A DNA stretch of 47,186 bases, taken from the NCBI RefSeq assembly GCF_900609055.1, contig NZ_UXAW01000041.1, forward strand, positions 1 through 47,186. Reading direction: 5' to 3'. Source of the DNA: Pseudogemmobacter humi (lineage in GTDB: Bacteria > Pseudomonadota > Alphaproteobacteria > Rhodobacterales > Rhodobacteraceae). Below are positions 1 to 47,186 of the stretch, piece by piece (within the stretch, counting starts at the first letter, position 1; each line of letters opens with the position of its first letter). The position numbers and the translations under genes were made by a program. The notes under the pieces were generated by a model that made no database searches, was not told the origin of the DNA, and saw only the letters and a program-made list of their open reading frames with translations.

Positions 1-110
1 TCATCGTCGCGATCAACAAGGACGAAGAGGCCCCGATCTTCCAGGTCGCAGACTACGGCCTCGTCGGCGACCTCTTCACACTCGTCCCGGAACTCACAGC
101 AAAGCTGTGA
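1..110 (+). CDS. etfA: Electron transfer flavoprotein alpha subunit, C-terminal end (partial)
   Basis: The first 110 bases carry the last 35 codons of a gene that began outside the window; the reading frame starts at base 3. The peptide [20 protein letters not shown] followed by LFTLVPEL is the conserved C-terminus of EtfA. This part of the FAD domain includes the 'I(N)KD..APIF..ADYG(L/I)VGDL' block found across bacteria. EtfA and EtfB form the soluble heterodimer that passes electrons from acyl-CoA and N-methyl dehydrogenases to ETF-ubiquinone oxidoreductase. The rest of the protein, and any etfB upstream, cannot be seen. The closeness to alphaproteobacterial EtfA C-termini is one of the taxonomic hints. 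Family identity is confident despite the short length. Confidence 0.9.
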
Positions 111-117
111 GGGCGAG

Positions 118-146
118 AAGCCGGCGGATGGCCTTTCCCGGCTTTT
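118..146 (+). terminator. Probable intrinsic terminator of etfA
   Basis: AAGCCGG (118-124) and CCGGCTT (138-144) form a 7-bp stem with a 13-base loop and end in TTTT (143-146). It starts 8 bases after the etfA stop. The T run is short, so strength is uncertain. Confidence 0.5.
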
Positions 147-807
147 GCGAAGAGGGATCAGCTCAGTTCCCTTGCGTTCCGCTCAGAGGTGACGGGGCTT
201 TGGAGGTCGGGCGATGAATGTCGTCTGACGGGGTTGCAGAAGCCGTCGATCTATCTGGCGATGGCGTTTTCTGCCTGTCGGCGGGATTGCCGGGCGACCC
301 CGACAAGCCCGGTGCCCGGATCATCCGTGGTCTTCCGAGGCGTCCTCCCGCTCGTCAGCGCCAGGCACCCCCGAAACTCCGGCGTCGGTCTGTTCCCGTT
401 TTCACAGAACACCTTCTGATGCATCGGTGGATGCTCTCCACTGTGTCCACGCAAGTGGGGGGGGAAGTCGCCCGGCGGCTGACGATCAAACGACACGTAA
501 GGCCGGGCCCCTCCTGTCCGGTCTGCAAAGTGTCGGCCCCGTCATGGCCGTTGCGGCTTACGATGCGATCAGCTTCCTGCTTTCATTGCCAGGACCCATC
601 CGGGATGCGGGCTGATCAGGACCAGCCCAGGCCGCGCCCCGCATCGACCTGGAACCTCGTCACGGAGCGTCACCCTCCCGAAGGTCTCTCTCAGACGGGT
701 CCGACGCATCGCTTTGTGGGGCGGCAATGCACGCCCCGCATTCACGGGCTTCATCCGGCTCGCATGTGCCATGATCGGATTGCGGTGAATGCAGATCCCG
801 CCGGACG
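147..807. other. Gene-free stretch between etfA and the RraA-like gene
   Basis: About 660 bases hold open frames on both strands, but none has Rhodobacteraceae-like codon use (GC-rich third positions), a convincing ribosome binding site or a recognisable protein. I see no tRNA cloverleaf, no repeat array and no intact insertion sequence. It may be decayed DNA: the mixture of rare codons in every frame suggests a region no longer under coding selection. Confidence 0.5.
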
Positions 808-1455
808 CTAGATCATCCCCAGCCGCTTCAGCGCCGGCTCCAGCCCGAGGATCTCCAGCGTGGTCTCGCCCGCCTCCAGCCGCTCTCGCATACGGCGCTC
901 GGCCTCCTCGCGCGCCGCGGCGGCGGTGAGCACCTCGTCCAGCCGCTCTGGCCGCACCACGACAAGGCCGTCGCGGTCGCCGACAATGATATCGCCCGTG
1001 CGGATCTGCTGCCCGCCGCAGATGACGGGCGCGCCGATCCGGCCCGGCTGGGCCTTGAGCGTGCCCTTGATCGACAGCCCGCGCGCGAAGACCGGGAAGC
1101 GCATAGCGATGATCTCTTCGCTGTCGCGCACCGCGCCGTCGATGACCAGACCGGCGATGCCGCGCTTCTGCGCCCCCAGCGTCAGGATATCGCCCCAGGG
1201 ACCGGCCTCGATAAAGCCCTTGGCGTCGACGACCAGAATGTCGCCGGGGCCGGCCATGGTGACGGCAAGATGGATCGCCAGATTGTCATGGGCGCGGCAG
1301 TCGACGGTGAAGGCCGTGCCCGCGAGACGCAGCCCCGCGTCGAGCGGCTTCAGCCCGGAATCGAGCGCGCCGGTCTGGCCCTGCGCCTCATGCAAAGTGG
1401 CGGCGCCGATCCTTTTCAGCTTTTCGATCTGCTCGGCATTCGGACGAAACGACAT
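808..1455 (-). CDS. RraA-like / HMG-CHA aldolase family protein
   Basis: This 215-residue protein belongs to the RraA / class II 4-hydroxy-4-methyl-2-oxoglutarate aldolase superfamily. Members cleave 4-hydroxy-2-oxo acids to pyruvate plus a second oxo acid using a divalent metal; the RraA branch instead inhibits RNase E. Visible hallmarks are the GPWGDILTLGAQKRGIAG segment and IDGAVRD, matching the family's G-x-x-G-D and D-G-x-x-R-D substrate and metal motifs, and a typical length of 210-230. I placed the start at the ATG 1455-1453, which has an AAAGAGAT-type ribosome site. An in-frame TTG at 1473 would add MKEIRA. A 24-bp palindrome lies directly upstream. The divergent neighbour is a proline racemase-type enzyme, which favours a catabolic aldolase over an RNase inhibitor; the substrate is unknown. 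Confidence 0.8.
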   Translation of the reverse strand: MSFRPNAEQIEKLKRIGAATLHEAQGQTGALDSGLKPLDAGLRLAGTAFTVDCRAHDNLAIHLAVTMAGPGDILVVDAKGFIEAGPWGDILTLGAQKRGIAGLVIDGAVRDSEEIIAMRFPVFARGLSIKGTLKAQPGRIGAPVICGGQQIRTGDIIVGDRDGLVVVRPERLDEVLTAAAAREEAERRMRERLEAGETTLEILGLEPALKRLGMI

Positions 1456-1476
1456 TGCGCGGATCTCTTTCAATCC

Positions 1477-1500
1477 TGCAATTCCAGAATTGGAATTACA
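1477..1500. promoter_or_regulatory. 24-bp palindrome, probable operator
   Basis: TGCAATTCC (1477-1485) and GGAATTACA (1492-1500) form inverted arms matching at 8 of 9 positions across the 6-base spacer AGAATT. It lies just upstream of the minus-strand aldolase start and in the divergent control region shared with the plus-strand gene at 1710. The arm spacing fits a dimeric repressor such as IclR or GntR. The only local regulator gene is the LysR at 7346, so the cognate protein is not established. Confidence 0.5.
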
Positions 1501-1709
1501 GCACCGCCATCACGCAATCCGACTGAGGAAACGTCAAGAAACAATATCCGTCTCAGGAATAGAATTTCTCTAATTCTGCTTTTGAAAAGCGTAACTCCTC
1601 ATCTTCCGGCACAAGGCTATGATCGCAGCGGAAGGCATCGCCGGTCCGGTCGGAAAGCCGGGCGCCTGACGGGTGCCGCAGTGGGAAAACCACAGAAAAG
1701 GGTGCCGGA

Positions 1710-2744
1710 ATGCGTTGGAACAGGGTCTTGCAGATTGTCGATTGCCATGCCGAGGGCGAGATCGGCAAAGTCATCGTCGGAGGTTTCGGACAGGTCCGCG
1801 GCGAAACGATGTTCGACAAGCGCAATGAATTGCAGAACAATATGGACCATATCCGCAAGATGGTTCTTTTCGAGCCGCGCGGCGCTGTCTGGCATAATTC
1901 CAATATGATCCTGCCCTCGAACAATCCCGAGGCGGATATGGGTTTCGTCATTCTGGAGATTTGCGAATATCCGGCAATGTCGGGATCAAACACGATCTGC
2001 GTCGCGACCGTGCTTCTTGAGACCGGCATCCTGCCGATGAAAGAGCCGGTCACCGATCTGGTCCTCGAAGCTCCCGCCGGGCTGATCCGGGTGCGCTGCG
2101 ACTGCAAGGACGGCAAGGTCACGCGGGTCACTTTCGTCAACCAGCCTGCCTTCGTCTATCACATGGACAGCATGATCGAAGTCGATGGCCTGGGGTCGTT
2201 CAGGGTCGATGTCGCCTATGGCGGCATGACCTATGTGTTCGTCGAGGCGGCGGATGCCGGCTTCGCCATCACCCCCGACGAGGCGCGCGACATGTGCGCC
2301 GTCGGCCAGAGGATCAAGGCCGCCGCTGCCGAACAGCTTGCCGTCAGCCATCCCGAGAACCCGGAGATCCCCGGCATCACCCAATTGTCCTTCACCGGCC
2401 CCCTGCGCCGCGAGGGGGGCGAGATCCGGTCCAGGAACGCCGTCGTGGTCTCGCCGGGGCGCTGCGACCGCTCGCCCTGCGGAACCGGCTCTTCGGCGCG
2501 GCTGGCGGTCATGCATGCCAGGGGGCAGATCCGGCAGGGCGAGGTCTTCGTGCATCAATCCATCATCGGAACCGAGTTTCATTGCGGCATCGAAGGGCTG
2601 GCGCGCGTCGGCCCCTATGACGCGGTGATCCCCTCGGTCGCCGGGCAGGCCTGGATCACCGGCCTCAGCCAGATGGGGATGGACCCCACCGATCCGTTCC
2701 AGGACGGCTTCACGCTGACCGATACCTGGATGAGCCGTTTCTGA
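1710..2744 (+). CDS. Proline racemase family enzyme (4-hydroxyproline 2-epimerase / trans-3-hydroxyproline dehydratase type)
   Basis: This 344-residue protein has the full proline racemase fold length (about 310-345). The family uses two active-site residues facing the alpha carbon. The first motif here is EYPAMSGSN, with Ser91 in place of the usual Cys. The second is DRSPCGTGSSARLA with Cys257 intact. Cys/Cys pairs are typical of proline racemase and 4-hydroxyproline epimerase, Cys/Thr of trans-3-hydroxy-L-proline dehydratase. Ser/Cys members have been reported to epimerise 4-hydroxyproline and also dehydrate 3-hydroxyproline. AAAGGG lies 7 bases before the ATG. A Rid protein follows 19 bases later and a ketimine reductase-type gene is nearby, both suited to a cyclic-imine product such as delta-1-pyrroline-2-carboxylate. 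Exact substrate and stereochemistry are not decided by sequence. Confidence 0.88.
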   Translation: MRWNRVLQIVDCHAEGEIGKVIVGGFGQVRGETMFDKRNELQNNMDHIRKMVLFEPRGAVWHNSNMILPSNNPEADMGFVILEICEYPAMSGSNTICVATVLLETGILPMKEPVTDLVLEAPAGLIRVRCDCKDGKVTRVTFVNQPAFVYHMDSMIEVDGLGSFRVDVAYGGMTYVFVEAADAGFAITPDEARDMCAVGQRIKAAAAEQLAVSHPENPEIPGITQLSFTGPLRREGGEIRSRNAVVVSPGRCDRSPCGTGSSARLAVMHARGQIRQGEVFVHQSIIGTEFHCGIEGLARVGPYDAVIPSVAGQAWITGLSQMGMDPTDPFQDGFTLTDTWMSRF

Positions 2745-2763
2745 CCGCAATGGAGTTGACCGA

Positions 2764-3108
2764 ATGACACAGATCACCCGATACGAAACCGGCAGGAGGA
2801 TGAGCCAGTGCGTCGTGCACGGCGGCCTCGTCTATCTGGCCGGGCAGGTCGGAGCCGGCGAGACGATCACCGAGCAGACCGCCGCGACACTGGCCGAGAT
2901 CGACCGCCTGCTGGCCCTGGCCGGCACCGACAAGACCCGGCTCCTGACCGCGCAGGTCTGGCTCGCCGATATCGCCGACTTCGAGGGCATGAACAGCGTC
3001 TGGGACAAATGGGTGGCCGAGGGCCATGCACCGACCCGCGCCACCGGGGAAATCCCGCTGGCGCTGCCCGAGGTCAGGGTCGAGATCATCGTCGTCGCGG
3101 CGCTTTAG
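2764..3108 (+). CDS. Rid-family (YjgF/YER057c/UK114) imine/enamine deaminase
   Basis: A 114-residue single-domain Rid protein. Rid trimers hydrolyse reactive enamine/imine intermediates released by PLP or other dehydratase enzymes, giving the keto acid and ammonia in the cytosol. Visible features are VVHGGLVYLAGQV near the N-terminus, the central T-x-x-Q-x-W-L-A-D-I block and the C-terminal PTRATGEIPLALP followed by VEIIVVAAL. The Arg in PTRA is at the place of the carboxylate-binding arginine. The gene follows the proline racemase-like gene by 19 bases with GGAG before the ATG, so the two are probably co-transcribed. This fits protection from, or turnover of, a cyclic imine made by its neighbour. 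The subfamily (RidA versus Rid2-7) was not resolved. Confidence 0.88.
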   Translation: MTQITRYETGRRMSQCVVHGGLVYLAGQVGAGETITEQTAATLAEIDRLLALAGTDKTRLLTAQVWLADIADFEGMNSVWDKWVAEGHAPTRATGEIPLALPEVRVEIIVVAAL

Positions 3109-3118
3109 CCGTTCGGTC

Positions 3119-3159
3119 GCGGCAACCGGGGCTTTCGCTGCGAGAGCCCCGGTTGCCGC
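3119..3159. terminator. Strong hairpin between convergent genes
   Basis: GCGGCAACCGGGGCT (3119-3133) pairs perfectly with AGCCCCGGTTGCCGC (3145-3159), a 15-bp stem with an 11-base loop. It fills the 55-base gap between the plus-strand Rid gene and the minus-strand aldehyde dehydrogenase and probably ends transcription from both sides. No long T run is present. Confidence 0.75.
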
Positions 3160-3163
3160 CCCC

Positions 3164-4621
3164 TCAGAATGCCGTCCTGAGCCGGATGAAGGCAGAGCGC
3201 GTCGTCAGGAACTCCTGCAGCCCTTCCGGCCCGTTCTCGTGGCCCATGCCGCTGCTCTTCATGCCACCGAAGGGCAGTTGCGGCACCAGTTCGAGATAGG
3301 TGTTCACGTAGAGCATCCCGCTTTGCAGCCGCCGGGTCATCGCCATCGCCTTGTCGAGGCTGCCTGTCCAGATCCCGTTGGCAAGGCCGTAGGTCGTGTC
3401 GTTGGCGATCTGCACCGCCTCGTCCAGGGTGCGGAAGGTCATCAGCGCCGCCACGGGTCCGAAAACCTCTTCGCGAAACAGCGTCATGTCGGGGCGGACA
3501 TCGGTGAAGATGGTGGGCGGCAGATAGGTTCCCTTGGCATAGTCGCCCCCGGTCAGGCGTTCGCCGCCGCACAGCAGGCGTGCGCCGTCGGCCCTGGCCC
3601 CTTCGATGAAGGACAGCACTTTCTGAAGGTGCTGCTCATGGATCAGCGGCCCGATCTCGGCCTCTTCGTCGCGCACACCGCCAAGCCGCGCGGCGGCGCA
3701 GCGGGCCAGCAGGCGCGCGGTAAAGTCCCCGGCGATGCTCTCCTCGACCAGGATCCGGCTGCCGGCGCAGCATTCCTCGCCCTTGTTGATGGTGAAGCCC
3801 TGAAACGCGCCCTCGACGGCGGCGTCGAGATCGGCATCGGCGAAGATGATGTTCGCGCCCTTGCCGCCCAGTTCCAGCGAATAGCGCTTGAGGCTCTCGC
3901 CGCATTTCGCCGCGATCCGCCGCCCGATGCGGCCCGATCCGGTGAAGGAGATCTTGTCGATCCCGGGATGCGCGGTCATCGCCTCGCCCACGACCTCGCC
4001 GGTGCCGATCACCACGTTGAACTGGCCGTCCGGCAATCCCGCCTCTCGGGCCAGCCGCGCGATCTGCACCGTGGTCCCGGCCGTCAGCTCCGAGGGTTTG
4101 GCCACGACCGCGCAGCCCGCCGCGAGCGCGAAAGGCAGTTTCTGAAGCAGACAGACCGCCGGATAGTTCCAGGGACAGATCACCCCGATCACGCCCAGCG
4201 GCTGTTGCAGGACCAGACCCATCGCCTCCGGCCCGCTCTCGCTCAGCAGCCGCCCGGACAGGCCGGAGGCAAGCGAGGCGGCGTAGCGGATCAGTTCGAT
4301 GCCGAACTGCAACTCGCTCCGGCCGACGGCGAGCGGCTTGCCCGCTTCCTCGGCCTCAAGGAAGGCCAGCGCCTCCAGATTTTCCTCGATGAGCGCCGCG
4401 AGCCGCAACAGGACCTCGCCCCGCTGGCTGCCCGGCAGGGTCGTCCACGGCCCGGTGTCGAAGGCCCGCCGCGCCGCCACGACCGCCGCATCCAGATCCC
4501 CGGCCGTTCCAAGCGCCGCCGCCGCGATCACCCGTCCGTCGGCGGGCGACACCCGTTCCAGCCGCGCCCCATCCGCGGGCGCGACCGAAACGCCGTCGAT
4601 CCAATGGTCATGCAGGTTCAT
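3164..4621 (-). CDS. NAD(P)-dependent aldehyde dehydrogenase
   Basis: The 485-residue protein is a full-length class 3 aldehyde dehydrogenase, oxidising an aldehyde to its acid with NAD(P)+. Motifs in order are PWNYP near residue 151, FTGS(G) near 226, the catalytic base Glu250 in LELGGK, and the nucleophile Cys284 in GEECCAGSR. C-terminal EVFGPV and PFGGMKSSG are also present. It resembles betaine-aldehyde or semialdehyde dehydrogenases. The start is the ATG at 4621, which has a clear AAGGGGTG ribosome site; a longer frame lacks one. It is transcribed toward the Rid gene and away from the ketimine reductase-type gene at 4844, with a TATAC-N7-GTATA repeat in the shared control region. A second dehydrogenase of the same fold lies at 5809, so the cluster has two aldehyde-oxidising steps or two substrate ranges. 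Confidence 0.9.
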   Translation of the reverse strand: MNLHDHWIDGVSVAPADGARLERVSPADGRVIAAAALGTAGDLDAAVVAARRAFDTGPWTTLPGSQRGEVLLRLAALIEENLEALAFLEAEEAGKPLAVGRSELQFGIELIRYAASLASGLSGRLLSESGPEAMGLVLQQPLGVIGVICPWNYPAVCLLQKLPFALAAGCAVVAKPSELTAGTTVQIARLAREAGLPDGQFNVVIGTGEVVGEAMTAHPGIDKISFTGSGRIGRRIAAKCGESLKRYSLELGGKGANIIFADADLDAAVEGAFQGFTINKGEECCAGSRILVEESIAGDFTARLLARCAAARLGGVRDEEAEIGPLIHEQHLQKVLSFIEGARADGARLLCGGERLTGGDYAKGTYLPPTIFTDVRPDMTLFREEVFGPVAALMTFRTLDEAVQIANDTTYGLANGIWTGSLDKAMAMTRRLQSGMLYVNTYLELVPQLPFGGMKSSGMGHENGPEGLQEFLTTRSAFIRLRTAF

Positions 4622-4754
4622 GGGTTCACCCCTTCCAGAAAGATGCCGCACCAGTCCGCAACGGCGCCGCAATTCATGCGCCGGAACCGGGTCTTCGCCG
4701 GCCAGTCTACCGGCGCCCGCGCGGCGGCGACCAACAGCAATCGCGTCTTTCAGT

Positions 4755-4771
4755 TATACAACAATAGTATA
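4755..4771. promoter_or_regulatory. Inverted repeat in divergent control region
   Basis: TATAC (4755-4759) and GTATA (4767-4771) form an inverted repeat across 7 bases in an AT-rich patch of an otherwise GC-rich 222-base gap between divergent genes. It is consistent with an operator or a LysR-type T-N11-A site controlling both sides. Which regulator binds is unknown; the LysR gene at 7346 is the nearest candidate. Confidence 0.4.
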
Positions 4772-4843
4772 TTTCAGGGGGTCGATCTTGTGCGAAATGT
4801 TCACCCTGAAACCCGGATCACCGGGCATTCAGAGGGGAACGTG

Positions 4844-5812
4844 GTGACAAAGACGGCGCAGATCGGACCAGAGGATTTAGCGGGCAAGGTCTCCTGGACC
4901 GCCATCGCCGACGCCATCGAAGCCGGTCACCGCCTGCCCCGCGCCCGGCTGGGCGACCAGTTCCTGACCCGTGGCCCGGACACTTTGCTCAGCCGCGCCG
5001 CCTGGATCGACGGCCTCGGCTTCGGCGTCAAGTCCATGTCCCGCATCGCCGCCAACCGCGCGCTCGGGAAACCCAGTGTGCAGGGCGCGATGACCGTCTT
5101 CGACGACCTGACCGGCAGGCCGCTCGCCTTTGTCGATGGGCCGCTGGTCACCTATTGGAAGACGGCGGGCGATTCCGTGCTGGGCGCGCGCATCCTCGCC
5201 CGCCCCGACAGCCGGCGCCTCCTGATCCTCGGGGCGGGGGTGGTGGCCGAAAGCCTCGCTCATGCCTATCGCGACATCTTTCCGGCGCTTGCGGATATCG
5301 CCATCTGGAACCGCAGCCCGGCCGCGGCCGCGGAACTGGCCGCGCGCCTTGCCGGTCAGCATATCCCGGCCCGCCCTGCCCCCGATCTCGCGGCCGCGGT
5401 GGCGCAGGCCGATATCATCGCCTCGGCCACCGCGACGGTGGAGCCGGTGCTGCGCGGCGACTGGCTTCGTCCCGGCACCCATGTCGATCTGATCGGAGCC
5501 TTCACCGCCGAAATGCGCGAGGCCGACGACACGCTGCTGCAAAAGGCCCGCCTCTTCGTCGACTGCCGCGAGACGGTGCTGCACGATATCGGCGAACTGA
5601 AGATCCCGCTGGCCTCGGGTGCGATCCGCGAGAGCGACGTGCTGGGCGATCTCTACGACCTGACCGCCGGCATGCCCGGCCGCACCGGCCCACGCGACAT
5701 CACCGTGTTCAAGAATGGCGGCGGCGCGCATCTGGACCTGATGACCGCACATCACCTGATCCGGGCCGCCGGCCTTCCCGTTTCCCTTTCCGATCCAGAG
5801 GACCGCAAATGA
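4844..5812 (+). CDS. Ornithine cyclodeaminase / mu-crystallin family protein (ketimine reductase type)
   Basis: A 322-residue member of the OCD/CRYM family. These NAD(P)-dependent enzymes include ornithine cyclodeaminase, alanine dehydrogenase and delta-1-pyrroline-2-carboxylate reductase. GFGVKSMSR carries the conserved substrate-binding Lys, and LLILGAGVVAESLAHAY is the Rossmann dinucleotide motif. DLIGAFTAEMREADDTLLQ is the usual C-terminal family block. The start is GTG at 4844, about 6 bases after GAGGGG; a GTG one codon earlier is possible. Its stop overlaps the next start (ATGA), so the two are translationally coupled. Beside a hydroxyproline-type racemase/dehydratase and a Rid protein, the best role is reduction of a cyclic imine to proline or a relative. 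That is inference; ornithine cyclodeaminase itself cannot be excluded. Confidence 0.85.
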   Translation: MTKTAQIGPEDLAGKVSWTAIADAIEAGHRLPRARLGDQFLTRGPDTLLSRAAWIDGLGFGVKSMSRIAANRALGKPSVQGAMTVFDDLTGRPLAFVDGPLVTYWKTAGDSVLGARILARPDSRRLLILGAGVVAESLAHAYRDIFPALADIAIWNRSPAAAAELAARLAGQHIPARPAPDLAAAVAQADIIASATATVEPVLRGDWLRPGTHVDLIGAFTAEMREADDTLLQKARLFVDCRETVLHDIGELKIPLASGAIRESDVLGDLYDLTAGMPGRTGPRDITVFKNGGGAHLDLMTAHHLIRAAGLPVSLSDPEDRK

Positions 5813-7299
5813 CCGCCGAACACACCTCCCTCGCGCTCTGCCGCAAGGCCGAAGAGCGCCTGAAGACCGCCCCTCTGGGCCATGTCATCGACGGCAAGAG
5901 CGAACCCGTGACCGGCGCGCGGCTCGACGTGCTCAACCCGGCCACCGGCAAACCCATCGCCGCGATCGCGCGCGGCAGCGCCGCCGATGTGGACCGGGCG
6001 GTGGCGGCCGCGCGCCGTGCCTTCCCGCTCTGGCGCGCTACCCCGCCCTCGGAGCGGGCGCGGGTGATGCTGCGCATCGCCGATGCGATCGAGGCGCGGG
6101 CCGACGATCTGGCCTTTCTCGAATCGCTGCATACCGGCAAGCCTGCAATGGTGTCGCAGCCCGAGGTCCCGGTCGTCGCCGACGTGTTCCGCTGTCTCGC
6201 CGGCCAGTCGCGCGCGATGCAGGCCCCGGCCACCGACGAATACCTGCCCGGCCATCTGTCCATGATCCGGCGCGAGCCTCTGGGCGTCATCGGCGCCATC
6301 ACCCCATGGAACTATCCGATGCTGACCTTCGCCTTCAAGGTCGCGGGGGCGATGGCGGCGGGCAACACGATCGTGCTCAAGCCCTCGGAGATGACGCCGC
6401 TGACCGCGCTGCTGTTCATGGAGATCGTGGCCGACATCCTGCCCCCCGGCGTGCTGAACATCGTCCTGGGCACCGGAGAAGAGGTCGGCTCGGCGATCTC
6501 GGAACATCCGGGGATCGACATGGTATCGCTGACCGGCAGTGTCGCCAGCGGCCGGCGCGTCGTCGAAGCCTCGGCCCGGACGCTGAAGCCCACCCATCTG
6601 GAACTGGGCGGCAAGGGGCCGGTCGTGGTGTTCGAGGATGCCGATCTCGACGCCGTGGCGGCGACGGTGCGGGCAGCGGGCTTCTGGAACTCGGGTCAGG
6701 AATGCGGCTCGGCCACGCGGGTGATCTGCGCCGCATCGGTGCGCGAGGCGCTGACCGCGCGGCTGATCGAGGCGGTTTCAACGATCAGGGTCGGCACATT
6801 GGAGGAAGGCGACGATATCGAGATGGGCCCGCTGATCAGCGCCCGCCATCTGGCCTCGGTCGCCGCCGCCGTGGCGCGCGCGCGCGACGAGGGCGCGACC
6901 GTCGCGCTTGGCGGCACGCCGATCAGCCGCGATGGCTTCTTCTTCCCGCCGACCATCCTCACCGATGTCGCGCGCGGAAGCTGGATCACCCGGCACGAGG
7001 TCTTCGGCCCGGTGATCTCGGTCGAGACCTTCGACGACGAAGCCGATGCGATCCGCCAGGCCAATGACGTGCCTTACGGCCTCGCCTCCTCGGTCTGGAC
7101 CCGCGATATCGGCCGCGCCCTGCGCCTGACCGACGCGCTGGATTTCGGCACGGTCTGGGTGAATGCCCATCTCGTCCTGCCCACCGAGATGCCCTGGGGC
7201 GGCTTCAATGCCTCCGGCCATGGCCGGGAATTGTCGATCCTCTCGCTTGAGGATTTCTCGCGCACCAAACATGTGATGATCGCCAACGGCAAGGCCTAG
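5809..7299 (+). CDS. Aldehyde dehydrogenase, aminoaldehyde/betaine-aldehyde type
   Basis: A 496-residue aldehyde dehydrogenase overlapping the preceding gene by 4 bases (ATGA). It has GAITPWNYP, the LTGSVASGRRV cofactor segment, Glu in LELGGKGP as general base, and the nucleophilic Cys in NSGQECGSATRV. EVFGPVISVETF and PWGGFNASGHGRELS lie near the C-terminus. The LEEGDDIEMGPLIS region resembles gamma-aminobutyraldehyde and betaine-aldehyde dehydrogenases. Coupling to the ketimine reductase-type gene suggests it handles an aminoaldehyde or semialdehyde in equilibrium with a cyclic imine (delta-1-pyrroline type), but no substrate residue decides this. It is well separated in sequence from the dehydrogenase at 3164, so the two are not a recent duplication. 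Confidence 0.9.
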   Translation: MTAEHTSLALCRKAEERLKTAPLGHVIDGKSEPVTGARLDVLNPATGKPIAAIARGSAADVDRAVAAARRAFPLWRATPPSERARVMLRIADAIEARADDLAFLESLHTGKPAMVSQPEVPVVADVFRCLAGQSRAMQAPATDEYLPGHLSMIRREPLGVIGAITPWNYPMLTFAFKVAGAMAAGNTIVLKPSEMTPLTALLFMEIVADILPPGVLNIVLGTGEEVGSAISEHPGIDMVSLTGSVASGRRVVEASARTLKPTHLELGGKGPVVVFEDADLDAVAATVRAAGFWNSGQECGSATRVICAASVREALTARLIEAVSTIRVGTLEEGDDIEMGPLISARHLASVAAAVARARDEGATVALGGTPISRDGFFFPPTILTDVARGSWITRHEVFGPVISVETFDDEADAIRQANDVPYGLASSVWTRDIGRALRLTDALDFGTVWVNAHLVLPTEMPWGGFNASGHGRELSILSLEDFSRTKHVMIANGKA

Positions 7300-7345
7300 C
7301 CGGGCCGCGCTTTCCAGGCAGCGGCGATGCTGATATTCCGTCTCG

Positions 7346-8272
7346 ATGGATATCACCCAGATTCGCACGCTGATCCAGGTGGCCGAGACGGGGAGCCTGT
7401 CCAAGGCGGCGGACCGTCTCTGCATCGCACAGCCGGCACTGAGCCGGCATGTGAGGATGCTTGAGGAGGAGCTCGGCACCCGCCTGTTCGAGCGGCATGG
7501 GCGCGGCATGGTCCTGACCGAACAGGGCCAGATCGCGCTCAGGCACGCGCAGCGCATCGTCGCCGAGATCGACGAGATGCGGATCTCGGTCGCCGACGAG
7601 AGCGAAAGCCTGCGCGGCCATATCGCGATCGGGCTGACGCCGACCGTGTCGGATATCCTCGCCGTCCCGCTCTTCGACACGATCCGCGAGGCCTGTCCCT
7701 ATGCGACGGTGCGGATCGTCAACAGCTATTCGCTTTACCTGATGGACTGGGCCTTGCAGGGCAAGATCGACGTGCTGGTGCTCTACGATCCGCTGGGCAT
7801 ACGCTCGCTCAGGGCCGAGCCGCTTGTCGAGGAGGATCTCTACGCCGTTGCCCCGCCCGAAGCCGGGCTGCAACCCGACATGCCGCTGAATGTGCGGGAT
7901 CTCAGGGACGCGCCGCTCGCGCTCCCCGGACGTGACCACAGCCTGCGCATCCTCGTCGAGAACGCCGCAAAGGCCTGCCGCTCGACCCTGAACGTCGTGG
8001 TGGAGGCCGATTCCCTTTCGATCGTCCGCGATCTCGTCCGCGAGGGGCGGTGCTGGACGATCCTGCCGCTGGCGGCGGTTCAGGACGATCTTGCCGCGGG
8101 CCGGGTCTCGGTCGCGCCGCTGGCCAGCCCCGTCATCAAGCGCAAGCTGGAGCTCTGCTTCCCCTCGGACCGGCCGGTCTCGCAACTGGCGGATTTCGCC
8201 GGACGCAGCATCGCGTCGATCTCCCGCAAGCTGGTCAGGGAAGGACGCTGGCCCGGCAGGATCGTCACCTGA
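7346..8272 (+). CDS. LysR-family transcriptional regulator
   Basis: A 308-residue LysR-type regulator. Residues 1-60 are the winged helix-turn-helix, with the pattern TLIQVAETGSLSKAADRL followed by AQPALSRHVRMLEEELG. A linker helix and a periplasmic-binding-protein-like effector domain (about 90-295) follow. Such proteins act as tetramers that switch on nearby catabolic genes when a pathway metabolite binds. It lies 46 bases after the aldehyde dehydrogenase on the same strand, so it may be co-transcribed with, or regulate, the two divergent units around 4622-4843 and 1456-1709. No strong ribosome site precedes the ATG at 7346, yet the HTH starts properly at this Met. The effector is unknown. 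Confidence 0.9.
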   Translation: MDITQIRTLIQVAETGSLSKAADRLCIAQPALSRHVRMLEEELGTRLFERHGRGMVLTEQGQIALRHAQRIVAEIDEMRISVADESESLRGHIAIGLTPTVSDILAVPLFDTIREACPYATVRIVNSYSLYLMDWALQGKIDVLVLYDPLGIRSLRAEPLVEEDLYAVAPPEAGLQPDMPLNVRDLRDAPLALPGRDHSLRILVENAAKACRSTLNVVVEADSLSIVRDLVREGRCWTILPLAAVQDDLAAGRVSVAPLASPVIKRKLELCFPSDRPVSQLADFAGRSIASISRKLVREGRWPGRIVT

Positions 8273-8615
8273 AGCGGAGGGTTTCCCCTCTGGGCCAACA
8301 AGCCGGACCCGAGGCGCACGGCCTCCTGCCGCGCCATGATCCCCTCACGCAAGGCGCGGGTGGGCAAGATGCAGAAGACCCTGCTGCGCGAAAGCGGCCG
8401 CACGCTCTGACCTGCCTCCGGCTGCCGGAATCTCCCCCGGGCGGCAGGTGCAGCCCCCGGGGGTGATGTCGGCCCGGCCATTGCCTGCCATGACCGTCCT
8501 GCGGGCCTGCGGTTTTCCTCACCGGAGCACGGAACCAGAGTCCCCGGCAGACGCCAATGATACGCGCACCGTTTTTCGATCCGCGGATCCGGGGCCGGCC
8601 GCGCACAGGCTTTAA
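8273..8615. other. Gene-free spacer between convergent LysR and OFA transporter genes
   Basis: About 340 bases with high GC. I found no coding frame with a start and ribosome site, no RNA gene and no repeat beyond short GC-rich palindromes such as CCCCCGGGGG. The downstream hairpin at 8616-8642 is listed separately. Confidence 0.5.
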
Positions 8616-8642
8616 CCGCCCGCCGGAAAGCCCGGCGGGCGG
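8616..8642 (-). terminator. GC-rich hairpin after the OFA transporter gene
   Basis: CCGCCCGCCGG (8616-8626) and CCGGCGGGCGG (8632-8642) form an 11-bp stem with a 5-base loop, 6 bases past the transporter stop. There is no T tract on the minus strand, so it may act as an mRNA 3' stabiliser or a weak terminator. Confidence 0.5.
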
Positions 8643-8648
8643 GCGGTG

Positions 8649-10301
8649 TCAGAACAGCGCCGCGGTTTTCACCAGGGTGAACCAGGCGCCCCAGAGCGCC
8701 GGAACCCCCACGGCGACCCAGGCCAGCAGCGCCGGCAGGTCGAAGCGTCCGCGGTCGATGCCGAACGAGCCGTGCTCGATCCGGGCCTCGGCCCCCGCCG
8801 AGCGGGCCTGAAGCGCCGCGACCTCCTCGGGCTTCATGAACCATTTGTCGTCCAGCGGCCGGATCAGCGCATTGGCGATCAGGCCGATGAACAGCATGCC
8901 GCACAGCACATAGATCGTCGCGCTGTAGGCATCGGCCCCTTCCAGCCCGCGGTTCACCTGATACTGGCGGATGTAGTTCACCACCACCGGGCCCAGGATG
9001 CCCGCCGTGGCCCAGGCGGTCAGCAGCCGGCCATGGATCGCGCCGACGAACTGGGTGCCGAAGATGTCGGCCAGATAGGCGGGCACCGTCGAGAACCCGC
9101 CGCCATACATCGACAGGATGATGCAGAAGACCGCGACGAACAGCAGCTGGTTGCCCATATGGGCGAAGGTCGGCGCCGAGGCGTAAAGCAGGATGCCCAG
9201 CAGGAAGAACACGTAATAGGTGTTCTTGCGCCCCAGCCGGTCCGAGATCGAGGCCCAGAAGAACCGCCCCACGATGTTGAACAGCGACAAGAGCGAGGTG
9301 AACCCCGCCGCGATCCCGGCGATCTGAAGCTGCTGTTCGGCGCTCAGCTGCGAGAAGCTCAGCTCCGGCAGACCGATCAGCCGGCCGGCGAAGATCTCCT
9401 GCAACAAAGGCGAGGCGGCGCCGAGAATGCCGATCCCGGCCGAGACGTTCATGCACAACACGATCCAGATCAGCCAGAACTGCTTCGTCTTATGGGCATC
9501 GCGCAGATGGATGTGATGCTCGGTGATCATCGCTTTCCTCTTCGCGGCCGGGGGCGTCCAGCCCTCGGGGCGCCAGCCGGCGGGCGGGATGCGATAGCCG
9601 AAGGCGCCGCCCATCATGAAGACCAGATAGATCGCCGCCATGGCGAGGAAAGCCTGCCAGACGCCGGGCGAGGCATCGGTGCGGAAATATTCCATCAGCT
9701 TCTGCGCCAGCGGCGAGCCGACCATGGCGCCGCCGCCGAAGCCCATGATCGCCATGCCGGTCGCCATGCCGCGCCGGTCGGGGAACCATTTGATCAGCGT
9801 CGAGACCGGCGAGATATAACCGAGACCCAGACCGATGCCGCCGATCACCCCGGCGCCCAGCCACATCAGCCAGAGCTGATGGGTGATGACGCCCAGCGAG
9901 GCGATGGCGATGCCGCCGCACCAGCAGCAGGCCGAGACGAAACCGGCCTTGCGCGGGCCGACCCGTTCCAGCCAGCCGCCCCAGATCGCCGCCGAACAGC
10001 CCAGAAGCACGAAGAACAGCGTGTAGATCCAGCCCAGATCGGCCATGCGCCAGTTGCAGTCGGTGGTGAACAGCGCGGTGAACAGGCTCATGGTCTTGCA
10101 GGCCTCGCTCGCCTCGCCCGGCAGCGCGGCGGACAGCGGCAGCCAGAAGACGGAAAAGCCGTAGGCCATGCCGATGCACAGATGGATCGCCAGGGCGGCG
10201 GGCGGCACCAGCCAGCGGTTGAAGCCCGGCTTCGCGATGATCCTTTCGCGGTCAAGTATCCCCGGGCCGCGGCCTGGATAGCCTTCGGATATTACGGTCA
10301 T
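8649..10301 (-). CDS. OFA (oxalate/formate antiporter) family MFS transporter
   Basis: A 550-residue major facilitator protein with at least 12 hydrophobic segments. RWLVPPAALAIHLCIGMAYG opens helix 1, and a loop of about 40 residues containing DCNWRMADLGW precedes helix 2. IKWFPDRRGMATGMAIMG and DRLGRK are the MFS loop 2-3 and 8-9 signatures. The OFA group moves small carboxylates such as oxalate, formate, pyruvate or related acids across the inner membrane. The long inter-helix loop and extended C-terminus (PLDDKWFM, then a final helix) make it longer than the usual 400-430. GGGAGGGAGAA precedes the ATG. Its control region holds a sigma-54 promoter with activator and IHF sites, and the next genes encode the matching two-component system. 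The transported acid is unknown. Confidence 0.85.
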   Translation of the reverse strand: MTVISEGYPGRGPGILDRERIIAKPGFNRWLVPPAALAIHLCIGMAYGFSVFWLPLSAALPGEASEACKTMSLFTALFTTDCNWRMADLGWIYTLFFVLLGCSAAIWGGWLERVGPRKAGFVSACCWCGGIAIASLGVITHQLWLMWLGAGVIGGIGLGLGYISPVSTLIKWFPDRRGMATGMAIMGFGGGAMVGSPLAQKLMEYFRTDASPGVWQAFLAMAAIYLVFMMGGAFGYRIPPAGWRPEGWTPPAAKRKAMITEHHIHLRDAHKTKQFWLIWIVLCMNVSAGIGILGAASPLLQEIFAGRLIGLPELSFSQLSAEQQLQIAGIAAGFTSLLSLFNIVGRFFWASISDRLGRKNTYYVFFLLGILLYASAPTFAHMGNQLLFVAVFCIILSMYGGGFSTVPAYLADIFGTQFVGAIHGRLLTAWATAGILGPVVVNYIRQYQVNRGLEGADAYSATIYVLCGMLFIGLIANALIRPLDDKWFMKPEEVAALQARSAGAEARIEHGSFGIDRGRFDLPALLAWVAVGVPALWGAWFTLVKTAALF

Positions 10302-10415
10302 TTCTCCCTCCCTTGCCCTCTGCGGGGCGCTTGACGAAGGGGCTCTCGCGGTGGCTTTCCGGCCGCAATGCGGCCGCCTCCGTCGTCACCGGAGAAACTC
10401 CCTCACAAGGGAAAC

Positions 10416-10433
10416 AAGCATGAATCGTGCCAG
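10416..10433 (-). promoter_or_regulatory. Sigma-54 (-24/-12) promoter of the OFA transporter gene
   Basis: Read on the minus strand, CTGGCACGATTCATGCTT matches the RpoN consensus YTGGCACG-N4-TTGC at all positions except the first T of TTGC (here A). The invariant GG (-24) and GC (-12) are in exact register. It lies about 115 bases before the transporter ATG, in the direction of that gene. Confidence 0.85.
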
Positions 10434-10449
10434 GCTGGACGATAAGGAT

Positions 10450-10462
10450 TATCAATGACTTG
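10450..10462. promoter_or_regulatory. IHF binding site
   Basis: TATCAATGACTTG is a perfect match to the IHF consensus WATCAA-N4-TTR. It sits between the activator sites (10486-10520) and the -24/-12 promoter (10416-10433), where IHF bending is used in sigma-54 promoters. It partly overlaps a small palindrome GATAA-GGA-TTATC (10441-10453). Confidence 0.75.
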
Positions 10463-10485
10463 ACGGAATTTTCCGCGCAATCTGA

Positions 10486-10498
10486 GGACAGAATGTCC
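10486..10498. promoter_or_regulatory. Upstream activator site 1 (GGACA-N3-TGTCC)
   Basis: The perfect palindrome GGACAGAATGTCC is identical to the copy at 10508-10520. Start-to-start distance is 22 bp, two helical turns, so two regulator dimers would bind on one DNA face. The centre is about 62 bp upstream of the -24 element. The Fis-type HTH of the regulator at 12467-13849 is the likely binder. Confidence 0.8.
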
Positions 10499-10507
10499 GT
10501 AGCGGCC

Positions 10508-10520
10508 GGACAGAATGTCC
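10508..10520. promoter_or_regulatory. Upstream activator site 2 (GGACA-N3-TGTCC)
   Basis: This is the second identical 13-bp palindrome, extended by matching C/G flanks, ending one base before the sensor kinase stop codon. Its position after the kinase gene means the activator sites are squeezed between the two genes they connect functionally. Confidence 0.8.
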
Positions 10521-10521
10521 G

Positions 10522-12466
10522 TCAGAGCGCGGCCGGCAGCCAGAGCGTGAAGGTCGTGCCCCGGCCCGGGCTGCCTGCGGCATCGATGCGGCCGCCCTGG
10601 CGCTCGACCAGGGTGCGGCAGATCGACAGCCCGAGGCCGGTGCCGCCGCTGCCCGCGCGGGTGGTGAAGAACGGCTCGAAGATGCGCGACAGGGTGGCCG
10701 CGTCCATGCCCACGCCCTGATCCGCGACCGCGATCCGCACGCCCGGGGTGCCGCCCTCGTCGGCGTCGCTCAGGGTCACGACGATCTCGCCGCCGGCGGG
10801 CATGGCATGGATCGCGTTGACGATCAGATTGACCAGCACCTGCTGCAATTCGGTGCGGTTCATCAGCACCTGCCGCCCGACCTGGCCGTCCTGCCGCAGC
10901 GTGACGCCGCTGCGCGACAACAGATGGCGCACCAGCGGCAGGCAGTCGGCCACCGCATCGCGCGGATCGGTGCGCGCCGCCCAGCCGGCATATTCCTCGG
11001 GCCGGGCGAATTGCAGCAGCCGGTTGACGATCTGGCTGATGCGCTGGATCTGTTCGTCCATCAGCCGGAACTCGGTCGCGGCCCCGGCGGCATGAGGCCC
11101 GATGATCTCGCGCAGCAGATCCAGATTGCCCTGGAGGACCGCCACCGGATTGTTGATCTCATGCGCCGCGGCGGCGGTGATCTCGCCGATGGTGGCCAGC
11201 TTTTCCGAGACGATCAGCTTGCGCGTGGTGTCCTCGACCCGGGCGCTCAGCTCGTCGTTCCAGCGGCGCAGCTCGGCGTCGCGTTCCTGGAGCAGGTCGA
11301 GCAGATGGTCGAGATGCCCGGCCACCCGCCCCACCTCATCGCTGCGCTCGCCCACCCCGCTGCGCGCGCCGAGATCGCCGCCCTCGACCCGGGCGATGGT
11401 GTCGGACATCTGCTCCAGCGGGCGGAACACGCCGCCCGCCCAACGCAGGAAGACCGGGATCGAGATCGCGGTGACGGCCAGAAAGCCAAGCCCCACCAGC
11501 CAGAGCGTCGTGCGCCGCGCGTCGGTGAAGGGCGCTTCGAGAAAGCCGACATAAAGCATCCCCACCCGCGCCCCGGCGCTGTCGAGGATCGGCTCATAGG
11601 CCGAGACATACCAGTCGTTGACCACGAAGGCGCTGTCGAGCCAGGTCTCGCCCCGCCCGAGCACCCTTTCGCGCACGCTGGCCGAGACCCGGGTGCCAAG
11701 CGCGCGGCTGCCCTCGAACAGCCGGACATTGGTCGAGATCCGCACATCGTCGAGAAACAGCGTCGCGGTGCCCTGGCTGCCCTCGGGCAGGCTGCCGGCG
11801 CGGTAGACCAGATCGTTGATCGTGTCGATGAAGACGAGGTTCTGGTTCAGAAGCAGCCCGCCGACCAGGGCGCCCCGCCGCCCGTCGGGCAAAGGCGCGG
11901 GCACGGCGGTCAGGACGACGAGGCCGCGGTCCTCTTCCAGCCGCCCGGTCGGCACGGCGTTCGGCGTCGGCACCAACGGCAGCCGCGCGCGGGCGGCAAG
12001 CGCGGGATCCAGCGCGGCCAGGTCGTCATTGGCGAAGATCTCGATCCCGGTTCCGGCCCGGCCTTCCAGCGCGCCGGCGATCAGCGGCCCGGGCGGCGCG
12101 GCCTCGGCCCCGGGCGGGCTGGCCGCCAGCGGGCGCCCCGCCGGATCGGCGAGATAGAGGAAATCGAGCCCCATCTGCCGGCGCTGTTCGTCGAGCAGCG
12201 CAGCCGGTTCCGCCGCCGCGGCATAGGCGACCGAGCGGCTGAGCGCATCCACCCGCTCGCCCGCGGTCTCCAGCAGGCGGGCCAGATATTGCCGCGCCAC
12301 GGTCAGGTCGCTGTTGACCTTGGTGATCAGCAGGTCGTCGAACTTGGCCTGCCAGCGCAGCATCGTGCCGCCCAGCAGAAGGGGCAGGATCACCAGCGTC
12401 GGCAAAAGCGCGATGGCCAGCAGCCGGTGGCGCACCGAACGCGGGCGCGGAGGGGGCGGGGCCGGA

Positions 12467-12474
<8 letters not shown>
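10522..12474 (-). CDS. Membrane sensor histidine kinase with Cache-type sensor
   Basis: A 650-residue kinase. A Pro-rich N-terminus leads to TM1 (about 16-38), a roughly 285-residue periplasmic region with Cache-like features (including TWLDSAFVVNDWYVSAYEPI), TM2 (about 323-344), HAMP, then HisKA with the phospho-accepting His438 in AAAAHEINNPVAVLQGN. The HATPase domain has the N-box (NLIVNAIHAMP), DQGVGM and GTGLGLSI. It would sense an external small molecule, probably a carboxylate moved by the OFA transporter, and phosphorylate the NtrC-type regulator encoded just upstream. The ATG at 12474 overlaps the end of the regulator gene by 8 bases, showing coupling, so I rejected a longer frame that reads back into that gene. 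NtrB/DctB-like order supports the pairing. Confidence 0.92.
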
Positions 12475-13849
<1,375 letters not shown>

Positions 13850-14232
13850 CTCTGTTCCCCCGGGCAGCCGGACCGGCCAGCCTTCCGGCCCCGAATCTTG
13901 CATCCCCGCACTGGCGCGGCAAGCCCTCTGTCGCGACCGCCACCCGGTCCCGCCCTTTGCCATGCGAAGACCCGGGCGCTGATTGCCGATACCCATGCTC
14001 CCTTCGTGACCATGAAACCCCCGCTCTTGCCAGAGCCTTCGCTGAACATCGCGGGGACGGGCAAGCCAGATGGAATCCGATACGCATCCGAAGTCACCCT
14101 CCGCACCAGATTGGAAAACGCCGCCGCGGGTCCTCATGAAGGGGCGATCGGATGGCATATGAAACCCGGCCCAGGATCAGGAAACGCGAAAGCGATCCTC
14201 ATGCTACGCGGTCAGATGTCGGGCAAGAAAGA
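13850..14232. other. Gene-free control region upstream of the regulator gene
   Basis: About 380 bases between the regulator start and the MFS gene end. Open frames here show poor codon use and no ribosome sites. The promoter for the regulator-kinase pair should lie in this stretch, but I could not pick a convincing -35/-10 or -24/-12. No copy of the GGACA-N3-TGTCC activator site is present, so autoregulation through that site is not supported. Confidence 0.45.
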
Positions 14233-14257
14233 GGCCGACCGCCCCGGCTGATCGGCC
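14233..14257 (-). terminator. Possible intrinsic terminator after MFS gene
   Basis: On the minus strand GGCCGA (14257-14252) and TCGGCC (14238-14233) pair across 13 bases and are followed by TCTTTCTT. It immediately follows the MFS stop codon, which would end the long operon starting at 26737. Confidence 0.45.
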
Positions 14258-15409
14258 CTACCCGCCGCTCTTTTCCGGCTTCATCGTCATCCCCAGGGCC
14301 ATCCCTGCCGCGCACATCGCCACGCCGATGCCGAGGGCCGGGATGTAGGAACCGGCCGCCGCGAACAGCCGGCCGGAAAGCGGGGGCGCCACCAGCCCCG
14401 CGGCGCCGAAAGCGAGCATCAGCCGTCCGTAGATCCCGCCTGTCCTCTCGGTGCCGAATTCCCCGCCGATCAGCACCGGCATCAGCGAGGCCGAGCCCCC
14501 GAACACCATCCCCACCGCCAGCGCCCCGGCCAGCGCCAGCGGCGGGGCCGGCAACAGGAGCGTCACGAGGCCCGCCCCCGCAAGCAAATTCGACAGGATC
14601 AGCATGGTCCGGCCCGAAGACAGCTCGACCAGCCGCCCGCCCGCCAGCGAGCCGAGGATATAGCCGAAGGTAAACACCCCGGGGGCCAGCCCGGCCAGCC
14701 TTGCGGTGCCGCCCTGCGCCAGAACGATGCCGGTCAGATGCGCCACCACCATCAGCCCGGTGTAGCAGATGAAGAAGAAGATCAGCGCAAGCCGCAGGAA
14801 TTTCGGATCGGTGACATCCCGGAGGAGCGGCAGCGCCCGCACCTCCTCTGCCACCGCCACCGGCCGCGAGACCGGCAGCAGCGCCGTCACCACAAGGCCG
14901 GTCAGCACGATGGCGATGCCGATGATCAGAAACACGTAAGCGGGATCGCCATCGCGGATCGGCCCGGCGAAGAGGCCCGACAGGGCGACCCCGCTGACGG
15001 CGAAAGCCGCCATCGCCAGCCCGAGGCCGAGGCTGCGGACCGCATCGGGCAGCCGGGTGACCAGCGCGAGCGCCAGCCCGTAGCCGAGGCCCGCCCCCAG
15101 CCCGAACAGCAGCCCGTAGCCGATGAAAAGCGTGACCAGACTGCCGCCGGCCGCAAAGACCAGATGCCCGCCACCGGCCAGGCCGAAGGCGAGCAGCGAA
15201 AAGGCTCTGAAGCCCAGCATCCGCAGCAGCCGGTCATGCAGCACCATGCCGAGGGTGAAGGCCACCAGCGCGCAGGCCGGGATCAGGCTGAGGCCGGAAC
15301 GCGATGTGCCGAGCGCCGCCTCCAGCGGCAGCAGAAACAGGCTCCAGACATACAGAACACCCATCGCCGCATTGCTCAGACAGGCCAGGAAAACCAGGCG
15401 CAGCGTCAT
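14258..15409 (-). CDS. MFS transporter, OFA/monocarboxylate-like
   Basis: A 383-residue, 12-helix major facilitator protein. The opening helix (LSNAAMGVLYVWSLFLLPLE) carries the Y-x-W-S-x-F pattern common in OFA and monocarboxylate porters. HDRLLRMLGFRAFS stands in the loop 2-3 position and GGIYGRLMLAFGAAGLVAPP in helix 11. The start is ATG 15409 with GAGGAGGG nearby; an open frame extending upstream lacks a start signal and would overlap the thioesterase gene. It is the last gene of the long minus-strand operon, 64 bases after the thioesterase. It probably imports or exports a carboxylate connected with that pathway, such as a product released by the thioesterase. The direction and substrate are not deducible. 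Confidence 0.8.
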   Translation of the reverse strand: MTLRLVFLACLSNAAMGVLYVWSLFLLPLEAALGTSRSGLSLIPACALVAFTLGMVLHDRLLRMLGFRAFSLLAFGLAGGGHLVFAAGGSLVTLFIGYGLLFGLGAGLGYGLALALVTRLPDAVRSLGLGLAMAAFAVSGVALSGLFAGPIRDGDPAYVFLIIGIAIVLTGLVVTALLPVSRPVAVAEEVRALPLLRDVTDPKFLRLALIFFFICYTGLMVVAHLTGIVLAQGGTARLAGLAPGVFTFGYILGSLAGGRLVELSSGRTMLILSNLLAGAGLVTLLLPAPPLALAGALAVGMVFGGSASLMPVLIGGEFGTERTGGIYGRLMLAFGAAGLVAPPLSGRLFAAAGSYIPALGIGVAMCAAGMALGMTMKPEKSGG

Positions 15410-15473
15410 GAAGAAACCCTCCTCAAAGCCCCGGGGCCCCGATGGTCCTGCGATCCGATACGGGCCTGCCCGC

Positions 15474-15890
15474 TCAGCCCGGCATCGGGCCTGCCGCTTC
15501 GGACAGGGCTTCGCGCAGGGCGACCGGGATCGGACAGCTCCGGCGGCTTTGCGGATCCATGAAGACCTCGACCACCTCGCAGAGGGCCAGCACATCGCCG
15601 CCCGCATCGCGCATGGTTAAGGTCAGCCCCACGGATTTGGTGCCGACCTTGCTCACCTGCGCGGCGATACGAACCACCGAGCCCACTTGGGTCTCCTGGC
15701 GGAAGCTCGTCTTCACCTCCAGCGTGACCGGCATCGGGCTGTCCGGCCCGGGCCGGAAGCCGAGGCCGCTCCAGAACACGAAAGTCGCATCGTCGAAGGC
15801 CGCGGCATAATGGCGGACGTTCAGATGGCCGAAATGATCGCAGAGCCAGGTATGGGCGACGAAGGAGGTGATCTCCCGTTCGCCGCTCAT
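15474..15890 (-). CDS. Hotdog-fold acyl-CoA thioesterase (4HBT type), copy 1
   Basis: A 138-residue single hotdog domain. The CDHFGHLNVRHYAAAFDDA segment carries the 4-hydroxybenzoyl-CoA thioesterase pattern, with the catalytic Asp and the long central helix. The ATG overlaps the BKACE stop (ATGA), so the two are coupled; a longer open frame reading into the BKACE gene is spurious. In carnitine-degradation loci, a thioesterase of this kind hydrolyses betainyl-CoA made by the BKACE reaction, and is often fused to carnitine dehydrogenase. Here it is separate. By position it should release the free acid and CoA from the new CoA ester. A paralogue of related function lies at 34727, but the two are divergent in sequence. 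Confidence 0.85.
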   Translation of the reverse strand: MSGEREITSFVAHTWLCDHFGHLNVRHYAAAFDDATFVFWSGLGFRPGPDSPMPVTLEVKTSFRQETQVGSVVRIAAQVSKVGTKSVGLTLTMRDAGGDVLALCEVVEVFMDPQSRRSCPIPVALREALSEAAGPMPG

Positions 15891-16789
15891 GCCCGCGCCC
15901 CGAGGCCGAGGATTTCGCGCGCCTCGTCCGGGGTGGCCACCTCGCAGCCGAGGTCGCGGATGATCCGTGCCGCGCGTTCCACCAGTTGGGCGTTGGTGGC
16001 GAAGACCCCGCGCTCCAGATAGATGTTGTCCTCCAGCCCCACCCGGCAATGACCGCCGAGGATGGTGGAGAGCGCCACGATCTCCATCTGCCAGCGCGAG
16101 ATGCCGAAGGCGCTCCAGATCGCGCCCTCGGGCAGCAGGCCCTTCATGTAGAGCAGGCTCTGCGCATCCGCCGGGGCCGACCATTTCACGCCGAGGCAGA
16201 TCTGGAACAGGGCCGGCGCGTCGATATGGCCGTTCTCGATCAGGCGCCGTGCCAGCAGGATGTCGCCGGGGTTGAACGCCTCGATCTCGGGTTTCGCGCC
16301 CGCCTTGCGGATCAGTTCCGCCATGTCGCGCAGCTTGCCCGGCGTGTTCATGAAAACGCAGTCGGGCGCGCCCGCGATGCCGCCTTCGAGGTTCATCGTC
16401 GTGGTGTCGAGCGTGCAGATCTCGGGCCGCATCTCGGCGACATGACGCACGCGGTCTTCGGCCGTGGCCACGTCGGTCGTGGGATGCGCCACCGCCTCGT
16501 CCGCCGGGTCGGGCACGAAGGTCGCGCCCATGCCGGTGGTCAGGTTGATCACCACATCCGGGTTTTCCGCCCGGATGCGCTCGACGATCTCGCGGAAGAC
16601 CTGCGGCGAGCGGTCGCCCTCGCCCGTCGCGGGGTTGCGGCCGTGGATATGCACGACCGAAGCGCCGGCGGCGGCGGCCTCCAGGCTGGATTTCGCGATC
16701 TGTTCGGGCGTCACCGGGTAATCGGGATAGCGCGGATGGATCGGGCCGTCGCCGGTCACGGCGCAGGTCAGCACGACTTTGCGTTTCAT
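15887..16789 (-). CDS. Beta-keto acid cleavage enzyme (BKACE, formerly DUF849), copy 1
   Basis: A 300-residue Zn-dependent TIM-barrel enzyme of the BKACE family. These enzymes condense a beta-keto acid with acetyl-CoA to give acetoacetate and a new CoA ester. Zn ligands are visible as His47 and His49 in VVHIHGRNP and Glu253 in VGLEDN. LTTGMGA and LDTTTMNL are the further family blocks. AGGAGA precedes the ATG. It follows the hydroxyacyl-CoA dehydrogenase-like gene by 28 bases and overlaps the thioesterase. This order (dehydrogenase, BKACE, thioesterase) is that of L-carnitine catabolism, in which 3-dehydrocarnitine is cleaved to betainyl-CoA and acetoacetate. The substrate could instead be another amino- or hydroxy-beta-keto acid; pocket residues were not modelled. 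Confidence 0.92.
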   Translation of the reverse strand: MKRKVVLTCAVTGDGPIHPRYPDYPVTPEQIAKSSLEAAAAGASVVHIHGRNPATGEGDRSPQVFREIVERIRAENPDVVINLTTGMGATFVPDPADEAVAHPTTDVATAEDRVRHVAEMRPEICTLDTTTMNLEGGIAGAPDCVFMNTPGKLRDMAELIRKAGAKPEIEAFNPGDILLARRLIENGHIDAPALFQICLGVKWSAPADAQSLLYMKGLLPEGAIWSAFGISRWQMEIVALSTILGGHCRVGLEDNIYLERGVFATNAQLVERAARIIRDLGCEVATPDEAREILGLGARA

Positions 16790-16817
16790 GGATTTCTCCT
16801 GTCTGTATCCTGAAATA

Positions 16818-17801
16818 TCAGCCCGCCACCGGGGCCGTGGCCGGGCTCTGCCGCGTCTCGGCCAGGGCTTTCAGCACCGCCACCAGCTGGCGGTCGCGCT
16901 GCTGGCGCAGGGTGGCATAGTCGCGGCCGGCGATCTCTTCGGACAGGCCCGCGACCAGAGTGGCGATGGTCTCGGGCGTCAGCTGCGGCTTGCCCAGATC
17001 CTCCCACCATTCGGTGTAGCTCTGGGTGAACTGCTCGCAATAGGCGCCAAGCCCCCCGGCCCCGCCGCCCAGATGCAACAGCATATGCGGCCCCATGATC
17101 GCCCAGCGCAGCCCCGGCCCGGCCCAGACCGCGGCATTCACATCCTCGACCGAGGCGACATCGGCCTCGACCAGATGGATCGCCTCGCGCCAGATCGCGG
17201 CCTGAAGGCGGTTGGCGACATGGCCCATCACCTCGCGTTTCAGGGTGATCGCCACCTTGCCGCAGCTTTCATAAAGCCCCCGGGCGGCGGGCAGCACATC
17301 GGGATCGGTCCGGTCGTTGGCGTAAAGCTCGACCAGCGGCACCAGATGCGGCGGGTTGAACGGATGGCCGATGATGATGCGCGCCGGATTCTGCCAGCCG
17401 GTTTGCAGATCCGACAGTTTCAGCCCCGAGGAACTGGTCGCGACGATGGCCTGCGGCTTCAGGAGCGGCTCCATCTCGCTATAAAGCGCACGTTTCAGAT
17501 CCAGCCGCTCGGGGATGCATTCAAAGACGAAATCCGCCTCGCGCAGCGCCTCGTCCAGCGAGGAGGCGATGCGGAAATCGGGCTCCTGTTCCGGCTGCGC
17601 CAGCCCCAGTTCCACCAGGGCGGGCTTCACCCCGTTCCAGAACTCCAGAAAGGCAGCGCCGGCCTCGGGGCGGGTGTCGTAGATCGCCACCCTGCGCCCG
17701 GCCCCGGCCATCAGCGCGGCCCAGCTGCACCCGATCAGCCCGGTTCCGATGATCGCGATATTGGGCAGAGCGATATCTTTTCTCAGTTCATCCCGCGCCA
17801 T
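16818..17801 (-). CDS. 3-hydroxyacyl-CoA dehydrogenase family protein, carnitine dehydrogenase-like, copy 1
   Basis: A 327-residue NAD-dependent dehydrogenase. IAIIGTGLIGCSWAALMAGAG is the N-terminal Rossmann motif and GHPFNPPHLVPLVEL the family's catalytic His block. The C-terminal helical domain begins near VMGHVANRLQAAIWREA. Members at this size include L-carnitine 3-dehydrogenase and lambda-crystallin/gulonate dehydrogenase. They oxidise a 3-hydroxy acid to the 3-oxo acid, which would feed the BKACE downstream. AGGAA sits before the ATG. Fifteen bases upstream is a 13-base match to the GntR operator found at 26829, so this gene may have its own repressed promoter within the operon. The substrate is a beta-hydroxy acid, perhaps carnitine-like; this is inferred from the neighbours. 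Confidence 0.85.
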   Translation of the reverse strand: MARDELRKDIALPNIAIIGTGLIGCSWAALMAGAGRRVAIYDTRPEAGAAFLEFWNGVKPALVELGLAQPEQEPDFRIASSLDEALREADFVFECIPERLDLKRALYSEMEPLLKPQAIVATSSSGLKLSDLQTGWQNPARIIIGHPFNPPHLVPLVELYANDRTDPDVLPAARGLYESCGKVAITLKREVMGHVANRLQAAIWREAIHLVEADVASVEDVNAAVWAGPGLRWAIMGPHMLLHLGGGAGGLGAYCEQFTQSYTEWWEDLGKPQLTPETIATLVAGLSEEIAGRDYATLRQQRDRQLVAVLKALAETRQSPATAPVAG

Positions 17802-17815
17802 AGTTCATTCCTGTG

Positions 17816-17828
17816 ATATCTGATCAGA
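17816..17828. promoter_or_regulatory. Second copy of the GntR operator (13 of 16 bases)
   Basis: ATATCTGATCAGA repeats the first 13 bases of the perfect palindrome at 26829-26844, 9 kb away. It sits 15 bases before the dehydrogenase ATG, in the 88-base gap after livF. An element resembling a -10 (TATAAG on the minus strand) lies just upstream. It likely lets one regulator control both the transport/hydrolase half and the dehydrogenase half. Confidence 0.7.
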
Positions 17829-17889
17829 CCTGAAGGCTTATAAAGCCGGATCTCTGTTGAAGTGGTCATGCGCCCTTGCCCGGCGCGCC

Positions 17890-18597
17890 CTAAAGTCCCA
17901 GATAGGCCCGCCGCACCCCTTCGTTCGCCTTCAGCGCCTTCGCATTGCCGGAAAGGGTGATCCGCCCCAGTTCGATGACCCAGGCGTCCTCGGCCACGTC
18001 GAGCGCGAGATTGGCGTTCTGCTCGACCAGCAGCACGCCGCATTTGTCCTCGCGCGCGATGGTGGCGATGGTGTCGATCACGTCGCGCACGATCAGGGGC
18101 GCAAGGCCGATCGAGGGCTCGTCGAACAGACAGAACTTCGGGCGCGACATGATCCCGCGGCCGATGGCGATCATCTGCTGCTGGCCGCCGCTGAAATTGC
18201 GCGCGATCCGGTGGCGGTGATCCTTCAGCGCCGGGAAATAGTGGAACACCTTGTCAAGATCGTCGCGGATTCCGGCGGCGTCGCGGCGCAGGCTGGCGCC
18301 GGTCAGCAGGTTGTCGAGCACCGACATATAGGGAAACAGCCCCCGCCCCTCGGGCACATGGCACAGGCCCATGCGCACGATGGCCTCGGGCGCCATGCCG
18401 GTGATCGGGGTGCCGTCGAACAGGATCTCTCCCTGACGGGGGCGCACGAGGCCCGAGATTGCCTTGAGCAGGCTGGATTTCCCCGCGCCGTTCGCGCCGA
18501 CGATGGTGGTGATCACCCCGCTGCGGGCGGTCAGCGACACATCCTCCAGCGCGATGACGCCGCCGTAATCCACGGTCAGACCGGATATGCTCAGCAT
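17890..18597 (-). CDS. livF: Branched-chain amino acid-type ABC transporter ATPase LivF
   Basis: A 235-residue ABC ATPase of the LivF type. It has Walker A GANGAGKSS, Q-loop region, signature NFSGGQQQM, Walker B CLFDEPSIGLAP and the LLVEQNANLALDVAE switch region typical of LivF. It overlaps livG by one base (TGATG), so the pair is translated together. With LivG and the fused LivHM permease it makes a HAAT-type importer fed by the Tat-exported binding protein at 25439. Despite the name, such systems carry many amides, urea or small organic acids. Neighbouring hydantoinase-type genes point to a cyclic amide or related amidated compound rather than leucine. Confidence 0.9.
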   Translation of the reverse strand: MLSISGLTVDYGGVIALEDVSLTARSGVITTIVGANGAGKSSLLKAISGLVRPRQGEILFDGTPITGMAPEAIVRMGLCHVPEGRGLFPYMSVLDNLLTGASLRRDAAGIRDDLDKVFHYFPALKDHRHRIARNFSGGQQQMIAIGRGIMSRPKFCLFDEPSIGLAPLIVRDVIDTIATIAREDKCGVLLVEQNANLALDVAEDAWVIELGRITLSGNAKALKANEGVRRAYLGL

Positions 18598-19355
18598 CAG
18601 GCGGCCTCCGTCCCGAGATAGGCTTTGATCGTCGCCGGATCGCGGCTGATCTCGGCGGGGGTGCCCTCGGCCAGCAGCGTGCCATAGCTCAGGACGGTGA
18701 TGCGGTCGCAGGCCTGCATGATCGCCTTCATGTCATGTTCGATCAGCAGAAGCGTCAGCCCCTCTTCGCGGATGCCGCGCAGGATCTCCATCAGCTGCAC
18801 CTTCTCGGCCGGGTTCAGCCCCGCGAGCGGCTCGTCCAGCATCAGAAGCCGGGGCGCGGTGGCCAATGCGATGGCGACGCCGAGGATCTTCTGCGTGCCG
18901 CCCGGCAGATCGGCGGCGACGGTATCGGCAAGGCCGGCCATCCCGAACCGCTCCAGGATCGCTTCCGCGATGCGGCCGTGTTCGGCCTCTTCGTCGCGGG
19001 CCGGGCGCAGATGCAGCATCCGCGCCAGCGCCCCGGTGCGCACCCGGTTGCGGGCGGCCATCACCAGATTCTCGCGCAGGGTCAGATTGGCGAAATTGCT
19101 GGTGTTCTGAAACGTCCGCGCGATCCCGAGGCGCGAGATGGCATGGGGCGGCAGGCCGGTGATGTCACCGCCCTCCCAGAACACCCTGCCGCCGTTCGGG
19201 GCCAGAAACCCGGTCGCCAGGTTGAAGAAAGTGGTCTTGCCCGAGCCGTTGGGCCCGATCAGCCCGTGGATCGTCGCCTCGGCGACCTCGAACGAGACCG
19301 CATCCAGCGCCGTGAGCCGGCCGAACCGCCGCGTCAGTTCATGCACGCGAAGCAT
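18597..19355 (-). CDS. livG: Branched-chain amino acid-type ABC transporter ATPase LivG
   Basis: A 252-residue ABC ATPase with Walker A GPNGSGKTT, signature LPGGTQKIL in a slightly altered form (LSGGQ is usual), Walker B LLMLDEPLAGLNP and LLIEHDMKAIMQ. The LivG-type insertion (ISRLGIARTFQNTSNFANLT) after the Q-loop identifies it. The start is the ATG at 19355 with GGGGGG upstream; a longer frame is less likely because it would run further into the permease gene. It still overlaps the permease 3' end by 17 bases. Partner of LivF. The signature variation (PGGTQ) is worth noting because the second position is normally Ser; LivG proteins often tolerate it in heterodimers. Confidence 0.9.
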   Translation of the reverse strand: MLRVHELTRRFGRLTALDAVSFEVAEATIHGLIGPNGSGKTTFFNLATGFLAPNGGRVFWEGGDITGLPPHAISRLGIARTFQNTSNFANLTLRENLVMAARNRVRTGALARMLHLRPARDEEAEHGRIAEAILERFGMAGLADTVAADLPGGTQKILGVAIALATAPRLLMLDEPLAGLNPAEKVQLMEILRGIREEGLTLLLIEHDMKAIMQACDRITVLSYGTLLAEGTPAEISRDPATIKAYLGTEAA

Positions 19356-21255
19356 CGTTGCCCCCCTGATAAGTTGCCGGCGCCGGTTTGCCAGCGGTGA
19401 GGCGCCGCAGGATCCGGCGCCCAAGCCCCTCCAGCCCCGAGGGGATGAACAGGACCGTGAAGATGATGATCAGCCCCCAGAACAGCGGAACCAGCTGATT
19501 GGCGCCGGTCAGGGCTTCCTCGATCACGGTCAGGACGACCAGCCCGATCACCGGCCCCCAGAAGGTGCGGGTGCCGCCGATGATCACCGCGGCGATGATC
19601 TTGAACATGAACTGCGCGGTGAAATCGGTCGGCGCCACGAAACCGTTGTAAGCGGCGAACAAAGACCCGGCGCAGCCCGCGAAGAAAGACCCCACGCAGA
19701 AGGCCAGCATCTTCAGCGCAAGCCCGTTGATGCCCACCGCCGCCGAAAGGTTCTCGTTCTCCGACATCGCTTTGATCGTGCGCCCGGTCCGGCTGCGGTC
19801 GAAGACCCAGAGCAGCGCGCCGCTGACGATGCAGACCGCAAGGGCGAGGAAATAGTAATTGACCGGATCGTAGAAGCTCAGCCCGAACAGATCCTCGGGC
19901 GGCGAGAGGAAGGGGATCCCCTCGATGCCGCCGAAGGTGCCGCGGAACTGGATGAAGCATTGCCGGATCGCCTCTCCGGCGGCGAAAGTGCTGAGGAAGA
20001 AGTAGAACTGCCGCGTCCCCATGACGGGAAAGGCGATCAGCAGCGCCACGCCCATGGCCACGATCCCCGAAAGCGGCAGGATCGCCCAGAACGACAGCCC
20101 GAGCCGGGTCTGCAACAGCGCCGTGGTATAGCCGCCGATCGCCAGCATGGTGATATGGGCGAAGGACCAGCCGCCCATGGTGGTGATGGTGCGGTAGCTG
20201 ATCACGAGGATCAGGTTGATCAGGAACAGGATGCCGATGCCGGTATAATATTGCGAGGCCATCAGCGGCAGCGCCACCAGCGCCGCAACGAAGCCGGTCA
20301 CCAGCGCCAGCCGCAGCCCGACGCAGACGCGGCCGTCCATGAACTGGTCGCGCTGGACCTGGCCCTGATCCAGCGGCGGGGCCTCGCGTCCCAGCAGGCC
20401 GCGCGGGAAGAAGGTCAGAACGCCCAGCATGATCACCGTGTCGATGATGATCACATACTGGCCGTAGCCGATGGTGGTCACGATGCTGTCGATCAGGCCG
20501 AACAGCATGGCCGCGACGATGGCGCCCGGGATGCTGCCCAGACCGCCGACGATGACGACGATGAAGGCCTTCCAGATCGCCTCAAGGCCCATATAGGGGC
20601 TGACGTTGATCACGCTGGCCATCAGCACGCCGGAAAGCCCCGCCATCGCCACGCCGATCGCCATGGTCATCATCCGCACCCGGCGCAGGTTTATGCCCTG
20701 CAAAAGCGCCGCGTTGCGATCCTGCGAGGCCGCCCGCACCGCCCGCCCGGCGCGGGTGCGCGCCAGGAAATACCAAAGCGCCGCCATCATCACGACGCCG
20801 CAGAGGATCACCACCAGGCGCTGCCAGGTCAGCGTGCCCCCGAGGATCTGGATCTGGCCCGGGATCATCACCGGCAGGCTTTTCGACACCACGCCGAAAG
20901 CCATGACCACCAGCGCCTGAAGCACGTAAGACAGGCCCAGCGAGGCGATGAAACCGCCGAAAGCATCGCGCGAGGTCGGCTCGAAGATCGCCTTTTCGAC
21001 CACGATCCCCATCACCGCGACGACCAGCGGCCCGATCACCAATGCGCCGGCGAACACCAGCCAGAGCGGCACCCCGGGCATGAGGGCAAGCAGCAGCCAC
21101 AGCGCATAGCCGCCCATCATGAAGAACTCGCCATGGGCGAAGTTCACCACCTTCATCACGCCGAACACCAGCGCGAGCCCGACGGCGAACAGCCCGTAGA
21201 ACGCGCTCAGCGACAGGAAATTGATCAGTATCTGCATGACGTTGATGTCGGGCAT
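19339..21255 (-). CDS. Fused LivH-LivM ABC transporter permease
   Basis: A 638-residue inner-membrane protein that joins two permeases usually encoded separately. The first half (about 1-290) is LivH: ILINFLSLSAFYGLFAVGLA, the NFAHGEF segment and a C-terminal TFFPRGLLG end. After a short cytoplasmic linker, the second half (about 315-620) is LivM: SYRTITTMGGWSFAHITMLA, the NENLSAAVGIN coupling segment and IPSGLEGLGRR end. About 16 hydrophobic stretches are visible. No stop or frame break interrupts the join. The start is ATG 21255 with GAGG 5 bases before; Met at 21237 also matches the usual LivH start. It would form the whole transmembrane pore with LivG and LivF. Confidence 0.92.
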   Translation of the reverse strand: MPDINVMQILINFLSLSAFYGLFAVGLALVFGVMKVVNFAHGEFFMMGGYALWLLLALMPGVPLWLVFAGALVIGPLVVAVMGIVVEKAIFEPTSRDAFGGFIASLGLSYVLQALVVMAFGVVSKSLPVMIPGQIQILGGTLTWQRLVVILCGVVMMAALWYFLARTRAGRAVRAASQDRNAALLQGINLRRVRMMTMAIGVAMAGLSGVLMASVINVSPYMGLEAIWKAFIVVIVGGLGSIPGAIVAAMLFGLIDSIVTTIGYGQYVIIIDTVIMLGVLTFFPRGLLGREAPPLDQGQVQRDQFMDGRVCVGLRLALVTGFVAALVALPLMASQYYTGIGILFLINLILVISYRTITTMGGWSFAHITMLAIGGYTTALLQTRLGLSFWAILPLSGIVAMGVALLIAFPVMGTRQFYFFLSTFAAGEAIRQCFIQFRGTFGGIEGIPFLSPPEDLFGLSFYDPVNYYFLALAVCIVSGALLWVFDRSRTGRTIKAMSENENLSAAVGINGLALKMLAFCVGSFFAGCAGSLFAAYNGFVAPTDFTAQFMFKIIAAVIIGGTRTFWGPVIGLVVLTVIEEALTGANQLVPLFWGLIIIFTVLFIPSGLEGLGRRILRRLTAGKPAPATYQGGNDASRA

Positions 21256-21320
21256 GTTCACCTCGCGCGGGGGTCGGACGAGTCCTGCCCCGGTCTGTCC
21301 GGGACAGGACCTGGACGGGT

Positions 21321-23450
21321 TCAGCCTGCCGCCGCGAGCGCGCGCTTGCGCGATCTGGCGTTCGTCTGCTGCGTGTCGACATCGACATCCATCACGAAAT
21401 AGCCGTGCTTACGCATGTTCAGCGTCGCGAAGGGCGGCACGACGATGGTGGTATCGGGCAGCACCACCAGCGCCGGGCCGGGAACGCTCATGCCGTATTG
21501 CAGCCGGTCGCCGTCATAGATCGGCATGTCCACCGCCTCGCCGCCGCCGAAATAGGCCTTGCTGGTGCTCAGCATCGCCGAAAGCGGGGTGGCTTCGGTG
21601 GATTTCGCGCGCTCGGCCAGCACGATCTTGGGGCGCTGGAAGGTCGCCATATTGCGCCACATCAGGAATTCCACGTCCGAGGCCGGATCGTTGGTCTTGT
21701 AGCGCGCCAGATAGGCGGCGTGGAACGCCTCGGTGATCTCGTCCAGCTTCGCCGGGGTGATCTTGCCGTCGTCCAGCGTGATCGGGATCTCCAGCTCGGT
21801 CGTCTGCATCGGATAGCGGGCCGAGACAAACAGCTCGAACTTCTGATCCCTGGGGGCGATCCCCATCCGGGTCAGGAATTCCGATCCCTTGCCGGTGATC
21901 CCGGCCACGGCGGCATTGACGCCCTCGTAGTCGAAATTGCCGGTGTCGCTGTATTTCGAGACCACCTCGCTCATGGCGATGGCGGCGTTGTTGGCGCCGA
22001 AGGCACAAAGGACCGAGGTTTCGCGCGGGATCACGATCTTCCTGATCCCCATCTCGCGGGCCAGGAACGCGACCGGCACCGCCGTTGCGCCGCCGCCGGT
22101 GACCAGCGCGAATTCGCGCGGATCGACGCCGCGGCGGATCGTCATGTCGAGGATGCCGCCCAGCATGTTCTCGTTCACCACCTGGGTGATCCCGAGCGCG
22201 GCGTCCTCGACGCTGATCCCGAGCGGATCGGCGATATGCTCTTTCACCGCCTTCACCGCGAGGTCGCGGTCGATCTTCATCCGGCCGTTCAGGAAGTGTT
22301 CGGGGCTGATGTAGCCCAGCACCACATAGGCGTCGGTCACGGTGGGCTCGGTGCCGCCGCGCATGTAGCAGGCCGGGCCGGGCACCGCCTCGGCGCTGCG
22401 CGGGCCGACCTTGATCAGCCCCTTGTCGATGGTGGCGATCGAGCCGCCGCCCGCGCCGAGCGTCGCGATCTCGATCGAGGCGACGCCCGTCGGATAGTTC
22501 AGGATCCGGCCGTCCTTGGTGGTGGTGACCTGGCCTTCCAGCACGGTCGAGACATCGAAGCTGGTCCCGCCCATATCGACGGTGATGCAGTTCGGAATGC
22601 CCTCGATCTCGCTGAAGTAATACCCGGCTTCCGGCGCCATCGACGGGCCCGAGAACAGCATGAACACCGGCTTTTTCGCCACTTCCGAGATCGGCACCAC
22701 GCCGCCGTTCGACACCACGATCAGCGTCTCGCCGCGGAAGCCACGCTCTTCCAGCTTGCCCTGGAGGTTGCGCAGATAGCGCGAGACCTTGGGTTGCAGC
22801 ATGGCGTTCAGCACCACGCAGCTGGTGCGGTAATATTCGCGGATGATCGGCTGGATGTCCGAGCTGATGCAATAATCGACGCCGGGCCATTCCTCTTCGA
22901 TGATCTCGGCGATGCGGCGCTCGTGCTTGTCGTTGACGATGGACCACATGGTGCAGACCGCGATGGCCTCGACGCCCCATTCGCGCAGCTGGCGGACCTC
23001 GGCGCGCACCTCGTCCTCGTTCAGCGGCACGAGGATATTGCCCTGGGCGTCGATCCGCTCGGTCACCTCGCGGCAGAGATAGGGCCGGATCAGCGGTTTG
23101 TTCGGCTCCATCTTGTAGTTGAACATGGTCTGGCGCCGGCCCTCGCCGCGCCACAGGATGTATTTGGTGCCGCGGGTGCAGATCAGCCCGGTCTTGGCGC
23201 CGCTCATCTCGATGATGGTGTTCGTGGCCGTGGTCGAGCCGTGGCAGAACACCGCCGTCTGCGACAGAAGTTCCTGAAGCGTCAGGTTCAGCCCCTCGGC
23301 CGCCAGCGTCATCGCGTTGAGGATGCCGACGGAGCGGTCCTCGGGCGTGGTCGGCGACTTGTGGCTGCCGAGCTGGGTGAAGGTCTCGGATTCGGCGATG
23401 GTCAGGTCGGTGAAGGTGCCGCCGACATCGACGCTGATACGATATTTCAT
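21321..23450 (-). CDS. hyuA: Hydantoinase/oxoprolinase subunit A (ATP-dependent)
   Basis: A 709-residue HyuA-type subunit of the ATP-dependent hydantoinase / 5-oxoprolinase / acetone carboxylase superfamily. The N-terminus RISVDVGGTFTDLTIAE is the phosphate-1 motif of the ASKHA ATPase fold. NGGVVP, VDMGGTSFDVS and GAGGGSIATIDKGL are later nucleotide or subunit blocks. GGGATAVPVAFLAREMG is also conserved. The A subunit activates the amide with ATP for hydrolysis together with subunit B. I placed the start at ATG 23450 (AAGGA, 7-base spacing); an ATG two codons earlier is too close to that site. It lies 16 bases after hyuB. The substrate is a cyclic or otherwise stable amide; candidates include hydantoins, lactams and 5-oxoproline, none fixed by sequence. 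Confidence 0.92.
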   Translation of the reverse strand: MKYRISVDVGGTFTDLTIAESETFTQLGSHKSPTTPEDRSVGILNAMTLAAEGLNLTLQELLSQTAVFCHGSTTATNTIIEMSGAKTGLICTRGTKYILWRGEGRRQTMFNYKMEPNKPLIRPYLCREVTERIDAQGNILVPLNEDEVRAEVRQLREWGVEAIAVCTMWSIVNDKHERRIAEIIEEEWPGVDYCISSDIQPIIREYYRTSCVVLNAMLQPKVSRYLRNLQGKLEERGFRGETLIVVSNGGVVPISEVAKKPVFMLFSGPSMAPEAGYYFSEIEGIPNCITVDMGGTSFDVSTVLEGQVTTTKDGRILNYPTGVASIEIATLGAGGGSIATIDKGLIKVGPRSAEAVPGPACYMRGGTEPTVTDAYVVLGYISPEHFLNGRMKIDRDLAVKAVKEHIADPLGISVEDAALGITQVVNENMLGGILDMTIRRGVDPREFALVTGGGATAVPVAFLAREMGIRKIVIPRETSVLCAFGANNAAIAMSEVVSKYSDTGNFDYEGVNAAVAGITGKGSEFLTRMGIAPRDQKFELFVSARYPMQTTELEIPITLDDGKITPAKLDEITEAFHAAYLARYKTNDPASDVEFLMWRNMATFQRPKIVLAERAKSTEATPLSAMLSTSKAYFGGGEAVDMPIYDGDRLQYGMSVPGPALVVLPDTTIVVPPFATLNMRKHGYFVMDVDVDTQQTNARSRKRALAAAG

Positions 23451-23466
23451 GGTCATGTCCTTTTGC

Positions 23467-25350
23467 TCAGGCCGCGGCGCGCATTTCGGCGCGCAATGCC
23501 TGCGTCGCAGCTTCGTCGACCGCATAGAGTTCGGGTTTCGTGTCGAGCACGACGCCGTAGACCTCGCGCGCCGCCTTCAGCGAGATGAAGCCGTCGCGGG
23601 CGTCGTCGCGCACCTTTGCGGGGTCGCGCTCCAGCGGGTCGCCGAAGCCGCCGCCGCCGCCGGTCCTGGCATACCAGTGCTGGTCGCGGCGGCAGATCGT
23701 CTCGCCCATGTTCTCCAGCCGGGCCTCGATCTCCTGGGTTCCGGCATCGAGCAGCCAGTGGTCGGCCACTTCGCCGCCCTCGCCGCCGTAGAGGCCAAAG
23801 GCGGGCCAGGTATGGCCGACGCCGCAATAGATGAGCTGCATGTCGTGGTCGACGGGCTGAAGCCGGTGCGACATGGCGATGCCGCCGCGCCATTTGCCGG
23901 CGCCGCCGGAATCCTGCTCGGCCTTCACCTCCCAGATGATGCGCGGCAGCGACTGCTCGTGGATCTCAAGGGATTCGTAGCCCATGTTGCCCATGATGCA
24001 GTGGCCGAACATATGCGGCAGGCCGTCGAAGCCCTCGGTCGCGCCCGCGGCGCTGGCGGCCAGATAATGCAGGTGGCCATAGGGCTGATCGTTCTTGCGC
24101 GGGTCGATCCCGGCGCCGGTGTGGTTCGCCGCCGGATGCTCGCCCATCCCCGCCAGCGCGCGGTCGGGCAGAACCTTCGCCCAGGTCTTGAAGACAAGGT
24201 TCGTCACCTCGTCGTTCAGCCCGACGGTGGCGACCTCGGTGCCGACCGGCCAGCGCGGGATCCCCGCCAGCGCGCCCACGCGCTGCTTGACGCGGATCCG
24301 GTCCAGCGCACCGCTGTTGTAGGGCAGATCGGGCGACAGGATCGGCAGCGTGCCCTGGATCGCCGAGCAGCGGCAGGTGGCGTAGCTGAGGTTGTAGCTG
24401 AAATCGATCTGATCGGGCATTTCCGAATAGTCGAAGTCGATGTAGCCCTCTTCCGGGTCGATGGTGAGGGTCATTTTGAACTCAAGCGGCTCGTCGATAT
24501 AGCCCTTGAAGCACTCGGTCTTCAGCGTCTCGGTGACGGTGATCTTCGGCAGTTTCGCGATTTCCTCGCGCATCGCGCGCTCGCCGTAGCGCAGGCTCTC
24601 GGTCAGGCAGCCCTTGAACGTGTCGTAGCCGAAGCGCTTGCACAGTTCGATCACGCGGGCCTCGGCCACCCAGAGCGAGGAAAGCTGCGCGAGGAAGTCG
24701 CCGTGCCATTGCTGCGGATAGCGGAAGTTGTAGGCGATGAAGCGCACGAGATCGGTGATCGGCTTGTGGTCGCGGCACAGCCGCACGCCGGGGAAGTGGA
24801 AGCCTTCCTCGTAGATGTCCTTGGCGAAGGGGTCCATGCTGGTCGGAAGATGCGCGCCGATGTCCAGCAGGTGGCATTTCGAGCACGCCCAGGCGACGAT
24901 CTTACCCTCATAGAAGATCGGCGCGAACATGGTGAAATCGCCGACATGGCTGTTGCCGGCATAGGAGGCGTTGTTCAGGAACACATCGCCTTCGCGGATG
25001 TCGTCGCCGAAGGCGCGGATGATGAAGCGCAGGGGCGGGCTCATCGTGCCGACATGAACCGGGATGCAATCGACCATCGACAGGATCGAGGCGCCGTAGG
25101 TGTCGAGCAGGCAGCAGGTGAAATCCTTGGCCCCGTGCAGGATCGGGTTGCGCGCCGTGGCGAGGATGGTCTCGGTCATCTCGGTCATGATGCCCTCGAT
25201 CCGGGCGTGGACGACCGAGAAGGTCACCGGATCCACCTGATCAAGGCCGGTGTCGAGCGCGCCGGGCAGACCCGCGATCTCTTCCGGGCGGATCGGTTCC
25301 GCAAAGAGTTCCGTCTTGTAGGGCGGAATGAGAATATCGTCTCTGGCCAA
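23467..25350 (-). CDS. hyuB: Hydantoinase/oxoprolinase subunit B
   Basis: A 627-residue HyuB-type subunit partnering HyuA. It has DPVTFSVVHARIEGIMTEM at the N-terminus, YAGNSHVGDFTMFAPIF with metal-linked Asp/His, and TSMDPFAKDIYEEGFHFPG. The C-terminal GGGGGFGDPLERDP block is diagnostic of this family. It begins with TTG at 25350, 5 bases after GGAGG; no ATG occurs in frame before residue 54, which lies inside the conserved region, so TTG must be the start. It is the second gene of the operon after the binding protein. With HyuA it should open the ring or amide bond of the imported compound at the cost of ATP. Confidence 0.92.
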   Translation of the reverse strand: MARDDILIPPYKTELFAEPIRPEEIAGLPGALDTGLDQVDPVTFSVVHARIEGIMTEMTETILATARNPILHGAKDFTCCLLDTYGASILSMVDCIPVHVGTMSPPLRFIIRAFGDDIREGDVFLNNASYAGNSHVGDFTMFAPIFYEGKIVAWACSKCHLLDIGAHLPTSMDPFAKDIYEEGFHFPGVRLCRDHKPITDLVRFIAYNFRYPQQWHGDFLAQLSSLWVAEARVIELCKRFGYDTFKGCLTESLRYGERAMREEIAKLPKITVTETLKTECFKGYIDEPLEFKMTLTIDPEEGYIDFDYSEMPDQIDFSYNLSYATCRCSAIQGTLPILSPDLPYNSGALDRIRVKQRVGALAGIPRWPVGTEVATVGLNDEVTNLVFKTWAKVLPDRALAGMGEHPAANHTGAGIDPRKNDQPYGHLHYLAASAAGATEGFDGLPHMFGHCIMGNMGYESLEIHEQSLPRIIWEVKAEQDSGGAGKWRGGIAMSHRLQPVDHDMQLIYCGVGHTWPAFGLYGGEGGEVADHWLLDAGTQEIEARLENMGETICRRDQHWYARTGGGGGFGDPLERDPAKVRDDARDGFISLKAAREVYGVVLDTKPELYAVDEAATQALRAEMRAAA

Positions 25351-25438
25351 GGGAGCCTCCGTCAGTGGGGAAAGGGGGATCGTCGGGTGCGCCCGGAAGG
25401 CGCGCCCTGCCCAAAGCGCCGGGCGCTCCGGCGTGTCG

Positions 25439-26737
25439 TCAGACTTCGGTCATCTGATGCTGTTGCAGCACCGGCAGCGCGGCGGCCTTGTGCTCTTCCC
25501 ACCAGTCGTGATCGTTCACGACCCCGGAAAGGGCGAGGCCACCGTCCTGGATGACGTATTTCGGCGTGGGCGTCAGAAGGTGATGGTTCACCCCGAAGAT
25601 GTCCTGGCCCGACCAGGCGGATTTGCCGTAGATCGGATGGTCGATGTCGCTCATGCCGTAAAGCGTTTCCATCACGTCGGCGGGCTCGACCGAGGGGCTT
25701 TGCGCGAAGGCGGCGTCCAGCGTCGCCATCGCCGAATAGGTCAGCCCGGCGAAGCCGATCCATTCCCCGGCGCCGAACTTTTCGACATAGGACTGATACA
25801 TCCGGTGCGCCTTGTCCGAGAACGAGGGCTCCATCGCATCCACCCCGAAACCGCCGTAGACCCGGCCTTCCAGCGCGGCCAGATCCACCCGCTGGGCGAT
25901 CTGCGGCAGATCCCAGGAATGCGACATCCAGACCCCTTCAAAGCCGAGGGACTGGGCGGCCTCCAGCAGGATCGCCTGTTTGCCGGGCGGCAGGTCGGAA
26001 TAGAAGATCGCATCCGGCCGGGTCTGCATCACCGCGCCGAGCAGCGGGAAGTAGTCCGTCATATTGGGGTCGAACAGCTCGTTATAGACGATCTCGATAT
26101 TGCCGGCGGCGACATAGGGTGCACAACCGGCGTGGCTGTAGGCCCGCCCCGCAAGGCCGAAGGAATTGTCGGTGAACATCAGCGCGACGCGTTTGATTTC
26201 CGGGTGCCGCTCCAGCACATGCGAGACCAGCCCGAGGAAGGCGGTGGGAGAACCGGTGATCCCGCCCATCAGATAGGGGAAATCCCCGCTCATGAAGCCG
26301 CCGCCGTAAGAGTTCGTCAGCACCTCGTTCTGGGTGGCGAAGCGGGCGATCGCCTTGCGCGAGGCCGGGGTATAGGTCTGGAACATGTATTTGCAGCCGT
26401 CCTGAAGCACGGCGTTGCGGAAGGCCGTCAGTTCCTCGTTCGGATAGAAACAGACATTGGTATAGGCGGAATAGTCGATCATGTGGCGCTCGCCGTCGCC
26501 GCAGAGGATGCCGCCTTCGGCGTTGTGCTCATCGGCCCAGATCTGACCGGCGCGGGTGATCGGAATGCCCCATTGCGCGCATTCGCCCTCAAGCGGCGTG
26601 ACCATGCCCATCTTGATGCGCTGCGGCTCGGCCGCGAGGCCCCGCGATCCGATCAGCGCCGGCGCGGCCAGCCCGGCAGCCCCGGCCATGCGCAGGAAAT
26701 GCCGCCGCGTTTGGGCAGGCCCAGTGTGTTTGGTCAT
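25439..26737 (-). CDS. Tat-exported ABC substrate-binding protein (Leu/Ile/Val or amide type)
   Basis: A 432-residue periplasmic type I binding protein. The N-terminus has a twin-arginine signal (RRHFLRMAGAAGLAAPALIG) and a probable cleavage near ALA-AEP, after which IKMGMVTPLEGECAQWGIPI begins the Venus-flytrap fold. ADEHNAEGGILCGDGERHMI is the familiar early segment of Liv/Ami-type binding proteins. The ATG at 26737 is chosen because it begins the signal peptide; a longer frame runs over the promoter and operator. It is the first gene of the long operon and is expected to determine the substrate for LivHM-LivG-LivF. Its promoter (26795-26824) adjoins the GntR palindrome. The substrate is unknown. 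Confidence 0.9.
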   Translation of the reverse strand: MTKHTGPAQTRRHFLRMAGAAGLAAPALIGSRGLAAEPQRIKMGMVTPLEGECAQWGIPITRAGQIWADEHNAEGGILCGDGERHMIDYSAYTNVCFYPNEELTAFRNAVLQDGCKYMFQTYTPASRKAIARFATQNEVLTNSYGGGFMSGDFPYLMGGITGSPTAFLGLVSHVLERHPEIKRVALMFTDNSFGLAGRAYSHAGCAPYVAAGNIEIVYNELFDPNMTDYFPLLGAVMQTRPDAIFYSDLPPGKQAILLEAAQSLGFEGVWMSHSWDLPQIAQRVDLAALEGRVYGGFGVDAMEPSFSDKAHRMYQSYVEKFGAGEWIGFAGLTYSAMATLDAAFAQSPSVEPADVMETLYGMSDIDHPIYGKSAWSGQDIFGVNHHLLTPTPKYVIQDGGLALSGVVNDHDWWEEHKAAALPVLQQHQMTEV

Positions 26738-26794
26738 AGCTTTTATCCCTGTTGAGAGAGGTTGGCGCCATGCTTCGGCACGGTCATTTGAGTT

Positions 26795-26824
26795 ACCGTA
26801 GGTCCGCAGGAACCCTCTTGTCAA
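26795..26824 (-). promoter_or_regulatory. Sigma-70-type promoter of the hydantoinase/ABC operon
   Basis: On the minus strand a perfect TTGACA -35 (26824-26819) is followed after 18 bases by TACGGT (26800-26795) as a weak -10. The GntR palindrome begins 4 bases upstream of the -35. The position is right for the binding-protein gene starting at 26737. Confidence 0.6.
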
Positions 26825-26847
26825 TATGATATCTGATCAGATATTTT
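26818..26847 (+). promoter_or_regulatory. Probable divergent promoter of the gntR-type gene
   Basis: TTGTCA (26818-26823) and TATTTT (26842-26847), 18 bases apart, read toward the regulator gene. The palindrome at 26829-26844 lies between and over these elements, as for an autorepressor. The -10 is only a partial match, so this is tentative. Confidence 0.45.
26829..26844. promoter_or_regulatory. Perfect 16-bp palindromic operator
   Basis: ATATCTGATCAGATAT is fully self-complementary and lies in an AT-rich island between the divergent binding-protein and GntR genes. Thirteen of its bases recur at 17816-17828. GntR/FCD regulators bind comparable short palindromes, so it is the likely site for the protein encoded at 26988. 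Confidence 0.75.
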
Positions 26848-26987
26848 TTATCGACAAGACGGGCCGCACCGGGGCGGATGTCGGATCGCCTGCTGACAAA
26901 GCTCCGGTCTCTGCCCTAAAAAGAAGCGGCGCCGGATGTCGGCCTGCCCGTCCGGAAAGACCGGAACCGGATCCATTGGGAACTCAG

Positions 26988-27680
26988 ATGATGCCTCAGC
27001 ATGCCACCGCCCTTCCCGCTTTCCAGCAGCGAAAGGTGATTTCCGAACCGGATCACGTTTATAGCGAGCTCAAGCAGGGGTTCATGATCGGCGAATTCGT
27101 GCCCGGCCAGAAGATCACGCTGCCCGAACTGGCCCAGGCCTTCGGCACCAGCCAGATGCCGGTGCGCGAGGCGACCAGCCGCCTCGTGGTGGCGCGCGCC
27201 ATCGAGGCCCTGCCCCGGCGCTCGCTGCGCGTGCCCGAGGCGACGACCGAACGCCTTGATTCGCTGCTGCCGCTGCGTCTGCACCTTGAAGGCGAGGCCG
27301 CCCGGCTGGCGGCGACCCGGGCCGATCCCGCCATCGTCGCGGAACTGACCGCGATCGAGCGCGAGATGCGCCGCATGGTGCCGCTTGAGGATACGAAGAA
27401 TTACCTGCGGCTGAACCAGCAGTTTCACTTCACCATCTACCGGGCCTGCGGCAACGACGACCTGGTGGATCTGATCGAGCTTTTGTGGATGCGCTACGGG
27501 CCCTTGATGAACATCGTGCGCAGCGGGGTTCTGTCGCGCACGGGCCAGCACCGGCACGAGGAAACCATCGACGCGATAAAACGCCGCGATGCCGACGCCG
27601 CCGATGCCGCCGTGCGCGCCGACCTGACCGAGGCGGCCGAGGCGATCCGGGACGCAATCGGGGAACGCGCGGCCGGCTGA
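26988..27680 (+). CDS. GntR-family transcriptional regulator (FCD domain)
   Basis: A 230-residue regulator. The winged HTH (about 15-75) reads VYSELKQGFMIGEFVPGQKI and TSQMPVREATSRLV, the standard GntR signature. The FCD all-helical effector domain (about 85-215) has the metal/ligand motif pattern D/E...H...H visible in LNQQFHFTIYRACGNDDLVDL and HEETIDAIKRRDAD. The start is ATG 26988 (GGGA upstream); the following ATG at 26991 is also possible. It is transcribed away from the hydantoinase/ABC operon with a perfect palindrome between them. It probably represses the operon until a pathway intermediate binds. A hairpin terminator follows directly. Confidence 0.92.
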   Translation: MMPQHATALPAFQQRKVISEPDHVYSELKQGFMIGEFVPGQKITLPELAQAFGTSQMPVREATSRLVVARAIEALPRRSLRVPEATTERLDSLLPLRLHLEGEAARLAATRADPAIVAELTAIEREMRRMVPLEDTKNYLRLNQQFHFTIYRACGNDDLVDLIELLWMRYGPLMNIVRSGVLSRTGQHRHEETIDAIKRRDADAADAAVRADLTEAAEAIRDAIGERAAG

Positions 27681-27683
27681 CCC

Positions 27684-27733
27684 CTGCCCCGGGGCTGGCG
27701 CAAAGGCGGACGGCCTTTGCCGGCCCGGGGCAG
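27684..27733 (+). terminator. Long hairpin after the gntR-type gene
   Basis: CTGCCCCGGG (27684-27693) pairs with CCCGGGGCAG (27724-27733), and inside it GCAAAGGC (27700-27707) pairs with GCCTTTGC (27713-27720). The regulator stop codon lies 4 bases upstream. There is no T tract on the plus strand, but the extended stem fits a terminator or insulating structure before the next cluster. Confidence 0.6.
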
Positions 27734-27896
27734 CCCGGCGCAACAGGCCCCGGTCATGACATGCGGGCTGCCATGACGCCGCTGAGGGCGGCCGGATGGC
27801 CCGGGGCCCCTCGGGCGGGTCGGGGAGATGTGATCCCGGCCAGGACGGCGGCGGGACGGTTCCGCCGGAACCTGCGACCGGCAGGGCCCGAAAGCC

Positions 27897-28454
27897 TCAG
27901 TTGAGCAGGCATCTGATGAGATCGTCGGTGTTGCGCACCGCATATTTCCGCAGCAGGCCCGCGCGGTGAATATCGACCGTCTTCGGGCTGATGTTCAGGG
28001 ATTTCGCGATCTGTTTGCTGGTCATCCTGTCGATCAGCAAAGCCGCAACGTCTCTTTCGCGCCTGGTCAGCGCGACGGCGGTCCGCTGCTGGCCCGCATC
28101 GTCCGAAAGCTCGGAAAACGTCCAGGCCGTCACCTCATGCGGCACCTTCCGGTTGAACGCATGGCCCCGCACCGTCACCCAGAAATGCGTTCCGTCGATG
28201 CGGCGCATGATCCGGTCGTCAGACCGCGACAGCCGGGCGGCGAGCAGGGGCTCCATCCGCTGACCGGCGGCCTCGAATTCGGTGTGATTGGGGTAGAGCA
28301 CCTCGAAGAGATTGCCGACGATATCGCCCCGCTCGGCCCGGAACAGGCTGAGCGTGACATCGTTGCAATCCACCATCACCCGGTTTCTCGCGATGATCGC
28401 CGCGACGGGAAGGCCAAGGAATATCCTGCGGTAGTCGAGATCGGTGTCGGACAT
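27897..28454 (-). CDS. PAS-LuxR transcriptional regulator
   Basis: A 185-residue two-domain regulator. The N-terminal part (about 5-110) has a PAS-like pattern (YRRIFLGLPVAAIIARNRVM then CNDVTLSLF and GTHFWVTVRGHAF). The C-terminus is a GerE/LuxR HTH (LTRRERDVAALLIDRMTSKQ then NISPKTVDIHRAGLLRKY). It lacks a receiver domain. I placed the start at ATG 28454 (MSDTDLDYRRIF); an upstream ATG at 28493 would add 13 residues and lacks a ribosome site. It lies 141 bases after the ABC ATPase on the same strand, so it may be the last gene of the second triad operon and sense its substrate. No operator could be assigned to it. Confidence 0.85.
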   Translation of the reverse strand: MSDTDLDYRRIFLGLPVAAIIARNRVMVDCNDVTLSLFRAERGDIVGNLFEVLYPNHTEFEAAGQRMEPLLAARLSRSDDRIMRRIDGTHFWVTVRGHAFNRKVPHEVTAWTFSELSDDAGQQRTAVALTRRERDVAALLIDRMTSKQIAKSLNISPKTVDIHRAGLLRKYAVRNTDDLIRCLLN

Positions 28455-28595
28455 CCTGCCGGCAAGCTCCCGGGGGCGATGTGCCTCCCCCATTCTGTGG
28501 TCCGCTGCGGACGTTAGTGCATCGCCGCCTTCCGGTCCACCGCGCGCCCCCCGCGACTTCGGGGCGGCGACGCAGATGGACGCGATCCCCGCACC

Positions 28596-30200
28596 TCACC
28601 GCCAGCTGCGGCCAGGCACCGAATCCAGCAGCATTCTGGTATAATCATGCGTGGGTTCGGTCAGGATGCGCTCGGCGGTGTTCTCCTCGACCAGGACGCC
28701 CTTGCGCAGAACGCCGATCCGGTCGCAGATCTGGCCCGCGACCCGCAGGTCATGGGTGATGAACAGGATCGAGAGGCCGATCCTGGCCTTGATGTCCAGC
28801 AGCAGCCGGATCACCTGCTCCTGCACCGAGACATCCAGCGCCGAGACCGCCTCGTCGGCCACCAGAAGCCGCGGCTGCATCATCAGCGCGCGCGCGATGC
28901 CGAGGCGCTGGCGCTGGCCGCCCGAGAATTCATGCGGGAAGCGGTCGAGTGCGCTCTGGTCCAGCTGGACCAGTTCCACCAGCTCGCGCGCGCGCCGCAT
29001 AGCATCGGCCCGGCTCTCGCCCCCCGCCACGCTGCCGGCGATCAGGGCGGGGCCGATCTTCATCCGCGGATTGAAAGAGCTGTAGGGATCCTGGAACACC
29101 ATCTGGATGCTGCGGCGCAGGGTCTTGCTGGCAAGGAAGGCCGCCCGGCTCACCGGCTGATCGCCGCAGCGGATCTCGCCGCTGTCGGGGTCGGCCAGCC
29201 CGACGATCATCCGCCCCAGCGTCGACTTGCCCGAGCCGGATTCGCCGACGAGGCCATAGATCTCGCCCTCGCGGATCGTCATGCTGATCCTGTCCGAGAC
29301 GGTGAAGGCCGGCGTCCTCGCGGCGAAAAGGCCGCGCCTGCCGCCATAGGTCTTGGACAGGTCGCGGATGGTGATCAGCTCTGCCCCCGACACCCGGGCC
29401 GCGGGCTTCGGCTTCAGCGGCGGAACCGCCGCGATCAGCTTCTGCGTATATTCCTGCTGCGGATCGCCGAGGATCTGCGCGGTCGGTCCCTGTTCCACGA
29501 TCTCGCCCTGCCGCATCACCACGATCCGGTCGGCGATATCGGCGACCACGCCGAAATCATGGGTGATGAACAGAACGCCGAGCTGATATTCCTTCTGCTA
29601 ATCCACGATCAGCCGCAGCACCTGCGCCTGGGTGGTGACATCAAGCGCCGTGGTCGGCTCGTCGGCGATCAGCAGCCTCGGCTTCAGCGAGATGGCCGAG
29701 GCGATCATGATCCGCTGGCGCTGGCCGCCGGAAAGCTCGAACGGATAGGATCGGGCGACGCGCTCCACATCCGGCAGCCCCACCTGCCGCAGCAGATCGG
29801 CCACCCGTCCGGCGATCCCGGCCCCGGAGGCCTTCACGTTATGGGCGCGGAACCCCTCGGCGATCTGCTTGCCCACCGGCATCAGCGGGTTCAGCGCGGT
29901 CAGCGGCTCCTGGAAGATCATGCTCATCTTCTCGCCGCGCATGGCGCGCAGGTCGGCGGGCGTCGCATCGGTGACGGACCTGCCGTCCAGGTCGATGCGG
30001 CCCCCCGATATCTTCAGCGCCGGGCTGAGCAGCCCCATGACGGCATGGGCGAGCGTGGATTTGCCCGAGCCGGATTCGCCGACGACGCAGACGATTTCAT
30101 TGCGGTCGACCCGGAGACTGGCGCCCCTGACCGCGAAACGGCGGTCGGAAACCGCGGGCAGCGCCACATCGAGATCGCGGATGTCGAGAAGAGCGGTCAT
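28596..30200 (-). pseudogene. Fused peptide/opine-type ABC transporter ATPase (DppD-DppF) with in-frame amber codon
   Basis: The frame encodes two ABC domains in one 534-residue chain, a common GsiA/YejF-type fusion. The first half has [21 protein letters not shown] and [13 protein letters not shown]. Codon 201 is TAG (29600-29598, minus strand), just after VLRLIVD. Translation after it continues QKEYQLGVLFITHDFGVVAD without any frame change and gives a complete second ABC domain (GESGSGKST, FSGGQRQRLGIA, LLVADEAVSALDV). One substitution therefore cuts the first domain before its H-loop. CAG or TTG would be the simplest ancestral codon. It could be a true nonsense mutation, suppressed read-through or an assembly error. 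All other motifs are intact, suggesting a recent event. GGAGGGG precedes the ATG. Confidence 0.85.
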
Positions 30201-30201
30201 A

Positions 30202-31023
30202 TCATCCCCTCCGCCCGGCGAGTTTGGGATTGAAGACGTCATTGATGCCTTCGCCGACAAGATTGATGGCCAGAACGGTGATGAAAATCGCAAGGCCCGG
30301 AAAGACGCAGGTCCACCATGCAAGATGCAGCATCGCGCGCGAGGATCCGATCATATAACCCCAGGTGATCACATTCGGATCGCTCAGGCCAAGGAAGCTG
30401 AGCGCGCTTTCCAGCAGGATCGCATTGGCGACCATGAGCGAGCCCATCACGATGATATGCGAGGCGCAGTTCGGCAGGATTTCCCGCAGCATGATCGGCA
30501 GGTTTCCAAGGCCGGACAGCCGTGCCGCCTCGACGAATTCGCGCGTCCTGAGCGACAGCACCTCTCCTCTGACCAGACGGGCCAGCGGCGGCCAGCTGAC
30601 GACGGCGATCGCGACGATGATCGAGGTGATCGAGGGCTGGAAGATCGCAACCAGCACCACCATCAGCACGAAGGACGGGATCGTCTGGACGATCTCGGTC
30701 AGGCCCATGGCGAGGTCATCGACCCGGCCGCCGAAATAGCCCGCGACCAGGCCGACGGCGACGCCGATGCAGACCGATACGATCGCGGCAAGGATGCCGA
30801 TCTCCAGGCTGACACGCGCGCCGTGCAGGATGCCCGACAGGGTGTCGCGCCCCAGGGTGTCGGAGCCCAGCAGATAGGCGGTGCCGGGCGGTGACAGCGG
30901 CCGCCCCACGGTCTGCCAGGGATCATGGGGGGCAAGCCCATCCGCCAGAAGGGCGGCAAGGACGATGAGAACAAGCATCACCAGCCCTGCGGCGGCGCTT
31001 TTGTTGCTGAGGAAAAGTTTCAT
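30202..31023 (-). CDS. Peptide/opine-type ABC transporter permease (DppC-like)
   Basis: A 273-residue inner-membrane permease of the DppC/OppC type with about 6 helices. HDPWQTVGRPLSPPGTAYLL then GSDTLGRDTLSGILHGARVS is the hallmark DppC segment before helix 2. The coupling EAA loop reads EFVEAARLSGLGN. SFLGLSDPNVITWGYMIG lies near the C-terminus. The ATG overlaps the DppB stop (ATGA), and its own stop is one base before the ATPase start, so the three are tightly coupled. The start at 31023 is chosen because the longer frame reads back through DppB. It pairs with DppB to form the pore. Confidence 0.92.
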   Translation of the reverse strand: MKLFLSNKSAAAGLVMLVLIVLAALLADGLAPHDPWQTVGRPLSPPGTAYLLGSDTLGRDTLSGILHGARVSLEIGILAAIVSVCIGVAVGLVAGYFGGRVDDLAMGLTEIVQTIPSFVLMVVLVAIFQPSITSIIVAIAVVSWPPLARLVRGEVLSLRTREFVEAARLSGLGNLPIMLREILPNCASHIIVMGSLMVANAILLESALSFLGLSDPNVITWGYMIGSSRAMLHLAWWTCVFPGLAIFITVLAINLVGEGINDVFNPKLAGRRG

Positions 31024-31994
31024 GCGGCCGCCTTCCTGATCCGGGGATCGACGATGGCAAGAATGATGTCGGTGATGATGTTCAGGGCGATCACCATGAC
31101 CGAAGTGACGATGAACACGCCCAGCAGAACCATGTATTCGCGCTGAAGCAGGGAATCGAGCGCGAGACGGCCGATGCCCGGCCATGCGAAAACCGTCTCG
31201 ACGACGATGGAGCCGCCGATAAGCTGACCCGCCTGCACCCCGGCAAGCGTGATGACCGGAAGCGCCGCGTTGCGCAGCATGTGAACGCCGATGATCCGCC
31301 GGCGCGAAAGGCCCCTGGCCCGCGCGGTCTTGATGAAATCAGAGCTCTGCACATCCGCCACCGAACTGCGCATCACCCGGGTATAAAGGGCGATGTAATA
31401 GGCCGAGAGGGTGACGGCGGGCAGGACGAGATGCCTCGCCACGTCTGCGGCCTGCTCCCACCAGGTGCCGGTGAAGCCCAGCGTCTGCATGCCGAAGGCC
31501 GGCAACCACTGCAACCAGACCGAAAAGATCAGGACGAGAACCAGCCCCAGCCAGAACGCGGGCAGCGCATAGCCGAAGAGGCAAAGCACAACCAGCGTAT
31601 TGTCCCCCCAGGTGCCGCGTTTCAGCCCGGCGAATATGCCCGAGGCCACCCCGACCACGAGCGAGAGGACGAAGGCCGTCCCGGTCAGCAGCAGCGTCGC
31701 CGGCATCCGTTCCCAGATCAGATCCGCGACGGGCCGGCGCTGCCGGTAGCTGTAGCCCAGATCGCCGGTGGCGACATTGGCCAGATAGGTTCCCAGCTGG
31801 ACATGGATAGGTTTGTCCAGCTGGAATTCCTCGCGCAGAGAAGCGACGAAAGCCGCATCGGACGCGCCCGTCTCACCCGCGATGACGCTGACGGGATCGC
31901 CGGGCGCCAGCCGGACCAGAGCGAAATTGCATATAATGACGGTGATCAATACCATCAGCACCTTGATCACGCGCCCCAGCCCGGCTTTCAGCAT
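31020..31994 (-). CDS. Peptide/opine-type ABC transporter permease (DppB-like)
   Basis: A 324-residue DppB/OppB-type permease. The first helix (VIKVLMVLITVIICNFALVR) is followed by the classic LAPGDPVSVIAGE, then GDLGYSYRQRRPVADLIWER. The EAA loop reads SSDFIKTARARGLSRRRIIG. VETVFAWPGIGRLALDSLLQ and PRIRK complete the family blocks. It starts 22 bases after the binding protein stop and overlaps the next permease by 4 bases. It is part of an importer for peptides, opines or quaternary-amine compounds; the binding protein, not this gene, sets the substrate. Confidence 0.93.
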   Translation of the reverse strand: MLKAGLGRVIKVLMVLITVIICNFALVRLAPGDPVSVIAGETGASDAAFVASLREEFQLDKPIHVQLGTYLANVATGDLGYSYRQRRPVADLIWERMPATLLLTGTAFVLSLVVGVASGIFAGLKRGTWGDNTLVVLCLFGYALPAFWLGLVLVLIFSVWLQWLPAFGMQTLGFTGTWWEQAADVARHLVLPAVTLSAYYIALYTRVMRSSVADVQSSDFIKTARARGLSRRRIIGVHMLRNAALPVITLAGVQAGQLIGGSIVVETVFAWPGIGRLALDSLLQREYMVLLGVFIVTSVMVIALNIITDIILAIVDPRIRKAAA

Positions 31995-32017
31995 GTCAGA
32001 TCACTCCTCTGGCAGGG

Positions 32018-33613
32018 TCACTCGACGGTCGCCGTCTCGAAGCCTTCGCAGATCCCGATCGCGGTGGTGACGACATTCTTTACACCTTTGCGCATGACCG
32101 TCGCCCATTTGATCTCGAACAGCGGGGCGTTCGGCAGGTCCTCGATCAGGATCTCCTGGAGACGCCCGTACATCGCGGCGCGTTTCTCCTCGTCGATCTC
32201 GCGGATGGCCTCGTCGAACAGCCTGTCCACCTCGGGGTTCTCGTAGCCCGCGGTGTTGCTGCCGTAGATGCCCTTCGCGATGCTGGAGCTGTGATAGAGC
32301 CGCGTGATGCCCAGACCGGGATGGCCGAACTGATACCAGAAGCAGAAGGTGGTCTCGAACTCCCAGTTGGAATAGCGCGAGGCCCAGTTGCCCGGATCGG
32401 TGTTCTCGATCTGGATGTCGATACCGACCTGGCTCAGCGATTGCTTCACATATTCGCCGAGCTTGGTCCACATATCGCCATAGGGAATGCCAAGCAGCTT
32501 CACGCTCGCCCGCACGCCGTTCGCGTCCGGCTGCAACCCCATCTCGTCCAGCAGCGCGGTCGCCTGGCCCGGATCGTAAGGATAAAGCGGCCCGGTATCC
32601 TTGTAATAGCGGGTCGGAGAGCTGACCAGCCCGGTCGCCGGCGCGGCCTGGCCGAACCAGATGTTCTCGATGATGAAATCGCGGTCGATCGCATGCAGCA
32701 TCGCCTTACGGAAACGCTTGTCGGCGACATGGCCGCTGCGGGTGTTGAACTCCAGCGTCGCCAGCGGCGCGGCGAACTGATAGCCGTCGTGGGTGATGCC
32801 GAAATCCGCAGATTCCCTGATCGCCGGCATGAAGACGTAATCTATGTTGTCATAGCCGGTGACATCGACCGTGCCGTTTTGCAGCGCGACCAGGCGCGAG
32901 GCCGAATCCGGGATGATCTGGAAATAGATCTCGTTCAGAAGCGGAAGGTCTTCCTTGTAGTAATCCTCGTTCCGGACGAGATGGATATATTCGCCGCGGC
33001 GCCACTCCTTCAGCCTGAACGGGCCGGTGCCGATGGGGGATTCATTGGCCGGATTGGTCCGGTAATCGGTCCCCTTGTAGATATGCGCGGGAAGGATCGG
33101 CGCGCCGCTGGCCTCGAACACCTGCAGGAAGGCGGTGAACGGGGTCTTCAGCCTGTATTCGACGGTATGATCGTCCAGCGCGGTGGCCGATTCCACACTG
33201 GCGAAATTCGCGCGCGCCCGCGAATGGATCTCGGGCAGGCATTCCTGGGTCGAGAAAACCACGTCATGGGCGGTGAACGGCGCCCCGTCATGCCACCTGA
33301 CGTTTTCCTGCAATCTGAACGTATAGGTCAGACCGTCTTCCGAGACGCTCCATTCTTTGGCCAGGCCGGGCTGCGGGTTCAGATCGAAATCATAGGTCAG
33401 AAGCCCCTGATAGATCTTGCCGGCGACGATGAAGGCCGGCGTGGTCTGCGTCAGGCCCAGCATCAGCGACGGCGGCTCGGGATAAAGGCAGACCGTCAGC
33501 CGGCCCGTGGCCTGCGCGAACGCCTCGTCGAGCGAGGCGAAACCGAATACCGAGGCCCCGGTGCAGGCCGCCCCGGACAGAAGGAGGTTTCGTCTGTTGA
33601 TCGTCATGGTCAT
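32018..33613 (-). CDS. Peptide/opine-type ABC transporter substrate-binding protein
   Basis: A 531-residue family 5 extracellular solute-binding protein. The N-terminus has a twin-arginine-type signal (INRRNLLLSGAACTGASVFG) with likely cleavage after AFA. The mature part starts with LTVCLYPEPPSLMLGLTQTT. ENVRWHDGAPFTAHDVVFS is diagnostic of DppA/OppA-like proteins. The start is ATG 33613; an ATG two codons downstream (33607) has better spacing to GGGAG. It lies between the M19-like gene and the permeases. In a dehydrogenase-BKACE-thioesterase operon it may capture a carnitine- or betaine-like compound or an acylated derivative; this is inferred from neighbours only. Confidence 0.92.
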   Translation of the reverse strand: MTMTINRRNLLLSGAACTGASVFGFASLDEAFAQATGRLTVCLYPEPPSLMLGLTQTTPAFIVAGKIYQGLLTYDFDLNPQPGLAKEWSVSEDGLTYTFRLQENVRWHDGAPFTAHDVVFSTQECLPEIHSRARANFASVESATALDDHTVEYRLKTPFTAFLQVFEASGAPILPAHIYKGTDYRTNPANESPIGTGPFRLKEWRRGEYIHLVRNEDYYKEDLPLLNEIYFQIIPDSASRLVALQNGTVDVTGYDNIDYVFMPAIRESADFGITHDGYQFAAPLATLEFNTRSGHVADKRFRKAMLHAIDRDFIIENIWFGQAAPATGLVSSPTRYYKDTGPLYPYDPGQATALLDEMGLQPDANGVRASVKLLGIPYGDMWTKLGEYVKQSLSQVGIDIQIENTDPGNWASRYSNWEFETTFCFWYQFGHPGLGITRLYHSSSIAKGIYGSNTAGYENPEVDRLFDEAIREIDEEKRAAMYGRLQEILIEDLPNAPLFEIKWATVMRKGVKNVVTTAIGICEGFETATVE

Positions 33614-33739
33614 TTCTCCCGTTGGATAATTCTGGCGTCATGCGCGGCATCGCGGCCGGTTGCGGTGCGCATTTTCTTTTCCAGGCCACTGTATCGTCCC
33701 GCATATCTCCGTATGCCTGGGGCAAGCCGGGGTGGGGCT

Positions 33740-34714
33740 TTATTCCACCCAGACATCTTTCAGAAGCTGCACCCAGTTTTCGCCCATGATTTTCTCGATC
33801 CTGCCCACCGGCCATCCGCGTTTTTCCATCGCGGCGGTCAGGTTCGGGAAATCGCCGATCTCGCGCATTCCGGCCGGATTGACGATCTCGCCCAGATCGG
33901 TGAGCAGGCGGCCCGTGCCCTTGTCGCGCGAAATCCATTCAAAGAAGGATGCGTCATAGCCCTGGGTGAAATCGGTGCCGATTCCGACCGCATCCTCGCC
34001 GACGATATTGATGACATATTCGATGGCCTCGACATAATCGGAAACATCCGACCTGGTTCCGTTCTTCAGGAAGGGCGGGAACATGGTGACGCCGACGAAG
34101 CCGTCATGCCCGGCGATGAAACGCAGCTGCTCGTCGGTCTTGTTGCGCGGATGGGCCTTCAGCCCGGCGGGCAGGCAGTGGGAATAGGCGACCCGCTTCG
34201 TCGAAGCGAGGATCGCATCCTCCGAGGTCTTCGGCCCGACATGGGACAGATCGCAGAGAATCCCGAGGCTGTTCATCCCCGCCAGCACGTCGCGCCCGAA
34301 ATCGGAAAGCCCGCTGTCCACGCTTTCGTAGCAGCCGGAGCCGACATAGTTCTGCGTGTTGTAGGTCAGCTGAACGATCCGCAGCCCCAGCCTGTAGAAC
34401 AGTTCGAGATATTCGATGCGGTCCTCAAGCCCCGAGGTGTTCTGCCAGCCGAGGATCATGCCGGTCTTGCCCTGATCGCGGGCGTCGTAGATGTCCTGAA
34501 CCTTGCAGACCTGCGTGATAAGGTCGGAATGGGCCACGAAATCCTGCCGCAGCCGCGCCATGTTGCGCATGGTGTCGTGGAAATTCTCCCAGACGCAGCA
34601 TGTGCAGTTCGCGGCGGTGACGCCGCCTTTGCGCATGTCCTCATAAACCGAACGATCGAAATTCGAGACGATCAGCCCATCGAAAACGATCAGATCATCA
34701 TGCAGACGAGACAT
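33740..34714 (-). CDS. M19 membrane dipeptidase-like protein lacking canonical metal ligands
   Basis: A 324-residue TIM-barrel protein of the M19/renal dipeptidase family. Family blocks remain: LCDLSHVG (His158), VAYSHC (His179) and HPRNKTDEQLRFIAGHDGFVG. However, the N-terminal HxD metal motif is replaced by FDGLIVSN, and the bridging Glu position lies in ILGWQN. Loss of these ligands makes ordinary binuclear Zn dipeptidase chemistry unlikely. A similar M19-like gene accompanies dimethylglycine/betaine catabolic genes in pseudomonads, in keeping with the carnitine-like triad here. It lies 12 bases downstream of the thioesterase gene in the same operon. Its true reaction is unknown; possibilities are a lyase/amidase-like hydrolase or a non-catalytic role. 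Confidence 0.8.
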   Translation of the reverse strand: MSRLHDDLIVFDGLIVSNFDRSVYEDMRKGGVTAANCTCCVWENFHDTMRNMARLRQDFVAHSDLITQVCKVQDIYDARDQGKTGMILGWQNTSGLEDRIEYLELFYRLGLRIVQLTYNTQNYVGSGCYESVDSGLSDFGRDVLAGMNSLGILCDLSHVGPKTSEDAILASTKRVAYSHCLPAGLKAHPRNKTDEQLRFIAGHDGFVGVTMFPPFLKNGTRSDVSDYVEAIEYVINIVGEDAVGIGTDFTQGYDASFFEWISRDKGTGRLLTDLGEIVNPAGMREIGDFPNLTAAMEKRGWPVGRIEKIMGENWVQLLKDVWVE

Positions 34715-34726
34715 GGCATTTCCTTA

Positions 34727-35188
34727 TCAATCTTGTGTTCTGCCGGGTCCGACGGGGATCGGGCGCGGATGGAGGATGGCGTTGCGCAGGCTGTCGGGCA
34801 TCGGCGCCGACTTCTGTTGACGAAAGTCGATCCAGACGCAGCGGGCGGAGCCCTCGGCGCAGATCGTATCGGGATCGTCGGTGCGGCTGAGCCGGTAGCG
34901 CGTATCGAAACTGCTGCGCCCCGGGCTTCCCGCCGACATCGTGGCGAGGACATCCCCGGGATAGCGGAGCTGCCGCAGGAAGCGCGCGGTCGCATCGACG
35001 ATGACTGGCCCCTCGCCGCTTCCCAGTTCGCCAAGCAGCCCGAGGCCCTCGAACCAGGCGATCCTGATCTGCTCCATGAAGCGGAAATAGACCGTGTTGT
35101 TCACATGCCCGGCCGCGTCCATGTCGCCCCAGCGGATCTGGAGCGCCATCCGGCAGACATCCGTATATTCCCCCGGGTCGGCCGCCAT
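34727..35188 (-). CDS. Hotdog-fold acyl-CoA thioesterase (4HBT type), copy 2
   Basis: A 153-residue single hotdog protein. WGDMDAAGHVNNTVYFRFME carries the D-x-x-G-H-V-N-N signature with the catalytic Asp and the central helix. FLRQLRYPGDVLATMS and RSSFDTRYRL are strand blocks. The ATG at 35188 is two bases before the BKACE stop; a longer frame overlapping that gene is rejected. It probably hydrolyses the CoA ester produced by the BKACE. It differs clearly from the copy at 15474 (AGHVNN versus FGHLNV), so the two clusters are diverged rather than recently duplicated. Confidence 0.85.
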   Translation of the reverse strand: MAADPGEYTDVCRMALQIRWGDMDAAGHVNNTVYFRFMEQIRIAWFEGLGLLGELGSGEGPVIVDATARFLRQLRYPGDVLATMSAGSPGRSSFDTRYRLSRTDDPDTICAEGSARCVWIDFRQQKSAPMPDSLRNAILHPRPIPVGPGRTQD

Positions 35189-35190
35189 GC

Positions 35191-36069
35191 TCACGCCCCC
35201 CGCAGACCGAGGATGGCGCGGGCCTCGGCGGTCGTCGCGGGCCGCCGGTCCAGCAGCCGCATGATGGAGACCATCTTCGCCACCAGCGCCGCGTTCGACT
35301 CTGCAAGGACGCCGTCTTCCAGCCAGAGATTGTCCTCCAGCCCGACGCGGACATGGCCGCCCATGAGCATCGCCTGAGTCGCCACCGGGAACTGATGGCG
35401 CCCGACGCCGAACATCGCCCAGGCCGCACCTGCGGGCAGCATTCGGACCAGCGCCGACATGCTGTGCGCATCGGGCGACGCGCCGCCCAGAACCCCCAGC
35501 CCGATCTGCACCAGAGGCGGCGATGCGACGATATCCTTCGCGAGGAAATGGCTGATGATGCCGAGATGGCCGAGATCGAAGGCCTCCAGCTCGGGCATGA
35601 CGCCCGCCTCGCGGATCAGCCGCGCCATCACCTTCAGATCGGGGATGGAGTTCAGGAACATCTGATCCCCGAAATTCATCGCCGCGATATCGAGGCTGCA
35701 TATTTCGGGGCGGAGCCGGGTGATATGGGCCACCCGGCTTTCCGGCGTATGGATCGCCGCCGCGCCGGACTGCCCGTCGCGGATCTGATCCGCCGTGACC
35801 ATCGCGCCCGGCCCCGTGGTCAGGTTGATGATGAGATCGGGGCGCCCCTGCCGGATGCGCCGGGTCACATCCTCGTAGAGGGCGAAATCGGTCGAGGCCA
35901 GCGTGGTGACCGGATCGCGGACATGGATATGGACGATGGCCGCCCCGGCCTCGGCGGCGTCCAGCGCCGAGGCGGCGATCGCCTCGGGCGTCACCGGGAC
36001 CGCCGCGCTCTTATGCGCATGATCGGTGCCGCCGGTCACCGCGCAGGTGATGATAACAGGTGCAGACAT
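35191..36069 (-). CDS. Beta-keto acid cleavage enzyme (BKACE), copy 2
   Basis: A 292-residue BKACE. Zn ligands are His47 and His49 in IVHIHVRDP and Glu245 in VGLEDN, at the same spacing as copy 1. The N-terminal IITCAVTGG and INLTTGPGA are also shared. GGAAGGAAAC precedes the ATG. It is the second gene of the operon after the dehydrogenase. The chemistry is beta-keto acid plus acetyl-CoA giving acetoacetate plus a new CoA ester. Differences in barrel segments that line the acid's distal group (LDIAAMNFGDQ versus LDTTTMNLEGG) suggest the two copies take different substrates; this was judged by eye. Confidence 0.92.
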   Translation of the reverse strand: MSAPVIITCAVTGGTDHAHKSAAVPVTPEAIAASALDAAEAGAAIVHIHVRDPVTTLASTDFALYEDVTRRIRQGRPDLIINLTTGPGAMVTADQIRDGQSGAAAIHTPESRVAHITRLRPEICSLDIAAMNFGDQMFLNSIPDLKVMARLIREAGVMPELEAFDLGHLGIISHFLAKDIVASPPLVQIGLGVLGGASPDAHSMSALVRMLPAGAAWAMFGVGRHQFPVATQAMLMGGHVRVGLEDNLWLEDGVLAESNAALVAKMVSIMRLLDRRPATTAEARAILGLRGA

Positions 36070-36103
36070 ATCCGTTTCCTTCCCCTCGCGGGCGATGCGC
36101 CGG

Positions 36104-37033
36104 TTACTCGGCCCCGCGGTAAAGCTGGCGCACCAGCCGCATCAGTTTCCCGTCCCGCCACAGCCGCCGCTTTTCCAGATCCTCGCGCGGCAGATCCTGC
36201 CGCAGTTCGGCGGCGATCCCCTGACGCAGCGCCTCCTGCCAGTCGACGCATTGGCCCAGGGTGGCGCCGATCGACTGGTAGACCCCCTGATAACGCTCGC
36301 AATATTCCTCGATCCCGTTGGGCGAGTTGAGGTCGATGGTCTCGAACGGGCCGATGAAGGCCCAGCGAAGGCCGAGGCCGTGCTTGATCGTGCTGTCGAT
36401 ATCCCGCGCCGAGGCGATGCCCTCGCTGAACAGCCGGAACGCCTCGTGCAGCACCGCGCCCTGAAGCCGGTTCATCACGAAACCCTCGATCTCCTTGTTC
36501 AGCACGACCGGCTGCTGCCCGATGCCGCGCAGGATCTCCTTCGCCCGCAGCAGGCTTTCGCCCGCCGTCCAGGGCGCACCGCAAAGCTCGACCAGCGGAA
36601 CGAGATAGGTCGGGTTCACCGGATGGGCGACCAGACAGCGTTCGCGGCCGCCGAGATGTTCGGTGAAGGCGCTGGCGGGAATGGTCGAGGTCGAGCTGCA
36701 CAAAAGCGCATCCGGGCGGCTCAGCACGTCCATTTCGGCAAACAGACGGCGCTTGGCCTCGGGCGTCTCGGGCGCGGATTCCTGGACGTAATCCGCCGAT
36801 CTCAGCGCCTCCTCCAGGGTGTCCGCGATGGCTATCCGGGCCGCTGCCGCCTGATCGTCGCCGATCAGCCCCTCGCGCTTCAGAAGCGCGAGTTGCGCGA
36901 CGATCATCCCGAGCCCCCGCGCGGCCGCGCCCGGCGCGGGATCGTAGAGCTTCACGTTCCAGCCGGCCCGGGCGAAGACGATCGCCCAGCCCTGTCCGAT
37001 CAACCCCGTGCCGATGATCGCCGCTTCGTTCAT
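36104..37033 (-). CDS. 3-hydroxyacyl-CoA dehydrogenase family protein, carnitine dehydrogenase / lambda-crystallin-like, copy 2
   Basis: A 309-residue NAD-dependent dehydrogenase. AAIIGTGLIGQGWAIVFARA is the Rossmann motif; AHPVNPTYLVPLVEL carries the catalytic His; FVMNRLQGAVLHEAFRL opens the helical domain. GLGLRWAFIGPFETIDLN is typical of the carnitine dehydrogenase/CRYL1 branch. The start is ATG 37033 with AGGGGAA upstream. It is the first gene of the second operon and is preceded by nested inverted repeats at 37143-37177. It would oxidise a 3-hydroxy acid for the BKACE that follows. Copy 1 at 16818 differs (GHPFNPP), supporting different substrates. Confidence 0.88.
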   Translation of the reverse strand: MNEAAIIGTGLIGQGWAIVFARAGWNVKLYDPAPGAAARGLGMIVAQLALLKREGLIGDDQAAAARIAIADTLEEALRSADYVQESAPETPEAKRRLFAEMDVLSRPDALLCSSTSTIPASAFTEHLGGRERCLVAHPVNPTYLVPLVELCGAPWTAGESLLRAKEILRGIGQQPVVLNKEIEGFVMNRLQGAVLHEAFRLFSEGIASARDIDSTIKHGLGLRWAFIGPFETIDLNSPNGIEEYCERYQGVYQSIGATLGQCVDWQEALRQGIAAELRQDLPREDLEKRRLWRDGKLMRLVRQLYRGAE

Positions 37034-37142
37034 GCCGTCAGTTCCCCTGCTTTTCATGCGCTTCCGCCGCGCAACGGGCCGTCTTTTCTGGCCATTGCCA
37101 GAGGGCATTCCTTCGTTCTGCGGAAATGAATGCAACCCTTAG

Positions 37143-37177
37143 TCATCTAGGTCTATAGGTATCGTTTACCTAGGTGA
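37143..37177. promoter_or_regulatory. Nested inverted repeats upstream of the second triad operon
   Basis: TCATCTAGGT (37143-37152) and ACCTAGGTGA (37168-37177) match as inverted arms at 9 of 10 positions. Inside, TAGGTA (37156-37161) and TACCTA (37167-37172) are exact inverted arms five bases apart. The AGGT box therefore appears three times in 35 bases, suggesting a multi-site operator about 110 bases upstream of the dehydrogenase ATG. Confidence 0.55.
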
Positions 37178-37715
37178 TCGCCGCCGCCGGGGCCGCGAAA
37201 CGGCGATGGCCCCGTTTCCCCGGATGACCGGAAGCCGGGCGCGATGAAGGTCATCCCCCACGACAGCCGCAGTCACCCCGGAGCTTTCGCGGGCGTCAGG
37301 AGTATCCCGGCAATACGGAGTGCCATGGGATTTTGAATCTCCGGCAGCGAGGCTCGCCGGTCCCTGTGTCCGCCCGATGCGTCCGGGCTCGCCCCGCCCA
37401 CAGCCGGGCCCGGACGGGCAGCCAGCGTCACCTTCGGCCACAGTATCGACACCCGGGATGTCGGCCCCGTCGTCTCGCATCGTCAGTTGCTGAAGATCGG
37501 CGGGTCCGGTCGCGGCCCGCGCCAGGCTGCTGACCGGCGGCGGGCTCGGCCGCGTTGCAATGGCCCGAAAACACCCGGCCAGGGACGCCTGGCGTAACAT
37601 ATTGAAATCAAATGATCCCGAGGGGCCGGGCAGTCTTAACGATCATCAATCCTGCGACGGGTCTGGCCGTTATCGCAGGCCATGGCCATTCAACCCTGCG
37701 CGGGATACCTGCCAG

Positions 37716-37735
37716 AGAAACCAAAAGCATGCGCA
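37716..37735. repeat. 20-bp direct repeat, copy 1
   Basis: AGAAACCAAAAGCATGCGCA is identical to the copy at 37833-37852, 117 bases away. CCTGC precedes both copies at the same distance. It could be an attachment-related repeat, a protein binding site or a remnant of decayed DNA. Confidence 0.8.
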
Positions 37736-37832
37736 GAACGTGACGCGCCATCGATTCGGGAAATCGAAAAACTATTTCGATTCAATTGCTTAAAATTGGG
37801 CTGATTGACCACGAAAAGCAATAGCCTGCGCA

Positions 37833-37852
37833 AGAAACCAAAAGCATGCGCA
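37833..37852. repeat. 20-bp direct repeat, copy 2
   Basis: The second exact copy of AGAAACCAAAAGCATGCGCA. The octamer TGCGCAAG also occurs twice here (37827-37834 and 37847-37854), giving a local 20-base periodicity. Confidence 0.8.
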
Positions 37853-38174
37853 AGCTAAATGCATGAAATATCGAGAAGAAATAATCCCCTCTGCGGGTAA
37901 GCCGTGCCACTGACATCAGTTCTGGAGGAAGTTGGCGAAAAGACCGCCAAGCGCGAACTCTTGCGAGGTTCGGCGGCGGTTCGGTGTGCGTGTATCGGGG
38001 CGCGTTGGAGGTCTTGGGTGCGAGGGACCGCCCTTCAGTGTGTTCCGGTGTGCAATTATGGAGCCCTGATCATACCACGGCGCCGACGTGCGCCGTGTCC
38101 CGAACAGGAATCGTCCTTCCCATCAATATTGTGCGCTAATGATGGGTCAACTTTTCACGCCGATTGACATCTGA

Positions 38175-38205
38175 AGCCAGACACCGGTTCTTCAGCCGGT
38201 TGGCT
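38175..38205 (-). terminator. Possible hairpin at the end of the Mrr-like gene
   Basis: AGCCA and ACCGG (38175-38187, with a GAC bulge) pair with CCGGT and TGGCT (38196-38205). The structure overlaps the stop codon, and the minus-strand tail has only a short T-rich end, so its role as a terminator is uncertain. Confidence 0.35.
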
Positions 38206-38926
38206 TTGACGTTTGAGCGGGATGTCGCGGCGGCCAGTTGTAATAGGCGGAAGCGAAGCCCGCTATCTGGGCAAGCTGGGGCAGATCGTCGGGCGTGAGA
38301 AGGATGACGCCCGTTCTGAGCGAAAGATCCTTGGCAGATCGGGTGTAGCGACCAGTAGTGACTACCGCGGCCGCATTGCAGTGATGATACATTCTCCCCG
38401 CATGTGCCTCTTGGACCGCCCCATTGCCTACGGATCCCTTGAAACGCTTGCATTGGATGCCAATAGACTTGCCATAGCGCCAGGCGATAATGTCGAGTCC
38501 TTGGTCGCCGGAACCGCGGGTCACTGTGGCATCCCAACCATCGGCCTTCAGCTTAGCCGCAACCCAATGCTCGAACTCGTGTCCGTTGATCGGTGGATCG
38601 TCTGAGATGGTCGGGACCCTGGTGCCGGTGTTTGTCACTCTGGGTGACGAGCGTGTCTTGCCGTGCCGGTGGAGGGCGTCATGCATCGGCTTCGGGAAGA
38701 CACGGATATTGGTTTTTAGGGACAGAAGGATGAGCGCAAGAAAGATAAGGGCGATCGCGACAATGATGACGTCAGCCGGTCTCTCGGCCCATCGCGCTGC
38801 CACGCTCCTGATGACCTTGGTCGCGAACCATACAATGGCTGAGACAGCTCCACCGACAGCGAGAAATACAACGACAATCTTGGCGATCATGTCGTCTTCG
38901 ATCTGCTTCCTGCTGCGCCGGCCCAT
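38192..38926 (-). CDS. Membrane-anchored Mrr-type restriction endonuclease-like protein
   Basis: A 244-residue protein with two N-terminal transmembrane helices (about 13-39 and 52-70) and a cytoplasmic Mrr_cat domain (about 112-215). The nuclease motif is visible as Glu in GHEFEHWVA, Asp145 in SGDQGLDIIA and Gln158-x-Lys160 in IGIQCKRF, the (D/E)-x(n)-Q-x-K variant of PD-(D/E)xK nucleases used by Mrr. YHHCNAAAVVTTGRYTRSAK is the next conserved family block. AAGGAAAG lies before the ATG. Mrr-type enzymes cut modified or foreign DNA; TM-linked versions occur in defence loci. The gene is divergent from the recombinase-like gene at 39497 and probably belongs to the same island. Targets unknown. 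Confidence 0.85.
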   Translation of the reverse strand: MGRRSRKQIEDDMIAKIVVVFLAVGGAVSAIVWFATKVIRSVAARWAERPADVIIVAIALIFLALILLSLKTNIRVFPKPMHDALHRHGKTRSSPRVTNTGTRVPTISDDPPINGHEFEHWVAAKLKADGWDATVTRGSGDQGLDIIAWRYGKSIGIQCKRFKGSVGNGAVQEAHAGRMYHHCNAAAVVTTGRYTRSAKDLSLRTGVILLTPDDLPQLAQIAGFASAYYNWPPRHPAQTSKPTG

Positions 38927-39496
38927 TATCTTTCCTTATCCTGATCGCCGAATATTCTCAGCTTGCTATTGAGTGGGCAACGGAACTTTCGATATTCGGC
39001 AGTTGAAAACGCAAGAAGGCTCGCGTGAAGCGGGCCTTCGGGTGGGCTGGCAAATGGTGCGCAGGAAAGGAATAATGTGCGCAGACGTAAAGCATTGATT
39101 ATGCTATGATATGATGGGGGGATGGGCAGGCAAACCCTGTTGGATTCCTCGATTCGATTGCGCTGGTAGCTTTTGCCGCGTTTTGCGGCAGGTAAGCGGG
39201 GTGAACACCGTCTATCCGCTAGGGCTTCGCCCATGAGAAACCCCGCGATGCGATGGTGAGCGCCCACACCGGATGGTGCAGGTCCTGCTTGCCCTCTGTC
39301 CAATCCCGATCGCGGTGGGGCGTCGTGAGCATACTGGAGCGAAGCAGCTGGTCAGCGGGGCCTACCTCGCCGGAATAAGCCCTTCGTTCTTAGTGGCTGT
39401 GATCAGGTCACAGCTTCGCATTATCGGGAGGAGGCGCACCTCCCTATCCGCGGAAGCATTCAGTAGACCGGCCATTCGAAAGATCGGAAGGCCCCA
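38927..39496. other. Divergent intergenic region of the island
   Basis: About 570 bases between the divergent nuclease and recombinase-like genes. It is AT-richer than the catabolic region and holds short hairpins, including TGCCGC-GTTTT-GCGGCA (39174-39190). An open frame of 75 codons (39273-39500) ends in an ATGA overlap with the next gene, but has no ribosome site or recognisable product. Promoters for both genes should lie here, though I could not assign them. Confidence 0.45.
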
Positions 39497-41779
39497 ATGA
39501 AAACAAAAGCTTCAACCTTGACCCCACGCATGCTGTCAGAATTCTGCGCCAGACGGCTGGCGCCCGTCCTGTCGGAGGAAGTTGTCCGGACCCTGCATCG
39601 ATACATGGCCGAGCTGCTCAGCCGAGAGGAGTATCCTCCCTACCGAGGGGCAACGCTTGACCTCGGAGCTGTGGCTGAGACCTTGGGGTTGGACCGATCC
39701 TTGCTACAGGCGCAAAAGGCGCACCTCACCCCGGTATTTGACGCGATCGCGCGCGCGGCGGCAGAAGGCCGACTTCGAGCCGGCCTGGAGGCTGGGGGCC
39801 GCAGAGCCACATCGGTAGCCATCGCAAAGGCAGGGGATGTTGCCGCGAAGGCGGTGCCAACGTGTAACGCAAAAGTCCCGGGCCACACCGGTAAGCGCCC
39901 TGGCAGGGAAGCGCGCCTGATAGTTGAGTTCCCGGAGCCCCTTTTCTCGACCTGGGACGAACCAGACAGCTTCGGCGCCGCACTGAGGCTGCACGCAAGC
40001 GGCCACGGCGAAACGACCTATCACCTCTACGACGCTGTCGTCCGGCCCGAAGATGGCGTCAATCGCAGCACGCTGATCAGTTGGGGCCGCGGGACCAAAC
40101 TACCGCGCGCCACCCTCAGCTTAGAAATTCTGGGACGGATCGAGCGGCGATACCGGCTTCCCGAGGGCTACTTTGTGGAGAAGGCCGGCACCCGGGACCG
40201 TGCGCCGGGTGACTTCAATCTGGAAGGGGTAACACCCGCCGAACGCCGGCGCCTCGCCTGGCATCTGCCGGATGATTTCAACCACCGCAGCCGCCATGAG
40301 AAGTCGGAAATCCTAGACTGGGTGCGCAACGTCATCATCAGCGGTTCGACGGATTATCGGCGCTATCAGGCCGCTATGATGCGGCAGCGCTATGCCGTGC
40401 GGTTCACCTGCGCCTCAGGCCCCCGGCGACCATCTTCCATCGCCCAGACACCGGAGGACTCCGGCATAACGATTGCGCCGAAACGGCTGAATGACGAAAT
40501 GGCTGCCATCCTTAGGTTCAAGACCGCTACTTTCGCCGACTTCGGTCTGCAACGGAACGGCGTCTGGGGCACCGAGACCGCCGCGCAGAAGGTCGAGCAT
40601 TTCGGGCTGTGGTTCGGCGCATTCGCCGCCCCGCCCGAAAGCGAGGTTCAGGGTTGCGGCGTTGATCCAAAGCTGCTGACCTTCGCAATGATGGTCTTTC
40701 CGCAGGTCTGGGACTGGTATCTGACATGGCGCGAACGGCGCCGCGGATTCTACACGAAATGGGAAGTCGACCTTCTTTCCATCGCCGCCGCCTTCTGCCG
40801 GGAGGAAACCGGCTGGTTGCGCCAGACCCCGCGTATCGCGGACAACCTGCGTGAGATCGACGGGCTGATCAGCGGTCAGGACATAGCCGCAGTCCGTGCC
40901 GATTGGGCAGGTGCGTGCGAGCGGATGTATAAGCACGCCCGGCGGCGCATCAAGGAAATCGACCGCGTCGCCCGGATCCACCGCGATCCCTTCGAGCCCA
41001 TCCTGCCGGTCCTGGAGGCCTCCAGTCCGGTCGGCGAGTATCGCAAGATCACCGAGGAGATCCTGAACCAGATGCCGGATGAGCGACATCATCCGCGCGC
41101 TGCGGCGGAGGTCGTCAGATCCTTTCTTCTGCTTCGCATCGGCCTGCACACCGGATTGCGGCAGAAGAACCTGAGGGAACTGCTGCTGTGCAAACCGGGC
41201 AACCTGCCCACGGCGGAACGCAAGCTCGAGGATATGAAACGCGGCGAGTTGCGCTGGAGCAGCCGCGATCACGGATGGGAAATCCTGATCCCATCTGTCG
41301 CATTCAAGAACGCGAATTCGTCATTTTTCGGTTCAAAGCCCTTCCGCCTGATCCTCCCAGACCTCAGTCGGCTCTATGAACTGCTTGAGGCCTGGATTGA
41401 TCGTCATCGCAGCAGGCTGATCGGTGCGGCCGCCGATCCTGGCACTCTATTTGTCAAGACTGCGAAGATGACCAGCACCAATGCCGCCTATTGTCAGAAT
41501 ACCTTCTACGAGGCCTGGCGCACCGCGATCCAGCGCTATGGTATCTACAACCCCTGGACAGAGCGCGGCGCGATCAAGGGCCTACTGCCTCACGGCCCCC
41601 ACAATGTCCGGGACGTTCTGGCCACGCATATCCTGAAGCAGACCGGTTCCTATGAACAGGCCAGCTACGCGATCCAGGATACCGCCGAGATGGTCGCGCA
41701 GCACTACGGGCGCTTCTTGCCCCAGGACAAGGCCGAGATCGCGGCGAGGATACTCAATCAGGTCTGGCAGGCGGCCTGA
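39497..41779 (+). CDS. Large HTH plus tyrosine-recombinase-like protein
   Basis: A 760-residue protein with a degenerate integrase-like catalytic domain at its C-terminus. GLHTGLRQKNLRELLL gives Arg555 (box I), AFKNAN may give the beta-hairpin Lys604, HNVRD gives His702 and Arg705 of H-x-x-R, and AQHYGRF gives Tyr737. The usual second His/Trp about ten residues before the Tyr is not evident (TGSYEQASY). Around residues 180-225, NRSTLISWGRGTKLPRATLS resembles an XRE-like HTH. The chain is nearly double a normal integrase, with about 500 residues of unassigned N-terminal sequence. GGAAGG precedes the ATG. A terminator separates it from the helicase gene. It may integrate DNA or, if inactive, bind and bridge DNA. 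Confidence 0.75.
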   Translation: MKTKASTLTPRMLSEFCARRLAPVLSEEVVRTLHRYMAELLSREEYPPYRGATLDLGAVAETLGLDRSLLQAQKAHLTPVFDAIARAAAEGRLRAGLEAGGRRATSVAIAKAGDVAAKAVPTCNAKVPGHTGKRPGREARLIVEFPEPLFSTWDEPDSFGAALRLHASGHGETTYHLYDAVVRPEDGVNRSTLISWGRGTKLPRATLSLEILGRIERRYRLPEGYFVEKAGTRDRAPGDFNLEGVTPAERRRLAWHLPDDFNHRSRHEKSEILDWVRNVIISGSTDYRRYQAAMMRQRYAVRFTCASGPRRPSSIAQTPEDSGITIAPKRLNDEMAAILRFKTATFADFGLQRNGVWGTETAAQKVEHFGLWFGAFAAPPESEVQGCGVDPKLLTFAMMVFPQVWDWYLTWRERRRGFYTKWEVDLLSIAAAFCREETGWLRQTPRIADNLREIDGLISGQDIAAVRADWAGACERMYKHARRRIKEIDRVARIHRDPFEPILPVLEASSPVGEYRKITEEILNQMPDERHHPRAAAEVVRSFLLLRIGLHTGLRQKNLRELLLCKPGNLPTAERKLEDMKRGELRWSSRDHGWEILIPSVAFKNANSSFFGSKPFRLILPDLSRLYELLEAWIDRHRSRLIGAAADPGTLFVKTAKMTSTNAAYCQNTFYEAWRTAIQRYGIYNPWTERGAIKGLLPHGPHNVRDVLATHILKQTGSYEQASYAIQDTAEMVAQHYGRFLPQDKAEIAARILNQVWQAA

Positions 41780-41791
41780 AAGTCGATTTGG

Positions 41792-41819
41792 CAGGGGGCA
41801 AACAATATGCCCCCTGTTT
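41792..41819 (+). terminator. Intrinsic terminator between recombinase-like and helicase genes
   Basis: CAGGGGGCA (41792-41800) and TGCCCCCTG (41808-41816) form a perfect 9-bp stem with a 7-base loop, then TTT. It begins 12 bases after the upstream stop codon. It implies the helicase gene has its own promoter in the next 110 bases. Confidence 0.7.
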
Positions 41820-41927
41820 GGCAACGAAGGATGATCTCGCCATCATCAGGACGACCAGATAAGCTTCCACACATCATTGAAGACAAACGGGCTTTTTCAC
41901 TGTGCCCATTTCGGTAAGCATTCGCGG

Positions 41928-44900
41928 ATGGAACTTCGACACACTAACATCTTGTCACGTTGCCTATCGATCGACCTCGAGGTGGATCCGCGTGAGGCGA
42001 AGGTGTTTGCGGTTGCTGCTGTGCGCAACGATGACCAGACTGCCCTGAAGGTTGTGGGCCGACTGACCGAGCAAGTTCTGGACGCACTTGAGGTCCAGCT
42101 TGGTCATGTCGATTATCCAATCGGGCATAACATACTAAATCATGACCTCGAGCATCTCGTGGCTCAGCGGCCAGGGATTGAGCGGGCCATGCGGTCGCCG
42201 ATCGACACCTTGTGGCTAAACCCGCTCGCCTTCCCTCGGAACCCGTATCACCATCTGGTGAAACACTACCATGATGGTCGCCTTGCCACAGGGCATGTGA
42301 ATGATCCCGAACGGGATGCGCGTCTTGTTTTCGAAGTGCTGGCGAACCAACTTGATGCGCTGGGACAACTGGGCCGTGACGCGCCCGATGCATTAACGGC
42401 CTATCACTATCTGTCCACGCGCATCGAGAATGCCGGAGGCTTTGATGCGGTCTTCCGATACCTGCGTGGCAAGGCTTGCCCTGACCTCGATGAGGCGATG
42501 GCCGCAGTCCGGCGTATGCTGGCCGGGCGAGCCTGTGACCGGCGTGTCGAGCAGACCCTCACCCGGCTGAGCAGTCCGCGTAACGGATGGCCGATGGCCT
42601 ATGCCTTGTCATGGATCACGGTGGCCGGGGGCGACTCTGTGATGCCGCCTTGGGTGCGCGCCCGGTTCCGGGAAGCTTCGCTGATCGTTCGGCATCTGCG
42701 CGACACGTCGTGCAAGGATCCCGGCTGCGGCTGGTGCGCCGAGCAGAATGACCCCGTGCGGGCGCTGGAAAGATGGTTCGGCTTTCCCGCCTTCCGCCCA
42801 CAGCCTGTCGACCCGGAGGGCCGACCGTTGCAGGAGCGAATCGTCGATGAGGCGATGTCGGGCAACAGCGTTCTTGGAATCCTGCCGACTGGGACAGGAA
42901 AATCGCTGTGCTATCAGGTGCCCGCGCTCTCGCGTTTCGACAAGATCGGCGCGCTGACCGTCGTGATCTCGCCGCTGGTCGCGCTGATGGCCGACCAGGT
43001 CCAGGGGATGGAGCGCGCGGGCATTTCTTGCTCGGTCACGATCAACGGTATGCTTTCCATGCCGGAACGGCAGGACGCGCTGGACAGGGTCCGGCTGGGC
43101 GATGCCGGGATCCTGATCATCTCGCCCGAGCAGCTGCGCAGCGTCTCGATCCGCAATGTGCTGGCGCAGCGCGAGGTCGGGCTCTGGGCGATCGACGAGG
43201 CGCACTGCGTATCGAAGTGGGGGCACGACTTCAGGCCCGACTACCGCTATCTCGGCCGGTTCATCAAGGAATTCTCCGGGGATCAGGATCCGGCCCCCGT
43301 GCTGTGCCTGACGGCCACCGCCAAGCCCGAGGTAGTGGCGGATATCATCGACCATTTCCAGACCCGCGCCGGGATCACGCTGCTACCGCTTGACGGTGGG
43401 GCATCGCGCACCAACCTGGCCTTCGACGTCCGCCCGACGACGAAGAACAGCAAGCTGTCGGATGTGCTGTCCGTCATCGGTGAGCTGCTGCCCGAAGAAG
43501 GGCGGTCCGGCGCCGTCGTCTATTGTGCCTCCCGAGCGGAGACGGAGCGGGTGGCCGCCTTCCTGCGCACCCAGGGCCTTGATGCCGCGCATTTCCACGC
43601 CGGCCTTAGCGCGGATGACAAGCAATCGGTTCAGGAGCAGTTCCGCGTCGGGGAGTTGCGCGTGATCGCGGCAACCAATGCCTTCGGTATGGGCATCGAC
43701 AAGCCGGACATCCGGCTGGTCGTCCATGCCGACATTCCCGGATCCTTGGAGAATTATCTGCAGGAGGCCGGTCGGGCTGGCCGGGACCGGCAGGACGCGC
43801 ATTGCGTCCTTCTGTTCGTGGCTGATGATGTGGAGCGGCAATTCCGGCTCTCGGCCAGCTCGCGCTTGGCCCGGCACGAGATCGGAGCGATCCTGAAGGC
43901 GCTGCGCCGGATCGACGAGCGCACAAAGAAGACGGGGAAGGTCGTCGTCACTTCGGGCGAGATCGTGCGGTCGGAGAAGGACCAGGAGTTCGAGCGCGAC
44001 GGCAATACGGACGATACCCGCGTCAAGACCGCCGTGTCCTGGCTGGAGGAGGCCAAGCTCCTGTCGCGCGAGGAGAACCGGGTCCAGGTCTTCCCCTCCT
44101 CGTTGATGGTGCGGACCCTGGAGGAGGCGAAGGCCCTTCTCGCGCAGGCCGATCTGACCCAGGTTGCGCGCACGCAGCTTCTGGGCATCGTCTCGCGGCT
44201 GTTCAACGCGGCACCCGATGAGGGCGTCTCGACGGATGAGCTGTGCGGCGCGGCGAAGATGTCCCCCGGGGCGCTGCCAAAGGCGATGGCCACGCTGGAA
44301 GCCCTCGGGATCGCGCGCAATGATATCGCGATGACGGTCTTCCTCCATGTCGGTGTCCCGCGCGCCTCGGTGCAGCGCCTGTCGGAGGCCTGCGCGCTGG
44401 AGCGCGATCTGATCGGTTTCCTGCAGGAGCTTGCCCCGGATCTGGACGACAGGACGCCCGCGCCGCTGCATCTGGCCGAGACCTGCCAGCATCTGCGGGA
44501 CAAGCATCACCCGGATGTGCGGCCTGACACGATCGACCGGCTGATGCGTGGGATCGCGCAGGACGGGCGCAGCCTGGAGGGCGGGCGCGGCAACATCGCG
44601 CTGCGCAAGGCCAGCCGCAACACGCTGCTGGTCACGCTGATCCGGCCCTGGGCCACGGTGAACGAGACCGCCCGGCTGCGATGGTCGGCGGCGGAGTTGC
44701 TGCTGGCCCATCTGACCGGTCGGCTGGAGAAAGGTGTTCGCGGCAAGGACGTGCAGGTCGAGACGACCGTGGGGGATCTCCTGGCTCAGCTGACGCAGGA
44801 TGCCCTGCTGCGGACCAGTGGCATCCGCGACATGACCAAGCTTCTGGAACGCGCGCTGATGTGGTTGCACGAGCAGGGCGTCCTGACCTTGGGCAAGGGG

Positions 44901-47039
44901 CTGGCGGTCTTCCGCTCGGCCATGACCGTCTATCTGGATCCGGCAGGCGGGGCCTTCACGCAAGGCCATTTCGCCCCGCTGGAAGACCATTATACCGAGC
45001 AGACCCTTCAGACGCATGTCATGGCCGCCTATGCGGAAACCGGGCTTAAAACCATGACGGATGCCGCCCGTCTGTCAGAGGACTACTTCCTGCTCAACAA
45101 AGAGCAGTTCATGAAGCGCTGGATGCCGGGTATGGGGCGCGAGGTCCGGCGCCAGACCACCAGTGCCTCGTGGAGCACAATCGTCGAGGCGCTTGGCAAC
45201 AAGGTCCAGCAAGACATCGTGACCGACGACCGGGACCGAACCAATGTTCTCGCCCTTGCAGGTCCGGGATCGGGTAAGACCCGGGTGCTGGTGCATCGGA
45301 TCGCCTATCTCCTGCGGATGAAGCGCGAGGATCCGCGCGGCATCCTGGTCCTGGCCTACAACCGGCACGCCGCCGCCGAAATCCGGGTGCGGCTCCGGGC
45401 GCTGGTGGGCGATGACGCGCAGGGCGTCACGATCTCCACCTGCCACGCGCTTGCCATGAAACTGGTGGGGGCGAGTTTCGTCGGCCAGCGGGCCGATACC
45501 GAGGATTTCGACGATGTTGTGCTCGAGGCCGTCCGCCAGCTGGAGGGCGAGGGCCTGTCCAAATCCGAGGCCGAGGCGCAGCGCGAGACGCTGATCCAGG
45601 GCTATCGCTGGATCCTGGTCGATGAATACCAGGACATCGGACCCGCGCAATACAAGCTGATCGCCGCCGTCGCCGGCCGGAAGCAGGAAGACAGCGACCT
45701 GAAGCTCAGCCTCTTCGCGGTCGGTGATGATGATCAGAACATCTATGCCTTCAATGGCGCCTCCATCGAGTTCATCCGCAAGTTCGAAGAGGACTATAAG
45801 GCGCGCCCGGTCTTTCTGGTCGAAAACTACCGCTCGACTGGAAACATAATCGCGGCCGCCAATGCGGTGATCGCGGGCGCGAAGGACCGTATGAAACTGG
45901 ATCACGAGATCAGGATCAACGCGGCCCGGCGCGCTAACCCGTTGGGCGGCGTTCTGGAGCAGATGGACACTGTGGCCAAAGGCCGGGTGCAGTTGCTTGA
46001 TGCGCCCGCCGGGGATGCCGCACAGGCCATCGCGGCGGTGGATGAGCTGATACGCCTGTCACGGCTGGATCCGGATTGGTCCTGGTCGCGGACCGCGATC
46101 ATCTCGCGCGACTGGCGCAAGCTGGGCGCGGCGCGGTCCTATGCCGAGGCGCAGGGAGTGAAGGTCGAGATGGCCAATGAAGACCTACCAAACATCTGGC
46201 GGCTGCGTGAAACGCAGGCGCTAGTGGCGGGCCTGCGCCAACGTCAGGGGGATTTGCTGGGGATCGACGACATACTGGCCGTGCTCAACGAACAGGTGAC
46301 CAACCGGTGGGTTGAGCTCCTGGCGGAAGGCGTGGCGGAACTGGCGCGGGAGCTGGGCTCGAAGACGATGCCGGTGCCGGACATTGTCGAGTGGCTGGCC
46401 GAATGGTCCCGCGACACGCGCGGCGAACAGCGCGGGCTGCTTCTGCTGACGGCGCACCGGGCGAAAGGGCTGGAGTTTGACCATGTGGTGATCCTGAACG
46501 GAGGCTGGGACCGACCGTCTAAAGGCGAGGATCTGGATGCGCCGCGCCGGTTGTTCTACGTGGCGATGACGCGCGCCCAGAAGAGCCTGGCGGTCATGAC
46601 CACGGGTGAGCACGTCTTGCTGAAGAACGATTCTACAAACGTGCTCCGACGCCCTGTTCGTCCTAATCAGTCGGATATGATGGTGTCACCGAATGTCTAT
46701 CACCCGCCCAATCTGAGAAATGCCGATCTCTCCTTCGCAGGACGGCAGGGCGATCAACACGAGATTCACGACGCTGTTCGGCGCTGCAGGGTGGGGGACA
46801 GTCTCAGACTCGAGTTACGGGATACGAACTGGATGCTGGTCGATCAGCGCGGATGCGTCATCGGCCGTATGTCCAAGACTTGGAAGCATCCGCCGGAGTA
46901 TACCTTCATGGAGGGCCGAGTTGGCGCCGTGGTGCGGTGGCGAAAGTCTGACGGTGAAGAAAAATACGCCGGTTACTGTCGCAGGGATACTTGGGAGACG
47001 GTTCTGCCCGAGATCGTGTTCGCGCCACAAAGAGGTTGA
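41928..47039 (+). CDS. Fusion protein: DEDDh exonuclease, RecQ helicase, UvrD-type helicase and HIRAN-like tail
   Basis: A 1703-residue multi-domain DNA enzyme. Residues 10-145 are a DEDDh 3'-5' exonuclease-like domain: D16/E18 in SIDLEVD, D73 in GHNILNHD, H123 and D130 in HVNDPERDA. A Cys/His cluster (C-x4-C-x2-C near 262-270) precedes a RecQ-type SF2 helicase (about 285-700) with RPLQERIVDE, GTGKS (322-326), DEAH (423-426), the RecQ loop HCVSKWGHDFRP and QEAGRAGRDR. A middle winged-helix-like region leads to a UvrD/Rep SF1 helicase (about 1085-1600) with GPGSGKT (1112-1118), VDEYQDIG, TAHRAKGLEF and YVAMTRAQ. The last 75 residues resemble HIRAN. ATG 41928 chosen; a TTG at 41877 is possible. 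All key motifs are intact. Confidence 0.9.
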   Translation: MELRHTNILSRCLSIDLEVDPREAKVFAVAAVRNDDQTALKVVGRLTEQVLDALEVQLGHVDYPIGHNILNHDLEHLVAQRPGIERAMRSPIDTLWLNPLAFPRNPYHHLVKHYHDGRLATGHVNDPERDARLVFEVLANQLDALGQLGRDAPDALTAYHYLSTRIENAGGFDAVFRYLRGKACPDLDEAMAAVRRMLAGRACDRRVEQTLTRLSSPRNGWPMAYALSWITVAGGDSVMPPWVRARFREASLIVRHLRDTSCKDPGCGWCAEQNDPVRALERWFGFPAFRPQPVDPEGRPLQERIVDEAMSGNSVLGILPTGTGKSLCYQVPALSRFDKIGALTVVISPLVALMADQVQGMERAGISCSVTINGMLSMPERQDALDRVRLGDAGILIISPEQLRSVSIRNVLAQREVGLWAIDEAHCVSKWGHDFRPDYRYLGRFIKEFSGDQDPAPVLCLTATAKPEVVADIIDHFQTRAGITLLPLDGGASRTNLAFDVRPTTKNSKLSDVLSVIGELLPEEGRSGAVVYCASRAETERVAAFLRTQGLDAAHFHAGLSADDKQSVQEQFRVGELRVIAATNAFGMGIDKPDIRLVVHADIPGSLENYLQEAGRAGRDRQDAHCVLLFVADDVERQFRLSASSRLARHEIGAILKALRRIDERTKKTGKVVVTSGEIVRSEKDQEFERDGNTDDTRVKTAVSWLEEAKLLSREENRVQVFPSSLMVRTLEEAKALLAQADLTQVARTQLLGIVSRLFNAAPDEGVSTDELCGAAKMSPGALPKAMATLEALGIARNDIAMTVFLHVGVPRASVQRLSEACALERDLIGFLQELAPDLDDRTPAPLHLAETCQHLRDKHHPDVRPDTIDRLMRGIAQDGRSLEGGRGNIALRKASRNTLLVTLIRPWATVNETARLRWSAAELLLAHLTGRLEKGVRGKDVQVETTVGDLLAQLTQDALLRTSGIRDMTKLLERALMWLHEQGVLTLGKGLAVFRSAMTVYLDPAGGAFTQGHFAPLEDHYTEQTLQTHVMAAYAETGLKTMTDAARLSEDYFLLNKEQFMKRWMPGMGREVRRQTTSASWSTIVEALGNKVQQDIVTDDRDRTNVLALAGPGSGKTRVLVHRIAYLLRMKREDPRGILVLAYNRHAAAEIRVRLRALVGDDAQGVTISTCHALAMKLVGASFVGQRADTEDFDDVVLEAVRQLEGEGLSKSEAEAQRETLIQGYRWILVDEYQDIGPAQYKLIAAVAGRKQEDSDLKLSLFAVGDDDQNIYAFNGASIEFIRKFEEDYKARPVFLVENYRSTGNIIAAANAVIAGAKDRMKLDHEIRINAARRANPLGGVLEQMDTVAKGRVQLLDAPAGDAAQAIAAVDELIRLSRLDPDWSWSRTAIISRDWRKLGAARSYAEAQGVKVEMANEDLPNIWRLRETQALVAGLRQRQGDLLGIDDILAVLNEQVTNRWVELLAEGVAELARELGSKTMPVPDIVEWLAEWSRDTRGEQRGLLLLTAHRAKGLEFDHVVILNGGWDRPSKGEDLDAPRRLFYVAMTRAQKSLAVMTTGEHVLLKNDSTNVLRRPVRPNQSDMMVSPNVYHPPNLRNADLSFAGRQGDQHEIHDAVRRCRVGDSLRLELRDTNWMLVDQRGCVIGRMSKTWKHPPEYTFMEGRVGAVVRWRKSDGEEKYAGYCRRDTWETVLPEIVFAPQRG

Positions 47040-47088
47040 AAACTTAAGGGGCAGTCCGCATTGATCGTGAGTGTCAGTCGTGGTCGGG

Positions 47089-47186
47089 TGAGCTACTCCC
47101 CGGAAATCGGACAGTGACGGAAGCTACGATCTGACGTTTGCTGGTCTCCAATGACGAGGAGATCAGGAATGCGGAAACGCAGGAAC
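47089..47186 (+). mobile_element. Left end of an IS3-family-type insertion sequence (partial)
   Basis: TGAGCTACTCCCCGG at 47089 has the TG start and C-rich terminal-repeat look of IS3-family ends, followed 80 bases later by a small orfA-like start. The window cuts the element after six codons, so the other end and target duplication cannot be checked. It starts 50 bases after the helicase stop codon. Confidence 0.55.
47169..47186 (+). CDS. IS3-type OrfA (transposase HTH subunit), first six codons
   Basis: ATG CGG AAA CGC AGG AAC encodes MRKRRN, the basic start seen in many IS3-family OrfA proteins (MRKRRNHSPEFKA type). GAGGAGATCAGG upstream provides a ribosome site. Only 18 bases are present, so the identity rests on start context and the adjacent terminal-repeat-like sequence. 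Confidence 0.5.

Follow-up and report, generated by a model that had tools for sequence, protein, structure and literature searches.

What becomes of DNA ends, in repair as in defence, is decided by helicase–nuclease machines. In the RecBCD, AddAB and AdnAB complexes the nuclease is of the PD-(D/E)XK type, while WRN carries a DEDDy exonuclease together with RQC and HRDC domains and has no UvrD motor. The RecQ and UvrD motor families both move 3'->5' on single strands, and toxin-like RecQ helicases are exemplified by PsyrTA and RqlH/RqlI. The motor of ExoDinG is DinG-type and XPD-like. The parts of PMC11981726 available to us describe ExoDinG as a DinG protein with an N-terminal DEDDh exonuclease, and pExoDinG as having a pseudo-exonuclease at its N-terminus, without two acidic residues and the tyrosine.

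The gene analysed here joins an exonuclease fold, a RecQ-family motor and a UvrD-type motor in one chain. It lies near the end of the window (the whole stretch of DNA analysed, a contig of 47,186 bases that ends 147 bases past the stop codon of the gene). Literature searches for RecQ+UvrD+HIRAN and related combinations returned, among the matches listed, no such fusion by title or abstract opening; the account of HIRAN by Iyer et al. 2006 may mention bacterial fusions. Most probably the product is an enzyme of DNA processing or of defence that has yet to be characterised.

Architecture of the fusion protein

As the earlier note had claimed for a frame of about 1,700 codons, the gene is a single intact frame of 1,703 codons that runs from its ATG (41928) to its stop (47039) without an internal stop. 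Its modules follow in the order exonuclease fold, four-cysteine set, RecQ core, ordered middle region, UvrD core and HIRAN-like beta-module (Table 1). Because this whole architecture is kept at about 30–91% identity in other bacteria, the fusion is more than a chance joining; the identical module order was seen in eight labelled phyla. Residue conservation was counted over 77 full-length rows, namely the window protein and 76 of 89 loci, with 13 partial loci omitted. No Pfam match above cut-off covers residues 1–296, 625–1087 or 1555–1703.

Table 1 Features of the fusion gene and its upstream sequence in the window.
Feature	Coordinates	Strand	Evidence
Upstream sequence shared with the copy in genome G004	41770..41927 (homology 41770-41938, 89%)	+	DNA alignment
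Fusion CDS, complete, 1703 aa	41928..47039	+	Single frame, domains, homologues
DnaQ/DEDD-fold exonuclease, residues ~8-151	41949..42380	+	Profile, predicted model, residue conservation
N125 codon, five residues ahead of D130	42300..42302	+	DinG alignment, domain count
C203, C262, C267, C270 stretch, putative zinc site ahead of the RecQ core	42534..42737	+	Conservation
RecQ-family SF2 helicase core, residues 299-641, GTGKS/DEAH	42822..43850	+	Pfam, TIGR00614, Foldseek
Conserved middle region (residues 640-1090), order predicted, mainly helices plus small strands	43845..45197	+	Pfam, model
UvrD/Rep-type SF1A core, residues 1094-1558, GPGSGKT/VDEYQD	45207..46601	+	Pfam, Foldseek
C-terminal beta-rich module, residues 1596-1703, HIRAN-like	46713..47036	+	Weak profile similarity

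The two motors and their motifs were read correctly from the outset, and both have curated Pfam cores. In the first, DEAD (residues 299–471) and Helicase_C (516–620) were matched, with GTGKS at 322–326 and DEAH at 423–426. This half passes the RecQ family cut-off (TIGR00614, 307.4 bits against 219.8) and falls below those of the RecQ equivalogs (TIGR01389, 357.8 against 640.2; NF008279, 270.7 against 1015), and the 50 Foldseek matches listed for the N-terminal model are RecQ-family helicases at 25–36% identity. In the second, UvrD-helicase/AAA_19 was matched within 1094–1291 (AAA_19 at 1094–1275) and UvrD_C at 1504–1558, the UvrD N- and C-terminal domains being represented by PF00580 (2.5e-42) and PF13361 (1.4e-15), with GPGSGKT at 1112–1118 and VDEYQD at 1231–1236; scores for the UvrD, PcrA and Rep equivalogs were all far below cut-off. 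For the predicted structure of residues 640–1703 (mean pLDDT 83.8), Foldseek placed UvrD, PcrA and Rep first, followed by AddAB, AdnAB, RecBCD and GajB. The Foldseek lists for both models were filled by RecQ- and UvrD-type matches and cover the motors, not the small domains. The counted positions of all four motor motifs are invariant in the 77 rows, except V1231 (73/77).

Between the exonuclease and the RecQ core sit four cysteines (C203, C262, C267 and C270) that are all present together in 75 of 77 rows, a pattern that suggests a new zinc site. Since RQC, RecQ zinc and HRDC domains are absent from the Pfam list for the whole protein at E <= 1, this cysteine set differs from what RecQ proteins usually have.

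In the predicted model the chain closes with a beta-rich module of ~108 residues, which had been described in the earlier note as a HIRAN-like domain. The curated model does not recognise it: Pfam HIRAN (PF08797) has no match in the window protein, in 0 of 47 family members at E <= 1, or across the window's genome at E <= 0.001, and a profile search of solved structures returned nothing relevant to HIRAN. Against a comparison profile of 30 aligned HIRAN domains gathered from other genomes, hhalign gave weak similarity (probability 9.6% and 13.6%; 6.3% in an earlier comparison with four HIRAN rows), while a trimmed re-run reached a probability of 22.9% and a score of 22.8; the highest-scoring of 100 column shuffles gave 16.6, and the reversed profiles scored 12.3 and 14.0. 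The HIRAN signature N-x2-D-x2-A, which in the 30 rows lies between the L.L and G..iGy strands with N and A invariant and D at >=90%, does not carry over, in that the module alignment puts N and D in a gap and A opposite another residue. We therefore call the module HIRAN-like, not HIRAN, a likeness that the profile similarity above all 100 shuffles weakly supports. In Sphaerotilus, a 684-aa UvrD protein carries this module at its end (E 2e-18), which argues that the module goes with the UvrD half.

A DnaQ fold with a switched active site

A profile of 50 homologues over residues 1–290 found, as its best solved-structure match in the PDB, the DinG exonuclease (E 5e-4), in an alignment that pairs 'GHN..fD' and 'vvDTL'. 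The AlphaFold2 model of residues 1–760, made with 47 homologues (mean pLDDT 85.8), has a strand and helix order consistent with the DnaQ fold, with D16 and E18 on the first strand (12–20), D73 early in helix 69–80 and D130 early in helix 127–151; residues 115–122 are of low confidence. The curated Pfam RNase_T model has no match in the window protein; among 50 members it matches 4 at E <= 1, the strongest at 0.0027.

Of the proposed catalytic residues D16, E18, D73, H123 and D130, the four acids are kept in 76, 76, 77 and 77 of 77 rows; H123, which is histidine in only 30 of 77 rows and lies seven, not five, residues ahead of D130, is not catalytic. The histidine of the DinG H-x4-D motif aligns instead with N125; because this is the DEDDh histidine position, the statement that all catalytic motifs are present was wrong for the nuclease. 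A wider domain count bears this out. At profile E <= 1e-5, 151 rows gave 126 distinct cores, of which three, cut off at >=1 of the five positions, were dropped; among the remaining 123 complete distinct domains, the residue five before the last aspartate is Asn in 114, Ser in 6 and His in 3, and all four acidic ligands are present in 123/123. The three histidine rows are divergent proteins of Rhodobacter sp. CZR27, of genome G028 and of Hymenobacter swuensis, and since G028 is a close relative of Rhodobacter sp. CZR27, their two rows are not independent. Of the proposed four-module fusion, the exonuclease fold and both motors stand, whereas the full nuclease motif set and the curated HIRAN model do not.

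Conservation, predicted strand order and the DinG profile match together place the domain with DEDDh enzymes in fold and in all four acidic ligands, but the histidine that defines their active site is Asn or Ser in 120 of 123 domains. The nuclease therefore has the DnaQ fold but Asn or Ser switched into its active site, which sets it apart from a textbook DEDDh proofreading nuclease: with all four acids kept beside the substituted position, the fused family has switched the residue that we take to be the general base and has retained the metal ligands. A literature search for an asparagine variant of the DEDDh site returned nothing relevant by title and abstract opening.

An alternative interpretation, which we take seriously without favouring it, is that the exonuclease domain is catalytically dead and acts as a clamp on 3' ends or single strands, so that the protein would be a double helicase without a nuclease; this would be compatible with either a defence or a repair role. 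The near-universal replacement of the histidine speaks for such a domain, and the pseudo-exonuclease N-terminus of pExoDinG provides a precedent, but pExoDinG, as far as the available parts of PMC11981726 describe it, lacks two acidic residues and the tyrosine, whereas the invariant retention of four ligands seen here is hard to explain without metal-dependent chemistry. Because these ligands are kept, the Asn/Ser switch suggests that the domain is not dead but has a chemistry that is slow, conditional or altered, and argues for altered or regulated activity.

Distribution, mobility and decay

The expectation that the gene is accessory, not housekeeping, agrees with a distribution that is patchy and often decayed. 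With the first 290 residues as query (E <= 1e-10), it was found in 9 of 99 relatives (10/100 with the window's genome), two of the nine carrying stops, and a profile search found it in 15 of 397 Pseudomonadota genomes (16/398 with the window's own), one of them as a remnant. Exonuclease relatives of the cold-shock-domain (CSD) type were found in 2 of 295 family genomes (in G025 only over the first ~120 residues) and in 0 of 398 phylum genomes. A figure of 585 relatives was rejected as a family count because the two search patterns behind it are matched by ordinary RecQ or UvrD genes as well. Among plasmid records, 21 of 72,556 encode >=80% of the protein at a single site, the carriers among the matches listed being alpha- and gammaproteobacteria and cyanobacteria; the N-terminal query matched 0 of 50,697 phage records, and one viral contig was found in a scan reaching close relatives only.

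The best 80 loci of a contig scan are 40–84% identical, many of them from metagenome bins, and include Chloroflexota, Acidobacteriota, Actinomycetota, Cyanobacteriota, Nitrospinota, Thermodesulfobacteriota and Latescibacterota records; divergent copies lie on Bacteroidota, Deinococcota and Campylobacterota plasmids. In a quick maximum-likelihood tree of the 77 rows, the branching of eight phylum labels is mixed, with six changes of the Pseudomonadota label (starred branches force four) and three of the Chloroflexota label (two forced). Horizontal transfer is likely rather than proven, since bins can be contaminated and the tree has long branches.

The gene itself looks like the unit that moves, because DNA similarity between the window and the closest copies begins at or just inside the gene and ends near its stop. 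Locus L029 aligns over 41928–47028, L085 over 41961–47026, and L165 over 41931–47027, with a further 169 bp upstream that start at 41770. L046 and L030 are more distant, and in them the alignment is confined to the inner part. The upstream homology of the G004 copy, which is from the same genus and 91% identical, starts 10 bases ahead of the end of the upstream recombinase gene, and a run of N lies between the shared upstream sequence and the gene; a 2,568-codon frame for this copy was set aside as an artefact because its upstream part is that run of N. Six other close pairs were compared: similarity ends at the gene ends in L012/L044, L034/L045 and L100/L101 (L034 and L100 contain little flank), whereas it extends upstream of the gene in L035/L091 and L043/L048 and to both sides of it in L057/L064. 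No tRNA gene was found in a search of the window.

Broken copies include those of G032 and G025, with stops, and that of G092, with a frame change; a Nostoc copy is interrupted by an IS1634 insertion, and G201 holds one N-terminal and one C-terminal remnant. Such decayed or interrupted copies fit gain and loss under conditional selection. Rhodobacter sp. CZR27 and H. swuensis at first seemed to offer a 'Rosetta stone' case of a split operon, which was dropped because both look like frame breaks: three annotated CZR27 genes are one 2,507-codon open frame in the relative G028, and the H. swuensis break falls between the two SF2 motor lobes.

Genomic context

Upstream in the window lie a 760-aa recombinase-like gene (39497–41779) and an Mrr-type gene (38192–38926), which had been suggested as associates. 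An operon with them was rejected: tblastn over flanks of about 10 kb, less at contig ends, matched window loci only for the recombinase and none for Mrr, and neither gene lies beside the 91%-identical same-genus copy. The association is peculiar to the window locus and recurs beside no other copy among the loci searched.

Clustering of 1,322 flanking ORFs from 89 loci likewise gave no specific conserved partner gene; the two clusters present in more than five loci (14 and 8) look, by inspection, like generic ABC-type ATPases and sensor-kinase-type proteins, and a DUF3427-type helicase lies near four loci. Pfam families among the nearest neighbours (142 proteins; 25 of 149 families listed) include the defence-like RVT_1, AbiEii, PIN and nSTAND3, two each, and also metabolic families. 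PADLOC, applied to 142 of 152 nearest neighbours (three over 1,500 aa and seven others, gene fragments or proteins, were omitted), matched 207 families, compared with 96 for 116 proteins more than 6.5 kb away; families are counted here and not members, and the two tallies do not establish defence-island enrichment. Eight large neighbours were also scanned, and five had no match, one of these consisting mostly of unknown residues.

A link to defence islands is suggestive in some loci, which have known or candidate defence genes close by. L029, sister to the window in the tree, has PDC-S37/Hhe as a neighbour, and so does L045; a type IV-restriction-like or DUF3427/PLD helicase lies <=0.8 kb from L032, L056, L078 and L091 (PADLOC was run for L032, Pfam for L056); type I restriction–modification is near L014, and a type I-D CRISPR system is about 4 kb from L013. 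When the protein itself was searched with PADLOC, its best matches were DpdF, PsyrT and GajB, each to one helicase core, and the whole protein was covered by none among the 25 of 99 matches listed. The PADLOC matches listed, none of which spans the whole protein, the metabolic neighbours, the missing nuclease histidine and the absence of N-terminal matches in the phage records run against a defence reading.

Proposed role and alternatives

Patchiness, single-gene transfer and decay argue for a conditional benefit, and a conditional benefit points to conflict with foreign DNA as first choice, with service to mobile replicons a close second. Our tentative reading, to which we give slightly less than an even chance, is a self-contained, horizontally mobile, one-chain DNA-processing machine, an accessory system made of one gene that would destroy or block DNA that is foreign, branched or replicating; its use is probably in conflict with foreign DNA. 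Since both motor families move 3'->5', the protein would load on and enter at a 3' tail or branch. The RecQ part would then open the junction, and the strand with the 3' end would be pulled by the UvrD part and, behind the motors, held or trimmed at that end by the exonuclease fold, much as RecB and AddA feed a strand to their nuclease, while the C-terminal module would probably help to recognise the DNA end or branch. Coupled unwinding and degradation is plausible, and phage or plasmid DNA would be the target destroyed or blocked by such a system. That the protein is an undescribed, mobile, cross-phylum, one-chain RecBCD counterpart directed against foreign DNA, in which RecQ and UvrD motors serve a DnaQ-fold nuclease with an Asn/Ser-switched 'DEDDn' site alongside a new Cys4 site and a divergent HIRAN-like end sensor, is possible, and we hold it with considerable reserve.

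Somewhat less likely, in our judgement, is an accessory recombination or repair enzyme in the service of mobile elements and large secondary replicons that would process stalled forks, branched intermediates or incoming DNA, and would stabilise plasmids and islands, not destroy invaders. Such a role would suit two motors that belong to repair families, the plasmid-borne copies counted above, and the surroundings of several divergent ones: that of Aliarcobacter has parA/parB, a replication initiator and a T4SS gene as neighbours, that of Deinococcus lies near a replication initiator, and the Bacteroides copy a few kb from ssb and parA. These surroundings do not generalise, however, because no replication or partition family occurs among the Pfam families listed for the nearest neighbours and the clustering gave no conserved replication partner (ParA-like near 2 of 89 loci). 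There is also no LexA-box signal, three patterns having given 1, 0 and 0 matches upstream of 85 loci compared with 0.2, 0.7 and 0.2 expected from shuffles, and SOS control was rejected on this ground. A toxin-like RecQ helicase restrained by an unlinked or small antitoxin is very improbable, for although the RecQ core matches the PADLOC PsyrT model and 5 of 89 loci have a small HTH-like gene no more than 2.7 kb away, this most frequent small neighbour is absent from most loci.

Should the single-gene accessory system that we favour be active, unwinding coupled to degradation could be studied in one protein, and nature would have provided a test of whether a DEDD nuclease can function with Asn or Ser replacing His; if it is defensive, it would add an undescribed system.

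Comparison with known systems

Gabija GajB, PsyrT, DpdF and a DRT-associated helicase resemble the fusion in so far as each matches one helicase core. In WRN, too, a single chain has an exonuclease on the N-terminal side of the RecQ motor but, unlike WRN, the fusion has a DEDD site with Asn/Ser, no RQC or HRDC domain detected, and a whole UvrD motor after RecQ. With ExoDinG it shares an exonuclease and a helix bundle ahead of an SF2 helicase, whereas ExoDinG has a canonical DEDDh site and no SF1 motor is described for it in the available parts of the source (PMC11981726).

Closer in layout is the G028 protein (L194), which has the same exonuclease–SF2–UvrD order and is about 30% identical in the motors, but differs in an additional cold-shock-like domain at its N-terminal end, which scores under the Pfam cut-off, in its canonical histidine, and in giving no match to the profiles of residues 640–1090 or the C-terminus at E <= 10. 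RecBCD, AddAB and AdnAB likewise couple one or more motors to a nuclease, and the UvrD half resembles their SF1A subunits in fold, after UvrD, PcrA and Rep. No PD-(D/E)XK Pfam match was obtained in the fusion at E <= 1 and no candidate subunit recurs among its neighbours; unlike these multi-subunit machines, it brings together a DnaQ fold, an SF2 motor and an SF1A motor in one chain.

Genomic surroundings of the fusion gene

The 760-residue protein encoded directly upstream of the fusion gene may belong to a little-described family of large tyrosine recombinases. A plasmid record search returned its relatives in 194 records, mostly from Sinorhizobium, Rhizobium and Agrobacterium, of which 123 were typed as conjugative; among the 25 of these 194 records that were listed, the relatives were labelled 'hypothetical protein' or carried no label, with one 'FUSC family protein'. 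Homology to the copy in the same-genus genome G004 (41770-41938) starts 10 bases inside the 3' end of the recombinase gene, and this segment is a possible insertion junction. The Mrr-type protein of the window was matched by PADLOC to PDC-S02 and ZorD-type Mrr segments, and candidate defence genes adjoin two further family copies (table).

Features discussed, with coordinates in the window or in the named locus
Feature	Position	Strand	Content
Recombinase-like protein, 760 aa	39497-41779	+	Weak C-terminal Phage_integrase match, below cut-off
Mrr_cat protein	38192-38926	-	Hydrophobic stretch at N-terminus
PDC-S37/Hhe-type candidate defence genes	L029:3990-9878		Adjoin family copy
PDC-S37/Hhe-type candidate defence genes	L045:3980-9493		Adjoin family copy
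Family-gene remnant	L179:5484-8894	-	N-terminal exonuclease and C-terminal HIRAN-like pieces; middle lost
Stand-alone UvrD helicase	L159:5785-7839		Ends in the fusion family's C-terminal module
2507-codon open frame, genome G028	L194:4215-11735	-	Cold-shock-like domain, canonical DEDDh exonuclease, SF2, UvrD
Hymenobacter swuensis plasmid, two overlapping genes	L185:278-8435		Exonuclease/SF2/UvrD parts

Broken copies and sister architectures

In the family copies L060 and L074 the gene is split around residues 1238-1272, leaving two frames in each. Assembly error is the probable cause, but it is odd that the split falls at a coinciding place in both.

The long G028 frame is a sister architecture to the fusion family. 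The annotation of Rhodobacter sp. CZR27 divides its counterpart, L160:3042-10443, into three genes. On the Hymenobacter swuensis plasmid, about 500 residues with no assigned domain precede an exonuclease that has the canonical histidine and is followed in the same gene by SF2 lobe 1; the overlapping gene supplies SF2 lobe 2, UvrD and a weak C-terminal match.
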